The notes under the pieces are model-generated. The model had not been told where the DNA came from, did no database searches, and was given only the letters and a program-made list of their open reading frames with translations. Shown here one piece after another: positions 1-64,000 of a DNA stretch of 64,000 nt. Position numbers and translations under genes: made by a program. Each line of letters opens with the position of its first letter. Position 1 is the first letter of the stretch. Origin of the DNA: Gammaproteobacteria bacterium (GTDB lineage: Bacteria; Pseudomonadota; Gammaproteobacteria; Steroidobacterales; PWYM01); NCBI GenBank assembly GCA_007693855.1, contig RECU01000053.1:1-64000 (forward strand). Reading direction: 5' to 3'.

Positions 1-552
1 GAGCCTGCCCCGGAGCCTGTGGTCCTGACTGGTACTCCGCCGGGCCACGCGACGGCGAACGAGCCATACAGCTTCACCCCGAGTGTCAGCGCAGCGGATG
101 GCGCCAACCTGTCATTCTCGATCGTCAATCGCCCTGGCTGGGCCACGTTCGATAGCGCGACGGGCACCCTCAGTGGCACGCCAGCGGCCAGCGACGCTGG
201 TGTTCACGGCGGCATCCGCATCCGGGTGACCGACGGTGATAGCGAAGACACTCTTGGCCCCTTTGAAATCACCGTCAATGACGGCGAACTCCGCACCGTC
301 ACCTTGAGCTGGCAGGCACCGACGGAACTGGCAGATGGCACGCCACTGACAGATCTCGCGGGCTTCCGCATCTATTACGGACGAATCGCGGGCGACTATG
401 AAGAAGTCGTCGAACTCGACAACCCAGGTTTGAGCACCTACGTGGTCGAGGGGCTTTCGGGAGGTACCACCTGGTATTTCAGCGCCACAGCCTTCAGGGC
501 GAATGGGCTGGAATCCGAGTTTTCGGGGGAAGTGGCCTATTTCGTGGATTGA
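1..552 (+). CDS. Ig-like/fibronectin III surface protein, 3' part
   Basis: The reading frame is open from base 1, so the gene begins upstream of the window and only its last 183 codons are seen. The visible part starts with a Pro-Glu linker (EPAPEP). A putative Ig-like (He_PIG, cadherin-type) domain follows, marked by TGTPPG, PGWATFDSATGTLSGTP and RVTDG. A C-terminal fibronectin type III domain runs from TVTLSWQAPTE to the stop. Such modules usually sit on exported or surface proteins and mediate binding; no catalytic motif is visible. The FnIII domain closely resembles that of the next gene, so the two look like diverged paralogs. The specific ligand and function are unknown. Confidence 0.7.
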   Translation, partial: EPAPEPVVLTGTPPGHATANEPYSFTPSVSAADGANLSFSIVNRPGWATFDSATGTLSGTPAASDAGVHGGIRIRVTDGDSEDTLGPFEITVNDGELRTVTLSWQAPTELADGTPLTDLAGFRIYYGRIAGDYEEVVELDNPGLSTYVVEGLSGGTTWYFSATAFRANGLESEFSGEVAYFVD

Positions 553-721
553 GTACTTGCTAAACACAAGGTCTTGTGGAGCGCTTTGCGCAGATCTACT
601 GCGTGCAGGTTGACGGACCGCGACAAAATCGAACGACAAGTCACTGATCCATAGGGATACGTACAAACCTCAGTGTCGGAAGATTTGACAATACCCTAGT
701 GGCCCCCCAGAGTGCGCGACC

Positions 722-1315
722 ATGCACAAGCCACTGAAAATCATAGGGTTTATGTCGCAAAACAGAGACATTGTCGCGTCAAACATACACGCCAGCGCAT
801 CTACAGCGCGGTTAAGCCTGGTTCTCGGTGCTGCTATCGCGGCACTTGTTCTAGGCGGCTGCGGCTCTGATGCAAACCCGTTGTCCAGCGGCAACGGCAG
901 TTCACCCCCCTCAAGTGGTGCGCCGCCGACCGGCACACCACCGCCCGATCAGGGGAAGCCGCCCAGCGGCAACCCTCCCGAAGACGAGGCGCCACCCGAC
1001 AACAATCCCCCTGGAAATGACGAACCGCCCCCAAGTGCCCCGCCCTCACCGAGCACTTTCAGTGTCACACTGTCCTGGCAGGCTCCAACCGAGCGGGCAG
1101 ACGGCTCACCGTTGACTGACCTGGCCGGATTCAGAATCTACTATGGGGACGAGCGTGAAGATCTAGACGTCGTCATCGATCTGGACAACCCGGGGCTCTC
1201 CCGCTACGTGGTAGAGAATCTGACCGCAGGCACCTGGTATTTTTCGATGACAGCTTATGATGGTGGCGGCCTGCAAAGCAGCCCGTCACCCACTGTGTCA
1301 GCGACACTCAACTGA
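722..1315 (+). CDS. fibronectin III domain lipoprotein
   Basis: A 197-residue predicted lipoprotein. A hydrophobic segment ends in the lipobox LVLGGC (Cys47), so the mature protein should be lipid-anchored. A roughly 60-residue Pro/Gly/Ser/Asp-rich linker leads to one C-terminal FnIII domain that starts VTLSWQAPTE and includes DLAGFRIYYG, DNPGLS and GTWYFS. The n-region is long from the ATG at 722; an in-frame ATG at 752 is an alternative with its own weak purine-rich upstream bases. The domain matches the FnIII domain at 301-549 almost motif for motif, indicating tandem duplication and divergence. It could display a binding module at the cell surface; the ligand is unknown. Confidence 0.75.
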   Translation: MHKPLKIIGFMSQNRDIVASNIHASASTARLSLVLGAAIAALVLGGCGSDANPLSSGNGSSPPSSGAPPTGTPPPDQGKPPSGNPPEDEAPPDNNPPGNDEPPPSAPPSPSTFSVTLSWQAPTERADGSPLTDLAGFRIYYGDEREDLDVVIDLDNPGLSRYVVENLTAGTWYFSMTAYDGGGLQSSPSPTVSATLN

Positions 1316-1354
1316 CGCAGACGAGCTGCAGCGCACTGCACCCCAGAAGCCAGA

Positions 1355-3268
1355 TCAGAACGTGGCCTCTTCCAAGGCCTGCGGACGCCGCCGGATGCGT
1401 GCCTGCTCTTCAAGGGCCGTGAGATAGAGTGCGAACTCCTGGAAGCCGGCTTCACTGGCCATCCGGTTGTTTTCGATATCACGGATGATCTGGTCGATCT
1501 CGGCGGGATCGCCAGGCCGCACTTCTGTCAACGCAAAGACCGCGTAATCGCCATTGTCCAGCCGCAGGCTATCCAACACCAGCTCGCCCTCGAGCGGACG
1601 GGGCAGTTCGAAGGCAGCGAACAGCAGGGCCGGCGGCGCCCCGTTGAATTCCTGACGGCTGAACAGTCGCGGCGCCCCCAGCGTTCGCCCGAAACGCGCT
1701 TCGAGTTCGTCGGCGTCCACATCATCACGCAGTGCAGCCAGAAAGGCCGCACCGGTCTCACGCGCCAGGCGGGCAGCGGCATCGGTCTCGAGTTCCTCAC
1801 GAATCGCCTCGGCCACCTCCTCGAGCGGCCGCACTTCCGCCTGTTGATGACTTGCCACCCGCAGCAACAGCACCTGCTCCTCATCGACCTGGATCAGGCC
1901 GCTGAGCTCGCCATCGAGCAGCACCGCCGGTGAGAAGGCTGCAGCAACCACCGGCCGGCTGTCGGAGAATAGCGGCGAGCCGGCGCGCGTCATGCCTGGC
2001 AGACGCTGCACCTGCAGGCCCTCAGCCTCGGCGATGGCCTGAAGACTATCCGGGGTCTCGAAGGCTGCATCAGCCAGCGCGTTGGCGCGATCGATGAACC
2101 GGTTCTCGGCCTCAGTACGCTGAAACTCCTCGCGCAGTTCGGCGCGCATGTCCTCGAAGCTCGGCAACTCGCCCTCGCGCAGCTCGTCGAGACGGATCAC
2201 GTGGAAGCCGAACACCGTCTCTACGGGCTCCGAGACCTCACCCACCTCGAGCTCGAACAGCGCCTCTTCGAAGGGCCCGACGAAAAAGCCTCGTTCGGCC
2301 CAGCCGAGATCGCCGCCCTCGACAGCGCTGCCGTCGTCGTCGGAAAACTCCGCAGCCAGGGCCGCGAAGTCTTCGCCGGCCTCGATGCGCTCATACAGTG
2401 ACTGGGCGCGCGCCTGGGCGGCGGCAAGATCACGCTGGCCGTCCACCGCAATCAGAATGTGCCGGGCGCGACGCTGCTCGGGCAAGGCGAAGTCCGCGAC
2501 CGTACGCTGGTAGAACTCGCGCAGGGCCTCGTCGTCCACAGGCAACTCGGCGCTGACGCCCGCCAGGGTGATCTCCACGTACTCCAGATCCACCGTTTCC
2601 GGTGCGAGGTAGCGCGCGGCATTGGCCTCGTAGTGTGCAGCGATCTGGGCCTCGGTCACAGGCTCGATGGCCTCGCGGAACTCACTGACCGGGAAACGCG
2701 CCCAGGCCAGTTCCCTGCGCTGCTGGGCGAGCTCGATGAAGCGACGGAACTCGGTGGGTGTGATGAAACCGGTGCGGGCGATGGCATCCTGCAACTGGTC
2801 AAGGGCGATGGCACGGCGCTGCTGCTCCTCGAACATGCCGGGCGTCATGCCCTGGGCAAGCAGGCGCGCGCGATAGGCATCCAGCGAAAAGCTGCCGCCA
2901 ACCTGGAACGCATCGATCGACTGGATCGACTGGGCCAGCACATCGTCCGGCACGCGATAGCCCCGTGCTTCGGTGCGCTGCGCGAGCAGGCGCTCCTGAA
3001 TCAGCCCTTCGATCACCCGGTCACGCGCCTGGCGACGGGCCTCCTCAGGGACTGCGCCGTCGAAAGCTTCGGTCAGCTGAAACAGCTGGCGCTGGTAGAC
3101 CATCTCGAATTCGCGCCGAGGGATCTCCTCGCCATTGACGACCGCGACCGCATCCCGCCCGGCGGCACCGAAATCGCCAACGCCCCAGAACACGAAGCTG
3201 AGCGCGATGAGCAAGATAATGACGCCAGCGACCCAACCGGTGATCTTCTGCCTGATGGCCTGCAACAT
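1355..3268 (-). CDS. ppiD: PpiD periplasmic folding chaperone (SurA/PpiC-type)
   Basis: 637 residues, the usual PpiD length. A short cytoplasmic start (MLQAIRQKITGW) precedes one membrane anchor at about 13-30, followed by a SurA_N-like chaperone region. One parvulin PPIase domain lies at about 266-360 (RRARHILIA, EFSDDDGSA, GDLGW, FGFHVIRL), and a long C-terminal region follows. PpiD is anchored in the inner membrane near the Sec translocon and helps proteins leaving it to fold. The parvulin domain of E. coli PpiD is inactive or weak; activity here cannot be judged from sequence. It lies downstream of hupB and the Val/Asp tRNAs, the order known from Pseudomonas and Enterobacteria. Confidence 0.93.
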   Translation of the reverse strand: MLQAIRQKITGWVAGVIILLIALSFVFWGVGDFGAAGRDAVAVVNGEEIPRREFEMVYQRQLFQLTEAFDGAVPEEARRQARDRVIEGLIQERLLAQRTEARGYRVPDDVLAQSIQSIDAFQVGGSFSLDAYRARLLAQGMTPGMFEEQQRRAIALDQLQDAIARTGFITPTEFRRFIELAQQRRELAWARFPVSEFREAIEPVTEAQIAAHYEANAARYLAPETVDLEYVEITLAGVSAELPVDDEALREFYQRTVADFALPEQRRARHILIAVDGQRDLAAAQARAQSLYERIEAGEDFAALAAEFSDDDGSAVEGGDLGWAERGFFVGPFEEALFELEVGEVSEPVETVFGFHVIRLDELREGELPSFEDMRAELREEFQRTEAENRFIDRANALADAAFETPDSLQAIAEAEGLQVQRLPGMTRAGSPLFSDSRPVVAAAFSPAVLLDGELSGLIQVDEEQVLLLRVASHQQAEVRPLEEVAEAIREELETDAAARLARETGAAFLAALRDDVDADELEARFGRTLGAPRLFSRQEFNGAPPALLFAAFELPRPLEGELVLDSLRLDNGDYAVFALTEVRPGDPAEIDQIIRDIENNRMASEAGFQEFALYLTALEEQARIRRRPQALEEATF

Positions 3269-3354
3269 GACGCTTTACCCAAGGTTGCGGGAGCGGACGG
3301 GAAAACTTACCCGATCAGCTGCTCCCCGGAAAAAAAGCCGAGTGACTGGCACCC

Positions 3355-3387
3355 CCCAAAAACAAAAGGGCGCCACCTGGGCGCCCT
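3355..3387 (-). terminator. Rho-independent terminator after tRNA-Asp
   Basis: On the minus strand a 7-bp perfect stem (GGGCGCC/GGCGCCC at 3368-3386, 5-nt loop) is followed by TTTTGTTTTT. It lies 10 bases past the tRNA-Asp 3' end, so it most likely ends the hupB-tRNA transcript before ppiD. Confidence 0.85.
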
Positions 3388-3396
3388 CTCGTGATT

Positions 3397-3473
3397 TGGC
3401 GGAGTGGACGGGACTCGAACCCGCGACCCCCGGCGTGACAGGCCGGTATTCTAACCAACTGAACTACCACTCC
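3397..3473 (-). tRNA. tRNA-Asp (GTC)
   Basis: A full cloverleaf can be folded: acceptor stem GGAGTGG/CCACTCC, anticodon loop with GTC, T-arm GGTTCGAGTCC, discriminator G and encoded CCA. It lies 7 bases downstream of tRNA-Val and just before a strong terminator. Confidence 0.97.
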
Positions 3474-3480
3474 AAAAAAC

Positions 3481-3556
3481 TGGTGGGTGCTGAGGGGTTC
3501 GAACCCCCGACCTTCGCCTTGTAAGGGCGACGCTCTCCCAGCTGAGCTAAGCACCC
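3481..3556 (-). tRNA. tRNA-Val (TAC)
   Basis: Acceptor stem GGGTGCT/AGCACCC, anticodon TAC in the loop, T-loop GGTTCGAACCC, discriminator A, CCA encoded. It starts only 15 bases after the hupB stop with no room for a separate full promoter, so it is probably cut from a hupB transcript. Confidence 0.97.
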
Positions 3557-3571
3557 CCTGAGAGAGGCGCG

Positions 3572-3844
3572 TCAGTTTACGGCATCCTTCAGGGCTTTGC
3601 CAGCCTTGAACGCCGGCTGGCTGCTGGCCGCGATTTCCATCGTCTCGCCGGTGCGGGGATTGCGACCACTGCGCGCTGCGCGGTGCTTCACACTGAAGGT
3701 ACCGAAGCCGACCAGCGACACCTGGTCGCCGCGACCGAGTGCTTCGGTGATGCCCTGGACGATCGCATCCACCGCCTTGGTGGCATCAGCCTTGGAAAGA
3801 TCGGCCTTGCCGGCGACGACGTCGATGAGTTCTGATTTATTCAT
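3572..3844 (-). CDS. hupB: DNA-binding protein HU-beta
   Basis: 90 residues from [11 protein letters not shown], the exact size of bacterial HU. It contains the histone-like signature [22 protein letters not shown], whose beta-arms insert into the minor groove, and ends in the typical [13 protein letters not shown]. The ATG at 3844 is chosen over the longer frame because AAGG lies 8 bases upstream and because HU proteins start this way. HU compacts and bends DNA and aids replication and repair. It lies downstream of lon and has its own promoter at 3976-4004. Confidence 0.96.
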
Positions 3845-3975
3845 GTGGCTTACCTTGGTTGAAATCGATTGTCGGGCGGGCACTAAACCCAACCCTGCCT
3901 GATACGCGGCACCCTGCTCCCCGCCCGCGTGCGGTGTCGCCGTGACGCTGGGCCCGGCCGACGTAAGCGTGGAAT

Positions 3976-4004
3976 TCTATATCAACGCGCCACGAAAGTA
4001 GCAA
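3976..4004 (-). promoter_or_regulatory. sigma70-type promoter for hupB
   Basis: On the minus strand -35 TTGCTA (3999-4004) and -10 TATAGA (3976-3981) are separated by 17 bases, about 130 bases before hupB. This is an unusually AT-rich patch in a GC-rich gap. Prediction only. Confidence 0.5.
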
Positions 4005-4028
4005 AACGCCGCGCCAATACCCAAATTC

Positions 4029-6467
<2,439 letters not shown>

Positions 6468-6520
6468 GGTACTCTCCTCCGCTTGCATGGGGCACGGCCA
6501 ACCGGCCGGCTGTCATACGG

Positions 6521-6549
6521 ATATGAGGACGACGGGGCCGCGTTTCAAG
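6521..6549 (-). promoter_or_regulatory. heat-shock (sigma32) promoter for lon
   Basis: On the minus strand CTTGAAA (6543-6549) and CCTCATAT (6521-6528) are 14 bases apart. The E. coli sigma32 consensus is CTTGAAA, 11-16 bases, CCCCATNT. The start site would be near 6514, about 45 bases before the lon GTG. Location and match agree with known heat-shock control of lon. Confidence 0.65.
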
Positions 6550-6578
6550 AGCGACGCTCGGCCGCCCCCGACGGGCGG

Positions 6579-7898
6579 CTACTGCAGACTGGATCGCCGC
6601 GCGTCCTCGGCGCCCGCCGCCTGCGGTTCCTCGGACTGGTAGATCAGATACGGACTGGTCTCACCATTGACCACCGCGTCGTCGATCACCACCTTGGTGA
6701 CATTGCGCATTGATGGCAGGTCATACATGGTGTCGAGCAGGACATTCTCGAGGATGGTGCGCAGACCGCGCGCACCCGTCTTGCGGATCATCGCCTTGCG
6801 GGCCACCGCACGCAGGGCGTCCTCGCGGAATTCAAGCTCGACGCCTTCCATTTCGAACAACCGGCGATACTGCTTGGTCAGCGCGTTCTTGGGATCGACC
6901 AGGATGGTGATCAGCGCATCCTCATCGAGTTCCTCGAGTGTGGCCACCACGGGCAGGCGACCGACAAACTCCGGAATCAAGCCGAACTTGATGAGATCTT
7001 CGGGCTCGACTTCGTGGAACAGCTGCGAGGCGTTGATGTTCTCGTCGCTGCTCTTGACCTCGGCCACGAAACCGATGCCGCTCTTGGTGGAGCGGTTGAG
7101 AATGATCTTTTCGAGACCGGCGAACGCGCCGCCACAAACGAACAGGATGTTGCCAGTATCGACCTGCAGGAACTCCTGCTGCGGATGCTTGCGCCCGCCC
7201 TGCGGCGGCACCGAGGCAATCGTGCCCTCGATGAGCTTCAGCAGTGCCTGCTGCACGCCCTCGCCCGACACGTCGCGGGTGATGGAGGGGTTGTCGGACT
7301 TGCGGGAGATCTTGTCGATTTCATCGATGTAGACGATACCCGTCTGCGCCTTCTCGACGTCGTAATCACACTTCTGCAGCAGCTTCTGGATGATGTTCTC
7401 GACGTCCTCGCCGACATACCCGGCCTCGGTGAGGGTGGTGGCATCGGCGATGGTGAAGGGCACATTCAGCAGCCGCGCCAGAGTCTCGGCCAGCAGCGTC
7501 TTGCCGCAACCGGTCGGGCCGATCAGCAGAATATTGCTCTTGGCGAGCTCCACCTCCTCGCGACCGGACTTGCCACCCTTGGGGCTGCCCCGGTTCTCGA
7601 GACGCTTGTAGTGGTTGTACACCGCGACCGACAGGACTTTCTTGGCGCGCTGCTGGCCAATCACGTACTCGTCGAGCACCGCCTTGATTTCCTGGGGGGG
7701 TGGCAGGCGATCACGGCCCTTGTCGGCGCGCTCTTCGAGCTCCTCGCGGATGATGTCGTTGCACAGCTCCACACACTCGTCACAAATGAACACCGACGGG
7801 CCGGCGATCAGTTTGCGCACCTCATGCTGGCTCTTGCCGCAGAACGAGCAATACAGAAGCTTGCCGTCGTCGTTCTTGCCGCGGGAGTCGTCACTCAT
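6579..7898 (-). CDS. clpX: Clp protease ATP-binding subunit ClpX
   Basis: 439 residues from MSDDSRGK; the ATG has GAGGA 6 bases upstream. The N-terminal C4 zinc finger is YCSFCGK...[10 protein letters not shown] (about 15-40). The AAA+ domain carries Walker A GPTGCGKT near 126, the pore loop GYVGEDVE and Walker B IDEIDKI. ClpX unfolds tagged substrates and feeds them into ClpP. The IGF-type loop contacting ClpP is seen as KSGIGFVAE. Order clpP-clpX-lon is standard. A GC-rich hairpin (6561-6579) abuts the stop but lacks a T-run. Confidence 0.97.
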
Positions 7899-7959
7899 AT
7901 CGGATCCTCTGGGGTGCCGCAAACGGACCGGACGCCTCTGCCGCACGGTCACTTGTTCG

Positions 7960-7989
7960 TGTATAGCATGGGAACACCCCGCAGCGCAA
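7960..7989 (-). promoter_or_regulatory. possible promoter for clpX
   Basis: On the minus strand -35 TTGCGC (7984-7989) and an extended -10 TGCTATACA (hexamer 7960-7965) are 18 bases apart, in the 132-base gap between clpP and clpX. It could allow clpX expression apart from clpP. Confidence 0.45.
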
Positions 7990-8030
7990 AAACATGCTGC
8001 ACTGCGGAATACACAAGCTTTTGATTATAT

Positions 8031-8666
8031 TCAGCTTGAGCTCCCGGGAATGGCCGCCGCCGGCGCCTGCACGCGACGATCAAGCACCCGGTCGATCAGG
8101 CCGTAGTCGACCGCCTGCTGCCCGCCCATGAAGTTGTCGCGGTCGGTATCCCGGCCGATCTGGTCGATCGGCTGGCCGGTATGCTCGGAGAGGATCCGGT
8201 TCAGCCGGTCGCGCACGGCCAGCACTTCCTTGGCGTGGATATCGATGTCCGAAGCCTGCCCCTGGAATCCACCCAGCGGCTGGTGGATCATCATGCGCGA
8301 ATGCGGCAGGCAGTAGCGCTTGCCCTTGGCGCCGCCGGCGAGCAGCACGGCCCCCATGCTGGCGGCCTGACCGATACAGATCGTGCTCACGTCAGGCTTG
8401 ATGAACTGCATCGTGTCGTACACCGCCAGGCCCGACGTGACGACGCCGCCCGGCGAGTTGATGTAGAGATGGATATCCTTGTCGGGATTCTCCGACTCGA
8501 GAAACAGCAGCTGCGCGACCACGAGGTTGGCCATGTTGTCCTCGACAGGCCCGACCACGAAGATGACACGCTCCTTGAGCAGCCGGGAGTAGATATCGTA
8601 GGCCCGCTCGCCCCGCGCGGTCTGCTCCACCACCATCGGTACGAGATTAAGCGCCTGGGTCTGCAT
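8031..8666 (-). CDS. clpP: ATP-dependent Clp protease proteolytic subunit
   Basis: 211 residues from [28 protein letters not shown] lies 6 bases before this ATG, favouring it over the ATG at 8678. The catalytic triad is visible: Ser in [11 protein letters not shown] (about 102), His in SRMMIHQP (about 125) and Asp in [10 protein letters not shown] (about 174). ClpP forms a double heptamer ring that degrades proteins unfolded by ClpX or ClpA. It lies 53 bases downstream of tig and is probably co-transcribed with it. Confidence 0.97.
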
Positions 8667-8719
8667 TGATGTCTCCATAAATCGTATTGAGGGATCGCTT
8701 CGCTCAGGCCGGCAGGCGA

Positions 8720-10009
8720 TCAGGCCTCCATGAAGGCCTTGAACTCGGCGTCGGTCACCGTCACTGCACCGCGCTCGACCAGCCAATCGGTGACCTGCTC
8801 CTCCAGCACCACCATCTCGACCTGGTTTCGCAGCCGCGGCTGGCTCTGGTAGACCTTGATGATTTCTTCCGGCTGGTCGTAATTGGCGGCCAGATCCTCG
8901 ATATGAGCGTCTACGCGCGAACGATCCAACTGGATGTTCTGCGCGGTGATCAGCTCGTTGATCAGCAGACCCACGTGCACCCTGCGCACCGCGCCTGCGC
9001 GGAACGTCTCCGCCGGCGGGGCCTTGGCGGGGTCATCGACACCCATGCGGCGCATGGTTTCCTGCTGCAGCGCGGCGATTTCCTGGTCGATCAGGGCGCG
9101 CGGCAGCTCCACCGGGTTGTGCTTCACCAGCTCATCGAGCACCTGGGTCTTGAGTTTCTGGCGCACGCGCTCATCGAGTTCGCGCTGCATGTTCTCGCGC
9201 ACCTCGCTGCGAAGCGCCTCCAGGCTGCCATCCTCGATGCCGAACTGGCGGGCGAACTCTTCGTCGATTTCAGGCATCCGGCGTTCCGCCACGGCCGTCA
9301 CCGTAACCGTGAACTCCGCCTGCTTGCCGGCGAGCTCCTCATTGCGGTAGTCCTCCGGGAACGTGACCGGTACCGTAGCCTCCTCACCGGCGGTGCGACC
9401 GTAGAGCCCCTGCTCGAAATCCTCGAGCATGCTGCCTTCGCCCAGGACGACCGGAATCTGGCGCCCTTCCCCGCCCTTGAACGGCTCACCCTCGATGCGC
9501 CCGACGAAATCCACCGTCACCTGGTCACCCTCGGCGGAGGCACGCTCGGCCGGCTCCCAGCTCGCACGCTGGGCGCGCAGACGCTCGAGCATATCGTCGA
9601 CATCGGCGTCGGTGATCGCCACCTCGGGACGCTCGACCGCCAACCCCTCGACTTTCTCCAGGCGGATCTCGGGGAACACCTCGAAGATGGCGGTGAACTC
9701 GAAATCCTTGCCAGGACTGGCCTGCTCTGTCTGGATGCGGGGCCCACCGGCAGGATTGAGATTCTCCTGCTGGATGGCCTGTGCGTAGCTGCGCTGCAGG
9801 ACCTCGGAGAGCACCTCCTGTCGAACCTGCCCGCCATAGCGCTTCTCGACCACCTTGCGCGGGATTTTCCCCGGCCGGAATCCCTTGATCTTCGCGGTAC
9901 GGGCCACTTCGCTCAGGCGACTGGCCACCTGCTGCTCGATCTCTTGCGCGGGAACCGCGACTTTCAAGGTCCGCTCCAGTCCGGAGCTGGCTTCCACCGA
10001 CACCTGCAT
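8720..10009 (-). CDS. tig: Trigger factor, ribosome-bound chaperone
   Basis: 429 residues starting [15 protein letters not shown] as in E. coli. A GTG one codon upstream is also possible. The ribosome-binding signature is present as [17 protein letters not shown]. An FKBP-type PPIase domain follows ([28 protein letters not shown]), then a long helical C-terminal chaperone domain. It meets nascent chains at the ribosome exit and helps early folding. An AAGGA motif precedes the start. It lies just downstream of five tRNA genes. Confidence 0.97.
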
Positions 10010-10073
10010 CACTTGCCAATCCTTCTATGCCTGTTTATGTGTTCTGCGCCAGTCGCGCCGGGGGCGAAAGGCC

Positions 10074-10158
<85 letters not shown>

Positions 10159-10266
10159 TTCGCGCAAGTGCGCCGCAGTCAAACCACCATTATAGCCCCG
10201 AGGGTGCGCGTGAAGACAGTGACCTGCGCACGCTGAAGGCCGGCAGGACTGATGAACAGGGGAAAA

Positions 10267-10342
10267 TGGTGGGCCGTGTAGGAATCGAACCTACAACCAA
10301 TGGATTAAGAGTCCACTGCTCTGCCAATTGAGCTAACGGCCC
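10267..10342 (-). tRNA. tRNA-Lys (CTT)
   Basis: Acceptor GGGCCGT/ACGGCCC, anticodon loop CTCTTAA, so the anticodon is CTT. T-loop GGTTCGATTCC and CCA are present. It lies between tRNA-His and tRNA-Leu in the cluster. Confidence 0.96.
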
Positions 10343-10363
10343 GGCGTCAATATTCGGGGCAGA

Positions 10364-10440
10364 TGGGGTGGACGATGGGACTCGAACCCACGACGACCGG
10401 AATCACAATCCGGGGCTCTACCAACTGAGCTACGCCCACC
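10364..10440 (-). tRNA. tRNA-His (GTG)
   Basis: Anticodon GTG in TTGTGAT. The extra 5' G (G-1) faces discriminator C, the identity pair for histidine. The acceptor stem holds one G-U pair. CCA is encoded. Confidence 0.97.
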
Positions 10441-10469
10441 ACAGATCAAACCTGCCGCTTGCTGAAAGC

Positions 10470-10546
10470 TGGCGCGCCTGGCAGGACTCGAACCTGCAAC
10501 CCTCGGCTTAGAAGGCCGATGCTCTGTCCGGTTGAGCTACAGGCGC
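10470..10546 (-). tRNA. tRNA-Arg (TCT)
   Basis: Acceptor GCGCCTG/CAGGCGC, anticodon TCT in CTTCTAA, T-loop GGTTCGAGTCC, discriminator G, CCA encoded. It reads the AGA/AGG box, rare codons in such a GC-rich genome. Confidence 0.97.
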
Positions 10547-10626
10547 CGAGTGCCGCAGAAACCGCGCCCTGCACGATTTTGACGCAAGCTTTCATCCTGA
10601 CCCTTGTACCCTGGCCGCAGGCGGGT

Positions 10627-10703
10627 TGGTCGGGGCAGAGGGATTCGAACCCCCGACCCTCTGCTCCCAAAGCAGATGCGCTACCAGACTGCGCCATGCC
10701 CCG
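10627..10703 (-). tRNA. tRNA-Pro (TGG)
   Basis: Acceptor CGGGGCA/TGCCCCG, anticodon TGG in TTTGGGA, discriminator A, CCA encoded. It is the first gene of the Pro-Arg-His-Lys-Leu cluster and lies about 30 bases downstream of a strong promoter. Confidence 0.97.
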
Positions 10704-10738
10704 AAGTTACGCGCCAAGACGCAAAGGTCAAGCACGGA

Positions 10739-10768
10739 AATATACGCCGCGCGACAGTTCGAGGTCAA
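10739..10768 (-). promoter_or_regulatory. promoter of the five-tRNA cluster
   Basis: On the minus strand -35 TTGACC (10763-10768) and -10 TATATT (10739-10744) are 18 bases apart, a near-consensus sigma70 promoter. It probably drives the tRNAs and may read on into tig, as no terminator is visible between them. Confidence 0.7.
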
Positions 10769-10789
10769 TTACCTCAGCCACACGTCGCC

Positions 10790-10818
10790 TTGTCGACCTT
10801 ACGGGTGCATGCGAGAAT
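10790..10818 (+). promoter_or_regulatory. possible promoter for folD
   Basis: -35 TTGTCG (10790-10795), 17 bases, -10 GAGAAT (10813-10818), about 58 bases before the folD start. The match is only moderate. Confidence 0.35.
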
Positions 10819-10875
10819 CGCCGCGTCCCTCCCGGGCCCTAGCGCCCCGCCTCCAGGTCACGGAGACCCCTGCGC

Positions 10876-11736
10876 ATGACCGCAAGGCTGATCGACGGCA
10901 AGGCCATCGCGGCGTCACTGCGCGCGGAAATCGGCGCGGCCGTGAGCGCCCGCCTGGCGCGCGGGCTGCGCGCGCCGGGTCTGGCCGTCGTCCTGGTGGG
11001 TGACGACCCGGCTTCGCGCGTGTACGTGCGCAACAAGCGCCTCGCCTGCGAGGAGACCGGCATCCTCGCCTTCGACCACGACCTGCCGGCCAGCACCAGC
11101 GAGCAGGAATTACTGAGTCTGATCGACGGGCTCAACGCCCGACCAGACATCGATGGCATCCTGGTGCAGCTGCCGCTGCCCACGCACATCGACGAGGTCA
11201 AGGTGATCGAGCGGATTCTGCCGACCAAGGATGTCGACGGCTTCCACCCGTATACCGTGGGCCGACTCGCCCAGCGGATCCCCGTGCTGCGCCCGTGTAC
11301 GCCGTATGGCGTGCTGACCCTGCTCCGTCGCTACGAGATCCCGGTGCGCGGGCGCCACGCGGTGGTGGTCGGCGCCTCGAATCACGTGGGCCGCCCGCTG
11401 GCCCTGGAGCTCCTGCTGGCGGGTGCCACCACGACCATCTGCCATCGCTTCACGCGCGACCTCGCGATGCATGTCGGCATGGCCGAGATCCTCGTGGTGG
11501 CCGTCGGTCGCGCCGGACTGGTGCCCGGCGAATGGGTCCGGCCCGGTGCCGTGGTGCTGGATGTCGGCATCAACCGGCAGGCTGATGGCCGCCTGGTCGG
11601 CGACGTGGTGTTCGAGACGGCGCGCGAGCGGGCGGCGTGGATCACGCCGGTGCCGGGCGGCGTCGGACCGATGACCGTCGCCATGCTCATGCAGAACACC
11701 CTGCACGTCGCCGAGACGAGCACCCAGGCTTCCTGA
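10876..11736 (+). CDS. folD: FolD, methylene-THF dehydrogenase/cyclohydrolase
   Basis: 286 residues, full family length. Motifs seen: [14 protein letters not shown] with the catalytic Lys region, [10 protein letters not shown], the signature [11 protein letters not shown] and the NAD(P)-binding [18 protein letters not shown], then [14 protein letters not shown] near the end. It makes methenyl- and formyl-tetrahydrofolate from methylene-THF in the cytoplasm, feeding purine synthesis and initiator tRNA formylation. The usual S-N-VG-P binding loop reads ASNHVGRP rather than SNIVGRP, a small change. It heads a plus-strand group with a cyclophilin gene and lpxH. Confidence 0.96.
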
Positions 11737-11765
11737 TTCCCATGCGCCCGTGGAGACCTCGAAAC

Positions 11766-12368
11766 ATGATTGCTATCGCCTCACGACCCCTCCAGGCCGC
11801 TGTCGCGGCCTTCGCCCTGCTGATCGCCCCGCCGCTGACCGCCGAGGCACCGCTGCCCAATTTCCCGAAGGTTGAATTCACCACCACACTGGGCAACTTC
11901 ACGGTCGAACTGGACACCCGCCGGGCGCCCCACACGGTACGCAATTTTCTCGGGCTGGTGGCCGACGGCCACTACGAGGGACTGATCTTCCACCGCGTGA
12001 TCCAGGGGTTTGTCGTCCAGGGTGGCGGCTACACACCCGACTTCGACCTGCGTCCGGTGGCCGACGAGGTCATCAACGAGTCCGGCAACGGGCTGTCGAA
12101 CCGCCGCGGCACCATCGCCATGGCGCGCACCAATGAGCCACACTCGGCCAACAGCCAGTTCTACATCAACCTGGTCGACAACCTCTCGCTTGATCCGCAA
12201 CCCAGCCGCTGGGGTTACACCGTGTTCGGCAGCGTCGTGGCTGGCATGGAGACGGTCGACGCGATCGGCGGCGTCGCCACGGCTTCCGGCGGTCCGTTCG
12301 AGCGCGACGTGCCGCAGGCCCCGGTGATCATCACCGGGGCACGCCTGGTCAACGGCGGAGGCGGCTGA
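11766..12368 (+). CDS. Periplasmic cyclophilin-type peptidyl-prolyl isomerase
   Basis: 200 residues from MIAIASRPLQ; GGAG lies 10 bases upstream. An ATG at 11742 would add eight residues. An N-terminal signal peptide (hydrophobic AAVAAFALLIAP, then LTAEA) indicates export. The cyclophilin core contains LIFHRVIQGFVVQGGGY, RRGTIAMART, NSQFYINLVDN and YTVFGSVVAGMETVD. The active-site Arg (FHRVI) and QxG are intact. It catalyses proline cis-trans isomerisation of exported proteins, like E. coli PpiA. It lies 29 bases after folD and next to lpxH, a common gammaproteobacterial arrangement. Confidence 0.9.
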   Translation: MIAIASRPLQAAVAAFALLIAPPLTAEAPLPNFPKVEFTTTLGNFTVELDTRRAPHTVRNFLGLVADGHYEGLIFHRVIQGFVVQGGGYTPDFDLRPVADEVINESGNGLSNRRGTIAMARTNEPHSANSQFYINLVDNLSLDPQPSRWGYTVFGSVVAGMETVDAIGGVATASGGPFERDVPQAPVIITGARLVNGGGG

Positions 12369-12379
12369 GCCGGCGCGTC

Positions 12380-13147
12380 TTGACCTGGCTGTTCATCTCC
12401 GACCTCCACCTTTCACCGGATCGCCCGGACATCACCCGCCAGTTCGAAGCGTTTCTGTCGACGTGGCGTGGCCGTACCCGCCATCTCTATGTGCTGGGCG
12501 ATCTGTTCGACGTCTGGCTGGGGGACGATATGGGCGGGGCGCTGGGCCAGCAGGTGGCCAGAGCGCTGCGCCACCAGCGGGAGGCCGGCGCGGAGGTCGC
12601 GTTGATGCACGGCAACCGCGACTTCCTGCTCGGCCGGCGCTTCGCCGAGTCCTGCGGCGCCACCCTGCTCACCGATCCCTGCGTTCGCGAGATTCACGGG
12701 CGTCGCGTGCTGCTCAGCCATGGCGACCTGTTATGCACGGACGACCACAGCTACCAGCGGATGCGCCGCGTATTCCACCAGCCGCTGGTCCAGCGGGGCT
12801 TTCTTGTCCTGCCCCAGCGGCTACGCCAGCGCATCGGCGCGCGATTGCGTGCACGCAGCCAGCGGGAGATCGCCGACAAGCCCACCGAGATCATGGACGT
12901 CAACGCGCAGGCGGTCAGCGATGCCCTGCGCCGCCATGGCGTGGACTGCCTGCTGCACGGCCATACCCACCGCCCGGCGGTCCACCCGCTCGACCTCGAT
13001 GGTCGCGCGGCCACGCGGATCGTGCTGGGAGACTGGTACACCCAGGGCAGCGCGCTGGTCTGGGACGAGCGTGGCTTTGAGCTCAAGCAGCTGCCGCGGC
13101 CACCGGCAGCCCGGAATGGAAGCGGAACTGCGGATCCGGGCGGGTAA
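12380..13147 (+). CDS. lpxH: UDP-2,3-diacylglucosamine diphosphatase
   Basis: 255 residues from a TTG start that yields MTWLFISDLHL, the usual N-terminus. The calcineurin-like metal motifs are intact: SDLHLSPDRP, LGDLFDVWLGDD, MHGNRDFLLG, LLSHGDLLCTDD and LLHGHTHRPAVH. LpxH hydrolyses UDP-2,3-diacylglucosamine to lipid X in lipid A synthesis at the inner membrane. The last about 20 codons overlap the 3' end of convergent miaE by 65 bases, giving a Pro/Arg/Gly-rich tail that may not be conserved. Confidence 0.95.
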   Translation: MTWLFISDLHLSPDRPDITRQFEAFLSTWRGRTRHLYVLGDLFDVWLGDDMGGALGQQVARALRHQREAGAEVALMHGNRDFLLGRRFAESCGATLLTDPCVREIHGRRVLLSHGDLLCTDDHSYQRMRRVFHQPLVQRGFLVLPQRLRQRIGARLRARSQREIADKPTEIMDVNAQAVSDALRRHGVDCLLHGHTHRPAVHPLDLDGRAATRIVLGDWYTQGSALVWDERGFELKQLPRPPAARNGSGTADPGG

Positions 13148-13733
13148 TCAGCCCCGCCTCGGCGACGGCCAGCTGCCCAAGTCGCGTCTCGATCTCGGCC
13201 GGATCGGCCACCCGGCGGGCCAGCGCCAGGTAGTTCTCGAAATGGCGGGCCTCCGAGGCCAGCAGGCCCGCATAGAAGCGGCCCACATCTTCCGGCAGTC
13301 GCGGCGCGAGCAGCGCGAAGCGTTCGCAGGAACGCGCCTCGATCAGGGCGCCCACCAGCAGCGTGTCGACCAGCCTGCCGGGTTCGGTGCGGCGCAGCTC
13401 GGCCCTGAGCCCGCCGGCGTAGCGCGATGCCGACAGCGCCCGCCAGGCCACGCCGCGCCGCTGCATCAAGGCCCGCACCTGCTCGAAGTGCCGCAGTTCC
13501 TCGCGGGCGAGCCTGGACATGCGGTCGACCAGCCAATCATGCTGCGGATAGCGGTGCAGCGTGGCGAGCGCAGTGGCGGCGGCCTTCTGCTCGCAGGCGG
13601 CATGGTCGAGCAGCAGCACCGGCAGCTCGGTCAGCGCACGGGTCACCCAGGCTGCAGGCGTGGGCACCGGCAGGAAGGCCGCGATCGCCGGCGGCACGCT
13701 GACCGGCACGGCCTCCGGCGCGGCCGGGGTCAT
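13083..13733 (-). CDS. miaE: tRNA-(ms2io6A) hydroxylase MiaE
   Basis: 216 residues with a ferritin-like di-iron fold. Carboxylate/His motifs appear in order: CEQKAAATALATL, REELRHFEQVR, IEARSCERFA and SEARHFENY. MiaE is an O2-dependent monooxygenase that hydroxylates the isopentenyl group of ms2i6A at position 37 of tRNAs reading UNN codons. Its stop end overlaps convergent lpxH by 65 bases. Its start overlaps the kinase stop by four bases, suggesting co-translation. The reaction needs oxygen, in line with an aerobic host. Confidence 0.9.
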   Translation of the reverse strand: MTPAAPEAVPVSVPPAIAAFLPVPTPAAWVTRALTELPVLLLDHAACEQKAAATALATLHRYPQHDWLVDRMSRLAREELRHFEQVRALMQRRGVAWRALSASRYAGGLRAELRRTEPGRLVDTLLVGALIEARSCERFALLAPRLPEDVGRFYAGLLASEARHFENYLALARRVADPAEIETRLGQLAVAEAGLITRPDPQFRFHSGLPVAAAAA

Positions 13734-14932
13734 GCCGCCGCCTCCAGCGCCATCAGCAGATGCGCGGTCGATTCGAAGCGCGCAGAGGGCTCGGCCGCCA
13801 TCATCCGGTGCACCAGCGGCTGATACTCCGCGAGCGTCGGGGGGAGCGCCGGGCGGGGGGCGTTACGGTGTTGATAGACCAGCGCCATGGGCGTGCGCGC
13901 ATGGAACGGGCGCTCGCCGGTCAGCATCTCGAAGAGCATGATGCCGAGGCTGTAGCCGTCCGAGCGCTCGTCCATCGGCGCGCCATGGCCCTGCTCGGGG
14001 CTCATGTACCAAGGGGTGCCGAAAATCATCCCCGGACTGGTGATGGCCTGCTCGCTGCGCATCGCCTTGGCCAGACCGAAGTCGATCAGCACCGGGGTGT
14101 CATCCTCACGCAGCATGACATTGGCCGGCTTCAGATCACGGTGCAGCACGCCCAGGCCGTGGACCGCCAGCAGCCCGCGGGCGATCCCCCGAGCCATGGC
14201 CAGCGCCTCGTCTGGCGCGATACCCTGGGCGATCCGGGTGGCCAGCGTGCCGCCTGACAGGTATTCCATGGCGATCCAGGCCTGATCGTCGGCGACGCCG
14301 ATGTCGTGGATCTGCACGACGTTAGGGTGCTCCAGTCCGGCGATGCACTCGTATTCGGCAAGAAACCGCGCATACAGCAGTCCGGCATCGAGCTCGACCG
14401 CCCCGCCTTGCAGCAGCTTGTAGACCCGCGTCTCGCCGCTGTCCGCGTGCTCGGCAAGCAGCACGCTGGAGAACTCACCTGCGTGGAGGGTCTCGCGGGT
14501 CTGCCAGCCCCGGGGCAGACCCGCGCCGTGCGTCGCCGGCCGCGGACGCCGTGACGCCAGCGCCTGGCGCAGCGCGGCCACCAGGCCGTCGTGGCGCAGG
14601 CGTTCAAGGGGCAGATAATCCTCGGCCCCCGCCTTGACCGCCCGCACGGCGAGGGCTTCGTCACCGCCGCGCGCCAGGGCCACCACCGGCGGGAAGCCCG
14701 GACGGCGCGCATAGCGGCCGAGCCACTCCAGGGCCGCCTCACGCCCCTCATCCAGGCTGAGCACCACGAGATCGAAGTCCCCACCGCCAAACTCGTCGGG
14801 CATCCCGCGCGCGGCGGCCGGCGCCAGCTCGGTGAACTGTGCCGTGGGCCAGACCACATGGATGTGATGGCGCAGCCACTCCCGAGCGGGCGTCTCAGCC
14901 TCGATGACCAGCACTCTCAGCCCCTCGGACAT
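13730..14932 (-). CDS. Pseudo-receiver/Ser-Thr protein kinase fusion
   Basis: 400 residues. Residues about 5-125 align to a response-regulator receiver domain (VLVIEAETPAREWL, FDLVVLSLDEG, KAGAEDYLP). The phospho-accepting Asp is Ser59, the switch Thr is Ala and the conserved Lys is Leu, so phosphotransfer is unlikely. Residues about 140-400 are a Hanks-type kinase with invariant Lys in RVYKLL, HRDLKPANVM near 263, DFGLA near 285, GTPWYMSPEQ and a C-lobe DGYSLGIMLFEML. It has no membrane segment and should be cytoplasmic. Neighbours miaE and purF do not reveal a target. The start is ATG. The function is unknown beyond kinase activity. Confidence 0.85.
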   Translation of the reverse strand: MSEGLRVLVIEAETPAREWLRHHIHVVWPTAQFTELAPAAARGMPDEFGGGDFDLVVLSLDEGREAALEWLGRYARRPGFPPVVALARGGDEALAVRAVKAGAEDYLPLERLRHDGLVAALRQALASRRPRPATHGAGLPRGWQTRETLHAGEFSSVLLAEHADSGETRVYKLLQGGAVELDAGLLYARFLAEYECIAGLEHPNVVQIHDIGVADDQAWIAMEYLSGGTLATRIAQGIAPDEALAMARGIARGLLAVHGLGVLHRDLKPANVMLREDDTPVLIDFGLAKAMRSEQAITSPGMIFGTPWYMSPEQGHGAPMDERSDGYSLGIMLFEMLTGERPFHARTPMALVYQHRNAPRPALPPTLAEYQPLVHRMMAAEPSARFESTAHLLMALEAAA

Positions 14933-14946
14933 CGCGCGCGCGGCGC

Positions 14947-16491
14947 TCAGCGCATCGCCGCGAGGTTCTCGGCGTCGCTGTCGTCTTCCACCGGACCGTC
15001 GCGATAGCCGCCAACGCTCTCGGCGGGACGCGCGAATGACGCGTCGCGTCGGGACGCCTCGAGATCCGCAAGGTACTCGGCGGTGATGTCCCCGGTGACG
15101 TATTCACCGGAGAAACACGAGGTGTCGAAGGCTTCGATGGCCGCGTGATCGTGGCGCACGGCGCGGATCAGGTCAGGCAGCTGCTGGTAAATCAGCCAGT
15201 CGGCACCAATCAGCTGCGCCACGGCCTCTTCGCTGCGGCCGTTGGCGACCAGCTCGCTGGCCGCCGGCATATCGATGCCGTACACGTTCGGATACCGCAC
15301 CGGCGGCGCCGCGGAGGCGAAATATACCCGTCGGGCGCCGGCCTCGCGCGCCATCTCGATGATCTGCTGGGAGGTCGTGCCGCGCACGATCGAGTCATCG
15401 ACCAGCAGCACATTCTTGCCGCGGAACTCGAGATCGATGGCATTGAGCTTGCGGCGCACGGATTTCCGCCGCAGCGCCTGACCCGGCATGATGAACGTCC
15501 GCCCGATGTACCGGTTCTTGATGAAGCCTTCGCGGTATTTCACGCCGAGCCGATGGGCCACCTGGAGTGCGCTGGTTCGGCTGGTGTCAGGAATCGGGAT
15601 CACCACATCGATGTCGTGATCGGGGCGCTGGCGGGTGATGCGCTCGGCCAGGGCCTCCCCCATGCGCAGGCGCGACTTGTACACCGAAATATTGTCGATG
15701 ATCGAGTCCGGCCGCGCGAAATAGACATACTCGAACAGGCAGGGGGTATAGCTGGCCGGACCCCCGCAGGGATCGGTGTAAAGCCTGCCCTGGTGGTCGA
15801 TGAACACTGCCTCGCCCGGGCGCACGTCGCGCACCAGCTCGAAGCCGAGCGCGTCGAGCGCGACGCTCTCGGAGGCGATCATATGCTCGACACCCGCGCG
15901 CGTCTCACGCCGGCCGATCACCGCAGGACGGATGCCATGACGATCCCGGAAAGCGACGATCCCGTGGCCGCTGATCAGTGCCACCACGGCATACCCGCCG
16001 CGGCACCGCCGATGTACCGCCTCGACCGCGCGGAACACATCGCTCACGTCGAGGCGCCCGTTGGACAGGCTCGCGAGCTCGTGGGCGAAAACGTTCAGCA
16101 GCAGCTCGGAATCCGAGCCGGTGTTGAGATGACGGCGGTCTTCACGCACCAGCAGCTCGGAGAGCTCGGCGGCATTGGTGAGGTTGCCGTTGTGTCCGAG
16201 GCAGATGCCAAACGGAGAATTCACGTAGAACGGCTGGGCCTCGGAGGAACTCGAGCAGCCGGCCGTCGGATAGCGCACATGACCGATGCCGACGTTGCCC
16301 TTGAGGCGCAGCATGTGCCGCTGCTGGAAGACGTCGCGGACCAGCCCGTTGCTCTTGCGCATGTGCAGCCGTCCGCGGTCCTCCGTGACGATGCCCGCGG
16401 CGTCCTGGCCACGGTGCTGGAGGACGGTCAGGGCATCATAGATCCCCTGGTTGACGGGCTCACGCCCGACGATGCCGACAATTCCACACAT
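14947..16491 (-). CDS. purF: Amidophosphoribosyltransferase
   Basis: 514 residues beginning MCGIVGIVG, so Cys2 is the N-terminal nucleophile of the glutamine amidotransferase and no propeptide is present. The C-terminal phosphoribosyltransferase domain carries the PRPP loop [15 protein letters not shown] and also IPIPDTSR and GYAVV. PurF makes phosphoribosylamine from PRPP and glutamine, the first committed step of purine synthesis. It lies three bases after cvpA, and they probably share a transcript. Confidence 0.97.
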
Positions 16492-16494
16492 ACC

Positions 16495-16992
16495 CTACTG
16501 CCACTCCCTGGTCATCAGCCGGTCACCCGCCTCCTCGGCCAGCGCACGGATGCCGTCGGCGAGCTGCTCGCCGTAAGGTATCAGCCGCGACTGCTGCCAC
16601 CACGGATCCGTCGTCATGCCCGCGAACTGGCCACCGATCACCAGCACGCCGACCAGTGCCACACCGCGGCCGAAGCCAAACAGCATGCCGAGCATGCGGT
16701 CGGTGCCGGTCAATCCCGTCCCGCGCACCAGCAGCCCCAGCACCAGATTGACCAGCATGCCGCCAATCAGCACGCCGAAAAACAGGCTGCCGCGCGCGAC
16801 CCAGAGCTGAATGGTCGGCGACTCGTCGAGTGCGCCCAGCCAGGGGTCGAGCACCCAGGCATAGCGCAGCGCCACCCACACCGCCAGCACCAATGCCGCC
16901 AGTGACACCGCCTCACGCACGAAACCGCGCACGAAACCGATCAGCACGGAAATCGACACCAGTACGATCAGGGCGTAGTCGACGACAGACAT
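16495..16992 (-). CDS. cvpA: CvpA family membrane protein
   Basis: 165 residues with about four membrane segments, starting MSVVDYALIVLVSISVLIGFVRGFVREA, the typical CvpA N-terminus. A second motif, GTDRMLGMLFGFGRGVALVG, is the family signature. It is needed for colicin V production in E. coli; its wider role in envelope stress is incompletely known. It is fused by context to purF, as in most gammaproteobacteria. Confidence 0.93.
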   Translation of the reverse strand: MSVVDYALIVLVSISVLIGFVRGFVREAVSLAALVLAVWVALRYAWVLDPWLGALDESPTIQLWVARGSLFFGVLIGGMLVNLVLGLLVRGTGLTGTDRMLGMLFGFGRGVALVGVLVIGGQFAGMTTDPWWQQSRLIPYGEQLADGIRALAEEAGDRLMTREWQ

Positions 16993-17074
16993 GCTAGGGC
17001 CGGGGCAAGTCAGGGAGCGCGAAGGCCGCGCATTCTAGCAGACTCCAGACACCGGGGCGGGACGCGCCGGGCAC

Positions 17075-17737
17075 TCACTCCGGCACGGCCTGGCCGCGGT
17101 AGCCATCAGCCACCAGGCGCGCGAGCAGCGTGTCGGCTTCCTCGCGGCTGCCCGCCGGGCCCACGCGCACGCGATGCAGGACCCGGCCGTCAGACTCGTG
17201 GCGGGTCACGAAACTCTGATAGCGCCGCTCGCGCAGTTCTGCGGCGAGCCGATCAGCATTGTCGCGGTTACCAAAGCTGCCCAACTGGATCACCCAGTTC
17301 TCCCCCGGTGCTGCCGGCGCTGTCGGGGGCGCTGTCGGGGGCGCCGGCGTCGGCTCGACGGGCGGTTCGGCCCGCGCTGGCGGGGCCGGCGCAGGTTCCG
17401 CGGCCGGCTCCGGTGACGGCTCGGCCACGGGAGCCACATCGGTCGCCGGCGTCGTGTCTGCCGGCGCCTCTCTCGGCTGCGGGACCGGGGCGGGCGAAGG
17501 GGTCGGGACTGGCGCTTCTGCGGCGGGCGTCGGCGGCGCCGTGGGTGTGTCGCGCTGTTGCTCCAGGCGCACGGTCCGCGTGCGGGCGTCGGTGTCGTCG
17601 GCAGGCGGCAACGCCACCGCAGGCCGCTCCACCCGCGTCTCCGGGTCAGGGCCGTCGAGAAACAGCGGAATCACCAGCACCGCCGCGAGCACCAGCAATA
17701 CGGCGCCGACGATGCGTTCCTTCAGCTTTCTGTCCAT
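17075..17737 (-). CDS. DedD-like SPOR-domain division protein
   Basis: 220 residues from MDRKLKERIVGAVLLVLAAVLVIPLFLDG, a short cytoplasmic tail and a single membrane anchor. A roughly 100-residue low-complexity Pro/Ala/Glu linker spans the periplasm. The C-terminal SPOR domain (ENWVIQLGSFGNRDNADRLAAEL to DTLLARLVADGYRGQAV) should bind denuded peptidoglycan at the septum. This layout and place (folC-dedD-cvpA) match DedD. The linker is highly GC-rich and repetitive, so its length may vary between strains. Confidence 0.88.
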   Translation of the reverse strand: MDRKLKERIVGAVLLVLAAVLVIPLFLDGPDPETRVERPAVALPPADDTDARTRTVRLEQQRDTPTAPPTPAAEAPVPTPSPAPVPQPREAPADTTPATDVAPVAEPSPEPAAEPAPAPPARAEPPVEPTPAPPTAPPTAPAAPGENWVIQLGSFGNRDNADRLAAELRERRYQSFVTRHESDGRVLHRVRVGPAGSREEADTLLARLVADGYRGQAVPE

Positions 17738-17759
17738 GACAAACGCCCGGGCTTTGGCA

Positions 17760-19043
17760 TCAGGCCTCCGATGATAGCCCAAGCCAGGCCATGGCGGGAC
17801 CGGCGACATGGAACGAGCCTGCCACCAGCACGCGATCGCCCGGCCGCGCGCGCTCGGCCGCGGCGGCACAGGCTTCGGCCACGCCGGGCCAGGCCGAGGC
17901 CCGCCCCCCACCCACCTCGCCGAGTGCCTCGCAGAGCCTGGCGGTGGTCAGGGCACGGGGGGAATCGGCCGGCACGAACAGCCATTCATCGACTTCGGCG
18001 GCCAGCGCACCGAGCACGCCTCGCACGTCCTTCGTCTCGAGCCCCCCGAACACGCAGAGGCGACGCCCTGGCACGGGCGCGGCGGCCAGCGTGTCGGCCA
18101 GGGCCGCCGCCGCCGCGGGATTGTGGGCCACGTCGAGCCACCACTCCACGTCGGCCTGGCGCACGCGTTGCCCACGCGCGGCCAGGCGCGCAGCACCGAG
18201 CGCAGGCGCGAGCTCAGCCATCCGCGAGAACCCCAGACAGGCCTCCAGCAGCGCCATCGCCGATGCCGCATTGCCATACTGGACCTGGCCGGCCAGTGGG
18301 GGCGCTGGCAGGCCAGACAGGCGCCCGCCCGGGGACTCGTAGCACCAGCGACCCTCCGACTCGGCGCGGGCGTGGTAGTCCCGACCAATACACCACAGTT
18401 CGGCGTCGATCGCCCGGGCATGCGCGAGCAACGAGGACGGTGGCGCAGGATCGCCGCAGATCGCCGGGCGGCCAGCGCGGAAGATGCCGGCCTTCTCATG
18501 ACCGATCGACTCGCGATCTGGCCCCAGCCAGTCGACGTGATCCAGCGCCACCGAGGCCACCAGGGCCCCTGCGGGGCTGACCGCGTTGACCGCATCCAGG
18601 CGTCCGCCGAGGCCCACTTCCAGCACGCGGGCGGTGCAGCCGGCCTGGGCGAAGGCCGACAGCGCCGCCAGTGTGCCGTACTCGAAGTAGGTCAGCGGGA
18701 CCTGGCCGCGCGCCTGCTCGACTTCGGCGAAGGCGGCGAGCAGCCCCGCGTCGTCAATGCAGGCATCGTCGATGACCACCCGCTCGTGATACCGCAACAG
18801 ATGCGGCGAGGTGTAGAGGCCTACGCGATAGCCACCCGCCGACAGCATCGCCGCCAGGTAGGCCGCGCACGACCCTTTACCGTTGGTGCCGCCGACCAGC
18901 AGGGTAAGCGCGCCCGAGCCGGCGGCAGGCAGTCGCGAGAGCACGGTTGCGACGCGCTCGAGACCGAGTTCGATACCGGCAGCGTTCAGCCGTTCCTGCC
19001 ACGCCAGCCAGTCCGCGACGCGATCGAACGGCGGGGCATCCAT
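17760..19043 (-). CDS. folC: Dihydrofolate/folylpolyglutamate synthase
   Basis: 427 residues. Mur-ligase fold with P-loop GGTNGKGS near 50, SPHLLRYHERVVID, the Mg-binding LEVGLGGRLDAVN and SVALDHVDWLG, then DVAHNPAAAAALADTL near 300. FolC adds glutamate to dihydropteroate and to tetrahydrofolate in the cytoplasm. It follows accD and precedes dedD. Confidence 0.96.
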   Translation of the reverse strand: MDAPPFDRVADWLAWQERLNAAGIELGLERVATVLSRLPAAGSGALTLLVGGTNGKGSCAAYLAAMLSAGGYRVGLYTSPHLLRYHERVVIDDACIDDAGLLAAFAEVEQARGQVPLTYFEYGTLAALSAFAQAGCTARVLEVGLGGRLDAVNAVSPAGALVASVALDHVDWLGPDRESIGHEKAGIFRAGRPAICGDPAPPSSLLAHARAIDAELWCIGRDYHARAESEGRWCYESPGGRLSGLPAPPLAGQVQYGNAASAMALLEACLGFSRMAELAPALGAARLAARGQRVRQADVEWWLDVAHNPAAAAALADTLAAAPVPGRRLCVFGGLETKDVRGVLGALAAEVDEWLFVPADSPRALTTARLCEALGEVGGGRASAWPGVAEACAAAAERARPGDRVLVAGSFHVAGPAMAWLGLSSEA

Positions 19044-19057
19044 GCCAGGCGACGGTG

Positions 19058-19933
19058 TCAGATGACCACCGCCTGCTCCGGCACCGGCCGCCCGGTGAGT
19101 TTACAGAGCAGCGCCGCGATCTCGTCGCGCATGCTGCGCCGATCGATGATCATGTCAAGCGCGCCGTGTTCGAGCAGGAATTCACTGCGCTGAAAGCCCT
19201 CCGGCAGCGTTTCACGTACCGTCTGCTCGATCACGCGCGGACCGGCGAAACCGATCAGCGCCTTGGGCTCGCCGATGTTGATGTCGCCGAGCATCGCCAG
19301 GCTGGCCGACACACCGCCGGTGGTGGGGTCGGTCAATACCGAGATGAACGGCAGGCCTGCCTCGGAGAGCTCGGCCAGTGCCGCACTGGTCTTGGCCATC
19401 TGCAACAGCGAATACAAGGCCTCCTGCATTCGTGCGCCACCACTGGCGGAGAAATTCACCAGCGGGGTGTGGTGTTCGATCGCATGGCGCACGCCGCGCA
19501 CGAACCGCTCTCCCACCACCGAGCCCATCGAGCCACCCATGAAACGGAATTCGAAGGCACTGGCGACAATCGGCTGCGCCTTCAGCGTGCCGGACATGAC
19601 CACCAGCGCATCACGTTCGCCGGTGGCTTTCTGTGCCTGCACCAGACGGTCGCGGTACTTCTTGCTGTCGCGAAATTTCAGGGGATCGCTCGGCTCGAGT
19701 TCGGCGCCGATCTCTCGCCCGGAGTCCTGGTCGAGGAACAGCTCCAGGCGCAGACGCGCGCCGATGCGCATATGGTGGTTGCACTTGGGGCAGACGTGGA
19801 AATTCCGGTCGAGCTCCGGGCGGTACAGTGGTGCGCCGCAGGCCGGGCAGTTGATCCAGACGCCTTCGGGTACCGAACGCGTGCGTTTTTCCGTCTTGAT
19901 GCGCGAGGGCATCAGTTTCTCGAACCAGCTCAT
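19058..19933 (-). CDS. accD: Acetyl-CoA carboxylase carboxyltransferase subunit beta
   Basis: 291 residues from [17 protein letters not shown], the conserved N-terminus; a longer frame upstream is antisense to truA and is rejected. A GGGGG tract lies 7 bases before the ATG. The zinc ribbon CPACGAPLY...CPKCNHH is at about 27-50. Oxyanion-hole motifs follow: [15 protein letters not shown] and [11 protein letters not shown]. With AccA it transfers CO2 from carboxybiotin to acetyl-CoA for fatty acid synthesis. In Pseudomonas trpFBA lie between truA and accD; here they are absent. Confidence 0.97.
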
Positions 19934-20021
19934 CCACAAGCCCCCGTCCTGGTGCAGTGTCTGCAATGATACGGTCTCGCCGGCACGCCGTGCATGCCGG
20001 CGTCCTGAATATCCCGGAACA

Positions 20022-20816
20022 TCAACGTCCCGGGCCGCCCCGCCTGCCCGCCGGCGCGGGCAGACCGAATCGCGCAGGGTAATCCACCCCGACCAGGCAC
20101 AGACCATGGGCCGGCGCGGTGATGCCCCGGTGATGTCGGTTGCGCCCGGCCAGCACCTCGGCAGCCCAGCCTGCACCGACCTCGCCACGGCCGATGCGAT
20201 AGAGCACCCCGACCAGGTTGCGCACCATGTGATGCAGAAACGCGTTGGCCGTGAACTCCAGGTGCAGGCACTCACCGTCCTCGCGCAGCGCGATGCGCTG
20301 CAGACGCCGCCAGGGCCGCTTGGCCTGACAGGCCGCTGCACGAAACGCCGTGAAATCATGCTCGCCCAACAGACTGACTGCCGCCGCGGTCATCGCTGGC
20401 ACATCCAGCGGCTGATGCACCCACCAGGCCCGCCGACGCAGCAGCGCCGAGCGCACAGGGGCCCGCAGCACGGTGTAGCGGTAGCGCCTCGCGACCGCCG
20501 AGTATCGGGCGTGAAAGTCAGCGTCCACCGGCCGCACCCACTGCACGGCCAGGTCGTCAGGCAGCGCACTGTTGACGCCCAGCAGCCACGCTCGCTCAGG
20601 CCGCTGGGCGGTGGTCAGAAAATGCACCACCTGGCCCGTGGCATGCACGCCCGTGTCGGTACGCCCGGCGGCCACGACGTCCACCGGGTGGTCGGCGACG
20701 CGGCTCAGCGCCGCCTGCAGTTCATCCTGGGCGCTGCGCGCATGCGGCTGCGTCTGCCAGCCGTGGAACCCCCCGCCGTCATACTCGACGCCGAGCGCGA
20801 ATTTCAACTCGGCCAT
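20022..20816 (-). CDS. truA: tRNA pseudouridine synthase A
   Basis: 264 residues. Starts [21 protein letters not shown]. The catalytic Asp lies in [18 protein letters not shown] (about 55), and the family motifs [14 protein letters not shown] and [16 protein letters not shown] follow. It converts U38-U40 in tRNA anticodon arms to pseudouridine. It begins six bases after the fimV stop, so translation with fimV is probably coupled, as elsewhere in the class. Confidence 0.97.
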
Positions 20817-20822
20817 GACGGA

Positions 20823-23800
20823 TCAGTCGCCGAGGGTCTCCAGCAGCTGGCGCGCCTCCTGGCGGTGGGCGCCGTCACCTTCCTCAATGACTTCTTCGAG
20901 AATGCTCCGGGCCCCCTCCGGGTCGCCCATGTCGATATAGGCGCGTGCCAGATCGAGTTTGGTGCCAAGTTCCGTGAGCGTCTCCGGCTCGGCAGACGGG
21001 TCGATCTCACCGGTGGGCTCGTCCGCGCCGCCGCCGTCCAGCAGTTCACCAATCTCCAGGTCGAAGTCATCGGCATCCGGGGCTGTCCCGCCCGCGCCAG
21101 CCCCGAAGACGTCGGCGGCAAACCACTCGTCCTCGTCCTCAGAGAGTCGAGGCCGCGGCTGTTCGACGGTGTTGTCGCCAGCCGCCTCTTCGGAGAGGGA
21201 CTGGAAGAACGCCGTGTCAGCGCCTTCGTCGACAGACTCCGGTGCGCCCCGGACGCCAGCCGCCGGCAAGTCACCGACATCGATGCGTGCGGTCGCAGCC
21301 CCGCGATCCACACCTTCCTCGTCCGACAGCGTGCCGGCCAGACGGGTCGCGTCATCGTCCCACAACGACTCGGCCAATCGGGTCTCGTCATCCTCCGAAA
21401 GCGATCCGGCGAACCGTGTCACATCATCGTCGGACAGCGAACCGATCCGGCGCGTGGGGTCGTCCTCGCCGGGCAGGGAAGGTGCAAGACGCGTCGCGTC
21501 GTTATCGTCAAGCAGCATCTCGTCGCGGCTGGCGGCAAGCTCCCGCTCATCGAGCACCTGGGTGATACCGGTCGCCGACAGCAGATCTTCGTCTTCCTCC
21601 GGCGACGCCTCGCCCGGCGCCTGTGCGGCCTGCGTGCCGGTGATCTCCGGCTCACCGATGTCGAACAGCGCCTCTCTGGCGTCCGTCCCCTCCGCATCCA
21701 CCAGGGCCTGCTCAGCCTGGTCGGCGTCGCCGAGATCGATGACCGCTTCGCCGAGGCCGGTCACCTCGATATCTTCATCCGAGAGTTCGACGTCAAGGCC
21801 TTCGAGGTCGAGCCCCAGATCATCAAGATCGATCTCGGCGGTCGAACCCGCGTCGAGGCCTTGCAGACGCGCGTCGAAGCCCCCCGGACGGGGCTGCTCG
21901 AGCGTCGGTGCTTCGACCGTCGCGGCGCTATCCGGCCGCGGTGACTCCACAGTCTCGTCGCCAGCCCACAGCTCCGGCGCAGGTGACTCAGCCGTCTCCG
22001 AGAGCTCCGGTGACTCGATGGTCGGGGTCTCCATGGTCGGCGAGTCGGCCGCAGCCTCGTCGTCATCCAGCAGTCCGCGCTCGATGTTCGTGGCGGTACG
22101 CGAGCCGATATCCAGCATGAACGCCTCTTCCGCGGCAGCTTCCGCCGCCTCCGGATCGTCCTCGAACTGCATGTCGAGACCCGCACTGGTGGCGCTGCTC
22201 AAGGCGTCCTCGGGGTCTTCCTCCACCTCGAAGTCCAGCGAGTAGATCCCCGTGTCCTCGCCGCCTTCAAAATCAAGTTCGAGATCTCCGCTGGCGGTCT
22301 CGCCGGCGAACAGAGGCTCATCGGGGCAGATCTGGCGGGCCATGATCAGCGTCTTGTCCCACTCGGCGCCGTCGCCGACCTGCTCCTTGAGTGCACGCGC
22401 CGCCTCGATGAAGCCCGCCTGGTTGCCCCAGACGAAATAGATTTCAACCAGCTTGAGATGCAGATCCGATCGCGCCGGCGCGTCGGCAAGTGCCTGCTGG
22501 ACGAGATCGGCGGCCTGGTCATACAACCCATAGGCCATGTGAAAGTCCGCCTCGGCGAGCCGGTCACCGTCGCTGACTTCCTGGGCGTGCACGCCCGTTT
22601 CCGCCGCCGTCCCGGCACCCTGGGCAGACGCGCCGGTGGCCAGCGCAGCAGCAGCGCCCCCCCCAGCAGCCGCCATCCGTTGCGTCCGTTCACCCTCGAG
22701 GGTCTCCGGCAAGGGCTCGAAGCTCTCCGCCGGCAAGGACTGATCCTCGGCGAGATCTTCGGCAGTCGCCGCCTCCCAGGGGTCGGCCTCGGCGGCACGC
22801 TCCCGGCGCCGACGCATGAACACAGCCAGGGCGCCCACCAGGGCAGCAGCCCCAAGGCCAATCCAGAGCAGCGGGGTGGCCAGCCAGCCCATGATCTGCT
22901 GGACAAGACCAGGCGCCGCGGCCGGCGCAGGTGCTGGCGCCGGCGGCGCGGGCTGAGCGGCCGGCGGCGGCGATTCGGCAACCGACGGCGCCGGTTCGGC
23001 GTCAGGGGCCGGCGCGTCATCCACGAAAATCCGATCCTCGGCGCCCGGAACCCCAGGCACCGGCGCGACCGCAGGAGCGCCGTCTACCGTGCGTTGTTCT
23101 GCCAGTTGCTGCTGCAGCGTGGCCAGTTCGGCGTCACGAACCTCGAGGAGCCTGCGGGTTTCCGCCAGCTCATCGCGCAGGCCCGCGGCCTCGTCACGCA
23201 ACCGCACCGCCTCGTCACGCAGGGCAGCCGCCTCGGCGCGCGCCTCCTCAGCCGCCTGCCCTGTGCCGCCTGCCGGCGCCTCACCTGGCGCCACGAGCCG
23301 CAGCCGCGGCGCGGGCTCAGAGGCTGCCGGCGCGTCACGCCAGGCACGATTCTGGGACGCGACACGGGCCGTCGCCTCGGTGGCGGTCATCCGACGCAGC
23401 GCCTCGGACGAAGGAATCGCCAGCCGCGCACCCGCGCGGAGTCGGTTGATATTGCCGTCGAAGGCCTCCGGGTTGGCCTCGAACAGACCCATCATCATCT
23501 GATTGAGGCTGATGTCACCGGTCGGCCGCAGCTGCCGGGCCAGGCCGGATAACGTGTCGTTGCGCTGTACCAGATACGTGCCATCGTCGGCGAGTGTCGG
23601 CGCCGGCAGCCGCGCGGCAGGCGCTTGCGGCTGCGGCGTCGCCGCCGGACGGGCCACACGGCCAGTGCGCTCGTCGGGCGCCACGGCGGGCGTGCGGGGG
23701 GCGGTGACCGGTGCCTCGCGCGCAGGGGTTTCCATGAACGTCGGCGGATCGAGCAGGACCGTGTACTCGCGCAGGACGCGACCTCGCGCCCAGCGCGCCT

Positions 23801-24131
23801 CAACCAGGAAAGTCAGAAAGGGCTCGCGGGCCGCCTGGGTCGAGGTGACGCGCAATGCGGGCGTGCCGTCGGCCCGCCGAATCACCGCGAAGCGGAGACT
23901 GTCCAGGAAAGGCGGCCGCTCGAGCCCCTGGCGCTGGAACGCTTCGAGTGATGCCAGTTCCACACGCAGAGACGCCAGGTCTTCATCCGAGGCGCTGGTC
24001 AGCGGAATCTCTGCAGCCAGGGGCTGGTTGAGTGCAGAGCGCAACTCGATACTGCCCAGTCCGAGTGCCCAGGCGAATTGCGGCAGGGCCAGCAGCAACG
24101 CCGCACCCCAGAAGGCTAGTCTTCGTGCCAT
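20823..24131 (-). CDS. fimV: FimV, polar hub and peptidoglycan-binding protein
   Basis: 1102 residues. Signal peptide (to about 22), then the FimV N-terminal domain starting LGLGSIELRSALNQPLAAEI. A LysM-like domain (YLVQRNDTLSGLARQL, to LAIPS) at about 185-245 should bind peptidoglycan. A coiled coil (about 290-345) precedes one membrane segment (PLLWIGLGAAALVGALAVFM). The large acidic cytoplasmic part has TPR-like helices (ADFHMAYGLYDQAADLVQQAL) and the conserved C-terminal helix pair TKLDLARAYIDMGDPEGARSIL. FimV organises the cell pole, type IV pilus assembly and cAMP signalling in Pseudomonas. Four tandem 12-residue repeats lie in the acidic region. Confidence 0.93.
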   Translation of the reverse strand: MARRLAFWGAALLLALPQFAWALGLGSIELRSALNQPLAAEIPLTSASDEDLASLRVELASLEAFQRQGLERPPFLDSLRFAVIRRADGTPALRVTSTQAAREPFLTFLVEARWARGRVLREYTVLLDPPTFMETPAREAPVTAPRTPAVAPDERTGRVARPAATPQPQAPAARLPAPTLADDGTYLVQRNDTLSGLARQLRPTGDISLNQMMMGLFEANPEAFDGNINRLRAGARLAIPSSEALRRMTATEATARVASQNRAWRDAPAASEPAPRLRLVAPGEAPAGGTGQAAEEARAEAAALRDEAVRLRDEAAGLRDELAETRRLLEVRDAELATLQQQLAEQRTVDGAPAVAPVPGVPGAEDRIFVDDAPAPDAEPAPSVAESPPPAAQPAPPAPAPAPAAAPGLVQQIMGWLATPLLWIGLGAAALVGALAVFMRRRRERAAEADPWEAATAEDLAEDQSLPAESFEPLPETLEGERTQRMAAAGGGAAAALATGASAQGAGTAAETGVHAQEVSDGDRLAEADFHMAYGLYDQAADLVQQALADAPARSDLHLKLVEIYFVWGNQAGFIEAARALKEQVGDGAEWDKTLIMARQICPDEPLFAGETASGDLELDFEGGEDTGIYSLDFEVEEDPEDALSSATSAGLDMQFEDDPEAAEAAAEEAFMLDIGSRTATNIERGLLDDDEAAADSPTMETPTIESPELSETAESPAPELWAGDETVESPRPDSAATVEAPTLEQPRPGGFDARLQGLDAGSTAEIDLDDLGLDLEGLDVELSDEDIEVTGLGEAVIDLGDADQAEQALVDAEGTDAREALFDIGEPEITGTQAAQAPGEASPEEDEDLLSATGITQVLDERELAASRDEMLLDDNDATRLAPSLPGEDDPTRRIGSLSDDDVTRFAGSLSEDDETRLAESLWDDDATRLAGTLSDEEGVDRGAATARIDVGDLPAAGVRGAPESVDEGADTAFFQSLSEEAAGDNTVEQPRPRLSEDEDEWFAADVFGAGAGGTAPDADDFDLEIGELLDGGGADEPTGEIDPSAEPETLTELGTKLDLARAYIDMGDPEGARSILEEVIEEGDGAHRQEARQLLETLGD
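21325..21468 (-). repeat. four 36-bp tandem repeats inside fimV
   Basis: Four consecutive 36-bp units (21325-21360, 21361-21396, 21397-21432, 21433-21468) encode 12-residue units of the form DDxTRxxxSLSD, e.g. DDVTRFAGSLSE and DDATRLAGTLSD. A slightly longer diverged unit follows to about 21507. Units differ by many bases, so the array is old, not a fresh expansion. Confidence 0.8.
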
Positions 24132-24162
24132 TGCTACTCCCGTCCCGCTGCCCCTGGTGCCA

Positions 24163-24213
24163 GCCGGGAAACCCGGCGGTCATTGCCGTCGATCACGTCG
24201 GGGAACCCGACGT
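24163..24213 (-). other. two stem-loops in the fimV leader
   Basis: Two perfect inverted repeats with 3-base loops lie between the asd stop and the fimV ATG: an 8-bp stem at 24195-24213 (ACGTCGGG/CCCGACGT) and a 6-bp stem at 24163-24177 (GCCGGG/CCCGGC). Their layout is alike. The nearer one ends 32 bases before the ATG. Neither is followed by a T-run, so they are unlikely to be classic terminators. Confidence 0.6.
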
Positions 24214-24242
24214 AAGCCGATAAGTTTACTGATCTTATGTCG

Positions 24243-24270
24243 ACAATACCGTGAAGTGCAGCGTTTACAA
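24243..24270 (-). promoter_or_regulatory. possible promoter for fimV
   Basis: On the minus strand -35 TTGTAA (24265-24270) and -10 TATTGT (24243-24248) are 16 bases apart, overlapping the asd stop. This AT-rich stretch is the best candidate for separate fimV transcription. Confidence 0.35.
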
Positions 24271-25287
24271 GTGCTGTTGTACCAGAATTTCTGCGATCTG
24301 GACGCTATTGAGCGCCGCGCCTTTGCGGATATTGTCCGACACGACCCACAGGCACAGGCCGTTCGGACGGCTCAGATCTTCGCGGATCCGCCCGACGAAC
24401 ACCTCGTCGTGGCCGCTCGCGTCGCTGACTGCCGTCGGGTACCCCCCGGTCTCACGGGTATCGATGACGCGTACCCCCGGCGCCGCCTCGAGCAGCTCAC
24501 GGGCGCGCGCCGCGCCAAGCGGTTCGCGGGTCTCGAAATGCACCGCCTCGGAGTGTCCGAAGAACACCGGCACACGCACGGCCGTCGGATTCACCTCGAT
24601 CCGCTCATCCTCGAGAATCTTGCGGGTTTCCCACACCATCTTCATTTCTTCACGGGTGTAGCCGTTGTCCATGAAGACGTCGATATGTGGCACGGCGTTG
24701 AAGGCCGCCTGCCGGGTCTGCCCCTCAAGGTCCAGAGGTCGCCCGTTCAGCAGCGCAGCGGTCTGTTTCGCCAGCGTCTCCAGCGCGGTACGCCCGGCGC
24801 CGGACACCGACTGATAGGTCGCCACGTCGATCCGGCGGATGCCCACGGCCGCATGGATCGGCTTCAGCGCGACCACCATCTGGATGGTCGAGCAGTTGGG
24901 ATTGGCAATGATGCCCCGCGTGCGGTAGTCGGCGATACGCGCCGGGTTGCACTCCGGCACGACCAGCGGGATGTCCGGCTCATTGCGAAAATGCGAGGTG
25001 TTGTCGATCACCACGCAACCGGCCGCCGCCGCCCGCGGCGCGTACTCGGCCGAGACCGAGCCGCCGGCCGAGAACAGGCCGACCTGCGCCTTGGAGAAAT
25101 CGAATTCGGCGAGATTGCCGACGGTGATGTCACGGCCACGAAAGCACACGGTACTGCCGGCCGAGCGCTCGCTGGCCAGCGGGTAGAGGGTGCCGACCGG
25201 GAACTTGCGCTCCTCGAGGATCGACAGCAGGGTCTCGCCCACCAGTCCGGTGGCGCCAACGACGGCAACGTCTACGGTCTTGTCCAT
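24265..25287 (-). CDS. asd: Aspartate-semialdehyde dehydrogenase
   Basis: 340 residues. The NADP-binding start is VAVVGATGLVGETLLSILEER. The active-site Cys is in GIIANPNCSTIQMV (about 130), and the catalytic His region is near HSEAVHFETREPL. The C-terminus NIRKGAALNSVQIAEIL is typical. It reduces aspartyl phosphate to the semialdehyde, feeding lysine, diaminopimelate, methionine and threonine. It lies between aroC and fimV, as in Pseudomonas. Confidence 0.95.
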   Translation of the reverse strand: MDKTVDVAVVGATGLVGETLLSILEERKFPVGTLYPLASERSAGSTVCFRGRDITVGNLAEFDFSKAQVGLFSAGGSVSAEYAPRAAAAGCVVIDNTSHFRNEPDIPLVVPECNPARIADYRTRGIIANPNCSTIQMVVALKPIHAAVGIRRIDVATYQSVSGAGRTALETLAKQTAALLNGRPLDLEGQTRQAAFNAVPHIDVFMDNGYTREEMKMVWETRKILEDERIEVNPTAVRVPVFFGHSEAVHFETREPLGAARARELLEAAPGVRVIDTRETGGYPTAVSDASGHDEVFVGRIREDLSRPNGLCLWVVSDNIRKGAALNSVQIAEILVQQHL

Positions 25288-25328
25288 GAATCTCCCTGTC
25301 AGTACTGGGTCTCGCCAGGTACCCGCGC

Positions 25329-26441
25329 TCAGTCGCTGCGGGCGGTGGCGCGGGCGGCGATGGCCGGAGTATCGGTGTGCACATCGGCGTTCTGGGCGCG
25401 ATGGCGCAGGTAGTGATCGAGCAGCGTCAGCGCGAGCATCGCCTCGGCGATGGGTGTGGCCCGCAGGCCGACGCAGGGGTCGTGCCGGCCCGTGGTGCGG
25501 ATCTCCACGGCTTCGCCGGCGGCGTCGATGGTCTGGCCGGGCAGATGGATGCTGGAGGTCGGCTTGAGTGCAATGCTGACGACGATGTCCTGCCCGGAGG
25601 AAATGCCGCCCAGCGTGCCGCCTGCCGAGTTCTTCGCGAAGCCGGAGGGCGAGAGCTCATCGCGATGCTCCGAGCCACGTTGGGCGACGCAACGAAAGCC
25701 ATCGCCGATCTCCACGCCTTTGACCGCGTTGATGCCCATCATGGCATGGGCGATATCGGCATCGAGCTTGTCGAATACCGGCTCGCCCAGACCGGCAGGC
25801 ACGCCGCTGGCGACCACCGTGATGCGCGCACCGATGGAATCGCCGTCCTTGCGCAGGCGGGTCATGAAGGCATCGAGCTCGTCGACCCGTGCGGGGTCAG
25901 CGCAGAAAAACGGGTTGTCATCGGCGCTGGCCGGGTCGACACACTCGAGCATCAGCGGCCCGAGCTGCGACAGATGGCCCCGGATCTCGACGCCGAGACG
26001 CTCGCGCAGGTACTTGCGGGCAATCGCGCCCGCGGCCACCCGCATCACCGTCTCGCGGGCGGAGGACCGGCCGCCGCCCCGGTAGTCGCGCAGACCGTAC
26101 TTCTGCAGGTAGGCATAGTCGGCATGCCCGGGCCGGAAGCGGTCCTTGATCTTGTCGTAGTCGCGGGAGCGCTGGTCGGCGTTCTCCACCAGCAGACCGA
26201 TGGGCGTGCCGGTGGTCAGCCCCTCGAAGACGCCGGAGAGGATACGCACCTGATCGGGCTCGCGGCGCTGCGTGACGTGCCGGGACTTGCCGGGCCGGCG
26301 GCGCTCGAGATCGTGCTGGATATCGGCCTCCGCCAGCGCCATGCCGGGTGGGCAACCGTCAACGATCGCGCCGAGTGCCGGGCCATGGCTCTCGCCGAAA
26401 GTGGTGACGGTGAACAGCTTGCCGAAAGTATTGCCGGACAT
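25329..26441 (-). CDS. aroC: Chorismate synthase
   Basis: 370 residues. Family signatures seen: [18 protein letters not shown] near the start, [27 protein letters not shown] and [13 protein letters not shown]. It converts EPSP to chorismate with reduced FMN as cofactor, the last common step to aromatic amino acids. The stop lies 41 bases before asd. It begins eight bases after prmB, so the two probably form one unit. Confidence 0.97.
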
Positions 26442-26449
26442 GGTTTTGA

Positions 26450-27379
26450 TCAGGGCTCGCGCGGCGGGGAGAGTGAGTCGGCTTCGAGCAGGAACACGCC
26501 CGAACCGCCATGTTCGAACTCCAGCCAGGTGAACGGCAACTCGGGCCAGGTGTGGGCAACGGCCTCATCGACCTCGCCGACCTCCACCACCAGCACACCG
26601 CCCGGGCGCAGGAAACCGCCAGCATCTTGCAGGATCGCGCGGACCGAATCCAGCCCGTCGTCCCCGGAAACCAGCGCCATGGCCGGTTCATGGGCATACT
26701 CCGCGGGCAGCTCCGAGAGCCGCGCCGCCGGCACGTACGGCGGGTTCGACAGGATCAGGTCGTAGCGTTCGCCAGCCAGTCCGGCGAAGTGATCCGACAC
26801 CACCAGCCGCACCCGCGCCTCGAGCCCGTGACGACGAACATTCGCCGCAGCCACCGCCAGGGCGTCGCGAGACAGATCCGCGGCATCGACCTGTGCCTCC
26901 GGGAATGCCATCGCCGCGGCGATGGCCAGGCAGCCGGAGCCGGTGCCGAGATCGAGCACCCGGCCCACCCGCGCCGGGTCGAGCCACGGCGCACCGCCGA
27001 CCGCGAGGAACTCGGCCAGCGGCGAACGCGGAATGAGCACGCGCTCATCGACTTCGAACTCCAGCCCCGCGAACCAGGCACGGCCCACCAGGTAGGCCGC
27101 CGGTCGGCGGCTTGCCAGCCGCGCCGCCACCAGCTCGGCCAGCCGCGCGCGGGCGGGCGGCTCCAGCGGGCGGGCCGCCTCGGCCATCAGGGTATCGAGT
27201 GCCAGCCCGGTGGCACCGGCCAGCAGAATGATCGCCTCGCTGTGGGGGTTGTCGGCGCCGTGACCGAAATGCAGCCCGGCATCGGCCAGGCGTGCCGCAG
27301 CCCAGTCGCAGGCGTCGTCAACGCGCACGGGGACCTCCTCGGCGATGGCCTGGACGTGGCTGTCACGGGGATCACTCAT
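26450..27379 (-). CDS. prmB: 50S uL3 protein-(glutamine-N5) methyltransferase
   Basis: 309 residues. The SAM-binding motif is [20 protein letters not shown] and the substrate motif [11 protein letters not shown] binds the glutamine side chain. A conserved [13 protein letters not shown] precedes the SAM fold. The segment [18 protein letters not shown] fits PrmB/PrmC enzymes; aroC adjacency supports PrmB, which methylates ribosomal protein uL3. Start chosen at [10 protein letters not shown]. Confidence 0.9.
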
Positions 27380-27462
27380 GGCGATGAATACGGCCTCCGG
27401 CCGCAGGCGTGGCGGCTGGCTGCGGATGATACTGCATCGGCGCTATGGCAGAATCCGCGGCC

Positions 27463-28080
27463 ATGAACATGCCTCGCGCCCATCTGCTGATCGTCGTCGC
27501 CGCGCTGCTCGCCGCGGTGATCGGCTTTCTGGTCTTCCGTGACGCCCCACCACCGGCCCACCAGGCCGTCACCCTGCTGCCCGAACCGCGGCCGCTGCCA
27601 GCCTTTGCCCTGGTCGACCAGCACGGTGCGCCAATCGACGAACAGGCACTGACCGGACGCTGGCACCTGGTGTTCTTCGGCTTCACCCACTGCCCCGACA
27701 TCTGCCCGATGACGCTGCAGACCCTGGCTGCCGTGCGCGGCCGCTTCGACGGCGAGGGGTCACGCCAGCCAGGCGTGGTGTTCGTGTCCATCGACCCCGC
27801 ACGCGACGGGCCCGAGATGCTCGGCGACTACCTTGCCTACTACGACCCGGACATCATCGGCATCACGGGCGCTGAGGACGCAGTGGCCGAGTTCGCACGC
27901 GCGATGGGGGTGGCGGTCGTGATGGGCGAGGCGGACGCGCAGGGGCATTACAACGTCGATCACACCACCGCAGTGTTCCTGCTCGATCCAAAGGGCCGCC
28001 TTGCCGGGCTGTTCCGGATACCCCACCGGGTGGACGCCATGGCACAGGATCTCGGCCGCCTGATCGGCTCACGCGGATGA
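27463..28080 (+). CDS. SCO1/SenC-type copper chaperone
   Basis: 205 residues from MNMPRAHLLIVV; an in-frame ATG at 27445 adds six residues. An N-terminal membrane anchor (LLIVVAALLAAVIGFLVF) is followed by a thioredoxin-like domain. The copper-binding CxxxC is in GFTHCPDICPMTL, and the distal His is in HYNVDHTTAVFLLD. SCO delivers copper to the CuA site of cytochrome c oxidase subunit II in the periplasm. It overlaps the next gene by four bases. The partner there is PCu(A)C, which strengthens the assignment. Confidence 0.92.
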   Translation: MNMPRAHLLIVVAALLAAVIGFLVFRDAPPPAHQAVTLLPEPRPLPAFALVDQHGAPIDEQALTGRWHLVFFGFTHCPDICPMTLQTLAAVRGRFDGEGSRQPGVVFVSIDPARDGPEMLGDYLAYYDPDIIGITGAEDAVAEFARAMGVAVVMGEADAQGHYNVDHTTAVFLLDPKGRLAGLFRIPHRVDAMAQDLGRLIGSRG

Positions 28081-28526
28081 GCGCCGCCCTGCGCGCCGCG
28101 CTGACGGCGGTCGCCGCACTGCAGCTCGTGGCCTGTGCACCTGTGCCGGAGGACGGGGTGGTGATCGAGGAGGCGTGGATTCGCGAGGCCCCGCCTGGCG
28201 CGCGGGCACTCGCCGGCTACATGCAACTGCGCAACCAGGGTGGCGACCCGGTCGCCCTGCTCTTCGCCAACAGCGATACGTTCGACCGTATCGAACTCCA
28301 CCAGACCCTGCACGATGACGGGCGCATGCGTATGGTGGAGGTGGATCATGTTCCGCTGCCCCCTGGGCAGACCGTGGCCTTCGCACCGGGCGGTCTGCAT
28401 CTCATGCTGTTCGCCCCCAGCGAGACGCTGCGTGACGGGGAAGAGGTGATGATCGAACTGACCTTCAGCGACGGCACGGCGCGGGATCTGCGCTTCGAGG
28501 TGCGCGATGTCCGCGAGCGACGCTGA
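28077..28526 (+). CDS. PCu(A)C periplasmic copper chaperone
   Basis: 149 residues with a likely lipoprotein or cleaved signal (LTAVAALQLVACAP). The DUF461/PCu(A)C copper site is complete: His in ELHQTLHDDG, Met in RMRMVEV, then GGLHLMLF with the HxM pair. It hands Cu(I) to CuA or to SCO for cytochrome oxidase maturation. ATGA-type overlap with the SCO gene and a 20-base overlap with psd imply translational coupling. Confidence 0.92.
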   Translation: MSAALRAALTAVAALQLVACAPVPEDGVVIEEAWIREAPPGARALAGYMQLRNQGGDPVALLFANSDTFDRIELHQTLHDDGRMRMVEVDHVPLPPGQTVAFAPGGLHLMLFAPSETLRDGEEVMIELTFSDGTARDLRFEVRDVRERR

Positions 28527-29421
28527 CGCGGCGGGTGGACCGTCGGCGCCGGACCGCCCGACGCTGCGCGAACGCGCTTTCCTGTGGCTGCAATACCTGC
28601 TGCCCCGCCGCAGACTCAGTGCCCTGGTCCATCGCCTGGCGCGCAGCCGGAAACCCTGGCTGAAAGATCTGCTGATCCGCGGTTTCATGCGCCATTTCCG
28701 CATTTCGCTGGAGGAGGCCCAGGTGCGCCGGGCCGAGGACTTCGGGAGCTTCAACGAGTTTTTCACCCGTGCCCTGGTGGCGGGTGCGCGGCGCATGCCG
28801 GACGACCCGGAGGCCATCGTGTCGCCCGCCGACGGCCGGCTCTATCACGCCGCGGCCCTCGACGGCGATCGCATGCTCCAGGCCAAGGGCCACCACTATT
28901 CGCTGGAGGCCCTGCTGGCCGGTCATCCCCGCGCGGCGGACCTGGCCGATGGACTGGCCTTCACGGTCTATCTGGCACCTTACAACTACCACCGTTTTCA
29001 CATGCCGCTGGACGGGCAGCTCGTCGCAATGAGCCATGTGCCGGGCGACCTGTTCAGCGTCAATGAGACCACCGCCCGCCTGTTGCCCGGACTGTTCGCG
29101 CGCAACGAGCGGGTGGTCTGCCACTTCGACAGCGATTGCGGTCCCGTCGCGGTCGTGCTCGTCGGGGCGCTGAACGTGGGCAGCATCGAGACGGTCTGGG
29201 CGGGTGAAGTGACCGGCTGGGGCGGGCGTGAGGTCCGGCACTATGACTACACCGCGCAGGGCGGGGTCAAGCTCGCACGCGGCGAAGAACTCGGCCGCTT
29301 CAATATGGGCTCGACGGTGATTGTCGTGCTGCCGCGCGGCGGCGTGCAGGTTGCCGAGGATGTCGTCGCCGGACAGGTCGTACAGGTCGGCCAGGTACTG
29401 GCCCGACGTCACCGCGGATGA
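28507..29421 (+). CDS. psd: Phosphatidylserine decarboxylase
   Basis: 304 residues. N-terminal membrane-associated helix region, then FGSFNEFFTRAL, SPADGRLY, YLAPYNYHRFHMPLDG with the catalytic His, and GALNVGSIE. The self-cleavage site is GST in FNMGSTVIVVLP, which yields the pyruvoyl group. It makes phosphatidylethanolamine at the inner membrane. GAGG lies 6 bases before the ATG, inside the preceding gene. In E. coli psd is also near epm genes, consistent with this order. Confidence 0.96.
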   Translation: MSASDADAAGGPSAPDRPTLRERAFLWLQYLLPRRRLSALVHRLARSRKPWLKDLLIRGFMRHFRISLEEAQVRRAEDFGSFNEFFTRALVAGARRMPDDPEAIVSPADGRLYHAAALDGDRMLQAKGHHYSLEALLAGHPRAADLADGLAFTVYLAPYNYHRFHMPLDGQLVAMSHVPGDLFSVNETTARLLPGLFARNERVVCHFDSDCGPVAVVLVGALNVGSIETVWAGEVTGWGGREVRHYDYTAQGGVKLARGEELGRFNMGSTVIVVLPRGGVQVAEDVVAGQVVQVGQVLARRHRG

Positions 29422-30374
29422 CCCCGGTGGGGGTGGCGCCACGGGCGCTGCTGCGCCGGCGCGCCGCCCTGCTCGCCCGTCTTCGCGACTTCTTCGCCCG
29501 CCGCGGCGTGCTCGAAGTCGACACCCCGCTGCTCGCCGCCACCACCACACCGGACCCGGCGATCGCCAGCCTGGAAGTGGTGAGCCCACTGCAGCGTGGC
29601 TGGCGCGGTTACCTGCAGACCTCGCCGGAGTTCGCAATGAAGCGCCTGCTGGCGGCCGGCAGCGGCGACATCTATCAGCTCGGTCATGTCTTCCGCGACG
29701 GCGAGGGCGGGCGGCGCCACCTGCGGGAGTTCACCCTGCTCGAGTGGTACCGTATCGGTTACGACGAACATCGACTGATGGACGAAGTCGCCGAGCTGCT
29801 GGCGGCACTGCTGCCCGCTGCCGGCACCGCCGCAGAGCGGCTGAGCTACCGCGCCGCCTTCGAGCGCGCCACTGGCATCAATCCGCTGAGCGCCGATGCG
29901 GCCGCGCTGTCGCGCGCCCTGGTGGCGGCAGACGTGGCGGTGCCGTCCGGACTGTCCCGGCGGCAGCTGCTGGATCTCGCCATGGGCACACTGGTGATTC
30001 CCGGACTGGGCCATGCCGGGCCATGCTTCGTGCATGATTACCCCGCCGACCAGGCGGCGCTGGCAGCGATCAATCCTGGCGAGCCGCCGACTGCGGCGCG
30101 CTTTGAGGTATTCCTCGCCGGCCTGGAGCTCGGCAACGGCTTCCGCGAGCTCACGGATGCCGTGGAACAGCGCCGGCGCTTCGAGCAGGAACGGGCCTGG
30201 CGGGCGGCACAGGGGTGGCCAATCCCGCCGCTGGACGAAGCGCTGCTGGCGGCGCTGGCCGCCGGGCTTCCCGAGTGCGCGGGGGTGGCCATGGGCGTGG
30301 ACCGACTGTTGATGCTGGCCCTGGACGTTGACGACATCCGGCTGGTGGTACCGGTGGAGCCTGATGATGCTTGA
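29418..30374 (+). CDS. epmA: EpmA, elongation factor P--beta-lysine ligase
   Basis: 318 residues, the size of the PoxA/GenX/YjeA class. It is a class II lysyl-tRNA synthetase core without the anticodon-binding domain. Motif 2 is FAMKRLLAAG...IYQLGHVFRDGEGGRRHLREFTLLEWYR, and motif 3 is GVAMGVDRLLMLAL. It attaches beta-lysine to EF-P. The start codon overlaps the psd stop (ATGA). Substrate EF-P and partner EpmB are encoded 0.5 and 1.2 kb downstream. Confidence 0.95.
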   Translation: MTPVGVAPRALLRRRAALLARLRDFFARRGVLEVDTPLLAATTTPDPAIASLEVVSPLQRGWRGYLQTSPEFAMKRLLAAGSGDIYQLGHVFRDGEGGRRHLREFTLLEWYRIGYDEHRLMDEVAELLAALLPAAGTAAERLSYRAAFERATGINPLSADAAALSRALVAADVAVPSGLSRRQLLDLAMGTLVIPGLGHAGPCFVHDYPADQAALAAINPGEPPTAARFEVFLAGLELGNGFRELTDAVEQRRRFEQERAWRAAQGWPIPPLDEALLAALAAGLPECAGVAMGVDRLLMLALDVDDIRLVVPVEPDDA

Positions 30375-30870
30375 GACCGACCTTGACACCCAGCGCCTGG
30401 CCCGCGGCGACTATGCGCCGCTGCTGTCGCAGCTCGACGGCCTGCTCGCCGGTGAGTCCGACCTCGGCGCCAATGCCGCGAACCTCGCAGCGCTGGCCTT
30501 TCACGCCCTGCCGGACGTCAACTGGTTCGGCTTTTACTGGCTGCGCGGCGACACCCTGGTGGTCGGCGCCTTCCAGGGCCGGCCGGCCTGCACACGCATC
30601 ACGCTCGGTCAGGGAGTCTGCGGCGCGGCAGCCGCACGCCGCGAGACGGTGATCGTCGAGGACGTCCATGCCTTCCCAGGCCACATCGCCTGCGACCCGG
30701 CCTCGCACTCGGAGATTGTCGTGCCGCTGGTCGCGGGCACTCGGTTGCTCGGCGTCATGGACGTCGACAGCCCGCTACCGGCGCGCTTCGACAGCCGCGA
30801 CCGCGCCGGCCTGGAGACGATGGCAGCACGCCTGCTGGCGGCCTCGGGAGAGACTCCACCGCTGCCCTGA
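30364..30870 (+). CDS. msrC: GAF-domain free methionine-(R)-sulfoxide reductase
   Basis: 168 residues from MMLETDLDTQR; the next codon is also ATG. One GAF domain carries the fRMsr features: NWFGFYW, three cysteines in GRPACTRI, GQGVCGAAA and HIACDPASHSEIVVPL, and DVDSP. It reduces free Met-(R)-sulfoxide with thioredoxin in the cytoplasm. It overlaps epmA by 11 bases and ends the operon. The cysteines separate it from plain GAF sensors. Confidence 0.88.
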   Translation: MMLETDLDTQRLARGDYAPLLSQLDGLLAGESDLGANAANLAALAFHALPDVNWFGFYWLRGDTLVVGAFQGRPACTRITLGQGVCGAAAARRETVIVEDVHAFPGHIACDPASHSEIVVPLVAGTRLLGVMDVDSPLPARFDSRDRAGLETMAARLLAASGETPPLP

Positions 30871-30915
30871 GTCCGGCCTGAGACCCTCGTGAGCCGCCGC
30901 GGGGGCGGCACCCGC

Positions 30916-31485
30916 TCAGCTTTTCACACGGGAGACGTATTCGCGGCTGCGCGTATCCACGCGGATGACCTCGCCCTCCTCGAGGAACAGCGGCACGCGC
31001 ACCGTCGCCCCGGTCTCGAGCTTGGCCGGCTTCACCCCGCCCTGAGCGGTGTCGCCACGCAGGCCGGGATCGGTCTCGACAATGCGCAGTTCGACGAAGT
31101 TCGGCGCCGCCACCTGCAGCGGCACACCGTTCCACAGGGTGACCCGACACAGATCACCATCTTTCAGGAAATCTGCCGCCTCTTCCACGCAGTTGGCATC
31201 GGCACTGAACTGCTCGAAGGTATCCGGGACCATGAAATGCCAGAATTCGCCGTCCGTGTAGAGATACTGCATGTCGGTCTCATGGACGTCCGCCGACTCT
31301 ACCGACTCGTTGGACTTGAAGGTCTTGTCGACCACCCGCCCGGTCTTGAGATTGCGGATGCGCACACGGTTGAACGCCTGGCCCTTGCCCGGCTTCACGA
31401 ACTCGTTCTCCACGATCGTACAGGGATCACCGTCGATCAGGATTTTCAAACCGGCGCGGAATTCGTTGGTACTGTAGCTGGCCAT
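30916..31485 (-). CDS. efp: Translation elongation factor P
   Basis: 189 residues. KOW-like domain I carries Lys34 in VKPGKGQAF, the beta-lysylation site; OB domains follow, with the end [32 protein letters not shown] rescues ribosomes stalled at polyproline. Lys34 is the residue modified by EpmA and EpmB, both encoded in this window. The gene is convergent with the epmA operon and divergent from epmB across an 85-base gap. Confidence 0.97.
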
Positions 31486-31570
31486 GCAGGTGCCCCGTTG
31501 AGCTGACTCGCTCTATGATAGCAGGCCCACACGCAGACTCCGCAGCCGCCCGCCGATACCCGACCCCACC

Positions 31571-32611
31571 ATGGAATACACTGCCAAACCCGAGGCCGCA
31601 GCTATACACCCCGGCCAGCCGCTGGACGCGGTGGCGGACTGGCAGCAGGACATGCAGACCGCCATCCGCAGCCTCGACACCCTGCTCACGGCCCTGGCGC
31701 TCTCGCCCCGCGACGTGGCGGTCAGCCGCGCTGCCGCTGAGCAGTTCCCCGTCCTGGTGACGCCGGCGATGCTCGCGCGCATGCGCCCGGGCGACCCGCG
31801 GGATCCCCTGTTGCTCCAGTTCCTGCCACGGCTGGAGGAAACGTTCTCGCAGCCTCCCGGCTATGGGGGCGACCCCGTGAGTGACAGTGCGGCACTCCGC
31901 GGTGAGGGCCTCCTGCAGAAGTATGCGGGCCGACTGTTGGCCATCAGCACGGGGGCCTGTGCGGTCCATTGCCGATACTGTTTCCGTCGGCACTTTCCTT
32001 ACAGCGAACAGCACGCCGGCGCGGGGCGCTGGCAGGGGGCCCTCACGCTGCTGCGCGATGACCCATCGCTGCACGAGCTGATCCTGAGCGGTGGCGACCC
32101 CCTGATGCTCACTGACCGGCGGCTCGCGGCACTGCTCGAGCCCCTGGCGGGGATCGCCAGCGTGCGCCGCCTGCGGATTCACACCCGCCTGCCGGTCGTC
32201 CTGCCGTCACGCATCGACGCCGGTCTGGCCGCGCTGCTCACCGCCTTCCCCCGCGCACTGGTGGTGGTGGTGCATGTCAACCACCCCCGGGAACTCGATA
32301 CCGCAGCGGCCGCCGCACTCTCCCGGCTGCGTCACGCCGGCGCGCTGCTGCTCAACCAGGCGGTGCTGCTGCGTGGCATCAATGATGATCTGTCGACCCA
32401 GATGACGCTCTGGCAGACACTGGCCGACGCCGGGGTCATGCCCTACTACCTTCACCTGCTGGACCCGGTCACCGGGGCGGCACACTTCGATGTCCCCGAA
32501 CACGAGGCGCGCGCGCTGGTCGCTGCGCTGCGCGCACGCCTGCCCGGGTACCTGGTCCCCCGCCTGGCCCGTGAGATCCCCGGCGAGCCGGCCAAGACCG
32601 TACTGGCCTGA
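31571..32611 (+). CDS. epmB: EpmB, EF-P lysine 2,3-aminomutase-like enzyme
   Basis: 346 residues. The radical-SAM cluster motif is CAVHCRYCFRRHFPY. PLP and substrate motifs include LILSGGDPLML, VLPSRIDAGL and QAVLLRGINDD. EpmB turns (S)-alpha-lysine into (R)-beta-lysine for EpmA. True catabolic lysine aminomutases are longer and have extra zinc-site cysteines, so the EF-P role is favoured, as is the position opposite efp. Confidence 0.94.
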   Translation: MEYTAKPEAAAIHPGQPLDAVADWQQDMQTAIRSLDTLLTALALSPRDVAVSRAAAEQFPVLVTPAMLARMRPGDPRDPLLLQFLPRLEETFSQPPGYGGDPVSDSAALRGEGLLQKYAGRLLAISTGACAVHCRYCFRRHFPYSEQHAGAGRWQGALTLLRDDPSLHELILSGGDPLMLTDRRLAALLEPLAGIASVRRLRIHTRLPVVLPSRIDAGLAALLTAFPRALVVVVHVNHPRELDTAAAAALSRLRHAGALLLNQAVLLRGINDDLSTQMTLWQTLADAGVMPYYLHLLDPVTGAAHFDVPEHEARALVAALRARLPGYLVPRLAREIPGEPAKTVLA

Positions 32612-32726
32612 CGGTCGAAACCGGAACGGGGTCACAAAGCTGTGGACTGCGTCGCGGTCCACGTCACAATCCGCTGCCAGACTTCAGTCCTGCCCCGAAG
32701 GTGCCCTGTCAACGGCACCACAGGCC

Positions 32727-34817
32727 ATGGAGTCGAATGCCTTGAACAGCCAGGTCGGCGTCCCCGTCATCGTTCTGACCCGCAAACAGGATCACGTCGA
32801 GGCCATCAATCGCGGCCTGCGCGACGCCCGCCACCCCGCGCACTGCAGCTGGCTCTCAGACCCGAGCGAGCTGGCCGACGCGATGGTGCAGATCGCCCCA
32901 GAACTGATGGTCTACTTCGCTGATGAATTCCCGGGTGGCGTGGCCGCGATCGCGGCCACGCGAGATCACGCAACGCCAGGGCTGCCACTGCTGTGCATCC
33001 GCCAGAGTGTCGACGAATCCACCATTGCGCGTGACCTTGATGCCGGGGCCCAGGATACCCTGTCGCTGGCCCACACCCGGCGCCTGCAGGCCGTGGCCTC
33101 GCGTGAGCTGCGGGCCTACAGACTCGAGCGGGCACTGAACAACACCCAGCGCTCGGCGAGCCGTTACCGCCAGCAGCTGCAGGCGTTCATGGAAGGTTCG
33201 GCAGACGCCATCGCCACCGTACAGGAGGGCATTGTCGTCGAAGTCAATCCCGCCTGGCTGGAACTCTTCGGCTATGCCGACGAGGAAGCCGTCGTCGGGC
33301 AACCGCTCATGGACCTGTTCGAGTCTGGCAGCCATACCGCGCTCAAGGGCGCCCTGGTCGCCGCCATGCAGGGCAAATGGGAGGATCAGTCATTACGGGC
33401 CCAGGCGCTGACTTCGGATGGCTCAGCGCTCACGATTGAACTGCAGTTCGAGGTCGCCAGCTTCGACGGAGACGCCGCCGTACAGCTGACCGTCCCGCGC
33501 GTGCACCGCAGCGATGACGATCCCGACCACCTGGTCGCCGAAATGGTGCAGAAGGATCCGGTGACCGGACTTTACCACCGGCGACCACTGCTCGACGCCA
33601 TCGGCACACGCCTTGCCCAGCCGAGCCGCGGCGGTGTGCGCGTCGTGGTCTGGCTGCGGCCTGACAAACTGCTCGAGCTGCGCGCCGGACTCGGGCCACT
33701 GGCCACCGAAACGCTGCTGGACCGCCTGGCGGGTCTGATCGCCACGGCGCTTGGGCCTGCCGACCTCGCCGGACGCATGACCGGCAACGGCCTCGCCGTG
33801 CTGCTGGAACGGGGCACACTGAAAGATTGCCAGGCCTGGACGGAGAACCTGCTGCGGAGTATTGCCAGTGAGGTCTTCGAGATCGGTGAGCAGTCACTCT
33901 CCCTGACCTGCAGTGCGGGGCTGGCCCTGGCTGGCCGACAGACCGCAACCCTCGACAGCCTGCTCGATGTCGCCGAGCGTTGCTGCCGCGAGGCGCGCGC
34001 GCAGGGGAACTGTCTGCGGATCCCGGAGGCGGTGGCCGACGACACACTGGCCATGGAACAGGACCAACTGTGGGTGCGGCGGATCAAGGCCGCCTTGCTG
34101 GAGAACCGCTTCCGACTGGTGCATCAACCGATCGTCAGCCTCCAGGACAGCCACCAGGGGCTCTACGATCTGCTGGTGCGCATGGTGGACGAAACCGGCG
34201 AGGAGATCCTCCCCGGGGAGTTTCTGCCCGCCGCGCAACGACACAAGCTGATGAAGAACATCGACCGCTGGGTCATTGGCGCGGCGATCGCCTTCGCCAT
34301 GAGCCGCAAGCCCGCGCGGGTCTTCGTCAGGCTGTCGGCCGACAGCGTACTCGACGACACCCTGCCGAAATGGCTGCAAAACCAGTTGCGCGGCGCCGGC
34401 GCACCGCCGCAGCGTCTCTGCTTTCAACTCTCCGAAGAGCTCTGTCACCAGTACCTGAAGCAGGCCAAGCGACTCGCCGAGTCGCTGCGCAAGATCGGCT
34501 GTCAGTTTACCGTCGACCACTTTGGCACCGGCCGTGACCCGCTCCAGATCCTGCACCATGTGCCCATGCACTACGTGAAGATCGACGGCTCGCTGATGCA
34601 GGGGCTGTCGAGCAACGATGTTCTGCAGCAGCAGGTCCGTACCCTGGTCGCCGCCGCACGTGATCACAAGGTTCTGACGATCGCCGAACGGGTCGAAGAC
34701 GCCAACACCATGGCCGTCCTGTTCCAGATCGGTGTCAGCTACATGCAGGGACATTACGTCCAGGAACCGGAGGTGGTACTCGAGGACAACACCAGCATGC
34801 TCCGCACCATTGCCTGA
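32727..34817 (+). CDS. FimX-like degenerate GGDEF/EAL protein with PAS
   Basis: 696 residues from MESNALNSQVGV. Order: receiver-like fold lacking a clear phospho-Asp (about 8-125), PAS domain (LQAFMEGSADAIATVQEGIVVEVNP, about 148-260), GGDEF domain (DPVTGLYHRR, from about 275) and EAL domain (from about 450). The GGDEF signature reads GNGLA and the EAL motif reads LLV (about 480). The metal-site Asn is Arg, and the DDFGTG motif reads DHFGTG, so synthesis and hydrolysis of c-di-GMP look lost. This matches FimX, a c-di-GMP-binding effector for type IV pili. Position near parC also fits Pseudomonas fimX. No membrane segment is seen. Confidence 0.8.
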   Translation: MESNALNSQVGVPVIVLTRKQDHVEAINRGLRDARHPAHCSWLSDPSELADAMVQIAPELMVYFADEFPGGVAAIAATRDHATPGLPLLCIRQSVDESTIARDLDAGAQDTLSLAHTRRLQAVASRELRAYRLERALNNTQRSASRYRQQLQAFMEGSADAIATVQEGIVVEVNPAWLELFGYADEEAVVGQPLMDLFESGSHTALKGALVAAMQGKWEDQSLRAQALTSDGSALTIELQFEVASFDGDAAVQLTVPRVHRSDDDPDHLVAEMVQKDPVTGLYHRRPLLDAIGTRLAQPSRGGVRVVVWLRPDKLLELRAGLGPLATETLLDRLAGLIATALGPADLAGRMTGNGLAVLLERGTLKDCQAWTENLLRSIASEVFEIGEQSLSLTCSAGLALAGRQTATLDSLLDVAERCCREARAQGNCLRIPEAVADDTLAMEQDQLWVRRIKAALLENRFRLVHQPIVSLQDSHQGLYDLLVRMVDETGEEILPGEFLPAAQRHKLMKNIDRWVIGAAIAFAMSRKPARVFVRLSADSVLDDTLPKWLQNQLRGAGAPPQRLCFQLSEELCHQYLKQAKRLAESLRKIGCQFTVDHFGTGRDPLQILHHVPMHYVKIDGSLMQGLSSNDVLQQQVRTLVAAARDHKVLTIAERVEDANTMAVLFQIGVSYMQGHYVQEPEVVLEDNTSMLRTIA

Positions 34818-34948
34818 TCCGGCAGGCCCGCAAGCGACAGGAAGATCGTGTGATGCAGTTCTCAGTTCGAACCCCTCGCCAGACTGCCAGGATGGAAACC
34901 CTGAACCGTGCACGGGCGATCGGCACCGGCAACGTTAGGCTGTCAGCC

Positions 34949-36754
34949 ATGAGACCCTCTCGCCCCAGAGCCACCCCGCTGGCCGTCGCCGTCGCGGCCG
35001 TGCTTGCGAACAGCAGCGCGCTGGCGCTGTCTCTCGGACCGATCGAAGTCAGCTCCGCGCTCGGTGAACCGCTCCGCGCAGAGCTTGCGCTTGGCGTCGC
35101 ACCCGGCGAGCGGATTACGCCTGAGTGTTTCCGCCTGTCGACCGACGCCTCTGCCGGCGCGCGTGCCGGCATGCCCTACGAGGCCAATCTGCAGGTTCTC
35201 GGCAGCGGCCCGGCGCGACGACTGACCATCAGCGGTCGGACCCCGCTGCGCCAGCCCTTCCTGGACCTCGTGGTCGCGGTGGAGTGCGCGGGCGTTCCCC
35301 GACTGCAGCGCGGCTACACCCTGCTGCTCTCCCCGGCTGGCCTGGCAGCGCCGGCGCGATCGGCCAGCGCCGCAGCAGCAGCGACGCCAGCAGCAACGCC
35401 AGCGCCTTCGACCTCGCCCGCGGGTCAGCGCAGCGGGCCTGTCTCCGCGCCCAGCGCCCCGCCGGCACGCCCGTCGACCCCGATCCCCGACACGTTGCTG
35501 AGCAGCGGCGAGCCTTACCGCGTGCGCCCCGGCGACACGCTGTCGACCATCGCTGCGCGCGTCAGCGACCGCGAGCTGTCGATCTGGGCGCAAGCTGACG
35601 CCATTTTTGCCGCCAACCCCGGGGCATTCATCAATGCCGACCCGAACCGGCTGCGTGCCGGCAGCGTGCTGGAGATTCCGCTGGCCGCCGGCCGCGCAGA
35701 GGCGGCGCGATCGCCGCGTCCTCGCGAGGCCCTCGCCGAAGTGACACCACGCCTGGGTGAGCGCCCGGAGATCGCGAGAGCCACCCCGGTTGCCGCTGCG
35801 CTCGCGGTGACTGCGGGCCCCGGCGTATCCTCGGCCCGGCAGGCTGCCGAGGCCATGGGACCGCCGAGACCGGAACGCCTGATCGCGACGACCCCTGTGC
35901 CTGCCCCTGTGCCTGCGCCGCAGGCCCTCGCCACGGCGGCGACGGCGACCACGGTGGCCTCGGCGGACGCCTCCGGAGGACTGCGGGGCTGGCTGGCCGG
36001 CCTGCTCGTCGGACTGGGCTTCATCAGCCTGGGCGCACTGCTGGGCTGGACGGCGCTACGGCGTCGCCCGAGCGAGTCTGACGACGCCGCCGCACATGCC
36101 GATCTCGACACGACGATCCAGGCGGGCGGTCGCCCACAGGGTGTTCGCCTGACGCCGCCGCCTTCGTTCGATCGTGAGCTGCACCAGACAGGGAGCTACA
36201 CCGTCGAGATGACGCCGCCGGACGTCACCGCAGACGATGGCGCTGCCGCGCGGGCAACCGGGCGGATCGATGACACGCCCACCGACGAGGTCGCGGTGCT
36301 CGATTCCACGGCGGAGACGAACGGCGACGACGCCTTCGACGCGCTGTTGACACTCACCTCGGATGACGACATCGGCAGCGCCGCCGCGGCGGCCGCCGCC
36401 CTACCGGCGGCGCCGGCGAACCCGCGGGCGGGCGACACCACGATCGAGCACCGCTTCGAAGGCTTCAGCGCCACCCAGGCCCTCGATATGCAGATGGCCG
36501 AGGCCATGGCCATGCTCGAACAGGACTACACCAGTCGCTTCGAAGCTGCAGTCTCGCTGGATGAGAGCCGCGAACACGACGCCACCGATACCCTGCACGC
36601 CCTGCCCGGCGACGTCACCCAGAGCCTCGAAGACCTGCGCCTGCAGGCCGGCGATGACACAGAGACGCCGCATGGCGAAGACGACGAGGGCGCAGACACC
36701 CAGGAACGTACGGCACTGATGGAGACGCCTCCGGGCCGTGTCGGCACCGGTTGA
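34949..36754 (+). CDS. Short FimV-like protein
   Basis: 601 residues from MRPSRPRATPLAVAVAAV, with a signal peptide ending near ALA. The FimV N-terminal domain is clear (LSLGPIEVSSALGEPLRAEL). An Ala/Pro linker, a LysM-like domain (YRVRPGDTLSTIAARV to LEIP) and one membrane segment (GWLAGLLVGLGFISLGALLGW) follow. A roughly 230-residue acidic cytoplasmic tail lacks the usual C-terminal FimV TPR end. It lies 131 bases after the FimX-like gene, same strand, and 6 bases from convergent parC. It could recruit the FimX-like protein to the pole. A longer upstream frame from 34850 lacks an export signal at its start. Confidence 0.75.
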   Translation: MRPSRPRATPLAVAVAAVLANSSALALSLGPIEVSSALGEPLRAELALGVAPGERITPECFRLSTDASAGARAGMPYEANLQVLGSGPARRLTISGRTPLRQPFLDLVVAVECAGVPRLQRGYTLLLSPAGLAAPARSASAAAAATPAATPAPSTSPAGQRSGPVSAPSAPPARPSTPIPDTLLSSGEPYRVRPGDTLSTIAARVSDRELSIWAQADAIFAANPGAFINADPNRLRAGSVLEIPLAAGRAEAARSPRPREALAEVTPRLGERPEIARATPVAAALAVTAGPGVSSARQAAEAMGPPRPERLIATTPVPAPVPAPQALATAATATTVASADASGGLRGWLAGLLVGLGFISLGALLGWTALRRRPSESDDAAAHADLDTTIQAGGRPQGVRLTPPPSFDRELHQTGSYTVEMTPPDVTADDGAAARATGRIDDTPTDEVAVLDSTAETNGDDAFDALLTLTSDDDIGSAAAAAAALPAAPANPRAGDTTIEHRFEGFSATQALDMQMAEAMAMLEQDYTSRFEAAVSLDESREHDATDTLHALPGDVTQSLEDLRLQAGDDTETPHGEDDEGADTQERTALMETPPGRVGTG

Positions 36755-36760
36755 GCGGCA

Positions 36761-39019
36761 TCAGCCGCCAGCGCTTTCCGCCACCAGCCGCTCGACCCGA
36801 CGCCAGCCGCGAGGCAGCAGGCTGCCACGGCGTCCGCGATTGCCGGTGTAGTTCTCCAGATCGCGGAACCGCAGCGTCATCCGGCGCTGGCCGCTATACA
36901 CCGCCAGCACGTCTTCCGGCGCCACCGACGCCACCGCCACCATGCGCTCCTCGCCTGCACGGTGCCTGGCCGCATTGATCGCCTGGATCCGGTTGCCCTT
37001 GCCGCGGGCAAGCTGTGGCAGATCGTTGACCGGGAAGACCAGCAACTGGCCGCTCTCGCTCACGGCGGCGAGCAGCGCCTCGTCGGGCTGCACCACCGGT
37101 GAGGGCGTCAGCACCGCCGCGCCGCGCGGGACCGTCAGCACGGCCTTGCCGGCCTTGTTGCGCGAGTGCAGGTCACCGAGACGGGCGATGAAGCCGAAGC
37201 CCGCATCCGTGGCCAGCAGCCACAGGCTGTCGTCTTCGCCCGTCATCACGCCGCGAAAGGTGGCCCCGTCCGGCGGGTTGAAACGACCCGACAGCGGCTC
37301 GCCCTGGCCGCGCGCCGAGGGCAGCGTGTGCGCCGGCAGGCTGTAGGCCCGCCCGGTACTGTCCAGGAAGACCGCCGGTTGGTTACTGCGCCCGCGACTG
37401 GCAGCCAGAAACTCGTCACCGCTGCGGTAATTCAGCGCCGGCGCATCCACCTCATGCCCGCGGGCGGCGCGCGCCCAGCCCCGCGCCGAGAGCACCACTG
37501 TCACCGGCTCCGCGGCCACCAGCTGGGTCTCGTCAAGGGCCTGCGCGGCGGCGCGCTCCACCAGACCGGTGCGGCGCGCGTCGCCATGTTTCTCGGCGTC
37601 CTCGAGAATCTCGTCGCGGATCAGTCGCCGCAGCCGCGCCCGGCTGCCCAGCGTCTTCTCCAGCCCGTCGCGCTCGGCCTCGAGTTCGGCCTGTTCGCCG
37701 CGGATCTTCATTTCCTCAAGTTTCGCCAGATGCCGCAGCTTGAGCTCCAGAATGGCCTCGGCCTGGGTCTCGGAGAGCTCGAAGCGGGCCATCAGCACGG
37801 GCCTGGGCTCATCCTCGGCGCGGATGATCGCGATGACCTCATCGATATTGAGATAGGCCACCAGCAGGCCATCGAGGATGTGCAGACGCTCTCGGACCTT
37901 GCCCAGGCGATGCTCGAGCCGGCGGACCACGGTGTCGGTGCGAAACTGCAGCCACTCGGCGAGCAGGCTCTTGAGATCCACGACGCCGGGGCGCCCATCC
38001 AGGCGGATGACGTTCATGTTCACCCGCACCGTGCGCTCGAGGTCGGTGGTGGCGAACAGGTGGTTCATCAGCTGCTCGACGTCGACGCGACTGGAGCGTG
38101 GACTGATGACCAGGCGGGTCGGGTTCTCATGATCGGATTCGTCCCGCAGATCCTCGACCAGCGGCAGCTTTTTCGCGCGCATCTGGCCGGCGATCTGCTC
38201 GAGCACACGGCTGCCCGAGACCTGCCAGGGCAGCTCGGTGACGATGATGTCGCTGCCCTCGCGCTCGTAGCGCGCGCGCACCCGCAGGGTGCCACCGCCA
38301 GTCTGATAAATCTTCAGCAGGTCCTCGCGCGGCGAGATGACTTCACCCCCGGTCGGGAAATCCGGGCCCTGGATATGCTCGCAGAGCTCGGCGACGGTAG
38401 CTTTCGGCGCCTCCAGCAGATGCACCAGCGCGGCGGTCACCTCGCGCAGGTTGTGCGGCGGGATATCCGTGGACATGCCCACCGCAATCCCGCTGGTGCC
38501 GTTCAGCAGCAGATTCGGCAGCCTGGCCGGCAGCCGCACGGGCTCGCTGAGGGTGCCATCGAAGTTCGTCGTCCAGTCGACCGTCCCCTGACCGAGCTCG
38601 GCGAGCAGCAGCGCGGCATAGGGTGTGAGCTTGGCCTCGGTGTAGCGCATCGCCGCGAAGCTTTTCGGATCGTCGGCACTGCCCCAGTTGCCCTGGCCGT
38701 GGACGATGGGGTAGCGGTAGGCGAAGGGCTGGGCCATGTGCACCATCGCCTCGTAACACGCCGCATCGCCATGCGGGTGATACTTGCCGATGACGTCGCC
38801 GACCGTACGCGCCGACTTCTTGGGCTTGGCGTTGGCCGAGAGCCCCAGCTCGCGCATGGCGAAGACGATCCGGCGCTGGACGGGTTTGAGGCCATCGCCG
38901 ATGAACGGCAGCGCCCTGTCGAGGATGACGTACATCGAATAGTCGAGGTAGGCCTTTTCCGTGAAGGTTCGGAGCGGCTGGCGCTCCACGCCCTCGAAAT
39001 TCAGTTCGCGTTCTTCCAC
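36761..39019 (-). CDS. parC: DNA topoisomerase IV subunit A
   Basis: 752 residues. The breakage-reunion domain has [15 protein letters not shown]-like start and the catalytic Tyr in [11 protein letters not shown] (about 128). The quinolone-determining region reads [13 protein letters not shown]. The C-terminal beta-pinwheel is shorter and less regular than in GyrA, as expected for ParC. It decatenates daughter chromosomes with ParE. Its start lies two bases from the parE stop, so they are one operon. Confidence 0.95.
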
Positions 39020-39020
39020 G

Positions 39021-40913
39021 TCAGACCTCGATCTCGGCCAGGTTGCCCTTGGCCTGCAGCCAGTCGCGACGGTCGGCCGCGCGTTTCTTGGCGAGCAGCA
39101 TGTCGAGCAGCTGTTCGGTGTCGTCGCTCGCGGACACCGTCAGCTGTACCAGCCGACGCGTATCCGGCGCCATGGTGGTCTCGCGCAGCTGGGACGGACT
39201 CATCTCGCCCAGCCCCTTGAAGCGGGTGACGCTGACCTGGCCACGACGTTTCTCGGCGGCGATGCGATCGAGCAGGATATCGCGCTCGGCGAGGTCCAGC
39301 GCATAAAACACCTCCTTGCCCACATCGATGCGAAACAGCGGCGGCATCGCCATGTAGACATGGCCGGCCGCGACCAGCGGCCGGTAATGGCGCACGAACA
39401 GGGCGCACAGCAGCGTGGCGATGTGCAGCCCGTCTGAATCGGCGTCGGCGAGCACGCAGACCTTGTGGTAGCGCAGGCGCGAGAGATCAGGTGAAGCGGG
39501 ATCGACCCCAAGTGCGATGGAGATGTTGTGCACCTCCTGGGAGGCGAGGATGTCGCCGGACTCCACCTCCCAGGTGTTGAGGATCTTGCCGCGTAGCGGC
39601 ATGACCGCCTGGGTCTCGCGATCGCGTGCCTGCTTGGCTGAGCCACCGGCCGAATCGCCCTCCACCAGGAACAGCTCGGACCGCGCGGGGTCCTGCGAGG
39701 TGCAGTCGGCGAGCTTGCCGGGCAGCGCCGGACCGCTGACCACACGCTTGCGCACCACCTGCCGCGCCGCCTTCAGCCGGCGCTGGGCATTGCCGATGGC
39801 CAGCTCCGCGATCTGCTCGCCGGCCTCCGGATGCTGGTTCAGCCACAGGGCGAAGTGATCCTTGACCACCCCGGCGACGAAGCCCGCCGCCTCCCGCGAC
39901 GACAGCCGTTCCTTGGTCTGGCCGGAGAACTGCGGCTCGGCGAGCTTGACGGAGAGCACGTAGCTGACCTGTTCCCAGACATCCTCTGGCGCCAGGCGCA
40001 GCCCGCGGGGCAGCAGGTTACGGAACTCGCAGAACTCCCGCAGCGCCTCGGTGAGCCCCGAGCGCAGGCCGTTGACGTGGGTGCCCCCCTGCGCCGTGGG
40101 AATCAGGTTCACGTAGCTCTCGGCGACCACGCCGCCCTCGGCCACGCGCCAGGCGACCGCCCATTCCACCGCCTCGCGAGCAGCCGCCAGCGTGCCGGAG
40201 AGGGGTACCTCGGGCACCCGCTCGACCTCACCCATGGCCTCGCGCAGGTACTCCTCGAGTCCGCCCTCGTAGCACCACTCCTGCGTCTCGCCGCCCTTCT
40301 CCACGGTGAAGCGCACACGCAGGCCCGGGCAGAGCACCGCCTTGGCGCGCAGCACGTGGGTGAGACGGCCGACCGAGAACTGCACCGAATCGAAGTATTT
40401 CGGATCGGGCCAGAAGCGCAGCGTGGTGCCGGTATTGGCGCGGCCGACCTTGCCGACCGGCTCGAGCTCGCCGGCCTTGTGACCGTCACGGAAACTCATG
40501 TTGTACTCGACCCCGCCCCGGCGGATCCAGACCTCCAGTGCGCTCGACAGGGCGTTGACCACCGAGACGCCGACGCCGTGGAGCCCACCCGAGAACTGGT
40601 AGTTCCTGCCGGAGAACTTGCCGCCGGCGTGCAGCCGCGTGAGGATCAGTTCAACGCCGGGGATGCCCTGCTCCGGATGGATATCCACGGGCATGCCGCG
40701 GCCATCGTCAGCCACTTCCAGCGAACCGTCACGATGCAGGATGACGCTGATGCTGCGGGCGTGACCGGCAAGCGCCTCGTCGACGCTGTTGTCGATCACC
40801 TCGTGTGCGAGGTGGTTGGGGCGACTGGTGTCCGTGTACATCCCCGGACGGCGACGCACGGGATCAAGGCCGCTCAGGACCTCGATGTCGGAGGCGTTGT
40901 AACTGCTGCTCAT
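39021..40913 (-). CDS. parE: DNA topoisomerase IV subunit B
   Basis: 630 residues, the short type-IIA B-subunit length typical of ParE. The GHKL ATPase has [15 protein letters not shown] and DDGRGMPVD, plus [20 protein letters not shown] motifs are [13 protein letters not shown] and [11 protein letters not shown]. It provides ATP-driven strand passage with ParC. Its 5' leader carries an extended -10 promoter and a 12-bp stem-loop. Confidence 0.96.
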
Positions 40914-40938
40914 GCGTGCCGGCCCTGCAAGTACGCCG

Positions 40939-40964
40939 ACGGCCGGCCCCGTGGGGCCGGCCGT
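40939..40964 (-). other. 26-base stem-loop in the parE leader
   Basis: A perfect 12-bp inverted repeat (ACGGCCGGCCCC / GGGGCCGGCCGT) with a 2-base centre. It lies between the predicted parE start site (near 40973) and the ATG at 40913, and downstream of the M14 peptidase stop. There is no T-run after it on the minus strand, so it is not a standard terminator. Confidence 0.75.
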
Positions 40965-40979
40965 CCGGTAAAGACGCCG

Positions 40980-40988
40980 ATTATAGCA
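40980..40988 (-). promoter_or_regulatory. extended -10 promoter for parE-parC
   Basis: On the minus strand TGCTATAAT: a perfect TATAAT hexamer (40980-40985) with the upstream TG of extended -10 promoters. The -35 region is weak. It lies 67 bases before the parE ATG. Confidence 0.6.
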
Positions 40989-41003
40989 ACGCCGACAGAC
41001 GCT

Positions 41004-43604
41004 TCAGGGGGCGCTCGGGCCTGCGAGCACGGCGTTGAGGAACAGGCGGTTGGCGGCGCGGTAATAGGCGCGGAAATTCGGGTCCTCGGCGAAGGCAATG
41101 ATCCGGCCGCGGCCGACGCGCTCCTCGTAGGCATACAGCGCACCCGGCAGCCGAGCCTGGGACTCCTCCCAGAGGTGTCCGCTCCAGGCGAACGCGTCGC
41201 CCGTGGCGTAACGCACGCCCGGACGTCGCGCCGGCGCCGCCGGGCCCTCGGGCGCCAGCAGCAGGCGATCGGAATTGACCAGCGCGCGGAAGCCATCGGG
41301 CACGCCCGCGGTCAGCCAGTGGTGACGATCGAGCTGCGTGGCCACCATGGCCCCGGGAACGCCGACACGCTGGGCCCCGGCATGCTCTTCCTCGTCATAC
41401 CAGGAGCGGATGTCGGCGAGCTCCAGCTGTGCCGGCAGGACGCTGGCGGAACCCAGCGTCACCAGGGTGCCGCCATCGCGCACCCAGGCGGCCAGCCGCT
41501 CGAGCGCCGCTTCCCCGGCAATGCGGGTCAACGCCTCCGCATCGGTCAGCTCGGGGATGACCAGGGTGTCGTAGTCGGCCAGCCGCACCGTGCCGAGCGA
41601 GCTCGCGCGCAGCACGGTGGGCGCGAGCTCGAACTGCTGGTCCAGGGTGAACCAGGCCCAGCCAAAGGAGTAGGCATTGACCGGTTCCTCGGCAAGCACC
41701 GCCACCCGCGGCTCGCGCAGATAGATCACATCGCCCGAACCGAGCGAGGGGTGGCGTCCCTCGGCCAGGCCCGTGTCGACCGGATCGATCACCAGCTCGA
41801 AGCGCTCGGCCACCGCCCGCACGTCCTCGTGGACGTGCGCCTCGGCCTGGCCGGCGTAGACGATGCCGGTGCCGGCGGCGTAGTCGCGACCTGCCAGCCG
41901 CGTCGCGCGGGTGAGCATCGCCACGCGGTGGCCACCGGCCTTCAGATGCATGAGGGCGGGCAGACCAGCCGCCTGAGCCCCGTCGATCAGGTAGGCATAG
42001 GCGGCGCGACCCGGCGGGCGGGCGCCTGGTACGGCCACCGATTCCACCACCGCCCGAGTTGCCAGCGTGCGGCCGTCGCTGCTGGCGTAGCCGTCGATGC
42101 CGTAAAGCAGCGGCAATGACCAGGCCGTGATGTCGTAGAAGCGCGGATTCTCGCCACGCTCGACGCGCTCGCGGGCCTCAGCCAGAAACGCCTCGGGCAC
42201 CGTGATGCCGGCTTCGAGCAGGACCCGGACCAGACGGTTGCGCGGCTGCGCGGCCTCGATCACGTAACTGCCGGCCGGGAAGCTGCGGTTCGCGAGACTC
42301 GCGCCGTGGCGATCGGTCAGCCCACGCAGACTGGTGCTCTCGGTGAGCGCCTGCACCTCTACACCCGATCGCAGCAGCAGGTTCACCACCTCCGCCAGCA
42401 TGCGGGGGTCACCCGCCCCATCGGCAGGCAGCACATAGCGGCGGTTGCCATCGGCGCCGTCGGCAATGGCAGCACGATGGGCGGCCAGATAATCGCGCAG
42501 CAGCGCCTCGCGCTCCATCGCAGCCAGACCGAGGGCGGCCTCGAAGGCCAGGTACTGGTTACGCGTCGCGTCCGCCAGCGTCCGCACGGTCCCGTCCGGG
42601 CGGGTCAGCGCCAGGCCGCGGCTGCTGCCCTGCTCGTAGAGCATCCCCACCGCCCCCTGGTAGCTCAGCCACGAGGTCGTGTAGGCGGGGTAGAAAAAGT
42701 TGAAGCGCTCGCGGGTCATGTAATCGATCCCGGCGGCGTCAAAGCCCCGGGCATGCGCTTCGGCGAAGCGCTCGAACCACTGACTGGTGAAATCCGGAAA
42801 GAACGGACCGATCGGATCGGCCGGTGGATCGAAGTAGAACTCGACATCGGCGCCCATTTCGTGGGCGTCGATGCCCGCCTGTGGCCGCCAGTCGCGGAAC
42901 ACGGGCAGTCGCGCGCGGATCTCGGGATGCGTATGGGCGAACCAGTCACGGTTCAGGTCGAAAAAATAGTGACTGGTGCGAAACCCCAGGGCTTCCCAAC
43001 GGGTGAAGTCGTTCGACCAGTCCTGGTTATCCGCATTGGGCTCGCGGCCCAGACGCACATGGTTGTGAGCGCCGAAGGCGTCACGGCCGTCAGGGTTCAG
43101 CACCGGATCGATGATGAGCACCACCTGATCGAGGATCCGCAGCGTGTCCTCATCGTCGGCACTGGCCAGCCGCTCGAGCATCTTCAGGCCGGCTTCCGAA
43201 CCGGACAGCTCGAAGCCATGAATCGAGCCCCCATACCAGAACACTACCGGCTGGTCGGCGAGGATGGTGTCGGCCTCTTCCGCAGACAGCCCCCGAGGAT
43301 CGCCAAGCCGCTGGGCACGGGCCTGGATCTCGTCGAGGCGGGCATGGTTCTCAGGCGACGTGACGATCAGCTGCATCATCGCGCGGCCCTGCACGGACCG
43401 GCCGAGCGGCTCGAACTTCACCCTGTCGGAGGCCTCGGCCAGAGCACGCCCATAGGCCTCCATCTGCCAGGTCTTGGTGACCCGCTCACCCAGCGGGTGT
43501 CCGACCACCTCCTCGAAGACCGGCAGTTCTGCCAAGGCCTGGCCGGCGAGCCACAGGCAGAGCACAGGGACGGCAAGCAGACGACTCGGATTGAGCTGCG
43601 ACAT
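41004..43604 (-). CDS. Secreted M14-family zinc carboxypeptidase
   Basis: 866 residues from MSQLNPSRLLAV; a TTG three codons upstream is possible. A signal peptide ends at GQALA. The M14 domain (about 55-340) has the zinc motif HGFE in YGGSIHGFELSGSEAG and a later His in GIDAHEMGADVEFY; Asn and Arg of the substrate pocket fit VLNPDGRDAF and LNRDWF. The remaining about 500 residues contain a GATase-like fold segment (VRLADYDTLVIPEL, WVRDGGTLVTLGSA, GRIIAFAEDPNFRAY). It should trim peptides in the periplasm or outside. It begins five bases after DUF3501, so it is probably in the rubrerythrin operon. Its substrate is unknown. Confidence 0.82.
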   Translation of the reverse strand: MSQLNPSRLLAVPVLCLWLAGQALAELPVFEEVVGHPLGERVTKTWQMEAYGRALAEASDRVKFEPLGRSVQGRAMMQLIVTSPENHARLDEIQARAQRLGDPRGLSAEEADTILADQPVVFWYGGSIHGFELSGSEAGLKMLERLASADDEDTLRILDQVVLIIDPVLNPDGRDAFGAHNHVRLGREPNADNQDWSNDFTRWEALGFRTSHYFFDLNRDWFAHTHPEIRARLPVFRDWRPQAGIDAHEMGADVEFYFDPPADPIGPFFPDFTSQWFERFAEAHARGFDAAGIDYMTRERFNFFYPAYTTSWLSYQGAVGMLYEQGSSRGLALTRPDGTVRTLADATRNQYLAFEAALGLAAMEREALLRDYLAAHRAAIADGADGNRRYVLPADGAGDPRMLAEVVNLLLRSGVEVQALTESTSLRGLTDRHGASLANRSFPAGSYVIEAAQPRNRLVRVLLEAGITVPEAFLAEARERVERGENPRFYDITAWSLPLLYGIDGYASSDGRTLATRAVVESVAVPGARPPGRAAYAYLIDGAQAAGLPALMHLKAGGHRVAMLTRATRLAGRDYAAGTGIVYAGQAEAHVHEDVRAVAERFELVIDPVDTGLAEGRHPSLGSGDVIYLREPRVAVLAEEPVNAYSFGWAWFTLDQQFELAPTVLRASSLGTVRLADYDTLVIPELTDAEALTRIAGEAALERLAAWVRDGGTLVTLGSASVLPAQLELADIRSWYDEEEHAGAQRVGVPGAMVATQLDRHHWLTAGVPDGFRALVNSDRLLLAPEGPAAPARRPGVRYATGDAFAWSGHLWEESQARLPGALYAYEERVGRGRIIAFAEDPNFRAYYRAANRLFLNAVLAGPSAP

Positions 43605-43609
43605 GCCGA

Positions 43610-44197
43610 TCAACTCGCGAAATCGGCACGCAGCGCCGCGGCGGTGGCTGCATCGACCGGCTCGACAGCCACGCGGTAGTGGTCGTGATCGATACCCGCG
43701 GACAGCGCGGCGCCGTCACGGAAGGCCGTGATCATCTCCGGCGTGAACTCGAAACGCGCGAAATGCACCGACGAGGTTTTCTCATCGGTGGTGCGGTCGA
43801 GATCCTCGTTGCAGATCGGCGTCACGCGCTCGAAGCCCTCGACCTGCAGCCAGACGGCCTGCTCGATGCCGATCAGCTGGGCAAGGCGCTGGCGGCGCTC
43901 CTCGACATCGGGGAACTCCAGCATGAAGGTGGCCTTCAGATTGGTCCCGTCGGGGATCAGGGGGTTGTAGGCGGCGAGCTCGTCCTCGATGCCTTCCGGC
44001 TCGAAGACCCGCTCGATCCGCAGCATTTCCTGGACCTGGTATTGCAAGGTCAGGCGATCCTCGAAATACAGCGTGGCATTGGCCCCAAGATGGATCTTGC
44101 GGTGCTGCTTGTGCTCGAGCACTCGGGCGCGAAACTCCGGACGGATGCGCGCGTACTCCTCGAGACTATAGAGATCCTGGTGGGTCAGTGTGTTCAT
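43610..44197 (-). CDS. DUF3501 family protein
   Basis: 195 residues, acidic, no signal or membrane segment. It matches DUF3501: LYSLEEYARIRPEFRARVLEHKQ, the run YFEDRLTLQYQVQEMLRIERVF, and ATFMLEFPDVEERR. The biochemical role is not known. In many proteobacteria it is found next to rubrerythrin and a CCG-domain Fe-S protein, as here. It lies 19 bases after the Fe-S gene. Confidence 0.82.
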   Translation of the reverse strand: MNTLTHQDLYSLEEYARIRPEFRARVLEHKQHRKIHLGANATLYFEDRLTLQYQVQEMLRIERVFEPEGIEDELAAYNPLIPDGTNLKATFMLEFPDVEERRQRLAQLIGIEQAVWLQVEGFERVTPICNEDLDRTTDEKTSSVHFARFEFTPEMITAFRDGAALSAGIDHDHYRVAVEPVDAATAAALRADFAS

Positions 44198-44216
44198 TGA
44201 GACTCCTCGAGACTCC

Positions 44217-45563
44217 TCAGATGCCGTAGGCGTGCCGCAGCAGGGTCATCGGGTGGCTGGCCGTGACGCCCTCGGCACCGCTGGCGATCTGCTCGGCCGC
44301 CATCGGGCAGTCACTGGCGAAGTGGTCGGCCTTGGCATTGCCGACCCGACGCACCACCGGCTGGGCGATCTTGCGCGACACCTCGTGAAATTCCTTTTTC
44401 ACCGCGTACGTGCCGTCGTGACCGGAGCAGCGCTCGATGGCCTCGACCTCGGTGTCCGGGACAAGTTTCAGCACGTCGCGGGTCTTCAGGCCGATGTTCT
44501 GGACCCTGAGGTGACAGGGGACCTGGTAGGCGACCTTGCCGAGACGCTCCGGGAACTCGGTGTTGAGCTTGCCGGCGCGGTGACGGGTCATCAGGTAATT
44601 GAACGGGTCCCACATCGCCGCCGCCACCTTCGCGACCTGCGCGTCGTCGGGGAACATCAGGGGGAGTTCCTGCTTGAACATCAAGACACACGAGGGCACC
44701 GGTGCGACGATGTCCCAGCCTTCGTCGACCAGTCGCGCAAGCTCGGGGACATTGACGTTCTTGGCCTGTTCCACGGCGTCCAGATCGCCCAGCTCGAGCT
44801 TCGGCATGCCGCAACACTTTTCGGTGGCGGCCAGACGGACAGGGATCGAGTTGTGCTGAAACACGGCGACCAGATCCTCGACCACCTGCGGCAGATTGCG
44901 ATTGCCGTAGCAGGTCGTGAAGACGACGACGCGGCCACGGGTGGCCTCGTCGGGCTCGGCCCCGTCGCCGGGGGCGTCGATCAGCTCGGCCAGGCGCTTG
45001 CGGGCGGTGTTGCTGTGATACTCGGGCACCGGCGCGTCGGCATGCACGCCGAGCACACCCTGCAGCAGCTTGCGCGCCGTGGCGTTGCGGTTGGCGGCGT
45101 TGACCGCCTGCACCACCACCGGGATCCCGGCCAGGCTGCCGACGGTTTCCGTGGCGGAGAGGATCTTGTCCCGGGTGGAGACCTTGCCGTCCTTGAACTT
45201 CTTCACCTTGGCCCGGAGCATGAGGTGCGGAAAGTCGACATTGAACGGGTGCGGCGGCACATAGGGACATTTCGACATGTAACACATGTCGCAGAGATAG
45301 CAGTGATCCACGACCTCCCAGTAGGCCTTCTTCGGCACACTGTCGAGTTCACCCGTGTCGGATTCATCGACCGCGTCGAACAGGGTCGGGAAGGCGTGGC
45401 ACAGGTTGAAGCAGCGCCGACAGCCGTGGCAGATGTCAAAAACGCGCTCCAGTTCACCGAACAGCGCGGGCTCATCGGTGAACTCAGGGGATTTCCAGTC
45501 CAGGGGGTGGCGCGTAGGGGCGTCGAGGCTGCCCTCACGCGGTGACTCGGGAGGCGTGGCCAT
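44217..45563 (-). CDS. CCG-domain Fe-S oxidoreductase (GlpC-like)
   Basis: 448 residues from MATPPESPREGS; the longer frame reading into rubrerythrin is a shadow. Two 4Fe-4S motifs are at about 50-100: CHGCRRCFNLC and CYLCDMCYMSKCP. Two cysteine-rich CCG-like domains follow: FTTCYGNRNLPQV with CCGMPKLELGD, and QVPCHLRVQN with RCSGHDGTYAV. This is the GlpC/heterodisulfide reductase D architecture. It has no membrane segment and probably passes electrons to rubrerythrin. The donor is not evident. Confidence 0.85.
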   Translation of the reverse strand: MATPPESPREGSLDAPTRHPLDWKSPEFTDEPALFGELERVFDICHGCRRCFNLCHAFPTLFDAVDESDTGELDSVPKKAYWEVVDHCYLCDMCYMSKCPYVPPHPFNVDFPHLMLRAKVKKFKDGKVSTRDKILSATETVGSLAGIPVVVQAVNAANRNATARKLLQGVLGVHADAPVPEYHSNTARKRLAELIDAPGDGAEPDEATRGRVVVFTTCYGNRNLPQVVEDLVAVFQHNSIPVRLAATEKCCGMPKLELGDLDAVEQAKNVNVPELARLVDEGWDIVAPVPSCVLMFKQELPLMFPDDAQVAKVAAAMWDPFNYLMTRHRAGKLNTEFPERLGKVAYQVPCHLRVQNIGLKTRDVLKLVPDTEVEAIERCSGHDGTYAVKKEFHEVSRKIAQPVVRRVGNAKADHFASDCPMAAEQIASGAEGVTASHPMTLLRHAYGI

Positions 45564-45597
45564 GGGTGTCGGTCCTGGGTGTCGCTTAACAAGGGAA

Positions 45598-45628
45598 GCG
45601 GGGCAGACCGCGACTCGGCCCGCCCCGC
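45598..45628 (-). terminator. possible attenuator between rubrerythrin and Fe-S gene
   Basis: A 7-bp stem (GCGGGGC/GCCCCGC, 17-base loop) followed on the minus strand by TTCCCTTGTT lies in the 88-base gap. It could release part of the transcripts so that rubrerythrin is made in excess. Weak evidence. Confidence 0.35.
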
Positions 45629-45651
45629 CGCCAGGGCCTGTCGGCCCGGGA

Positions 45652-46071
45652 TCAGGCGTCGAGCTGATCCAGTGCCTTCTGGAAGCGGTTGGCGTGCGAG
45701 CGCTCGGCCTTGGCCAGCGTCTCGAACCAGTCGGCGATTTCGTCGAAGCCTTCGTCGCGGGCGGTCTTCGCCATTCCCGGGTACATGTCCGTGTACTCGT
45801 GGGTCTCGCCAGCGATGGCGGCCTTGAGGTTCTCGGCGGTCGCGCCCATCGGCAGCCCGGTGGCGGGATCGCCGACCCCTTCGAGGTATTCGAGATGCCC
45901 GTGCGCATGGCCGGTCTCGCCTTCGGCAGTCGACCGGAACACGGCGGCGACGTCGTTGTAGCCCTCAACGTCCGCCTTGGCGGCAAAGTACAGATAACGG
46001 CGGTTGGCCTGGGACTCGCCGGAGAAGGCCTCCTTGAGGTTCTGCTCGGTTTTGCTGCCCTTCAGTTCCAT
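45652..46071 (-). CDS. Rubrerythrin lacking the rubredoxin domain
   Basis: 139 residues from [18 protein letters not shown] lies 7 bases before this ATG but only one base before the ATG at 46077. The ferritin-like di-iron site is complete: [44 protein letters not shown] and [10 protein letters not shown]. The protein has no cysteine at all, so the C-terminal rubredoxin centre of classic rubrerythrin is missing. It should reduce H2O2 in the cytoplasm with electrons from another protein. It is first in the operon and has a strong promoter with an operator-like palindrome. Confidence 0.9.
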
Positions 46072-46141
46072 GGTCATGCTCCTTAAAACTACTGCGATGG
46101 AGCCCGCAGCAGTGCCTTTGCAACACTGCTCACCGGGCGGT

Positions 46142-46156
46142 TTAGACTCAGTCTAA
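46142..46156. promoter_or_regulatory. perfect 15-base palindrome, candidate operator
   Basis: TTAGACTCAGTCTAA: two 7-base arms around one central base. It starts eight bases after the rubrerythrin -10 and covers the predicted transcription start, a typical repressor position. The regulator is not known. The pattern does not closely match the Fur box or the NsrR box as I know them. Confidence 0.75.
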
Positions 46157-46164
46157 GCACGAGG

Positions 46165-46193
46165 AATCTAGCCCCCGCCTGAAGGCTTGTCAA
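46165..46193 (-). promoter_or_regulatory. consensus sigma70 promoter of the rubrerythrin operon
   Basis: On the minus strand -35 TTGACA (46188-46193, perfect) and -10 TAGATT (46165-46170) are exactly 17 bases apart. The start would be near 46158, about 85 bases before the ATG. Confidence 0.85.
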
Positions 46194-46243
46194 CTTGGCG
46201 GACGGGCCCGGCGCGCCGCGATGCCGCGGGCACGCAGGTCACG

Positions 46244-46272
46244 TTGACCGCCTCGCGGGCACTGTGTAGTGT
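46244..46272 (+). promoter_or_regulatory. possible promoter for xseB-ispA
   Basis: -35 TTGACC (46244-46249), 17 bases, -10 TAGTGT (46267-46272), pointing away from the rubrerythrin promoter. It has a good -35 and a poor -10. Confidence 0.45.
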
Positions 46273-46290
46273 CTCGCGGGGGCGAGGCTG

Positions 46291-46310
46291 GCCGTGGGTT
46301 GCCGTGGGTT
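46291..46310 (+). repeat. 10-base tandem duplication in the xseB leader
   Basis: GCCGTGGGTT occurs twice without spacing, followed by a further GCCG. It lies in the predicted 5' leader of xseB, 38 bases before the ATG. Confidence 0.7.
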
Positions 46311-46347
46311 GCCGCCCGCCCCGATGGATCCCCCCGGAGCGAGTTGC

Positions 46348-46620
46348 ATGTCACGCAAACGCGTTGCCCCCGAAGCGCCCCCAGCCGAACCGCCCGCGGA
46401 GGCTGTCGATTTCGAGCAGGCGCTGGAGGCCCTGGAAGGCCTGGTGGAGCGTCTCGAAGGGGGCGAACTGCCGCTTGAACAGGCACTGTCGGCGTTCGAG
46501 GAAGGGGTGCGGCTGACCCGCGAATGCCAGCGCGCGCTGCGCGCGGCGGAGCAGAAGGTCGCGATGCTCACCGGCGAGGGGGAGACTGCCGAACCCGAGC
46601 CGTTCCAAGCTGCCGACTGA
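46348..46620 (+). CDS. xseB: Exodeoxyribonuclease VII small subunit
   Basis: 90 residues from [15 protein letters not shown] lies 8 bases upstream. The conserved XseB body is [34 protein letters not shown] followed by [16 protein letters not shown]. With XseA it degrades single-stranded DNA to oligonucleotides. It is one base from ispA, so the two are coupled, as in E. coli. Confidence 0.95.
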
Positions 46621-46621
46621 C

Positions 46622-47545
46622 ATGGCCCGCGACGGGAGCCGCGACCGGGTGGCAGACAGCGAGGATATCCTCACCGCGACCGCGTCGCTGCGAACACGTG
46701 TCGACGCGGCCCTCGACGCCGCGCTGGCACCTGGCGCGCGCCGGCCGCCACGGCTGCTCGAGGCGATGCGCTACAGCGTGCTGGCGCCCGGCAAACGGCT
46801 TCGCCCGGTGCTGTGCTATCTCGCGGGCCAGGCGCTGGGGGTGCCCCTGGCTCAGCTCGATGCCCCGGCCTGTGCCGTCGAGATGATCCATGCCTACTCG
46901 CTGATCCACGACGACCTGCCGTCCATGGATGACGACGATCTGCGCCGTGGTCGCCCAACCTGCCATCGTGCCTTCGACGAAGCCACCGCAATCCTCGCCG
47001 GGGACGCCCTGCAGGCCAGGGCATTCGAGCTGCTCGCCACCGACCTGACGGGCGTCGCCCCGGCCGCGCGAGTGGCCCAGCTTCGGCGGCTGGCCGCCGC
47101 CAGCGGTATCGACGGCATGGCCGGAGGCCAGGCGCTGGACCTCGATGCCGAGACGCAACAGCTGTCGCTGGAAGCGCTGGAAATCGTCCATCGCCACAAG
47201 ACCGGTGCGCTGATCGAAGCCAGCGTGTTGATGGCGGCGGATCTCGCTGCCCCGGAGGCGTCTGTCGTCACCGCCCTGGCCCGCTATGCCAGCTGCGTCG
47301 GACTGGCCTTCCAGGTGCGCGACGACATTCTCGACGTGGAAGGGGACGAAGCCGCCACCGGCAAGCGCAGCGGCGCAGACGCCCGACTGAACAAATCCAC
47401 CTATCCGGCCCTGCTCGGCCTCGAAGGCGCCAAGCGCCAGGCCGATCAGCTGCTCGACGAAGCGCTGAGCGCCCTCGCGCCGCTCGGGGACGCCGGCGCG
47501 CAGCTGCAGGCGCTGGCATGCTTCGTCATCGATCGGCGCCACTGA
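46622..47545 (+). CDS. ispA: Farnesyl diphosphate synthase
   Basis: 307 residues. Both aspartate-rich motifs are present: the first in SLIHDDLPSMDDDDLRRG and the second in FQVRDDILDVEGDEA. The conserved GGQALDLDAE and HRHKTGALIEASV fit IspA. It condenses IPP with DMAPP and GPP to farnesyl diphosphate. It is followed by dxs, the first enzyme of the MEP pathway supplying IPP. Confidence 0.95.
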   Translation: MARDGSRDRVADSEDILTATASLRTRVDAALDAALAPGARRPPRLLEAMRYSVLAPGKRLRPVLCYLAGQALGVPLAQLDAPACAVEMIHAYSLIHDDLPSMDDDDLRRGRPTCHRAFDEATAILAGDALQARAFELLATDLTGVAPAARVAQLRRLAAASGIDGMAGGQALDLDAETQQLSLEALEIVHRHKTGALIEASVLMAADLAAPEASVVTALARYASCVGLAFQVRDDILDVEGDEAATGKRSGADARLNKSTYPALLGLEGAKRQADQLLDEALSALAPLGDAGAQLQALACFVIDRRH

Positions 47546-47576
47546 CATCGGCCGCCCGGGACTGCGGCAAGCCACA

Positions 47577-47605
47577 TTGGCAGGCGCGTCGCGCTGTCCC
47601 ATAAT
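47577..47605 (+). promoter_or_regulatory. sigma70-type promoter for dxs
   Basis: -35 TTGGCA (47577-47582), 17 bases, -10 CATAAT (47600-47605), about 60 bases before dxs. Good matches in both boxes suggest dxs can be transcribed apart from ispA. Confidence 0.6.
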
Positions 47606-47664
47606 GTTGACACATGCATGTTGCCCGGGCGCGACGACGCCCGGCGAGGCGGGGGTAAAAAGGC

Positions 47665-49566
47665 ATGAGTGAACAGGACCAGTTTCCGCTGCTGTCGACG
47701 ATCGACAGTCCGGAGGATCTGCGCCGGCTCGATGAGGACGATCTGCATACCGTCGCCGATGAGCTCCGGCAGTTTCTGATCCACACCGTCAGCGCCAAGG
47801 GGGGGCACTTCGCCGCCGGGCTCGGTACGGTGGAGTTGACCTGCGCCCTGCACTACGTGCTGGACACGCCGCGGGACAAGCTCGTCTGGGACGTCGGCCA
47901 CCAGGCCTATCCCCACAAGGTGCTCACCGGCCGGCGCAGACAGCTGCCGACCATCAAGCGCCACAACGGACTTGCCCCGTTTCCAAAGCTCAAGGAAAGC
48001 CCGTACGACACCTTTGGCGTTGGCCACTCGAGCACCTCGATCAGTGCCGCACTGGGCTATGCCATTGCCGCTCAACGCCTCGGCCAGGATCAGCACTCCG
48101 TCGCGGTGATCGGCGATGGCGCGCTCACTGCGGGCATGGCCTTCGAGGCCCTGAACCACGCCGGCAGCCTGAACGTCAACCTGCTCGTGATCCTGAACGA
48201 CAACGACATGTCGATTTCCGAGAACGTCGGCGCCATGTCGAACTACCTCGCCCGACTGCTCTCGGGCAAGCTCTACACCAACGTCCGCGAGGGCAGCAAG
48301 AAAGTCCTCGAGCTCATGCCCACCGTCTGGGAACTCGCGCGACGCTCGGAAGCGGCGGCCAAGGGCATCATCCTGCCCGGCACCATCTTCGAGGAAATGG
48401 GCCTGAACTACATCGGCCCGGTCGACGGACACGATCTCGGCACCCTGATCCGCACCCTGCGCAACGTGGTCGACCTGCAGGGGCCGCAGCTGCTGCACGT
48501 GGTCACCCGCAAGGGCAAGGGCTACAAGCCGGCCGAGCTCGACCCTATCACCTGGCATGGCCCCGGTCCCTTTGATCCCGCCACCGGCGTGATCAACAAG
48601 AAAAAACCGAGTTCACCGACCTACTCGCAGATCTTCGGCAAATGGCTCTGCGACATGGCCGAGCGCGATGAGCGGATCATCGGCATCACCCCCGCGATGC
48701 GCGAGGGCTCGGGGATGGTGGAGTTCGAGCGCCGGTTCCCGGAGCGTTATTTCGACGTCGCGATTGCCGAACAGCATGCGGTAACGCTCGGTGCGGGCCT
48801 GGCCTGCGGCGGCATGAAGCCGGTGGTGGCCATCTACTCGAGCTTCCTGCAGCGTGGGTACGACCAACTGGTCCATGACGTCGCCATCCAGGACCTGCCG
48901 GTGGTCTTCGCCATCGATCGGGCCGGCCTGGTGGGCGGCGACGGGGCCACCCACCAGGGGGCCTATGACATCTCTTTCATGCGCTGTCTGCCGAACCTGG
49001 TGATCATGGCACCAGCCGACGAAAACGAGTGTCGCCAGATGCTCTACACCGGCTATACGCTCGAGGGCCCCTCAGCAATCCGCTATCCGCGCGGACAGGG
49101 GCCGGGGGTGACGATCGAGGAGGAGATGGCGCCGCTGGCGATCGGCCGTGGCGAGGTCCGACGACGCGGGCACGGGCTGGCGCTGCTGGGATTCGGTGTC
49201 ATGGTGGCCCCTGCCGAGCAGCTCGGCGCCGAATTTGGCGCCAGCGTCTGCAACATGCGGTTCGTGAAGCCGCTGGACGAGGCGCTGATCCTGGAGATGG
49301 CCCGCACGCACGACGCCCTGGTCACGCTCGAGGACAACGTGATCGCCGGCGGGGCCGGCAGCGCTGTCAACGAGGTGCTGGCGGCGCATGGGGTACAGGT
49401 GCCGGTGCTGAACATCGGCATTCCAGACAGCGTGATCGAGCACGGTTCGCGGGAGGACAACCTCCGCGACGCCGGGCTGGACCTGGACAGCCTGCGCCTG
49501 CGAATCGCCGACTGGGCCCGGATCGAGGAGCGTCCCGCCCTGCAGCCCGCCTCGCCCGCAGTGTGA
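47665..49566 (+). CDS. dxs: 1-deoxy-D-xylulose-5-phosphate synthase
   Basis: 633 residues. TPP-binding motif [36 protein letters not shown]-type with GDG and [17 protein letters not shown], and the transketolase pyrimidine domain [16 protein letters not shown] with its catalytic Glu. DXS condenses pyruvate and glyceraldehyde 3-phosphate and commits carbon to isoprenoids, thiamine and pyridoxal. Isoprenoid supply is relevant to the quinones and to any carotenoids of this host. Confidence 0.97.
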
Positions 49567-49636
49567 ACACCACCGACCCGCATCGGCGGGCCAGTGGTTT
49601 ATACTGGGGCATCTAGCTTTCAGGCAAGGACGCGAC

Positions 49637-50473
49637 ATGAAGCAGATTCACATGGCAGAGCGCGCAGCCTCTCAGCCGCCTGATGTCCAGGGTGAGGCTG
49701 ATCCTCGGCGTATCCCGATCGACCGCGTCGGTGTCCGCGGTCTCAGGCACCCACTGCAGGTGGAAGACCGCTCGGGACATCGCCAGGCCACCGTCGCCGA
49801 GCTGACCATGACGGTCTCGCTGGCCCACGACACCAAGGGCGCGCACATGTCGCGCTTCGTCGAGATGATCAACGAGCTCGGCGAGCCGCTGTCGGTGCGC
49901 AGCTTCCGGCGGCTGCTGGAAGGCATGACCGAGCGTCTCGAGGCACCGAACGGCGAGATCGAGATCCGCTTCCCCTACTTCCGCCAGAAGCATGCGCCGG
50001 TCTCCGGAGTGGCGAGCCTGATGGATTACCGCGCCGCGTTCATCGGCCGACGCCATGACGGGCACACCGATATCTGGCTGCAGGTGGCCGCGCCGGCCAC
50101 CAGCCTCTGTCCCTGTTCGAAGAAGATCTCCGAGTACGGCGCGCACAACCAGCGCTCCGAGATCATGATCGAGGCCCGGATCGAGGACATCATCTGGCTG
50201 GAGGAATTGATCGAGATTGCGGAGGGCGCGGCCTCGGCGGAGGTCTATGGCGTGCTCAAGCGGACTGACGAGAAATACGTCACCGAGCAGGCTTACGACA
50301 ACCCGAAGTTCGTCGAAGACATCCTGCGGGAACTGGCCATCGCGTTGGAGGCTGACGAGCGCATTCGTGCGTTCCGGATCAGCTGCGAGAACTTCGAGTC
50401 GATCCACAACCACTCGGCGTTCGCCGAGCTGGCCCGCGACAAGGACAAGGACAAGGACGCAGCCCTCAGGTAG
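49637..50473 (+). CDS. folE2: GTP cyclohydrolase I type B (FolE2)
   Basis: 278 residues. FolE2/MptA signatures: DRVGVRGLRHPL, HMSRFVEMI, FPYFRQKHAPVSGVAS and LCPCSKKISEYGAHNQRS with the metal-ligand cysteine region. It turns GTP into dihydroneopterin triphosphate for folate and queuosine. AAGGA lies 6 bases before the ATG. FolE2 can use metals other than zinc and in many bacteria is induced by zinc shortage; I see no clear Zur box here. Its last codons overlap the convergent kinase gene by eight bases. Confidence 0.95.
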   Translation: MKQIHMAERAASQPPDVQGEADPRRIPIDRVGVRGLRHPLQVEDRSGHRQATVAELTMTVSLAHDTKGAHMSRFVEMINELGEPLSVRSFRRLLEGMTERLEAPNGEIEIRFPYFRQKHAPVSGVASLMDYRAAFIGRRHDGHTDIWLQVAAPATSLCPCSKKISEYGAHNQRSEIMIEARIEDIIWLEELIEIAEGAASAEVYGVLKRTDEKYVTEQAYDNPKFVEDILRELAIALEADERIRAFRISCENFESIHNHSAFAELARDKDKDKDAALR

Positions 50474-51770
50474 AGCGGCCGTCGCTCTGCAGGCGCTGGA
50501 TCAGCGAGCGGAGGAACACCTTGTTGAAGCGCAGCTGGCAGGCGGCGGAGGCCTGCTCCAGCAAGGTCGCGCTCACCCGGATGAGGGTCACCGGCGCGTC
50601 ACTGGCCTCGATGGTGGCGTTGCGCCGCGCGCCACGCACATAACTCGACTCGCCGAAGCAGTCGCCACTGGTCAATGTCCCGACGTGGCGGCCGCCGGTC
50701 ACCACCCTGACGCTGCCCGAGACGAGGATATAGAAGCGTTCGTCCAGCTCGCCCTCGCGGACGATTTCCTCGCCGGGCGCGTAGTCCTGCCAGGCGCTGG
50801 CGCGCAGAATCTCCCAGATCTCCTCGTGTGAGAAGTCGTGAAAAAAGCGCAGACGCCGCATCAGGTCAAACTGTTCCTGGCGCTCGATGCGCATGCTGCG
50901 CTTGCGCAGCTGCTGGTAGATCCGGGTCAGCGCGGCCGCGAAGGCCATGCCGTTGGCATGCCGCTTCGCCGGGCTCTTCTGCAAGGCGACCATCACCGCT
51001 GCCTCGAGCTCTTCGGGGACTTCCGGGCGCAGCGAGTGCAGCGGCGGCGGCGAGGCATAGACGATCTGGTGCAGCAGCTTGGAGAGGTTGTTGCCGCGGA
51101 AAGGCCGGAAGCCCGTGAGCAGCTCATAGGCCACTGCGCCGAGCGAGTAGAGATCAGAGCGCTCGGTCAGGTCTTCCGACTGCACCTGCTCGGGCGACAT
51201 GTAGCTTGGCGAGCCGGCAATGCCCTCTATCCGCGAGATCTCGGAGTCTTTCACCAGCGCGATCCCGAAATCGATGATCCGGACGTCGTTGTCGAGCGTC
51301 AGCATGATGTTGCTGGGCTTGATATCACGGTGGATCACGCCGCGTGAGTGGGCATAGTGCAGCGCTCGAGCGCACTTGAAGATAATTTCGATGACATCCT
51401 CGACCGGTAGCAGGTTGTCCGGCCGGCAGTAGGCGGAGAGTGTCCGCGCGCCGTGAACATGCTCGGTGACCACGTAGTACTTGCCCTGCTCGTCACCGGC
51501 ATCGAAGATCGGCAGGATGTTCGGATGCTGCAGCTTGCCCACCATGTGGGCTTCGTTGAAAAACATCTTCCGTGCGACGCGCGCGCGTGCCGGATCGAGA
51601 TCCGCCTCGATGTGATAGAGCTTGATGGCCACGTCACGGCCGTAGTACGGATCATGCGAGAGGAATACCCGGCCGGTACTGCCCTGGCCGACCTCATTGA
51701 TGATCACGTACTTGCCGATCTTGTCCGGCGTCGAGAGGGTCGCGGCAGTCGCCACTTCGGGTCTGGCCAT
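50466..51770 (-). CDS. Ser/Thr kinase with cyclic-nucleotide-binding-type domain
   Basis: 434 residues from MARPEVATAATLS. The Hanks kinase has a glycine loop (VGQGSTGRVF), Lys in VAIKLYH, HRDIKPSNIML near 143, DFGIA near 164 and GSPSYMSPEQ. From about 300 a cNMP-binding fold follows (LRFFHDFSHEEIWEIL, GEEIVREGELDERFYILVSGSV, GDCFGESSYVRGARRNATI); its phosphate-binding cassette keeps Gly-Glu and an Arg pair, so cAMP or cGMP binding is possible. It has no membrane segment. It lies 11 bases after pgpA in a housekeeping operon. Its substrates are unknown. Confidence 0.85.
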   Translation of the reverse strand: MARPEVATAATLSTPDKIGKYVIINEVGQGSTGRVFLSHDPYYGRDVAIKLYHIEADLDPARARVARKMFFNEAHMVGKLQHPNILPIFDAGDEQGKYYVVTEHVHGARTLSAYCRPDNLLPVEDVIEIIFKCARALHYAHSRGVIHRDIKPSNIMLTLDNDVRIIDFGIALVKDSEISRIEGIAGSPSYMSPEQVQSEDLTERSDLYSLGAVAYELLTGFRPFRGNNLSKLLHQIVYASPPPLHSLRPEVPEELEAAVMVALQKSPAKRHANGMAFAAALTRIYQQLRKRSMRIERQEQFDLMRRLRFFHDFSHEEIWEILRASAWQDYAPGEEIVREGELDERFYILVSGSVRVVTGGRHVGTLTSGDCFGESSYVRGARRNATIEASDAPVTLIRVSATLLEQASAACQLRFNKVFLRSLIQRLQSDGRST

Positions 51771-51781
51771 GGGGTCGCCGG

Positions 51782-52276
51782 TCAGCTGATCAGGAGGCTC
51801 GCGAGGAACAGCGGCACCCACGCGTAGAGTGCTGCCACCAGGTCGTCGAGCATAATCCCCGTGCCCCCGTGGATTCTGTGATCCATCTCGCGTATCGGCC
51901 AGGGCTTCCAGATATCGAACAGCCGGAACAGCAGAAACGCGGCAAGCAGCCAGCCGACACCCTGTGCGGGCAGCAGCAACGCCAGCAGCAGAAACGCCGC
52001 GATCTCATCCCAGACAATGGCCGGGTGATCATGGACCCCGAGGCGGCGCGCGCTGACGCCACACACGAGCACCCCGCCGATACAGGCCACCGCGACCACC
52101 ACTGAATGGACACTCCAGGGCAGCTGCAACAGCAGCAGATGCAGCGGCACGGCGGCCAGAGTGCCGAAGGTGCCGGGTGCGCGCGGCACAAGCCCGCTGC
52201 CGAAGCCCAGGGCCAGCCAATGCACCGGGTCTGTGGCGAACTCACGGAAACTGATCGGACGACAGGTGCTGGCCAT
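51782..52276 (-). CDS. pgpA: Phosphatidylglycerophosphatase A
   Basis: 164 residues with about four membrane segments. The family signature GFGSGLVPRAPGTFGTLAAVP is near the start, then HDHPAIVWDEIAAFLL, FRLFDIWKPWPIREMD and GTGIMLDDLVAALYA. It dephosphorylates phosphatidylglycerophosphate in the inner membrane. It lies 8 bases after thiL as in E. coli. Confidence 0.95.
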   Translation of the reverse strand: MASTCRPISFREFATDPVHWLALGFGSGLVPRAPGTFGTLAAVPLHLLLLQLPWSVHSVVVAVACIGGVLVCGVSARRLGVHDHPAIVWDEIAAFLLLALLLPAQGVGWLLAAFLLFRLFDIWKPWPIREMDHRIHGGTGIMLDDLVAALYAWVPLFLASLLIS

Positions 52277-52284
52277 GGTGGGAC

Positions 52285-53238
52285 TCAGAAGTGACGGAAA
52301 CCGGCGCCTGGGTCGAGGGCCTCGGCGTCCTCGCCCAGCAGACGCACACCCGGTGCCTCACAGAACCGCCCGATGCGTGTCAGCGGCACAGCGTGAGCCT
52401 CAGCCGCGGCTTCGAGCGCCGCCTGGGCCGCGGCGGGACAGGCCAGCAGCAGTTCGTAATCATCACCACCGTACAGCGCGTCGCGCCGTGCCTGGCTCGG
52501 ACCTCGCATCGCCTGCAGCGGCGCCGAGAGCGGCAGGCAGGACAGCTCGATCTCCACACCACAGCCACTGGCAGTGGCCAGGTGGCCGAGATCGGCGAGC
52601 AGCCCGTCGGAAATGTCGATGGCCGCACTGGCCACACCCAGCGCCGCCTGACCGAGGGCGATACGCGGTTCCGGTCGCAGGTAGCGGCGCACCAGTCCAT
52701 CACGCGCCGTCGAGGGCGGTGCATCCCACAGCGCCAGACCGGCAGCCGCCTCGCCTGGCCAGCCGCTGACCAGCAGGACGTCGCCCGGCCGTGCGCCATC
52801 GCGTCCCAGCCAGCGGCCCTGCGGCAGCTGACCGGTCACCTGCACGGTCGCCATCAGCGCTCCGCGGCTGAGGTTACCGCCGACCAGCGCCATCGCATGA
52901 CGCTCTGCCAACGCGCGGAACCCCGCCGCGAACTCCGCAACCCAGGGCTCGTCGGCGTGCGGCAGGGTCAGGGCCAACAGCCCCCACAACGGGGTCGCAC
53001 CCATCGCTGCCAGGTCGCTGAGATTGACGGCCAGGGCCCGGTGACCCACATCGGCCGCGGGCGCCGACACGGGGAAGTGGGTGCCGGCGACGAGACTGTC
53101 GACGGTCATCGCAAGATCCCGGCCCGGAGGCGGCCGCAGTACCGCGGCATCATCGCCGATCCCGAGGACGACACCTGGCCCACGATCGAAACCGCTGAGC
53201 CATTTGCGGATCAGCTGGAACTCTTCCGGGGGCACCAT
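52285..53238 (-). CDS. thiL: Thiamine-monophosphate kinase
   Basis: 317 residues from MVPPEEFQLIRKWL. Motifs: GIGDDAAVL near 28, TVDSLVAGTHF, GHRALAVNLSDLAAMGA, GGNLSRG and DISDGLLADLGHL. It phosphorylates thiamine monophosphate to the pyrophosphate with ATP. Its ATG overlaps the nusB stop by one base (TGATG), so the two are translationally coupled. Confidence 0.95.
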   Translation of the reverse strand: MVPPEEFQLIRKWLSGFDRGPGVVLGIGDDAAVLRPPPGRDLAMTVDSLVAGTHFPVSAPAADVGHRALAVNLSDLAAMGATPLWGLLALTLPHADEPWVAEFAAGFRALAERHAMALVGGNLSRGALMATVQVTGQLPQGRWLGRDGARPGDVLLVSGWPGEAAAGLALWDAPPSTARDGLVRRYLRPEPRIALGQAALGVASAAIDISDGLLADLGHLATASGCGVEIELSCLPLSAPLQAMRGPSQARRDALYGGDDYELLLACPAAAQAALEAAAEAHAVPLTRIGRFCEAPGVRLLGEDAEALDPGAGFRHF

Positions 53239-53666
53239 CAACGCGCCCGCGCCAGGCGCGCGCGGTCGAGCAGGGCATTGACGAAGCGGTGACTGTCGGT
53301 GGGGCCGAAACGTTTGGAGAGCTCCACCGCCTCGTTGATGGCGACGCGTTCGGGCACGTCGGGCCGCGCGCTGAGTTCATGCAGCCCGATCCAGAGAATC
53401 GCCCGGGCCACGGGGTCGAGCTGCTCCTCCCCCCGGGTGGCGAACCGATCGATCTCGGCGTTCAGGGCTGCGCAGGCGGCCAGCACGGCCTCCAGCACGC
53501 TATCGAAATACAGCTGGTCGACGCGGGCAAAGGGTTCGCGTTCGGCGAACTGGCGCCGCAGTTCGGCCGCGTCATGCCCGGTCAGCTGATGCTGGTACAG
53601 GGCCTGCACCAGGCATTCCCGCGCCCGGCGGCGCGCCTTGAGGCCGGCGGCGCGCTGCTCATTCAC
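53238..53666 (-). CDS. nusB: Transcription antitermination protein NusB
   Basis: 142 residues from a GTG start (MNEQRAAGLKARRRAREC). The RNA-binding start ARRRARECLVQALYQHQLTG is typical, and the end ERVAINEAVELSKRFGPTDSHRFVNALLDRA is the family signature. With NusE it binds boxA of rRNA operons. It sits between ribH and thiL, the standard gammaproteobacterial order. Confidence 0.95.
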   Translation of the reverse strand: MNEQRAAGLKARRRARECLVQALYQHQLTGHDAAELRRQFAEREPFARVDQLYFDSVLEAVLAACAALNAEIDRFATRGEEQLDPVARAILWIGLHELSARPDVPERVAINEAVELSKRFGPTDSHRFVNALLDRARLARAR

Positions 53667-53674
53667 CGGCGTGC

Positions 53675-54151
53675 TCAGGGGGCCAGACGGCGCAGCAGGT
53701 TCGCCATTTCCAGGGCCGAGAGCGCAGCCTCCGCCCCCTTGTTACCGGCCTTGGTCCCCGCACGCTCGATCGCCTGCTCGATGGAATCGACCGTGAGCAC
53801 ACCGAAACCGACCGGCACGCCATGACTGCGCTCCACCTGCCCGGCACCGCGCACACACTCACCCGCGACGTATTCGAAGTGCGGCGTGGCCCCACGGATC
53901 ACCGCCCCGAGGGCGACCAGCGCATCGAAGCGTCCGGACTTCGCCGCGGCCTCCAGGGCCAGCGGCACCTCCCAGGCCCCGGGGACCCGGACCACCTCGA
54001 TGCCCCCCCGCGCCACCCCGTGACGCGCCAGCGCGTCCACCGCACCGCGAAGCAGGCTGTCGACGATGAAGTCGTTGAAGCGCGCGGCGACGATGCCGAT
54101 ACGCAGGCCCTCGCCGGCAAGCGCGCCCTCGATGGTGTTGATGTCATGCAT
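53675..54151 (-). CDS. ribH: 6,7-dimethyl-8-ribityllumazine synthase
   Basis: 158 residues. Motifs: [17 protein letters not shown] with the substrate-binding Phe-Asn, [30 protein letters not shown] with the catalytic His, and [26 protein letters not shown]. It joins the RibA/D and RibB products into lumazine. It assembles as a 60-mer or pentamers. It lies 52 bases after ribBA. Confidence 0.96.
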
Positions 54152-54203
54152 GGCCTTGCTTCCGCGTCGCTGAATCAGCCTGGATTATCGCATGAGCCGC
54201 GGC

Positions 54204-55361
54204 TCACTCGGGGTAGACGTAGTCCACGACCTCGAGACCGAAGCCGGAAATGCCGTGCATCTGCTTGGGTGCCGAGAGCACCCGCATCTGGCGCACGCCG
54301 AGCTTGCGCAGGATCTGCGCACCGGTGCCGTAGGTCCTGAGCACCTCGCCGCGGTCGCGGCGCGGGTCGTTATCGGCTGATGCTGCCGTGCCGCCCGCCA
54401 GCGCATTGACCATGGCCATCAGCTCACGCGGACTCTCTGGCGTCCGCAGGACCACCAGCACCCCGGCCGGCTCGGCGGCGATCCGGCGCATGGCGTCGCG
54501 CAGCGGCCAGCCGAGCTGCGGGCTCTGCACCCCGATCACGTCGCCGAGGGTATCGGAAACGTGGACCCGCACCAGCACGGGCTCGGCCGGGTCGGGCGTG
54601 CCGTGGACCAGCGCGATGTGCACATTGCGGTTCACGTGGTCTTCGAAGCAGGCCATGCGGAAGCGCCCGAACTCGGTGTCCACGGGCTGCTCGCTGATCA
54701 GTTCGACCGACTCTTCCTTCTCCAGGCGGTAGCGGATCAGGTCGGCGATCGTGCCCATGCGCAGCCCGTGACGCCGCGCGAACACTTCGAGTTGCGGACG
54801 ACGGGCCATGGTGCCGTCGTCGTTGAGGATTTCGACGATCACCGCGGCGGGGGCGCAGCCGGCGAGCCGGGCGAGATCGCAGCCCGCCTCGGTGTGACCG
54901 GCACGCGTCAGCACGCCACCGGGCTGGGCCATCAGCGGAAAGATATGCCCCGGCTGTCGCAGGTCTTCAGGCCGGGCGTTTTCCGCGACGGCCGCCTGCA
55001 CGGTGCAGGCACGATCGTGTGCCGAGATACCGGTGGTGATGCCCTCTGCGGCCTCGATCGACACGGTGAAATTGGTCGTCTGGTGGACGTCGGTGTCGCG
55101 CACCATCAGCGGCAGTCGCAGCTGCCGGCAACGCTCCCGCGTCAACGTGAGGCAGATCAGGCCGCGCCCGTAGCGCGCCATGAAATTGATGTCCTCGGCG
55201 CGCACACTGCTCGCCGCCATCACCAGATCGCCCTCGTTCTCGCGGTTCTCGTCGTCCATCATGATCACCATGCGCCCGGCGGCGAGGTCGGCGATGATGT
55301 CTTCGATGGAATCCAGCCCGCGACTGGAATCGCGGTTGATGTCAGTCACGTGCCTGGCCAT
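54204..55361 (-). CDS. ribBA: 3,4-DHBP synthase fused to degenerate GTP cyclohydrolase II
   Basis: 385 residues. The N-terminal RibB domain (about 15-220) is intact: MDDENRENEGDLVMAA, RAGHTEAGCDLARLAG and NDDGTMARRPQL. It makes 3,4-dihydroxybutanone phosphate from ribulose 5-phosphate. The C-terminal RibA-like domain keeps TEFGRFRM and the final YGTGAQILRKLGV, but the zinc motif SECLTGDxxxSxRCDCG is replaced by VSDTLGDVIGVQSPQLG, so it has no zinc cysteines. GTP cyclohydrolase II is therefore probably encoded elsewhere. It overlaps ribE by 20 bases. Confidence 0.88.
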   Translation of the reverse strand: MARHVTDINRDSSRGLDSIEDIIADLAAGRMVIMMDDENRENEGDLVMAASSVRAEDINFMARYGRGLICLTLTRERCRQLRLPLMVRDTDVHQTTNFTVSIEAAEGITTGISAHDRACTVQAAVAENARPEDLRQPGHIFPLMAQPGGVLTRAGHTEAGCDLARLAGCAPAAVIVEILNDDGTMARRPQLEVFARRHGLRMGTIADLIRYRLEKEESVELISEQPVDTEFGRFRMACFEDHVNRNVHIALVHGTPDPAEPVLVRVHVSDTLGDVIGVQSPQLGWPLRDAMRRIAAEPAGVLVVLRTPESPRELMAMVNALAGGTAASADNDPRRDRGEVLRTYGTGAQILRKLGVRQMRVLSAPKQMHGISGFGLEVVDYVYPE

Positions 55362-56001
55362 AGCCCATACTCCTTACGCTGTCGGCGTCCAGCCCTTTGG
55401 GACGACCCACGCCGGCCTCCAGCAGCCGCTCCAGATAGCGGGCCAGCAGGTCGACTTCGAGATTGACCGGGGTGCCTACCCGGTAGCCGGAGAACGTGGT
55501 GACATCCCAGGTGTGCGGCACGATGTTCACGCCGAAGTGCGCCCCCTCGACCTCGTTGACGGTGAGACTCACGCCATCGATGCAGATCGAGCCCTTGCGG
55601 GCGATGTAGCGGGCGAGTTCGGGCGGCACCTCGAACCCCACCCGCCAGGAGCGGGCGTCACGGGCCAGGGACTGCACGCGGCCGATGCCATCGACGTGAC
55701 CGCTGACCAGGTGCCCGCCGAGGGGGGCGCCGGCCTTGAGCGCCGTTTCCAGGTTCACCCGGTCACCGACGCCCAGGCGGCCCAGGGTGGTCAGCGACAG
55801 CGTCTCGCGCGAGACGTCGGCCGCGAAGGCCTCCGGCTGCAGTTCGACTGCGGTCAGGCAGGCGCCGTTGACGGCGATACTGTCGCCCAGCCTGGCGCCG
55901 GAGAGGTCCAGTCCGGGGCAGGCGATACGCAGGCGGAAATCGCCTTCGCGAGGCGTGAGGGCAGCGAGGGTGCCGAGGGTCTCGATGATGCCGGTGAACA
56001 T
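55342..56001 (-). CDS. ribE: Riboflavin synthase alpha subunit
   Basis: 219 residues made of two homologous barrels. It starts MFTGIIETLGTL, with NGACLTAVEL in the first half and IDGVSLTVNEVEG in the second; the pairs VSRETLS and GHLVSGHVDG also fit. Two lumazines are dismutated to riboflavin. It lies 26 bases after ribD. No FMN riboswitch is seen upstream. Confidence 0.96.
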   Translation of the reverse strand: MFTGIIETLGTLAALTPREGDFRLRIACPGLDLSGARLGDSIAVNGACLTAVELQPEAFAADVSRETLSLTTLGRLGVGDRVNLETALKAGAPLGGHLVSGHVDGIGRVQSLARDARSWRVGFEVPPELARYIARKGSICIDGVSLTVNEVEGAHFGVNIVPHTWDVTTFSGYRVGTPVNLEVDLLARYLERLLEAGVGRPKGLDADSVRSMGYGQARD

Positions 56002-56027
56002 GCGCGCAATATCCGTATCCAGGGGTG

Positions 56028-57137
56028 TCAGGCCACCGCTGCCGCAGCGGTAAGCGTCAGTCGCAGGTCGTCGCCGACCCGCCGACAGTCGCGCCAGGCG
56101 AGCCGCGGCGCCGCAGCCAGACGCTCCAGCCCAGGCAACGCCAGCATGCCGCGCGCGAGGTCGCCAAGCAGGCAGGGCGCAAGGTAAATGACCCAGGCAT
56201 CGACCAGCCCGGCCTCGGCAAGCGCGCCGACCAGCCTCGGCCCGGCCTCGACCAGCACCTCGTTGGCCCCGAGTCCGGCAAGGGCCCGGAGCACCTCCGC
56301 CAGGGCACAGCCCCCGGGCCCTGCCGACACTCGCACCACGCGGGCACCGGCGGCCTCGAGTCTGGCCTGTGCGCCAGCGTCCGCGCCCGGGGGGGCGAAG
56401 ACGACTGCGCGGCCGTCGGCGCCGATGATACGCGCGTCCGGCGGCGTGCGCAGCGTGCTGTCCACCACCGCCCGCAGCGGCTGCAGGCAGGTCGCGGCCA
56501 GATCCGCGCGGCGCACGTCCAGCCGCGGATCATCGGCCAGCAGCGTGCCGCTGCCGGTGAGGATCGCACCGCTGCAGGCCCGCAGCCACTGGACGTCGGC
56601 GCGGGCCGCCGGCCCGGTGATCCACTGGCTTTCGCCGTCGGCCATGGCCGTGCGCCCATCCAGACTGGCCGCCAGCTTGACCGTCACCCTCGGCCTGCCC
56701 GTGCGCATCCGCTGGATGAACCCGGCATTGAGCTCGGTCGCCTGCGCCGCCAGCACGCCTCCGCGGACCTCGATCCCCGCCGCGCGCAGGCGCGCGGCGC
56801 CGCGCCCGGCGACGGCGGGATTGGGATCGTCGTGGGCGTAGACCACCCGGCCCACGCCGGCACCCATCAGCGCTTCGGTGCAGGGCGGCGTGCGCCCATG
56901 GTGATTGCAGGGTTCCAGTGACACGTAAGCCGTAGCCCCGCGGGCGCGGGCGCCGGCCGCGGCCAACGCTACCGCCTCGGCGTGCGGTTCCCCCGCCCGC
57001 CGGTGCCAGCCCTCGCCCACAACCTGGCCGTCAAGCACCAGCACACAACCCACCCGCGGATTGGGGTCCGTCCCGGTCATGCCGCGGCGGGCCAGCGCCA
57101 GGGCCCGCGCCATCCAGGCCTCATCCACGGCGTTCAC
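56028..57137 (-). CDS. ribD: Riboflavin deaminase/reductase
   Basis: 369 residues from a GTG start. The deaminase zinc site is [16 protein letters not shown] with [15 protein letters not shown] (about 50-85). The reductase domain (about 145-360) has [22 protein letters not shown]. It performs two steps from the GTP cyclohydrolase II product. Its start overlaps the nrdR stop (GTGA), so the two are coupled. Confidence 0.96.
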
Positions 57138-57643
57138 GAGTCGTTGTCGTCAGGCAGCAGCGACATCTGGCGACGGGCGGCGCTGGCGCGCGCGAGCTGC
57201 TGCAGGCGCTGGATTTCCTCTTCGAACTCGGTCACGTCCTGGAAACTGCGGTACACCGAGGCGAAACGCACATAGGCGACTTCGTCGAGATCGCGCAGCG
57301 CCTCCATCACCAGATCGCCCAGCCGGGCTGCCGGAATTTCGCGTTCGCCCATGGTCTGCAGACAGTGCACGATCCGCTGAATCGCCGCCTCCATATCCTC
57401 GACCGCCACCGGGCGTTTCTCCAGGGCACGGGTCATGCCGGTACGCAGCTTGCCTTCGTCGAAGGGTTCACGGCGTCCGTCGCGCTTGACGAGTCTAGGC
57501 GCGACCAGCTCGGGCGATTCGAAGGTGGTGAAGCGCTCGCTGCAGTTCAGACATTCGCGCCGGCGCCGCACCTGTCGCCCTTCCGCAGCCAGCCGCGAAT
57601 CGATGACCTTGGTCTCGTCGTGGCCGCAGAAGGGACAGTGCAT
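57134..57643 (-). CDS. nrdR: Transcriptional repressor NrdR
   Basis: 169 residues from [17 protein letters not shown]. The zinc ribbon uses CPFC and CLNC (about 3-34), followed by an ATP-cone domain ([17 protein letters not shown] to [14 protein letters not shown]). NrdR binds dATP/ATP and represses ribonucleotide reductase genes. It lies 22 bases after glyA and heads the riboflavin genes. No NrdR-box pair was found near it. Confidence 0.96.
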
Positions 57644-57665
57644 GCGCGAACTCCGCCAGCCCTGT

Positions 57666-58928
<1,263 letters not shown>

Positions 58929-58987
58929 GGTGCGCTCCTTGAGGGGGTTCCGCCGGACGGGCGTCCCTGCCGCCGGCTCTGGAGGGA

Positions 58988-58996
58988 ATTGTACCA
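58988..58996 (-). promoter_or_regulatory. extended -10 promoter for glyA
   Basis: On the minus strand TGGTACAAT: -10 TACAAT (58988-58993) with the upstream TG. No good -35 is visible. It lies 60 bases before the GTG, in the 99-base gap after the deacetylase gene. Confidence 0.45.
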
Positions 58997-59027
58997 GCCG
59001 CACGAGGCTGCGCGGCGGGCGACAGGT

Positions 59028-60017
59028 TCAGTCGGCCGCCTCGCCGTAGGCCGCGAAGGCGCCGAGCACCGCGGTCCACGCGCGGCCCAGGTTGTCACGG
59101 TTGTAGCCCCCTCCGCCCATGGCAACCACGCGGCCCTGGGCATGGCGCTCGGCCAGCACGCATAGCCGCTCGGCGGCGTGCGCGTGCGCAGCCTCGGAGA
59201 AGCGCAGGTGGGTGATCGGATCGCCGGCGAGGCTGTCTGCGCCGCACTGGAGCAGGATGAACTCCGGTCGCGCGGCCTCGAGATAGCTTTCGATCTCCGT
59301 CCAGGCGGCAAAGAACTCGGCGTCCCCCGCGCCAGGCGGTAGCGGCAGGTTGAGTTTGGTGCCCGCCGCCGGGCCGCGGCCGGATTCCACCCGGGCACCG
59401 GTCCCGGGATAGAGATAGCGCCCGTCTTCGTGGGTGTCGGCGAACAGCATGTCTGGATCGTCCTCGAAACCGTAAAACACCCCATCACCATGATGCGCAT
59501 CGATATCGATGTAGGCCACCCGCGAGAGCCCATAGCGCTGCCGCAGCACCTCCGCGGCGATGGCGCAGTCATTGAACACGCAGAATCCGGCGGCCGAACT
59601 GCGCGAGGCATGGTGCAGCCCGGCGATGGGTACGAACGCGCGGCCGCCGGTGACCATGACCTGCTCCACCGCCCGCAGCGTCGCGCCCACGACCCAGCAG
59701 GCCGCCTCGTAAATTCCGGGGACGGCCGGCGTGTCGCCGCCATCGAGGTACCCCGACCCTTCGCGCGAGCGCCGCTCTACCAGGTCGACATAGGCGGGCG
59801 TATGAAACAGCGTCAGCTCCTCACGCGTCGCCTGCCGAGGCGGCAGGTGCGCTACCCGCTCGAGCAGCCCCGCCGCGCGGGCCGCGCGCATGAAGGCCTC
59901 GTGGCGGTCGGGGCCGAACGGGTGGCCATGGCCGAAGCCGTAGGCGGCGATCTCCGGCCCGGACACGAGCACGGTGGCGCCAGGAGCAATGTCGAGCGTC
60001 TCGATCGGCTGGTGCAT
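59028..60017 (-). CDS. AcuC/class II histone deacetylase-like protein
   Basis: 329 residues from [13 protein letters not shown] very long frame reading up through ettA antisense is rejected. Zinc deacetylase motifs: [21 protein letters not shown] with the tandem His, [18 protein letters not shown] with zinc ligands, and GADSLAGDP and GGGGYN near the end. Such enzymes remove acetyl groups from proteins or small amines. AcuC deacetylates acetyl-CoA synthetase in Bacillus; the substrate here is unknown. It is divergent from ettA across a 120-base gap. Confidence 0.85.
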
Positions 60018-60074
60018 GGCCAGGGCTGCGGTCGGGAAAACGCCGCGAGTGTACCAGCTTGCTTGCACGACGCC

Positions 60075-60104
60075 GTGACAAGCGACGCATCCCGGGCCGA
60101 TAAT
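60075..60104 (+). promoter_or_regulatory. possible promoter for ettA
   Basis: -35 GTGACA (60075-60080), 18 bases, -10 GATAAT (60099-60104), 34 bases before the ATG. Confidence 0.45.
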
Positions 60105-60137
60105 GTCGGGTTTACATTGAGTTCGAGCCCAGATCCC

Positions 60138-61805
<1,668 letters not shown>

Positions 61806-61914
61806 GTGCAGGCAGCTGCCGGGGGACCGCACGCACTGCCAGGCGCTGGCCTTGCCAGCGACTGCTGCAACGCCTTCGCCTCGATGTGCCGCCACACGCG
61901 GACAGCACGTAAGC

Positions 61915-61939
61915 CGGGATGCTGCATCGCAACATCCCG
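61915..61939. other. imperfect 25-base palindrome
   Basis: CGGGATG, one mismatch, TGC, loop ATC, then GCA, mismatch, CATCCCG. It ends 6 bases before the -35 of the predicted carotenoid-oxygenase promoter. It may be an operator, or a terminator stem for ettA, though no T-run follows. Confidence 0.5.
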
Positions 61940-61944
61940 CGCGC

Positions 61945-61974
61945 TTGCAGCCGCCGGGAGTCCTGCTCTACACT
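61945..61974 (+). promoter_or_regulatory. possible promoter for the carotenoid oxygenase
   Basis: -35 TTGCAG (61945-61950), 18 bases, -10 TACACT (61969-61974), about 80 bases before the gene. Confidence 0.4.
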
Positions 61975-62053
61975 GGGGATACTTTCATAAACAGACTGAC
62001 TGGTCCGCAACCGACCTGCGTGGACGGCGGAGACGTCAGGGGGATGGACACCG

Positions 62054-63535
62054 ATGGCACAGACAGCCCTGCACACCAGCAACGACACCGAGTTTGCGCC
62101 CGAAGCGCCTTTCGGGGACGCCTGGGGCCCCACCCTGATGGGTCCGTTCGCCCCGGTGGCGGACGAATCTGTCTGGGACAGTCTGGAAGTCCATGGCGAA
62201 ATCCCTGCTGACCTCAACGGCGTCTACCTCAGAAACGGCCCCAACCCCCGCTTCGCGCCCCAGGGTCGCTACCACCCCTTCGACGGCGACGGCATGATCC
62301 ATGCGGCACATTTCGAGAACGGCCGCGTGGTCTACCGCAACCGCTGGGTCCGCACCGACGCCTGGCAGGAGGAAGACCGCGCCGGGCAGGCCACGTACTA
62401 CGGCATTCGCGAGACGCTGAAGGGCCGCACCGACAAGCGGCTCAAGGACGCGGCCAACACGGATGTCATCGGGCATGGCGGCATCGCACTCGCCAGCTGG
62501 TACATGTCCGGCGACATTTACATGCTCGACCCCATCACCCTCGAGACCCTGGGCAAGGCGCCCTACGCCAAGCGCCACGGTGGCGGCTTCTCCGCGCATG
62601 CCAAAGTCGACGAGCAGACCGGTGAGCTGATGTTCTTCGATTACTGGAACGAGGCGCCTTACATGAGCTATGGCGTGGTGGCCGCAGATGGCACGGTGAA
62701 AAACCATGTGCCGATCGAGCTGCCAGGTCCGCGCCTGCCCCATGACATGGCGGTGACCGAGCACTACTCGATCCTGCACGACCTGCCGCTGTTTCATGAC
62801 GAGGCGGCGATGGCGCTCGGCCGGCACAAGTTGAGGTTCTATCCGGAGATACCTACCCGCTTCGGAGTCATCCCCCGCCACGGTGCCTCCCATGAGATCC
62901 GCTGGTTCGAGTTCTCGCCCTGCTTCCTCTATCACGTGGTCAATGCCTGGGAGGAAGGTGACGAGGTGGTCATGGTCGCCTGCCGGTATATGCCGGAACG
63001 CACCGCCAGCGGCGATATCGACGCCGAACGCACGGCACGCAATATCGCCGAGCTGAAGATGCGTGCACGCCTGTGGCGCTGGCGCATGAACATGAAAACC
63101 GGCGAGGCCCGCGAGGAGCAGCTCGACGACCGTTACAACATCGAGTTCCCCAGCCACCGTGGCGAGCAGACGGGCCGCAGGACCCGCTGGGGATATGTCG
63201 TGGACCACGATCCCGACATCCTGCACTGGACAGGCGTTCGCAAGTTCGACACCGATACTGGAGAGTGCGTGGGTGCGTTCAGCGACGGCGCGGCGCACAC
63301 TTGGTATTCCGAGCCGTGGTTTGCGCCCGCCGATGGCGGTACGCGCGAGGATGACGGCTATTTGGTGGCGTTTGCCTGGAACCAGGCCGAGCGCCAGCAG
63401 CAGTTGCAGGTGTTCGACGCGCGCGATCTCAGCGCCGGTCCGGTGGCGCGGGTGATGATGCCGCGACGGGTGCCGGTCGGCTTCCACGCCTGCTGGATCG
63501 CGCAGAAAAACCTCGGCCGCGTGCGCAGCGCCTGA
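62054..63535 (+). CDS. Carotenoid oxygenase (RPE65/CCD family)
   Basis: 493 residues, full length, no signal peptide. Family marks: PADLNGVYLRNGPNPRF near 55, HPFDGDGMIHAAHF, and the His ligands of the non-heme iron in GGGFSAHAKVDEQTGEL, LPHDMAVTEHYSIL, ASHEIRWF-to-YHVVNAWEEGDEV and GFHACWI near the C-terminus. It should split a carotenoid, apocarotenoid or stilbene-type double bond with O2. A GGGGGA stretch lies about 10 bases upstream of the ATG. No carotenoid synthesis gene lies nearby in the window, so the substrate is unknown. Confidence 0.88.
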   Translation: MAQTALHTSNDTEFAPEAPFGDAWGPTLMGPFAPVADESVWDSLEVHGEIPADLNGVYLRNGPNPRFAPQGRYHPFDGDGMIHAAHFENGRVVYRNRWVRTDAWQEEDRAGQATYYGIRETLKGRTDKRLKDAANTDVIGHGGIALASWYMSGDIYMLDPITLETLGKAPYAKRHGGGFSAHAKVDEQTGELMFFDYWNEAPYMSYGVVAADGTVKNHVPIELPGPRLPHDMAVTEHYSILHDLPLFHDEAAMALGRHKLRFYPEIPTRFGVIPRHGASHEIRWFEFSPCFLYHVVNAWEEGDEVVMVACRYMPERTASGDIDAERTARNIAELKMRARLWRWRMNMKTGEAREEQLDDRYNIEFPSHRGEQTGRRTRWGYVVDHDPDILHWTGVRKFDTDTGECVGAFSDGAAHTWYSEPWFAPADGGTREDDGYLVAFAWNQAERQQQLQVFDARDLSAGPVARVMMPRRVPVGFHACWIAQKNLGRVRSA

Positions 63536-63545
63536 GGACGGCCGC

Positions 63546-64000
63546 TCAGCCGACCCAGCGGCGCGCGTTGTACCAGAGCTGCATCCAGGGACCGTCCTCA
63601 CCCCAGCCGGGCGGATGCCAGGAATGCTGTACCGTGCGGAACACCCGCTCGGGGTGCGGCATCATGATGGTGACTCGCCCGTCAGCACTCGACAGCCCGC
63701 AGATACCCTCGGGAGCCCCGTTCGGGTTCTCCGGATAATGCTCGGTCGGTCGACCATGATGGTCGACATAACGCAGCCCCACCAGGCCGGCCGCGAGCGC
63801 CTGTTCCGGCGCGTCCGGCGCGGCGAACAGGGCCCTGCCCTCACCATGGGAACTGGCGATCAGCAACCGCGAGCCCTGCATGCCGGCCAGCAGCACCGAG
63901 GGCGAATCCAGCACCTCAACCAGTGACAGGCGCGCCTCGAACTGCTCGGAACGGTTGCGCACGAAGCGTGGCCAGTGCGCTGTGCCCGGAATGAGACTGT
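63546..64000 (-). CDS. purL: Phosphoribosylformylglycinamidine synthase, C-terminal part
   Basis: The minus-strand gene runs off the window end; about 151 codons of the 3' end are visible, from [23 protein letters not shown] to the stop. It is the glutaminase domain of the large Pur[52 protein letters not shown] with the catalytic His and Glu, and the end [13 protein letters not shown]. The nucleophilic Cys lies outside the window. It makes FGAM in purine synthesis, the pathway PurF begins. Confidence 0.93.

Follow-up and report, generated by a model that had tools for sequence, protein, structure and literature searches.

A perfect palindrome over the transcription start of a rubrerythrin operon was identified in a gammaproteobacterial genome, and comparative analysis indicates that it is quite probably an operator bound by an Irr-like, FUR-family repressor. 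The palindrome, TTAGACTCAGTCTAA, lies at positions 46142–46156 (no strand assigned) of the 64,000-nt window, by which we mean the whole stretch of DNA analysed, and its letters, TTAGACT-C-AGTCTAA, form two 7-bp inverted arms around one central base, the arrangement of a FUR-type 7-1-7 box. A promoter search on the minus strand placed a -35 hexamer TTGACA (46193–46188), a 17-bp spacer, a -10 hexamer TAGATT (46170–46165) and, 8 bp further, TTAGACTGAGTCTAA; the preliminary description had reported a perfect palindrome eight bases past a TTGACA-17-TAGATT promoter, which is exact by these coordinates. The promoter scored 10/12, and none of 50 shuffles gave such a promoter. The start codon of the first gene, 64 bp downstream of the palindrome, belongs to a rubrerythrin without a rubredoxin domain (45652–46077, minus strand; Pfam PF02915, 104.8 bits; NCBIfam rubrerythrin model 140.7 bits, below its cut-off of 200), which adjoins genes for a DUF3501 protein (third in the operon; 43610–44197, minus strand; PF12007, 236 bits) and for RFO (second; 44217–45566, minus strand; PF02754; GlpC model 225 bits, below its cut-off), the latter named after PMC5114695. 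This is an operon of the aerobic type, with the same three genes as the cluster named in the accessible part of PMC5114695, which treats evolution and gene content and gives no regulator or operator (the terms regulator and promoter both count 0). Upstream of the operon, the frames on the other strand were read from their sequence as putative xseB, ispA and dxs.

The palindrome scored 27.1 with the weight matrix, a value within those spanned by the 102 training sites. Within three mismatches it was matched once in the window, against a chance mean of 0.20, and the exact palindrome was a single copy in the 3.28-Mb genome. As such it is unremarkable: perfect 7-N-7 palindromes number 23 in the window, where uniform bases would give about 3.9, so that the significance of the site comes from its conservation. 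The preliminary description had made its reading depend on conservation ahead of orthologous operons and had proposed a search of the genome and its relatives for TTAGACT-N-AGTCTAA before rubrerythrin genes. This search did not refute the reading: of the 97 genomes sampled for the order, 26 contained the exact pattern and 1 the backwards control, the corresponding counts for the 369 class genomes being 28 and 6, and 43 of the 56 exact sites in these samples (own site counted once) had a rubrerythrin operon downstream (21/27 in the order and 23/30 in the class, own site in both). Four further exact sites preceded katG (three by family model and one, L120, by reading of the translation) and one preceded a peroxiredoxin gene, placing 48/56, the site in the window among them, ahead of the peroxide regulon of rubrerythrin, katG and peroxiredoxin genes. 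Six exact sites had no sensible target (L033, L035, L050, L114, L118 and L119). The gene gpmI, which encodes the Mn-dependent, 2,3-BPG-independent phosphoglycerate mutase, was directly downstream of the exact palindrome in two of the 56 cases, in different families (L113 near 2974 in genome G227, and L115 near 2982 in genome G220).

With up to three mismatches allowed, 96 of the 107 distinct upstreams of rubrerythrin genes contained the palindrome; the presence or absence of exact sites had partly guided the choice of these upstreams, so that 96/107 is not an unbiased frequency; the best match carried 0, 1, 2, 3 or more mismatches in 43, 32, 19, 2 and 11 of them, respectively. At the same threshold, 136 of 147 rubrerythrin upstreams were matched, against a mean of 2.3 and a maximum of 63 for 199 permuted palindromes, and the site was present in 142 of 193 distinct upstreams once later loci, named ones included, had been added. 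Upstreams with less than 100 bp ahead of the start codon (less than 80 bp for the sets of 107 and 147) were excluded, and the best site was retained where a genome had several upstreams. The weight-matrix consensus, T-TTAGA(C/A)T-N-A(G/T)TCTAA-A, has both arms conserved and the centre free (102 sites). The three-mismatch cut-off overlooks some asymmetric sites, and the matrix, at a score of at least 8, was applied to the named loci; about 6% of its control windows exceeded this threshold, windows drawn from the same loci and possibly including true sites. Among the best 80 named loci by protein identity, 40 had the site and 40 did not, and few were intermediate. These results demonstrate that the palindrome is a real and widely conserved element ahead of a peroxide-defence operon.

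The position of the site relative to the promoter was conserved as well. A sigma-70 promoter was detected in 129 of the 142 distinct site-bearing upstreams; among these 129, the site began 8–13 bp past the -10 in 92 and 0–15 bp past it in 94, and it overlapped the -10 or the spacer in 33. Several katG and peroxiredoxin sites were read as having similar promoters, and two matrix matches occurred in 13 upstreams. Judged from these predicted promoters, placement over or near +1 is the geometry of a repressor. The earlier proposal of a symmetric site over +1 of a repressed stress operon is favoured by the comparative data. In one katG promoter (L042, 6001–6037), two tandem palindromes were observed, one on the -10 and the other on +1.

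A search for the FUR family (PF01475) in the own assembly returned three members, Fur and two Zur-like proteins (L029 by its likeness to L028). In 22 of 23 site-bearing genomes, a further FUR-family member distinct from Fur and Zur was found, which covers only approximately positions 2–99 of the profile, has no terminal cysteine motif and, in the copies read, carries a motif like HHHFYNVDTGEL; the sole exception was an 88% complete genome (G070). In genome G087, a single 3.49-Mb contig (95% complete) with an exact site, this member was the only FUR protein. The best NCBIfam models of four gammaproteobacterial proteins scanned were IrrA and Irr, at 112–129 of 150 and 107–120 of 170 bits, below both curated cut-offs (Irr/IrrA models NF045677 / NF045678). 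Both histidines of the HxH heme motif were present in 52/52 Irr-like proteins (51 gammaproteobacterial ones and that of locus L231), with 0–2 cysteines per protein and no C-terminal zinc cysteines. The proteins were aligned on PerR chain 2fe3 and on the best PDB match, chain 5nl9 (107 bits), which we take to be PerRA; ligand positions follow what we take to be the PerR residue numbers. The residues aligned with PerR H37, D85, H91, H93 and D104 were H, D, H, H and D in 52/52, and Glu is aligned with both D85 and D104 in the own genome's Fur. Asp versus Glu at PerR 104 is, on our assumption, the telling difference for the metal site, yet the Asp seen in 52/52 is shared with Irr and so is not diagnostic. 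In a tree, the 51 gammaproteobacterial rows formed one clade (92/100, branch 1.35) beside five alphaproteobacterial rows; the Fur/Zur outgroup branches were long and the bootstrap unsettled. The preliminary description had considered an Rrf2-, MarR- or FUR-family regulator, and of these the data now favour the FUR family, specifically its Irr/PerR-like branch. A profile built from 13 Irr-like proteins (A1) detected the gene in 150 of 369 class genomes (about 40%). In the order, 68 of the 97 genomes matched it with at least 159 bits, and nine more, with weak matches (about 62–65 bits), were not counted. Three genomes of one genus (G014, G027 and G058) had a second, diverged Irr-like paralogue at 102–113 bits.

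Presence of the site and of the Irr-like gene was correlated across genomes. Among 121 genomes tabled with a rubrerythrin upstream in hand, the site being defined by at most three mismatches, the gene was present in 98 of 109 site-bearing and 3 of 12 site-less genomes (Fisher P = 2.5e-6); the latter three are G079, G129 and G150, and several of the 11 site-bearing genomes without it are incomplete. When one genome per family label was retained (38 genomes), the gene was present in 31 and absent from 1 with the site, versus 2 and 4 without (P = 1e-3). In a held-out set, 50 of the 80 named loci with site status fixed by the matrix beforehand, the gene was found in 16 of 23 site-bearing genomes, seven lacking it, versus 4 of 27 site-less ones (P = 1e-4), a set not wholly independent, as equal coordinates (e.g. 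G443, G503) hint at genomes shared with the class sample. The two genes were also neighbours in several lineages: the distance from the rubrerythrin gene to the Irr-like gene was 0.3–2.1 kb in seven class genomes with four family labels, and at named loci the Irr-like gene was divergent to the rubrerythrin gene (L199, L205, L215), downstream and facing the cluster (L192, L198) or ahead of the rubrerythrin gene (L231). In the 369 class genomes, both genes were present in 113, rubrerythrin only in 45, the regulator only in 37 and neither in 174; rubrerythrin matches with E above 1e-45, 13 weak ones, were excluded from this table, and the presence lists for it and for the 121 genomes were compiled by hand. 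Since 37/369 genomes have the Irr-like gene without a rubrerythrin gene, the regulator must do more than control this operon. No autoregulatory site was found near the irr-like gene in eight loci examined.

The Irr-like gene was absent from the own assembly in searches with both the PF01475 and the A1 profiles. In a congener (genome G001, locus L282), the gene order is ispH-fimT-irr-tRNA, the names of the neighbours being our presumptive assignments. The tRNA side of this region matches contig C90 of the own assembly up to position 15062 of 15063, approximately 8 bp past the expected irr stop, and the ispH-irr side has no match anywhere in that assembly. Since C90 ends at the expected place of irr and the gene is present in 4/4 congeners, we infer that its absence probably reflects an assembly gap and that the organism would possess it. 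The absence of a PerR/Irr-type regulator, which the PF01475 result for the own genome had pointed to, was overturned by the 23 site-bearing genomes and the end of contig C90. The own assembly, with a completeness rating of 100%, is missing the segment in which G001 carries ispH and irr.

From these features we infer binding and repression by the Irr-like protein, with peroxide as the signal. A dimer over +1 would keep the rubrerythrin-RFO-DUF3501 operon off by blocking its strong sigma-70 promoter; in relatives, the same repressor would also block katG and a 2-Cys peroxiredoxin gene. Peroxide would oxidise the metal (or heme) at the conserved H-D-HxH-D site, the repressor would probably be released, and the operon would be switched on under peroxide stress. 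The signal is read as peroxide because the targets are rubrerythrin, katG and peroxiredoxin genes, and by this sequence-based argument peroxide is more likely than iron or heme. With the same operator and the same protein, the signal could instead be iron or heme, apo-Irr repressing under iron scarcity and releasing once heme or iron is abundant, a possibility that is compatible with the operator assignment and that we hold to be real but on balance doubtful. It draws on the likeness to the Irr/ICE box system of Alphaproteobacteria, which extends to the best family models (IrrA and Irr, though below their cut-offs), the HHH motif and the ligand set; the five ligands are identical in four alphaproteobacterial Irr-type proteins and so do not tell peroxide apart from heme or iron as the signal. 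The ICE consensus, which we take to be TTTAGAA-N3-TTCTAAA, is close to the site here. In the accessible part of PMC3413700, Irr is reported to bind at the rubrerythrin-like gene mbfA, whose operator, as here, coincides with the start of transcription, the 5' end falling within the Irr box, and an irr mutant is reported to resist peroxide; the accessible part of PMC7762939 describes Irr as heme-sensing and almost confined to Alphaproteobacteria, with few exceptions. In contrast to alphaproteobacterial Irr, the gammaproteobacterial proteins appear as a clade apart in the tree and score below both curated cut-offs, the half-site is mostly TTAGACT, and the targets seen are not iron and heme genes but the soluble rubrerythrin-RFO-DUF3501 operon, katG and peroxiredoxin. 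Against an iron or heme signal stand these peroxide scavengers, the lack of a recognised iron or heme uptake gene at exact sites outside rubrerythrin operons (bar a TonB-receptor-like frame beside the L035 site), and the tendency of site-less upstreams to carry OxyR-like boxes instead. Also close are PerR of Bacillus and Campylobacter and PerRA of Leptospira, FUR-family repressors of peroxide defence with the same five ligands as the Irr-like protein; the PerR operator, presumably TTATAAT-N-ATTATAA, is likewise 7-1-7 and differs by a few bases. By sequence, the Irr-like protein resembles Irr more than it does any PerR model, and peroxide sensing is here our reading of the targets.

Other binders fit the data less well than the Irr-like protein. 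A regulator of the Rrf2, MarR or another family, with a gene that co-occurs by chance, is unlikely; the regulator profile searches covered the FUR family, but hitch-hiking would leave unexplained why the Irr-like gene adjoins the operon in several lineages. Slightly less likely still is binding by Fur or Zur themselves, which account for all FUR members detected in the own assembly and whose family as a whole fits the 7-1-7 geometry: G087 has the site with no Fur or Zur detected, and the site tracks the Irr-like gene across genomes. A variant OxyR, with TTAG-N7-CTAA read as a form of ATAG-N7-CTAT (presumably the OxyR half-pattern), would account for the type of regulon and the outer spacing; it is very unlikely, as the site is at +1, not upstream of the -35, is compact and mostly single, and tracks the Irr-like gene. 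Fur, Zur and OxyR are thus disfavoured as binders, in agreement with the earlier remark that the half-site is no close match to a Fur, OxyR or NsrR consensus. ATAG-N7-CTAT boxes take the place of the site: of the 51 site-less upstreams 14 had one, lying 83–154 bp ahead of the start codon, where shuffling would give 0.2, versus 2 among the 142 upstreams with the site (P = 1.4e-7); rubrerythrin upstreams with such a box and no Irr-like site include those of L202, L235, L173, L216, L212 and L191, and 37 of the 51 site-less upstreams had neither element. These boxes by themselves suggest that OxyR may run the operon in some bacteria without the Irr-like site, a swap of regulator. An RNA hairpin was rejected as hardly credible, as the palindrome, mostly inside the transcribed leader, lies at or before the -10 and is hence partly untranscribed in 33/129 cases, a hairpin with both arms fully paired would have a loop of one base, and an Rfam search gave no match.

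For Gammaproteobacteria, textbooks give OxyR as the regulator of the peroxide response. In the open-licence literature, we found neither this operator nor an Irr-like peroxide regulator from Gammaproteobacteria described before; the accessible parts of PMC10374146, PMC7760498 and PMC4842269 add no gammaproteobacterial case of such control. We advance, with somewhat less than even confidence, the broader idea that an Irr-derived, peroxide-sensing repressor, a functional PerR, may be a main peroxide regulator in many environmental Gammaproteobacteria, and that control of rubrerythrin-RFO-DUF3501 has been swapped between a repressor at +1 and an OxyR activator upstream of the -35. If this is true, one operon would be run by opposite logics in related bacteria. 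The conserved operator together with a FUR-type gene present in 150/369 genomes would give a handle on the control of the aerobic-type rubrerythrin operon, and this handle would extend to its uncharacterised DUF3501 partner. How the signal changed between Irr and PerR would become testable with one protein and one operator, for which natural counterparts seemingly under OxyR exist.
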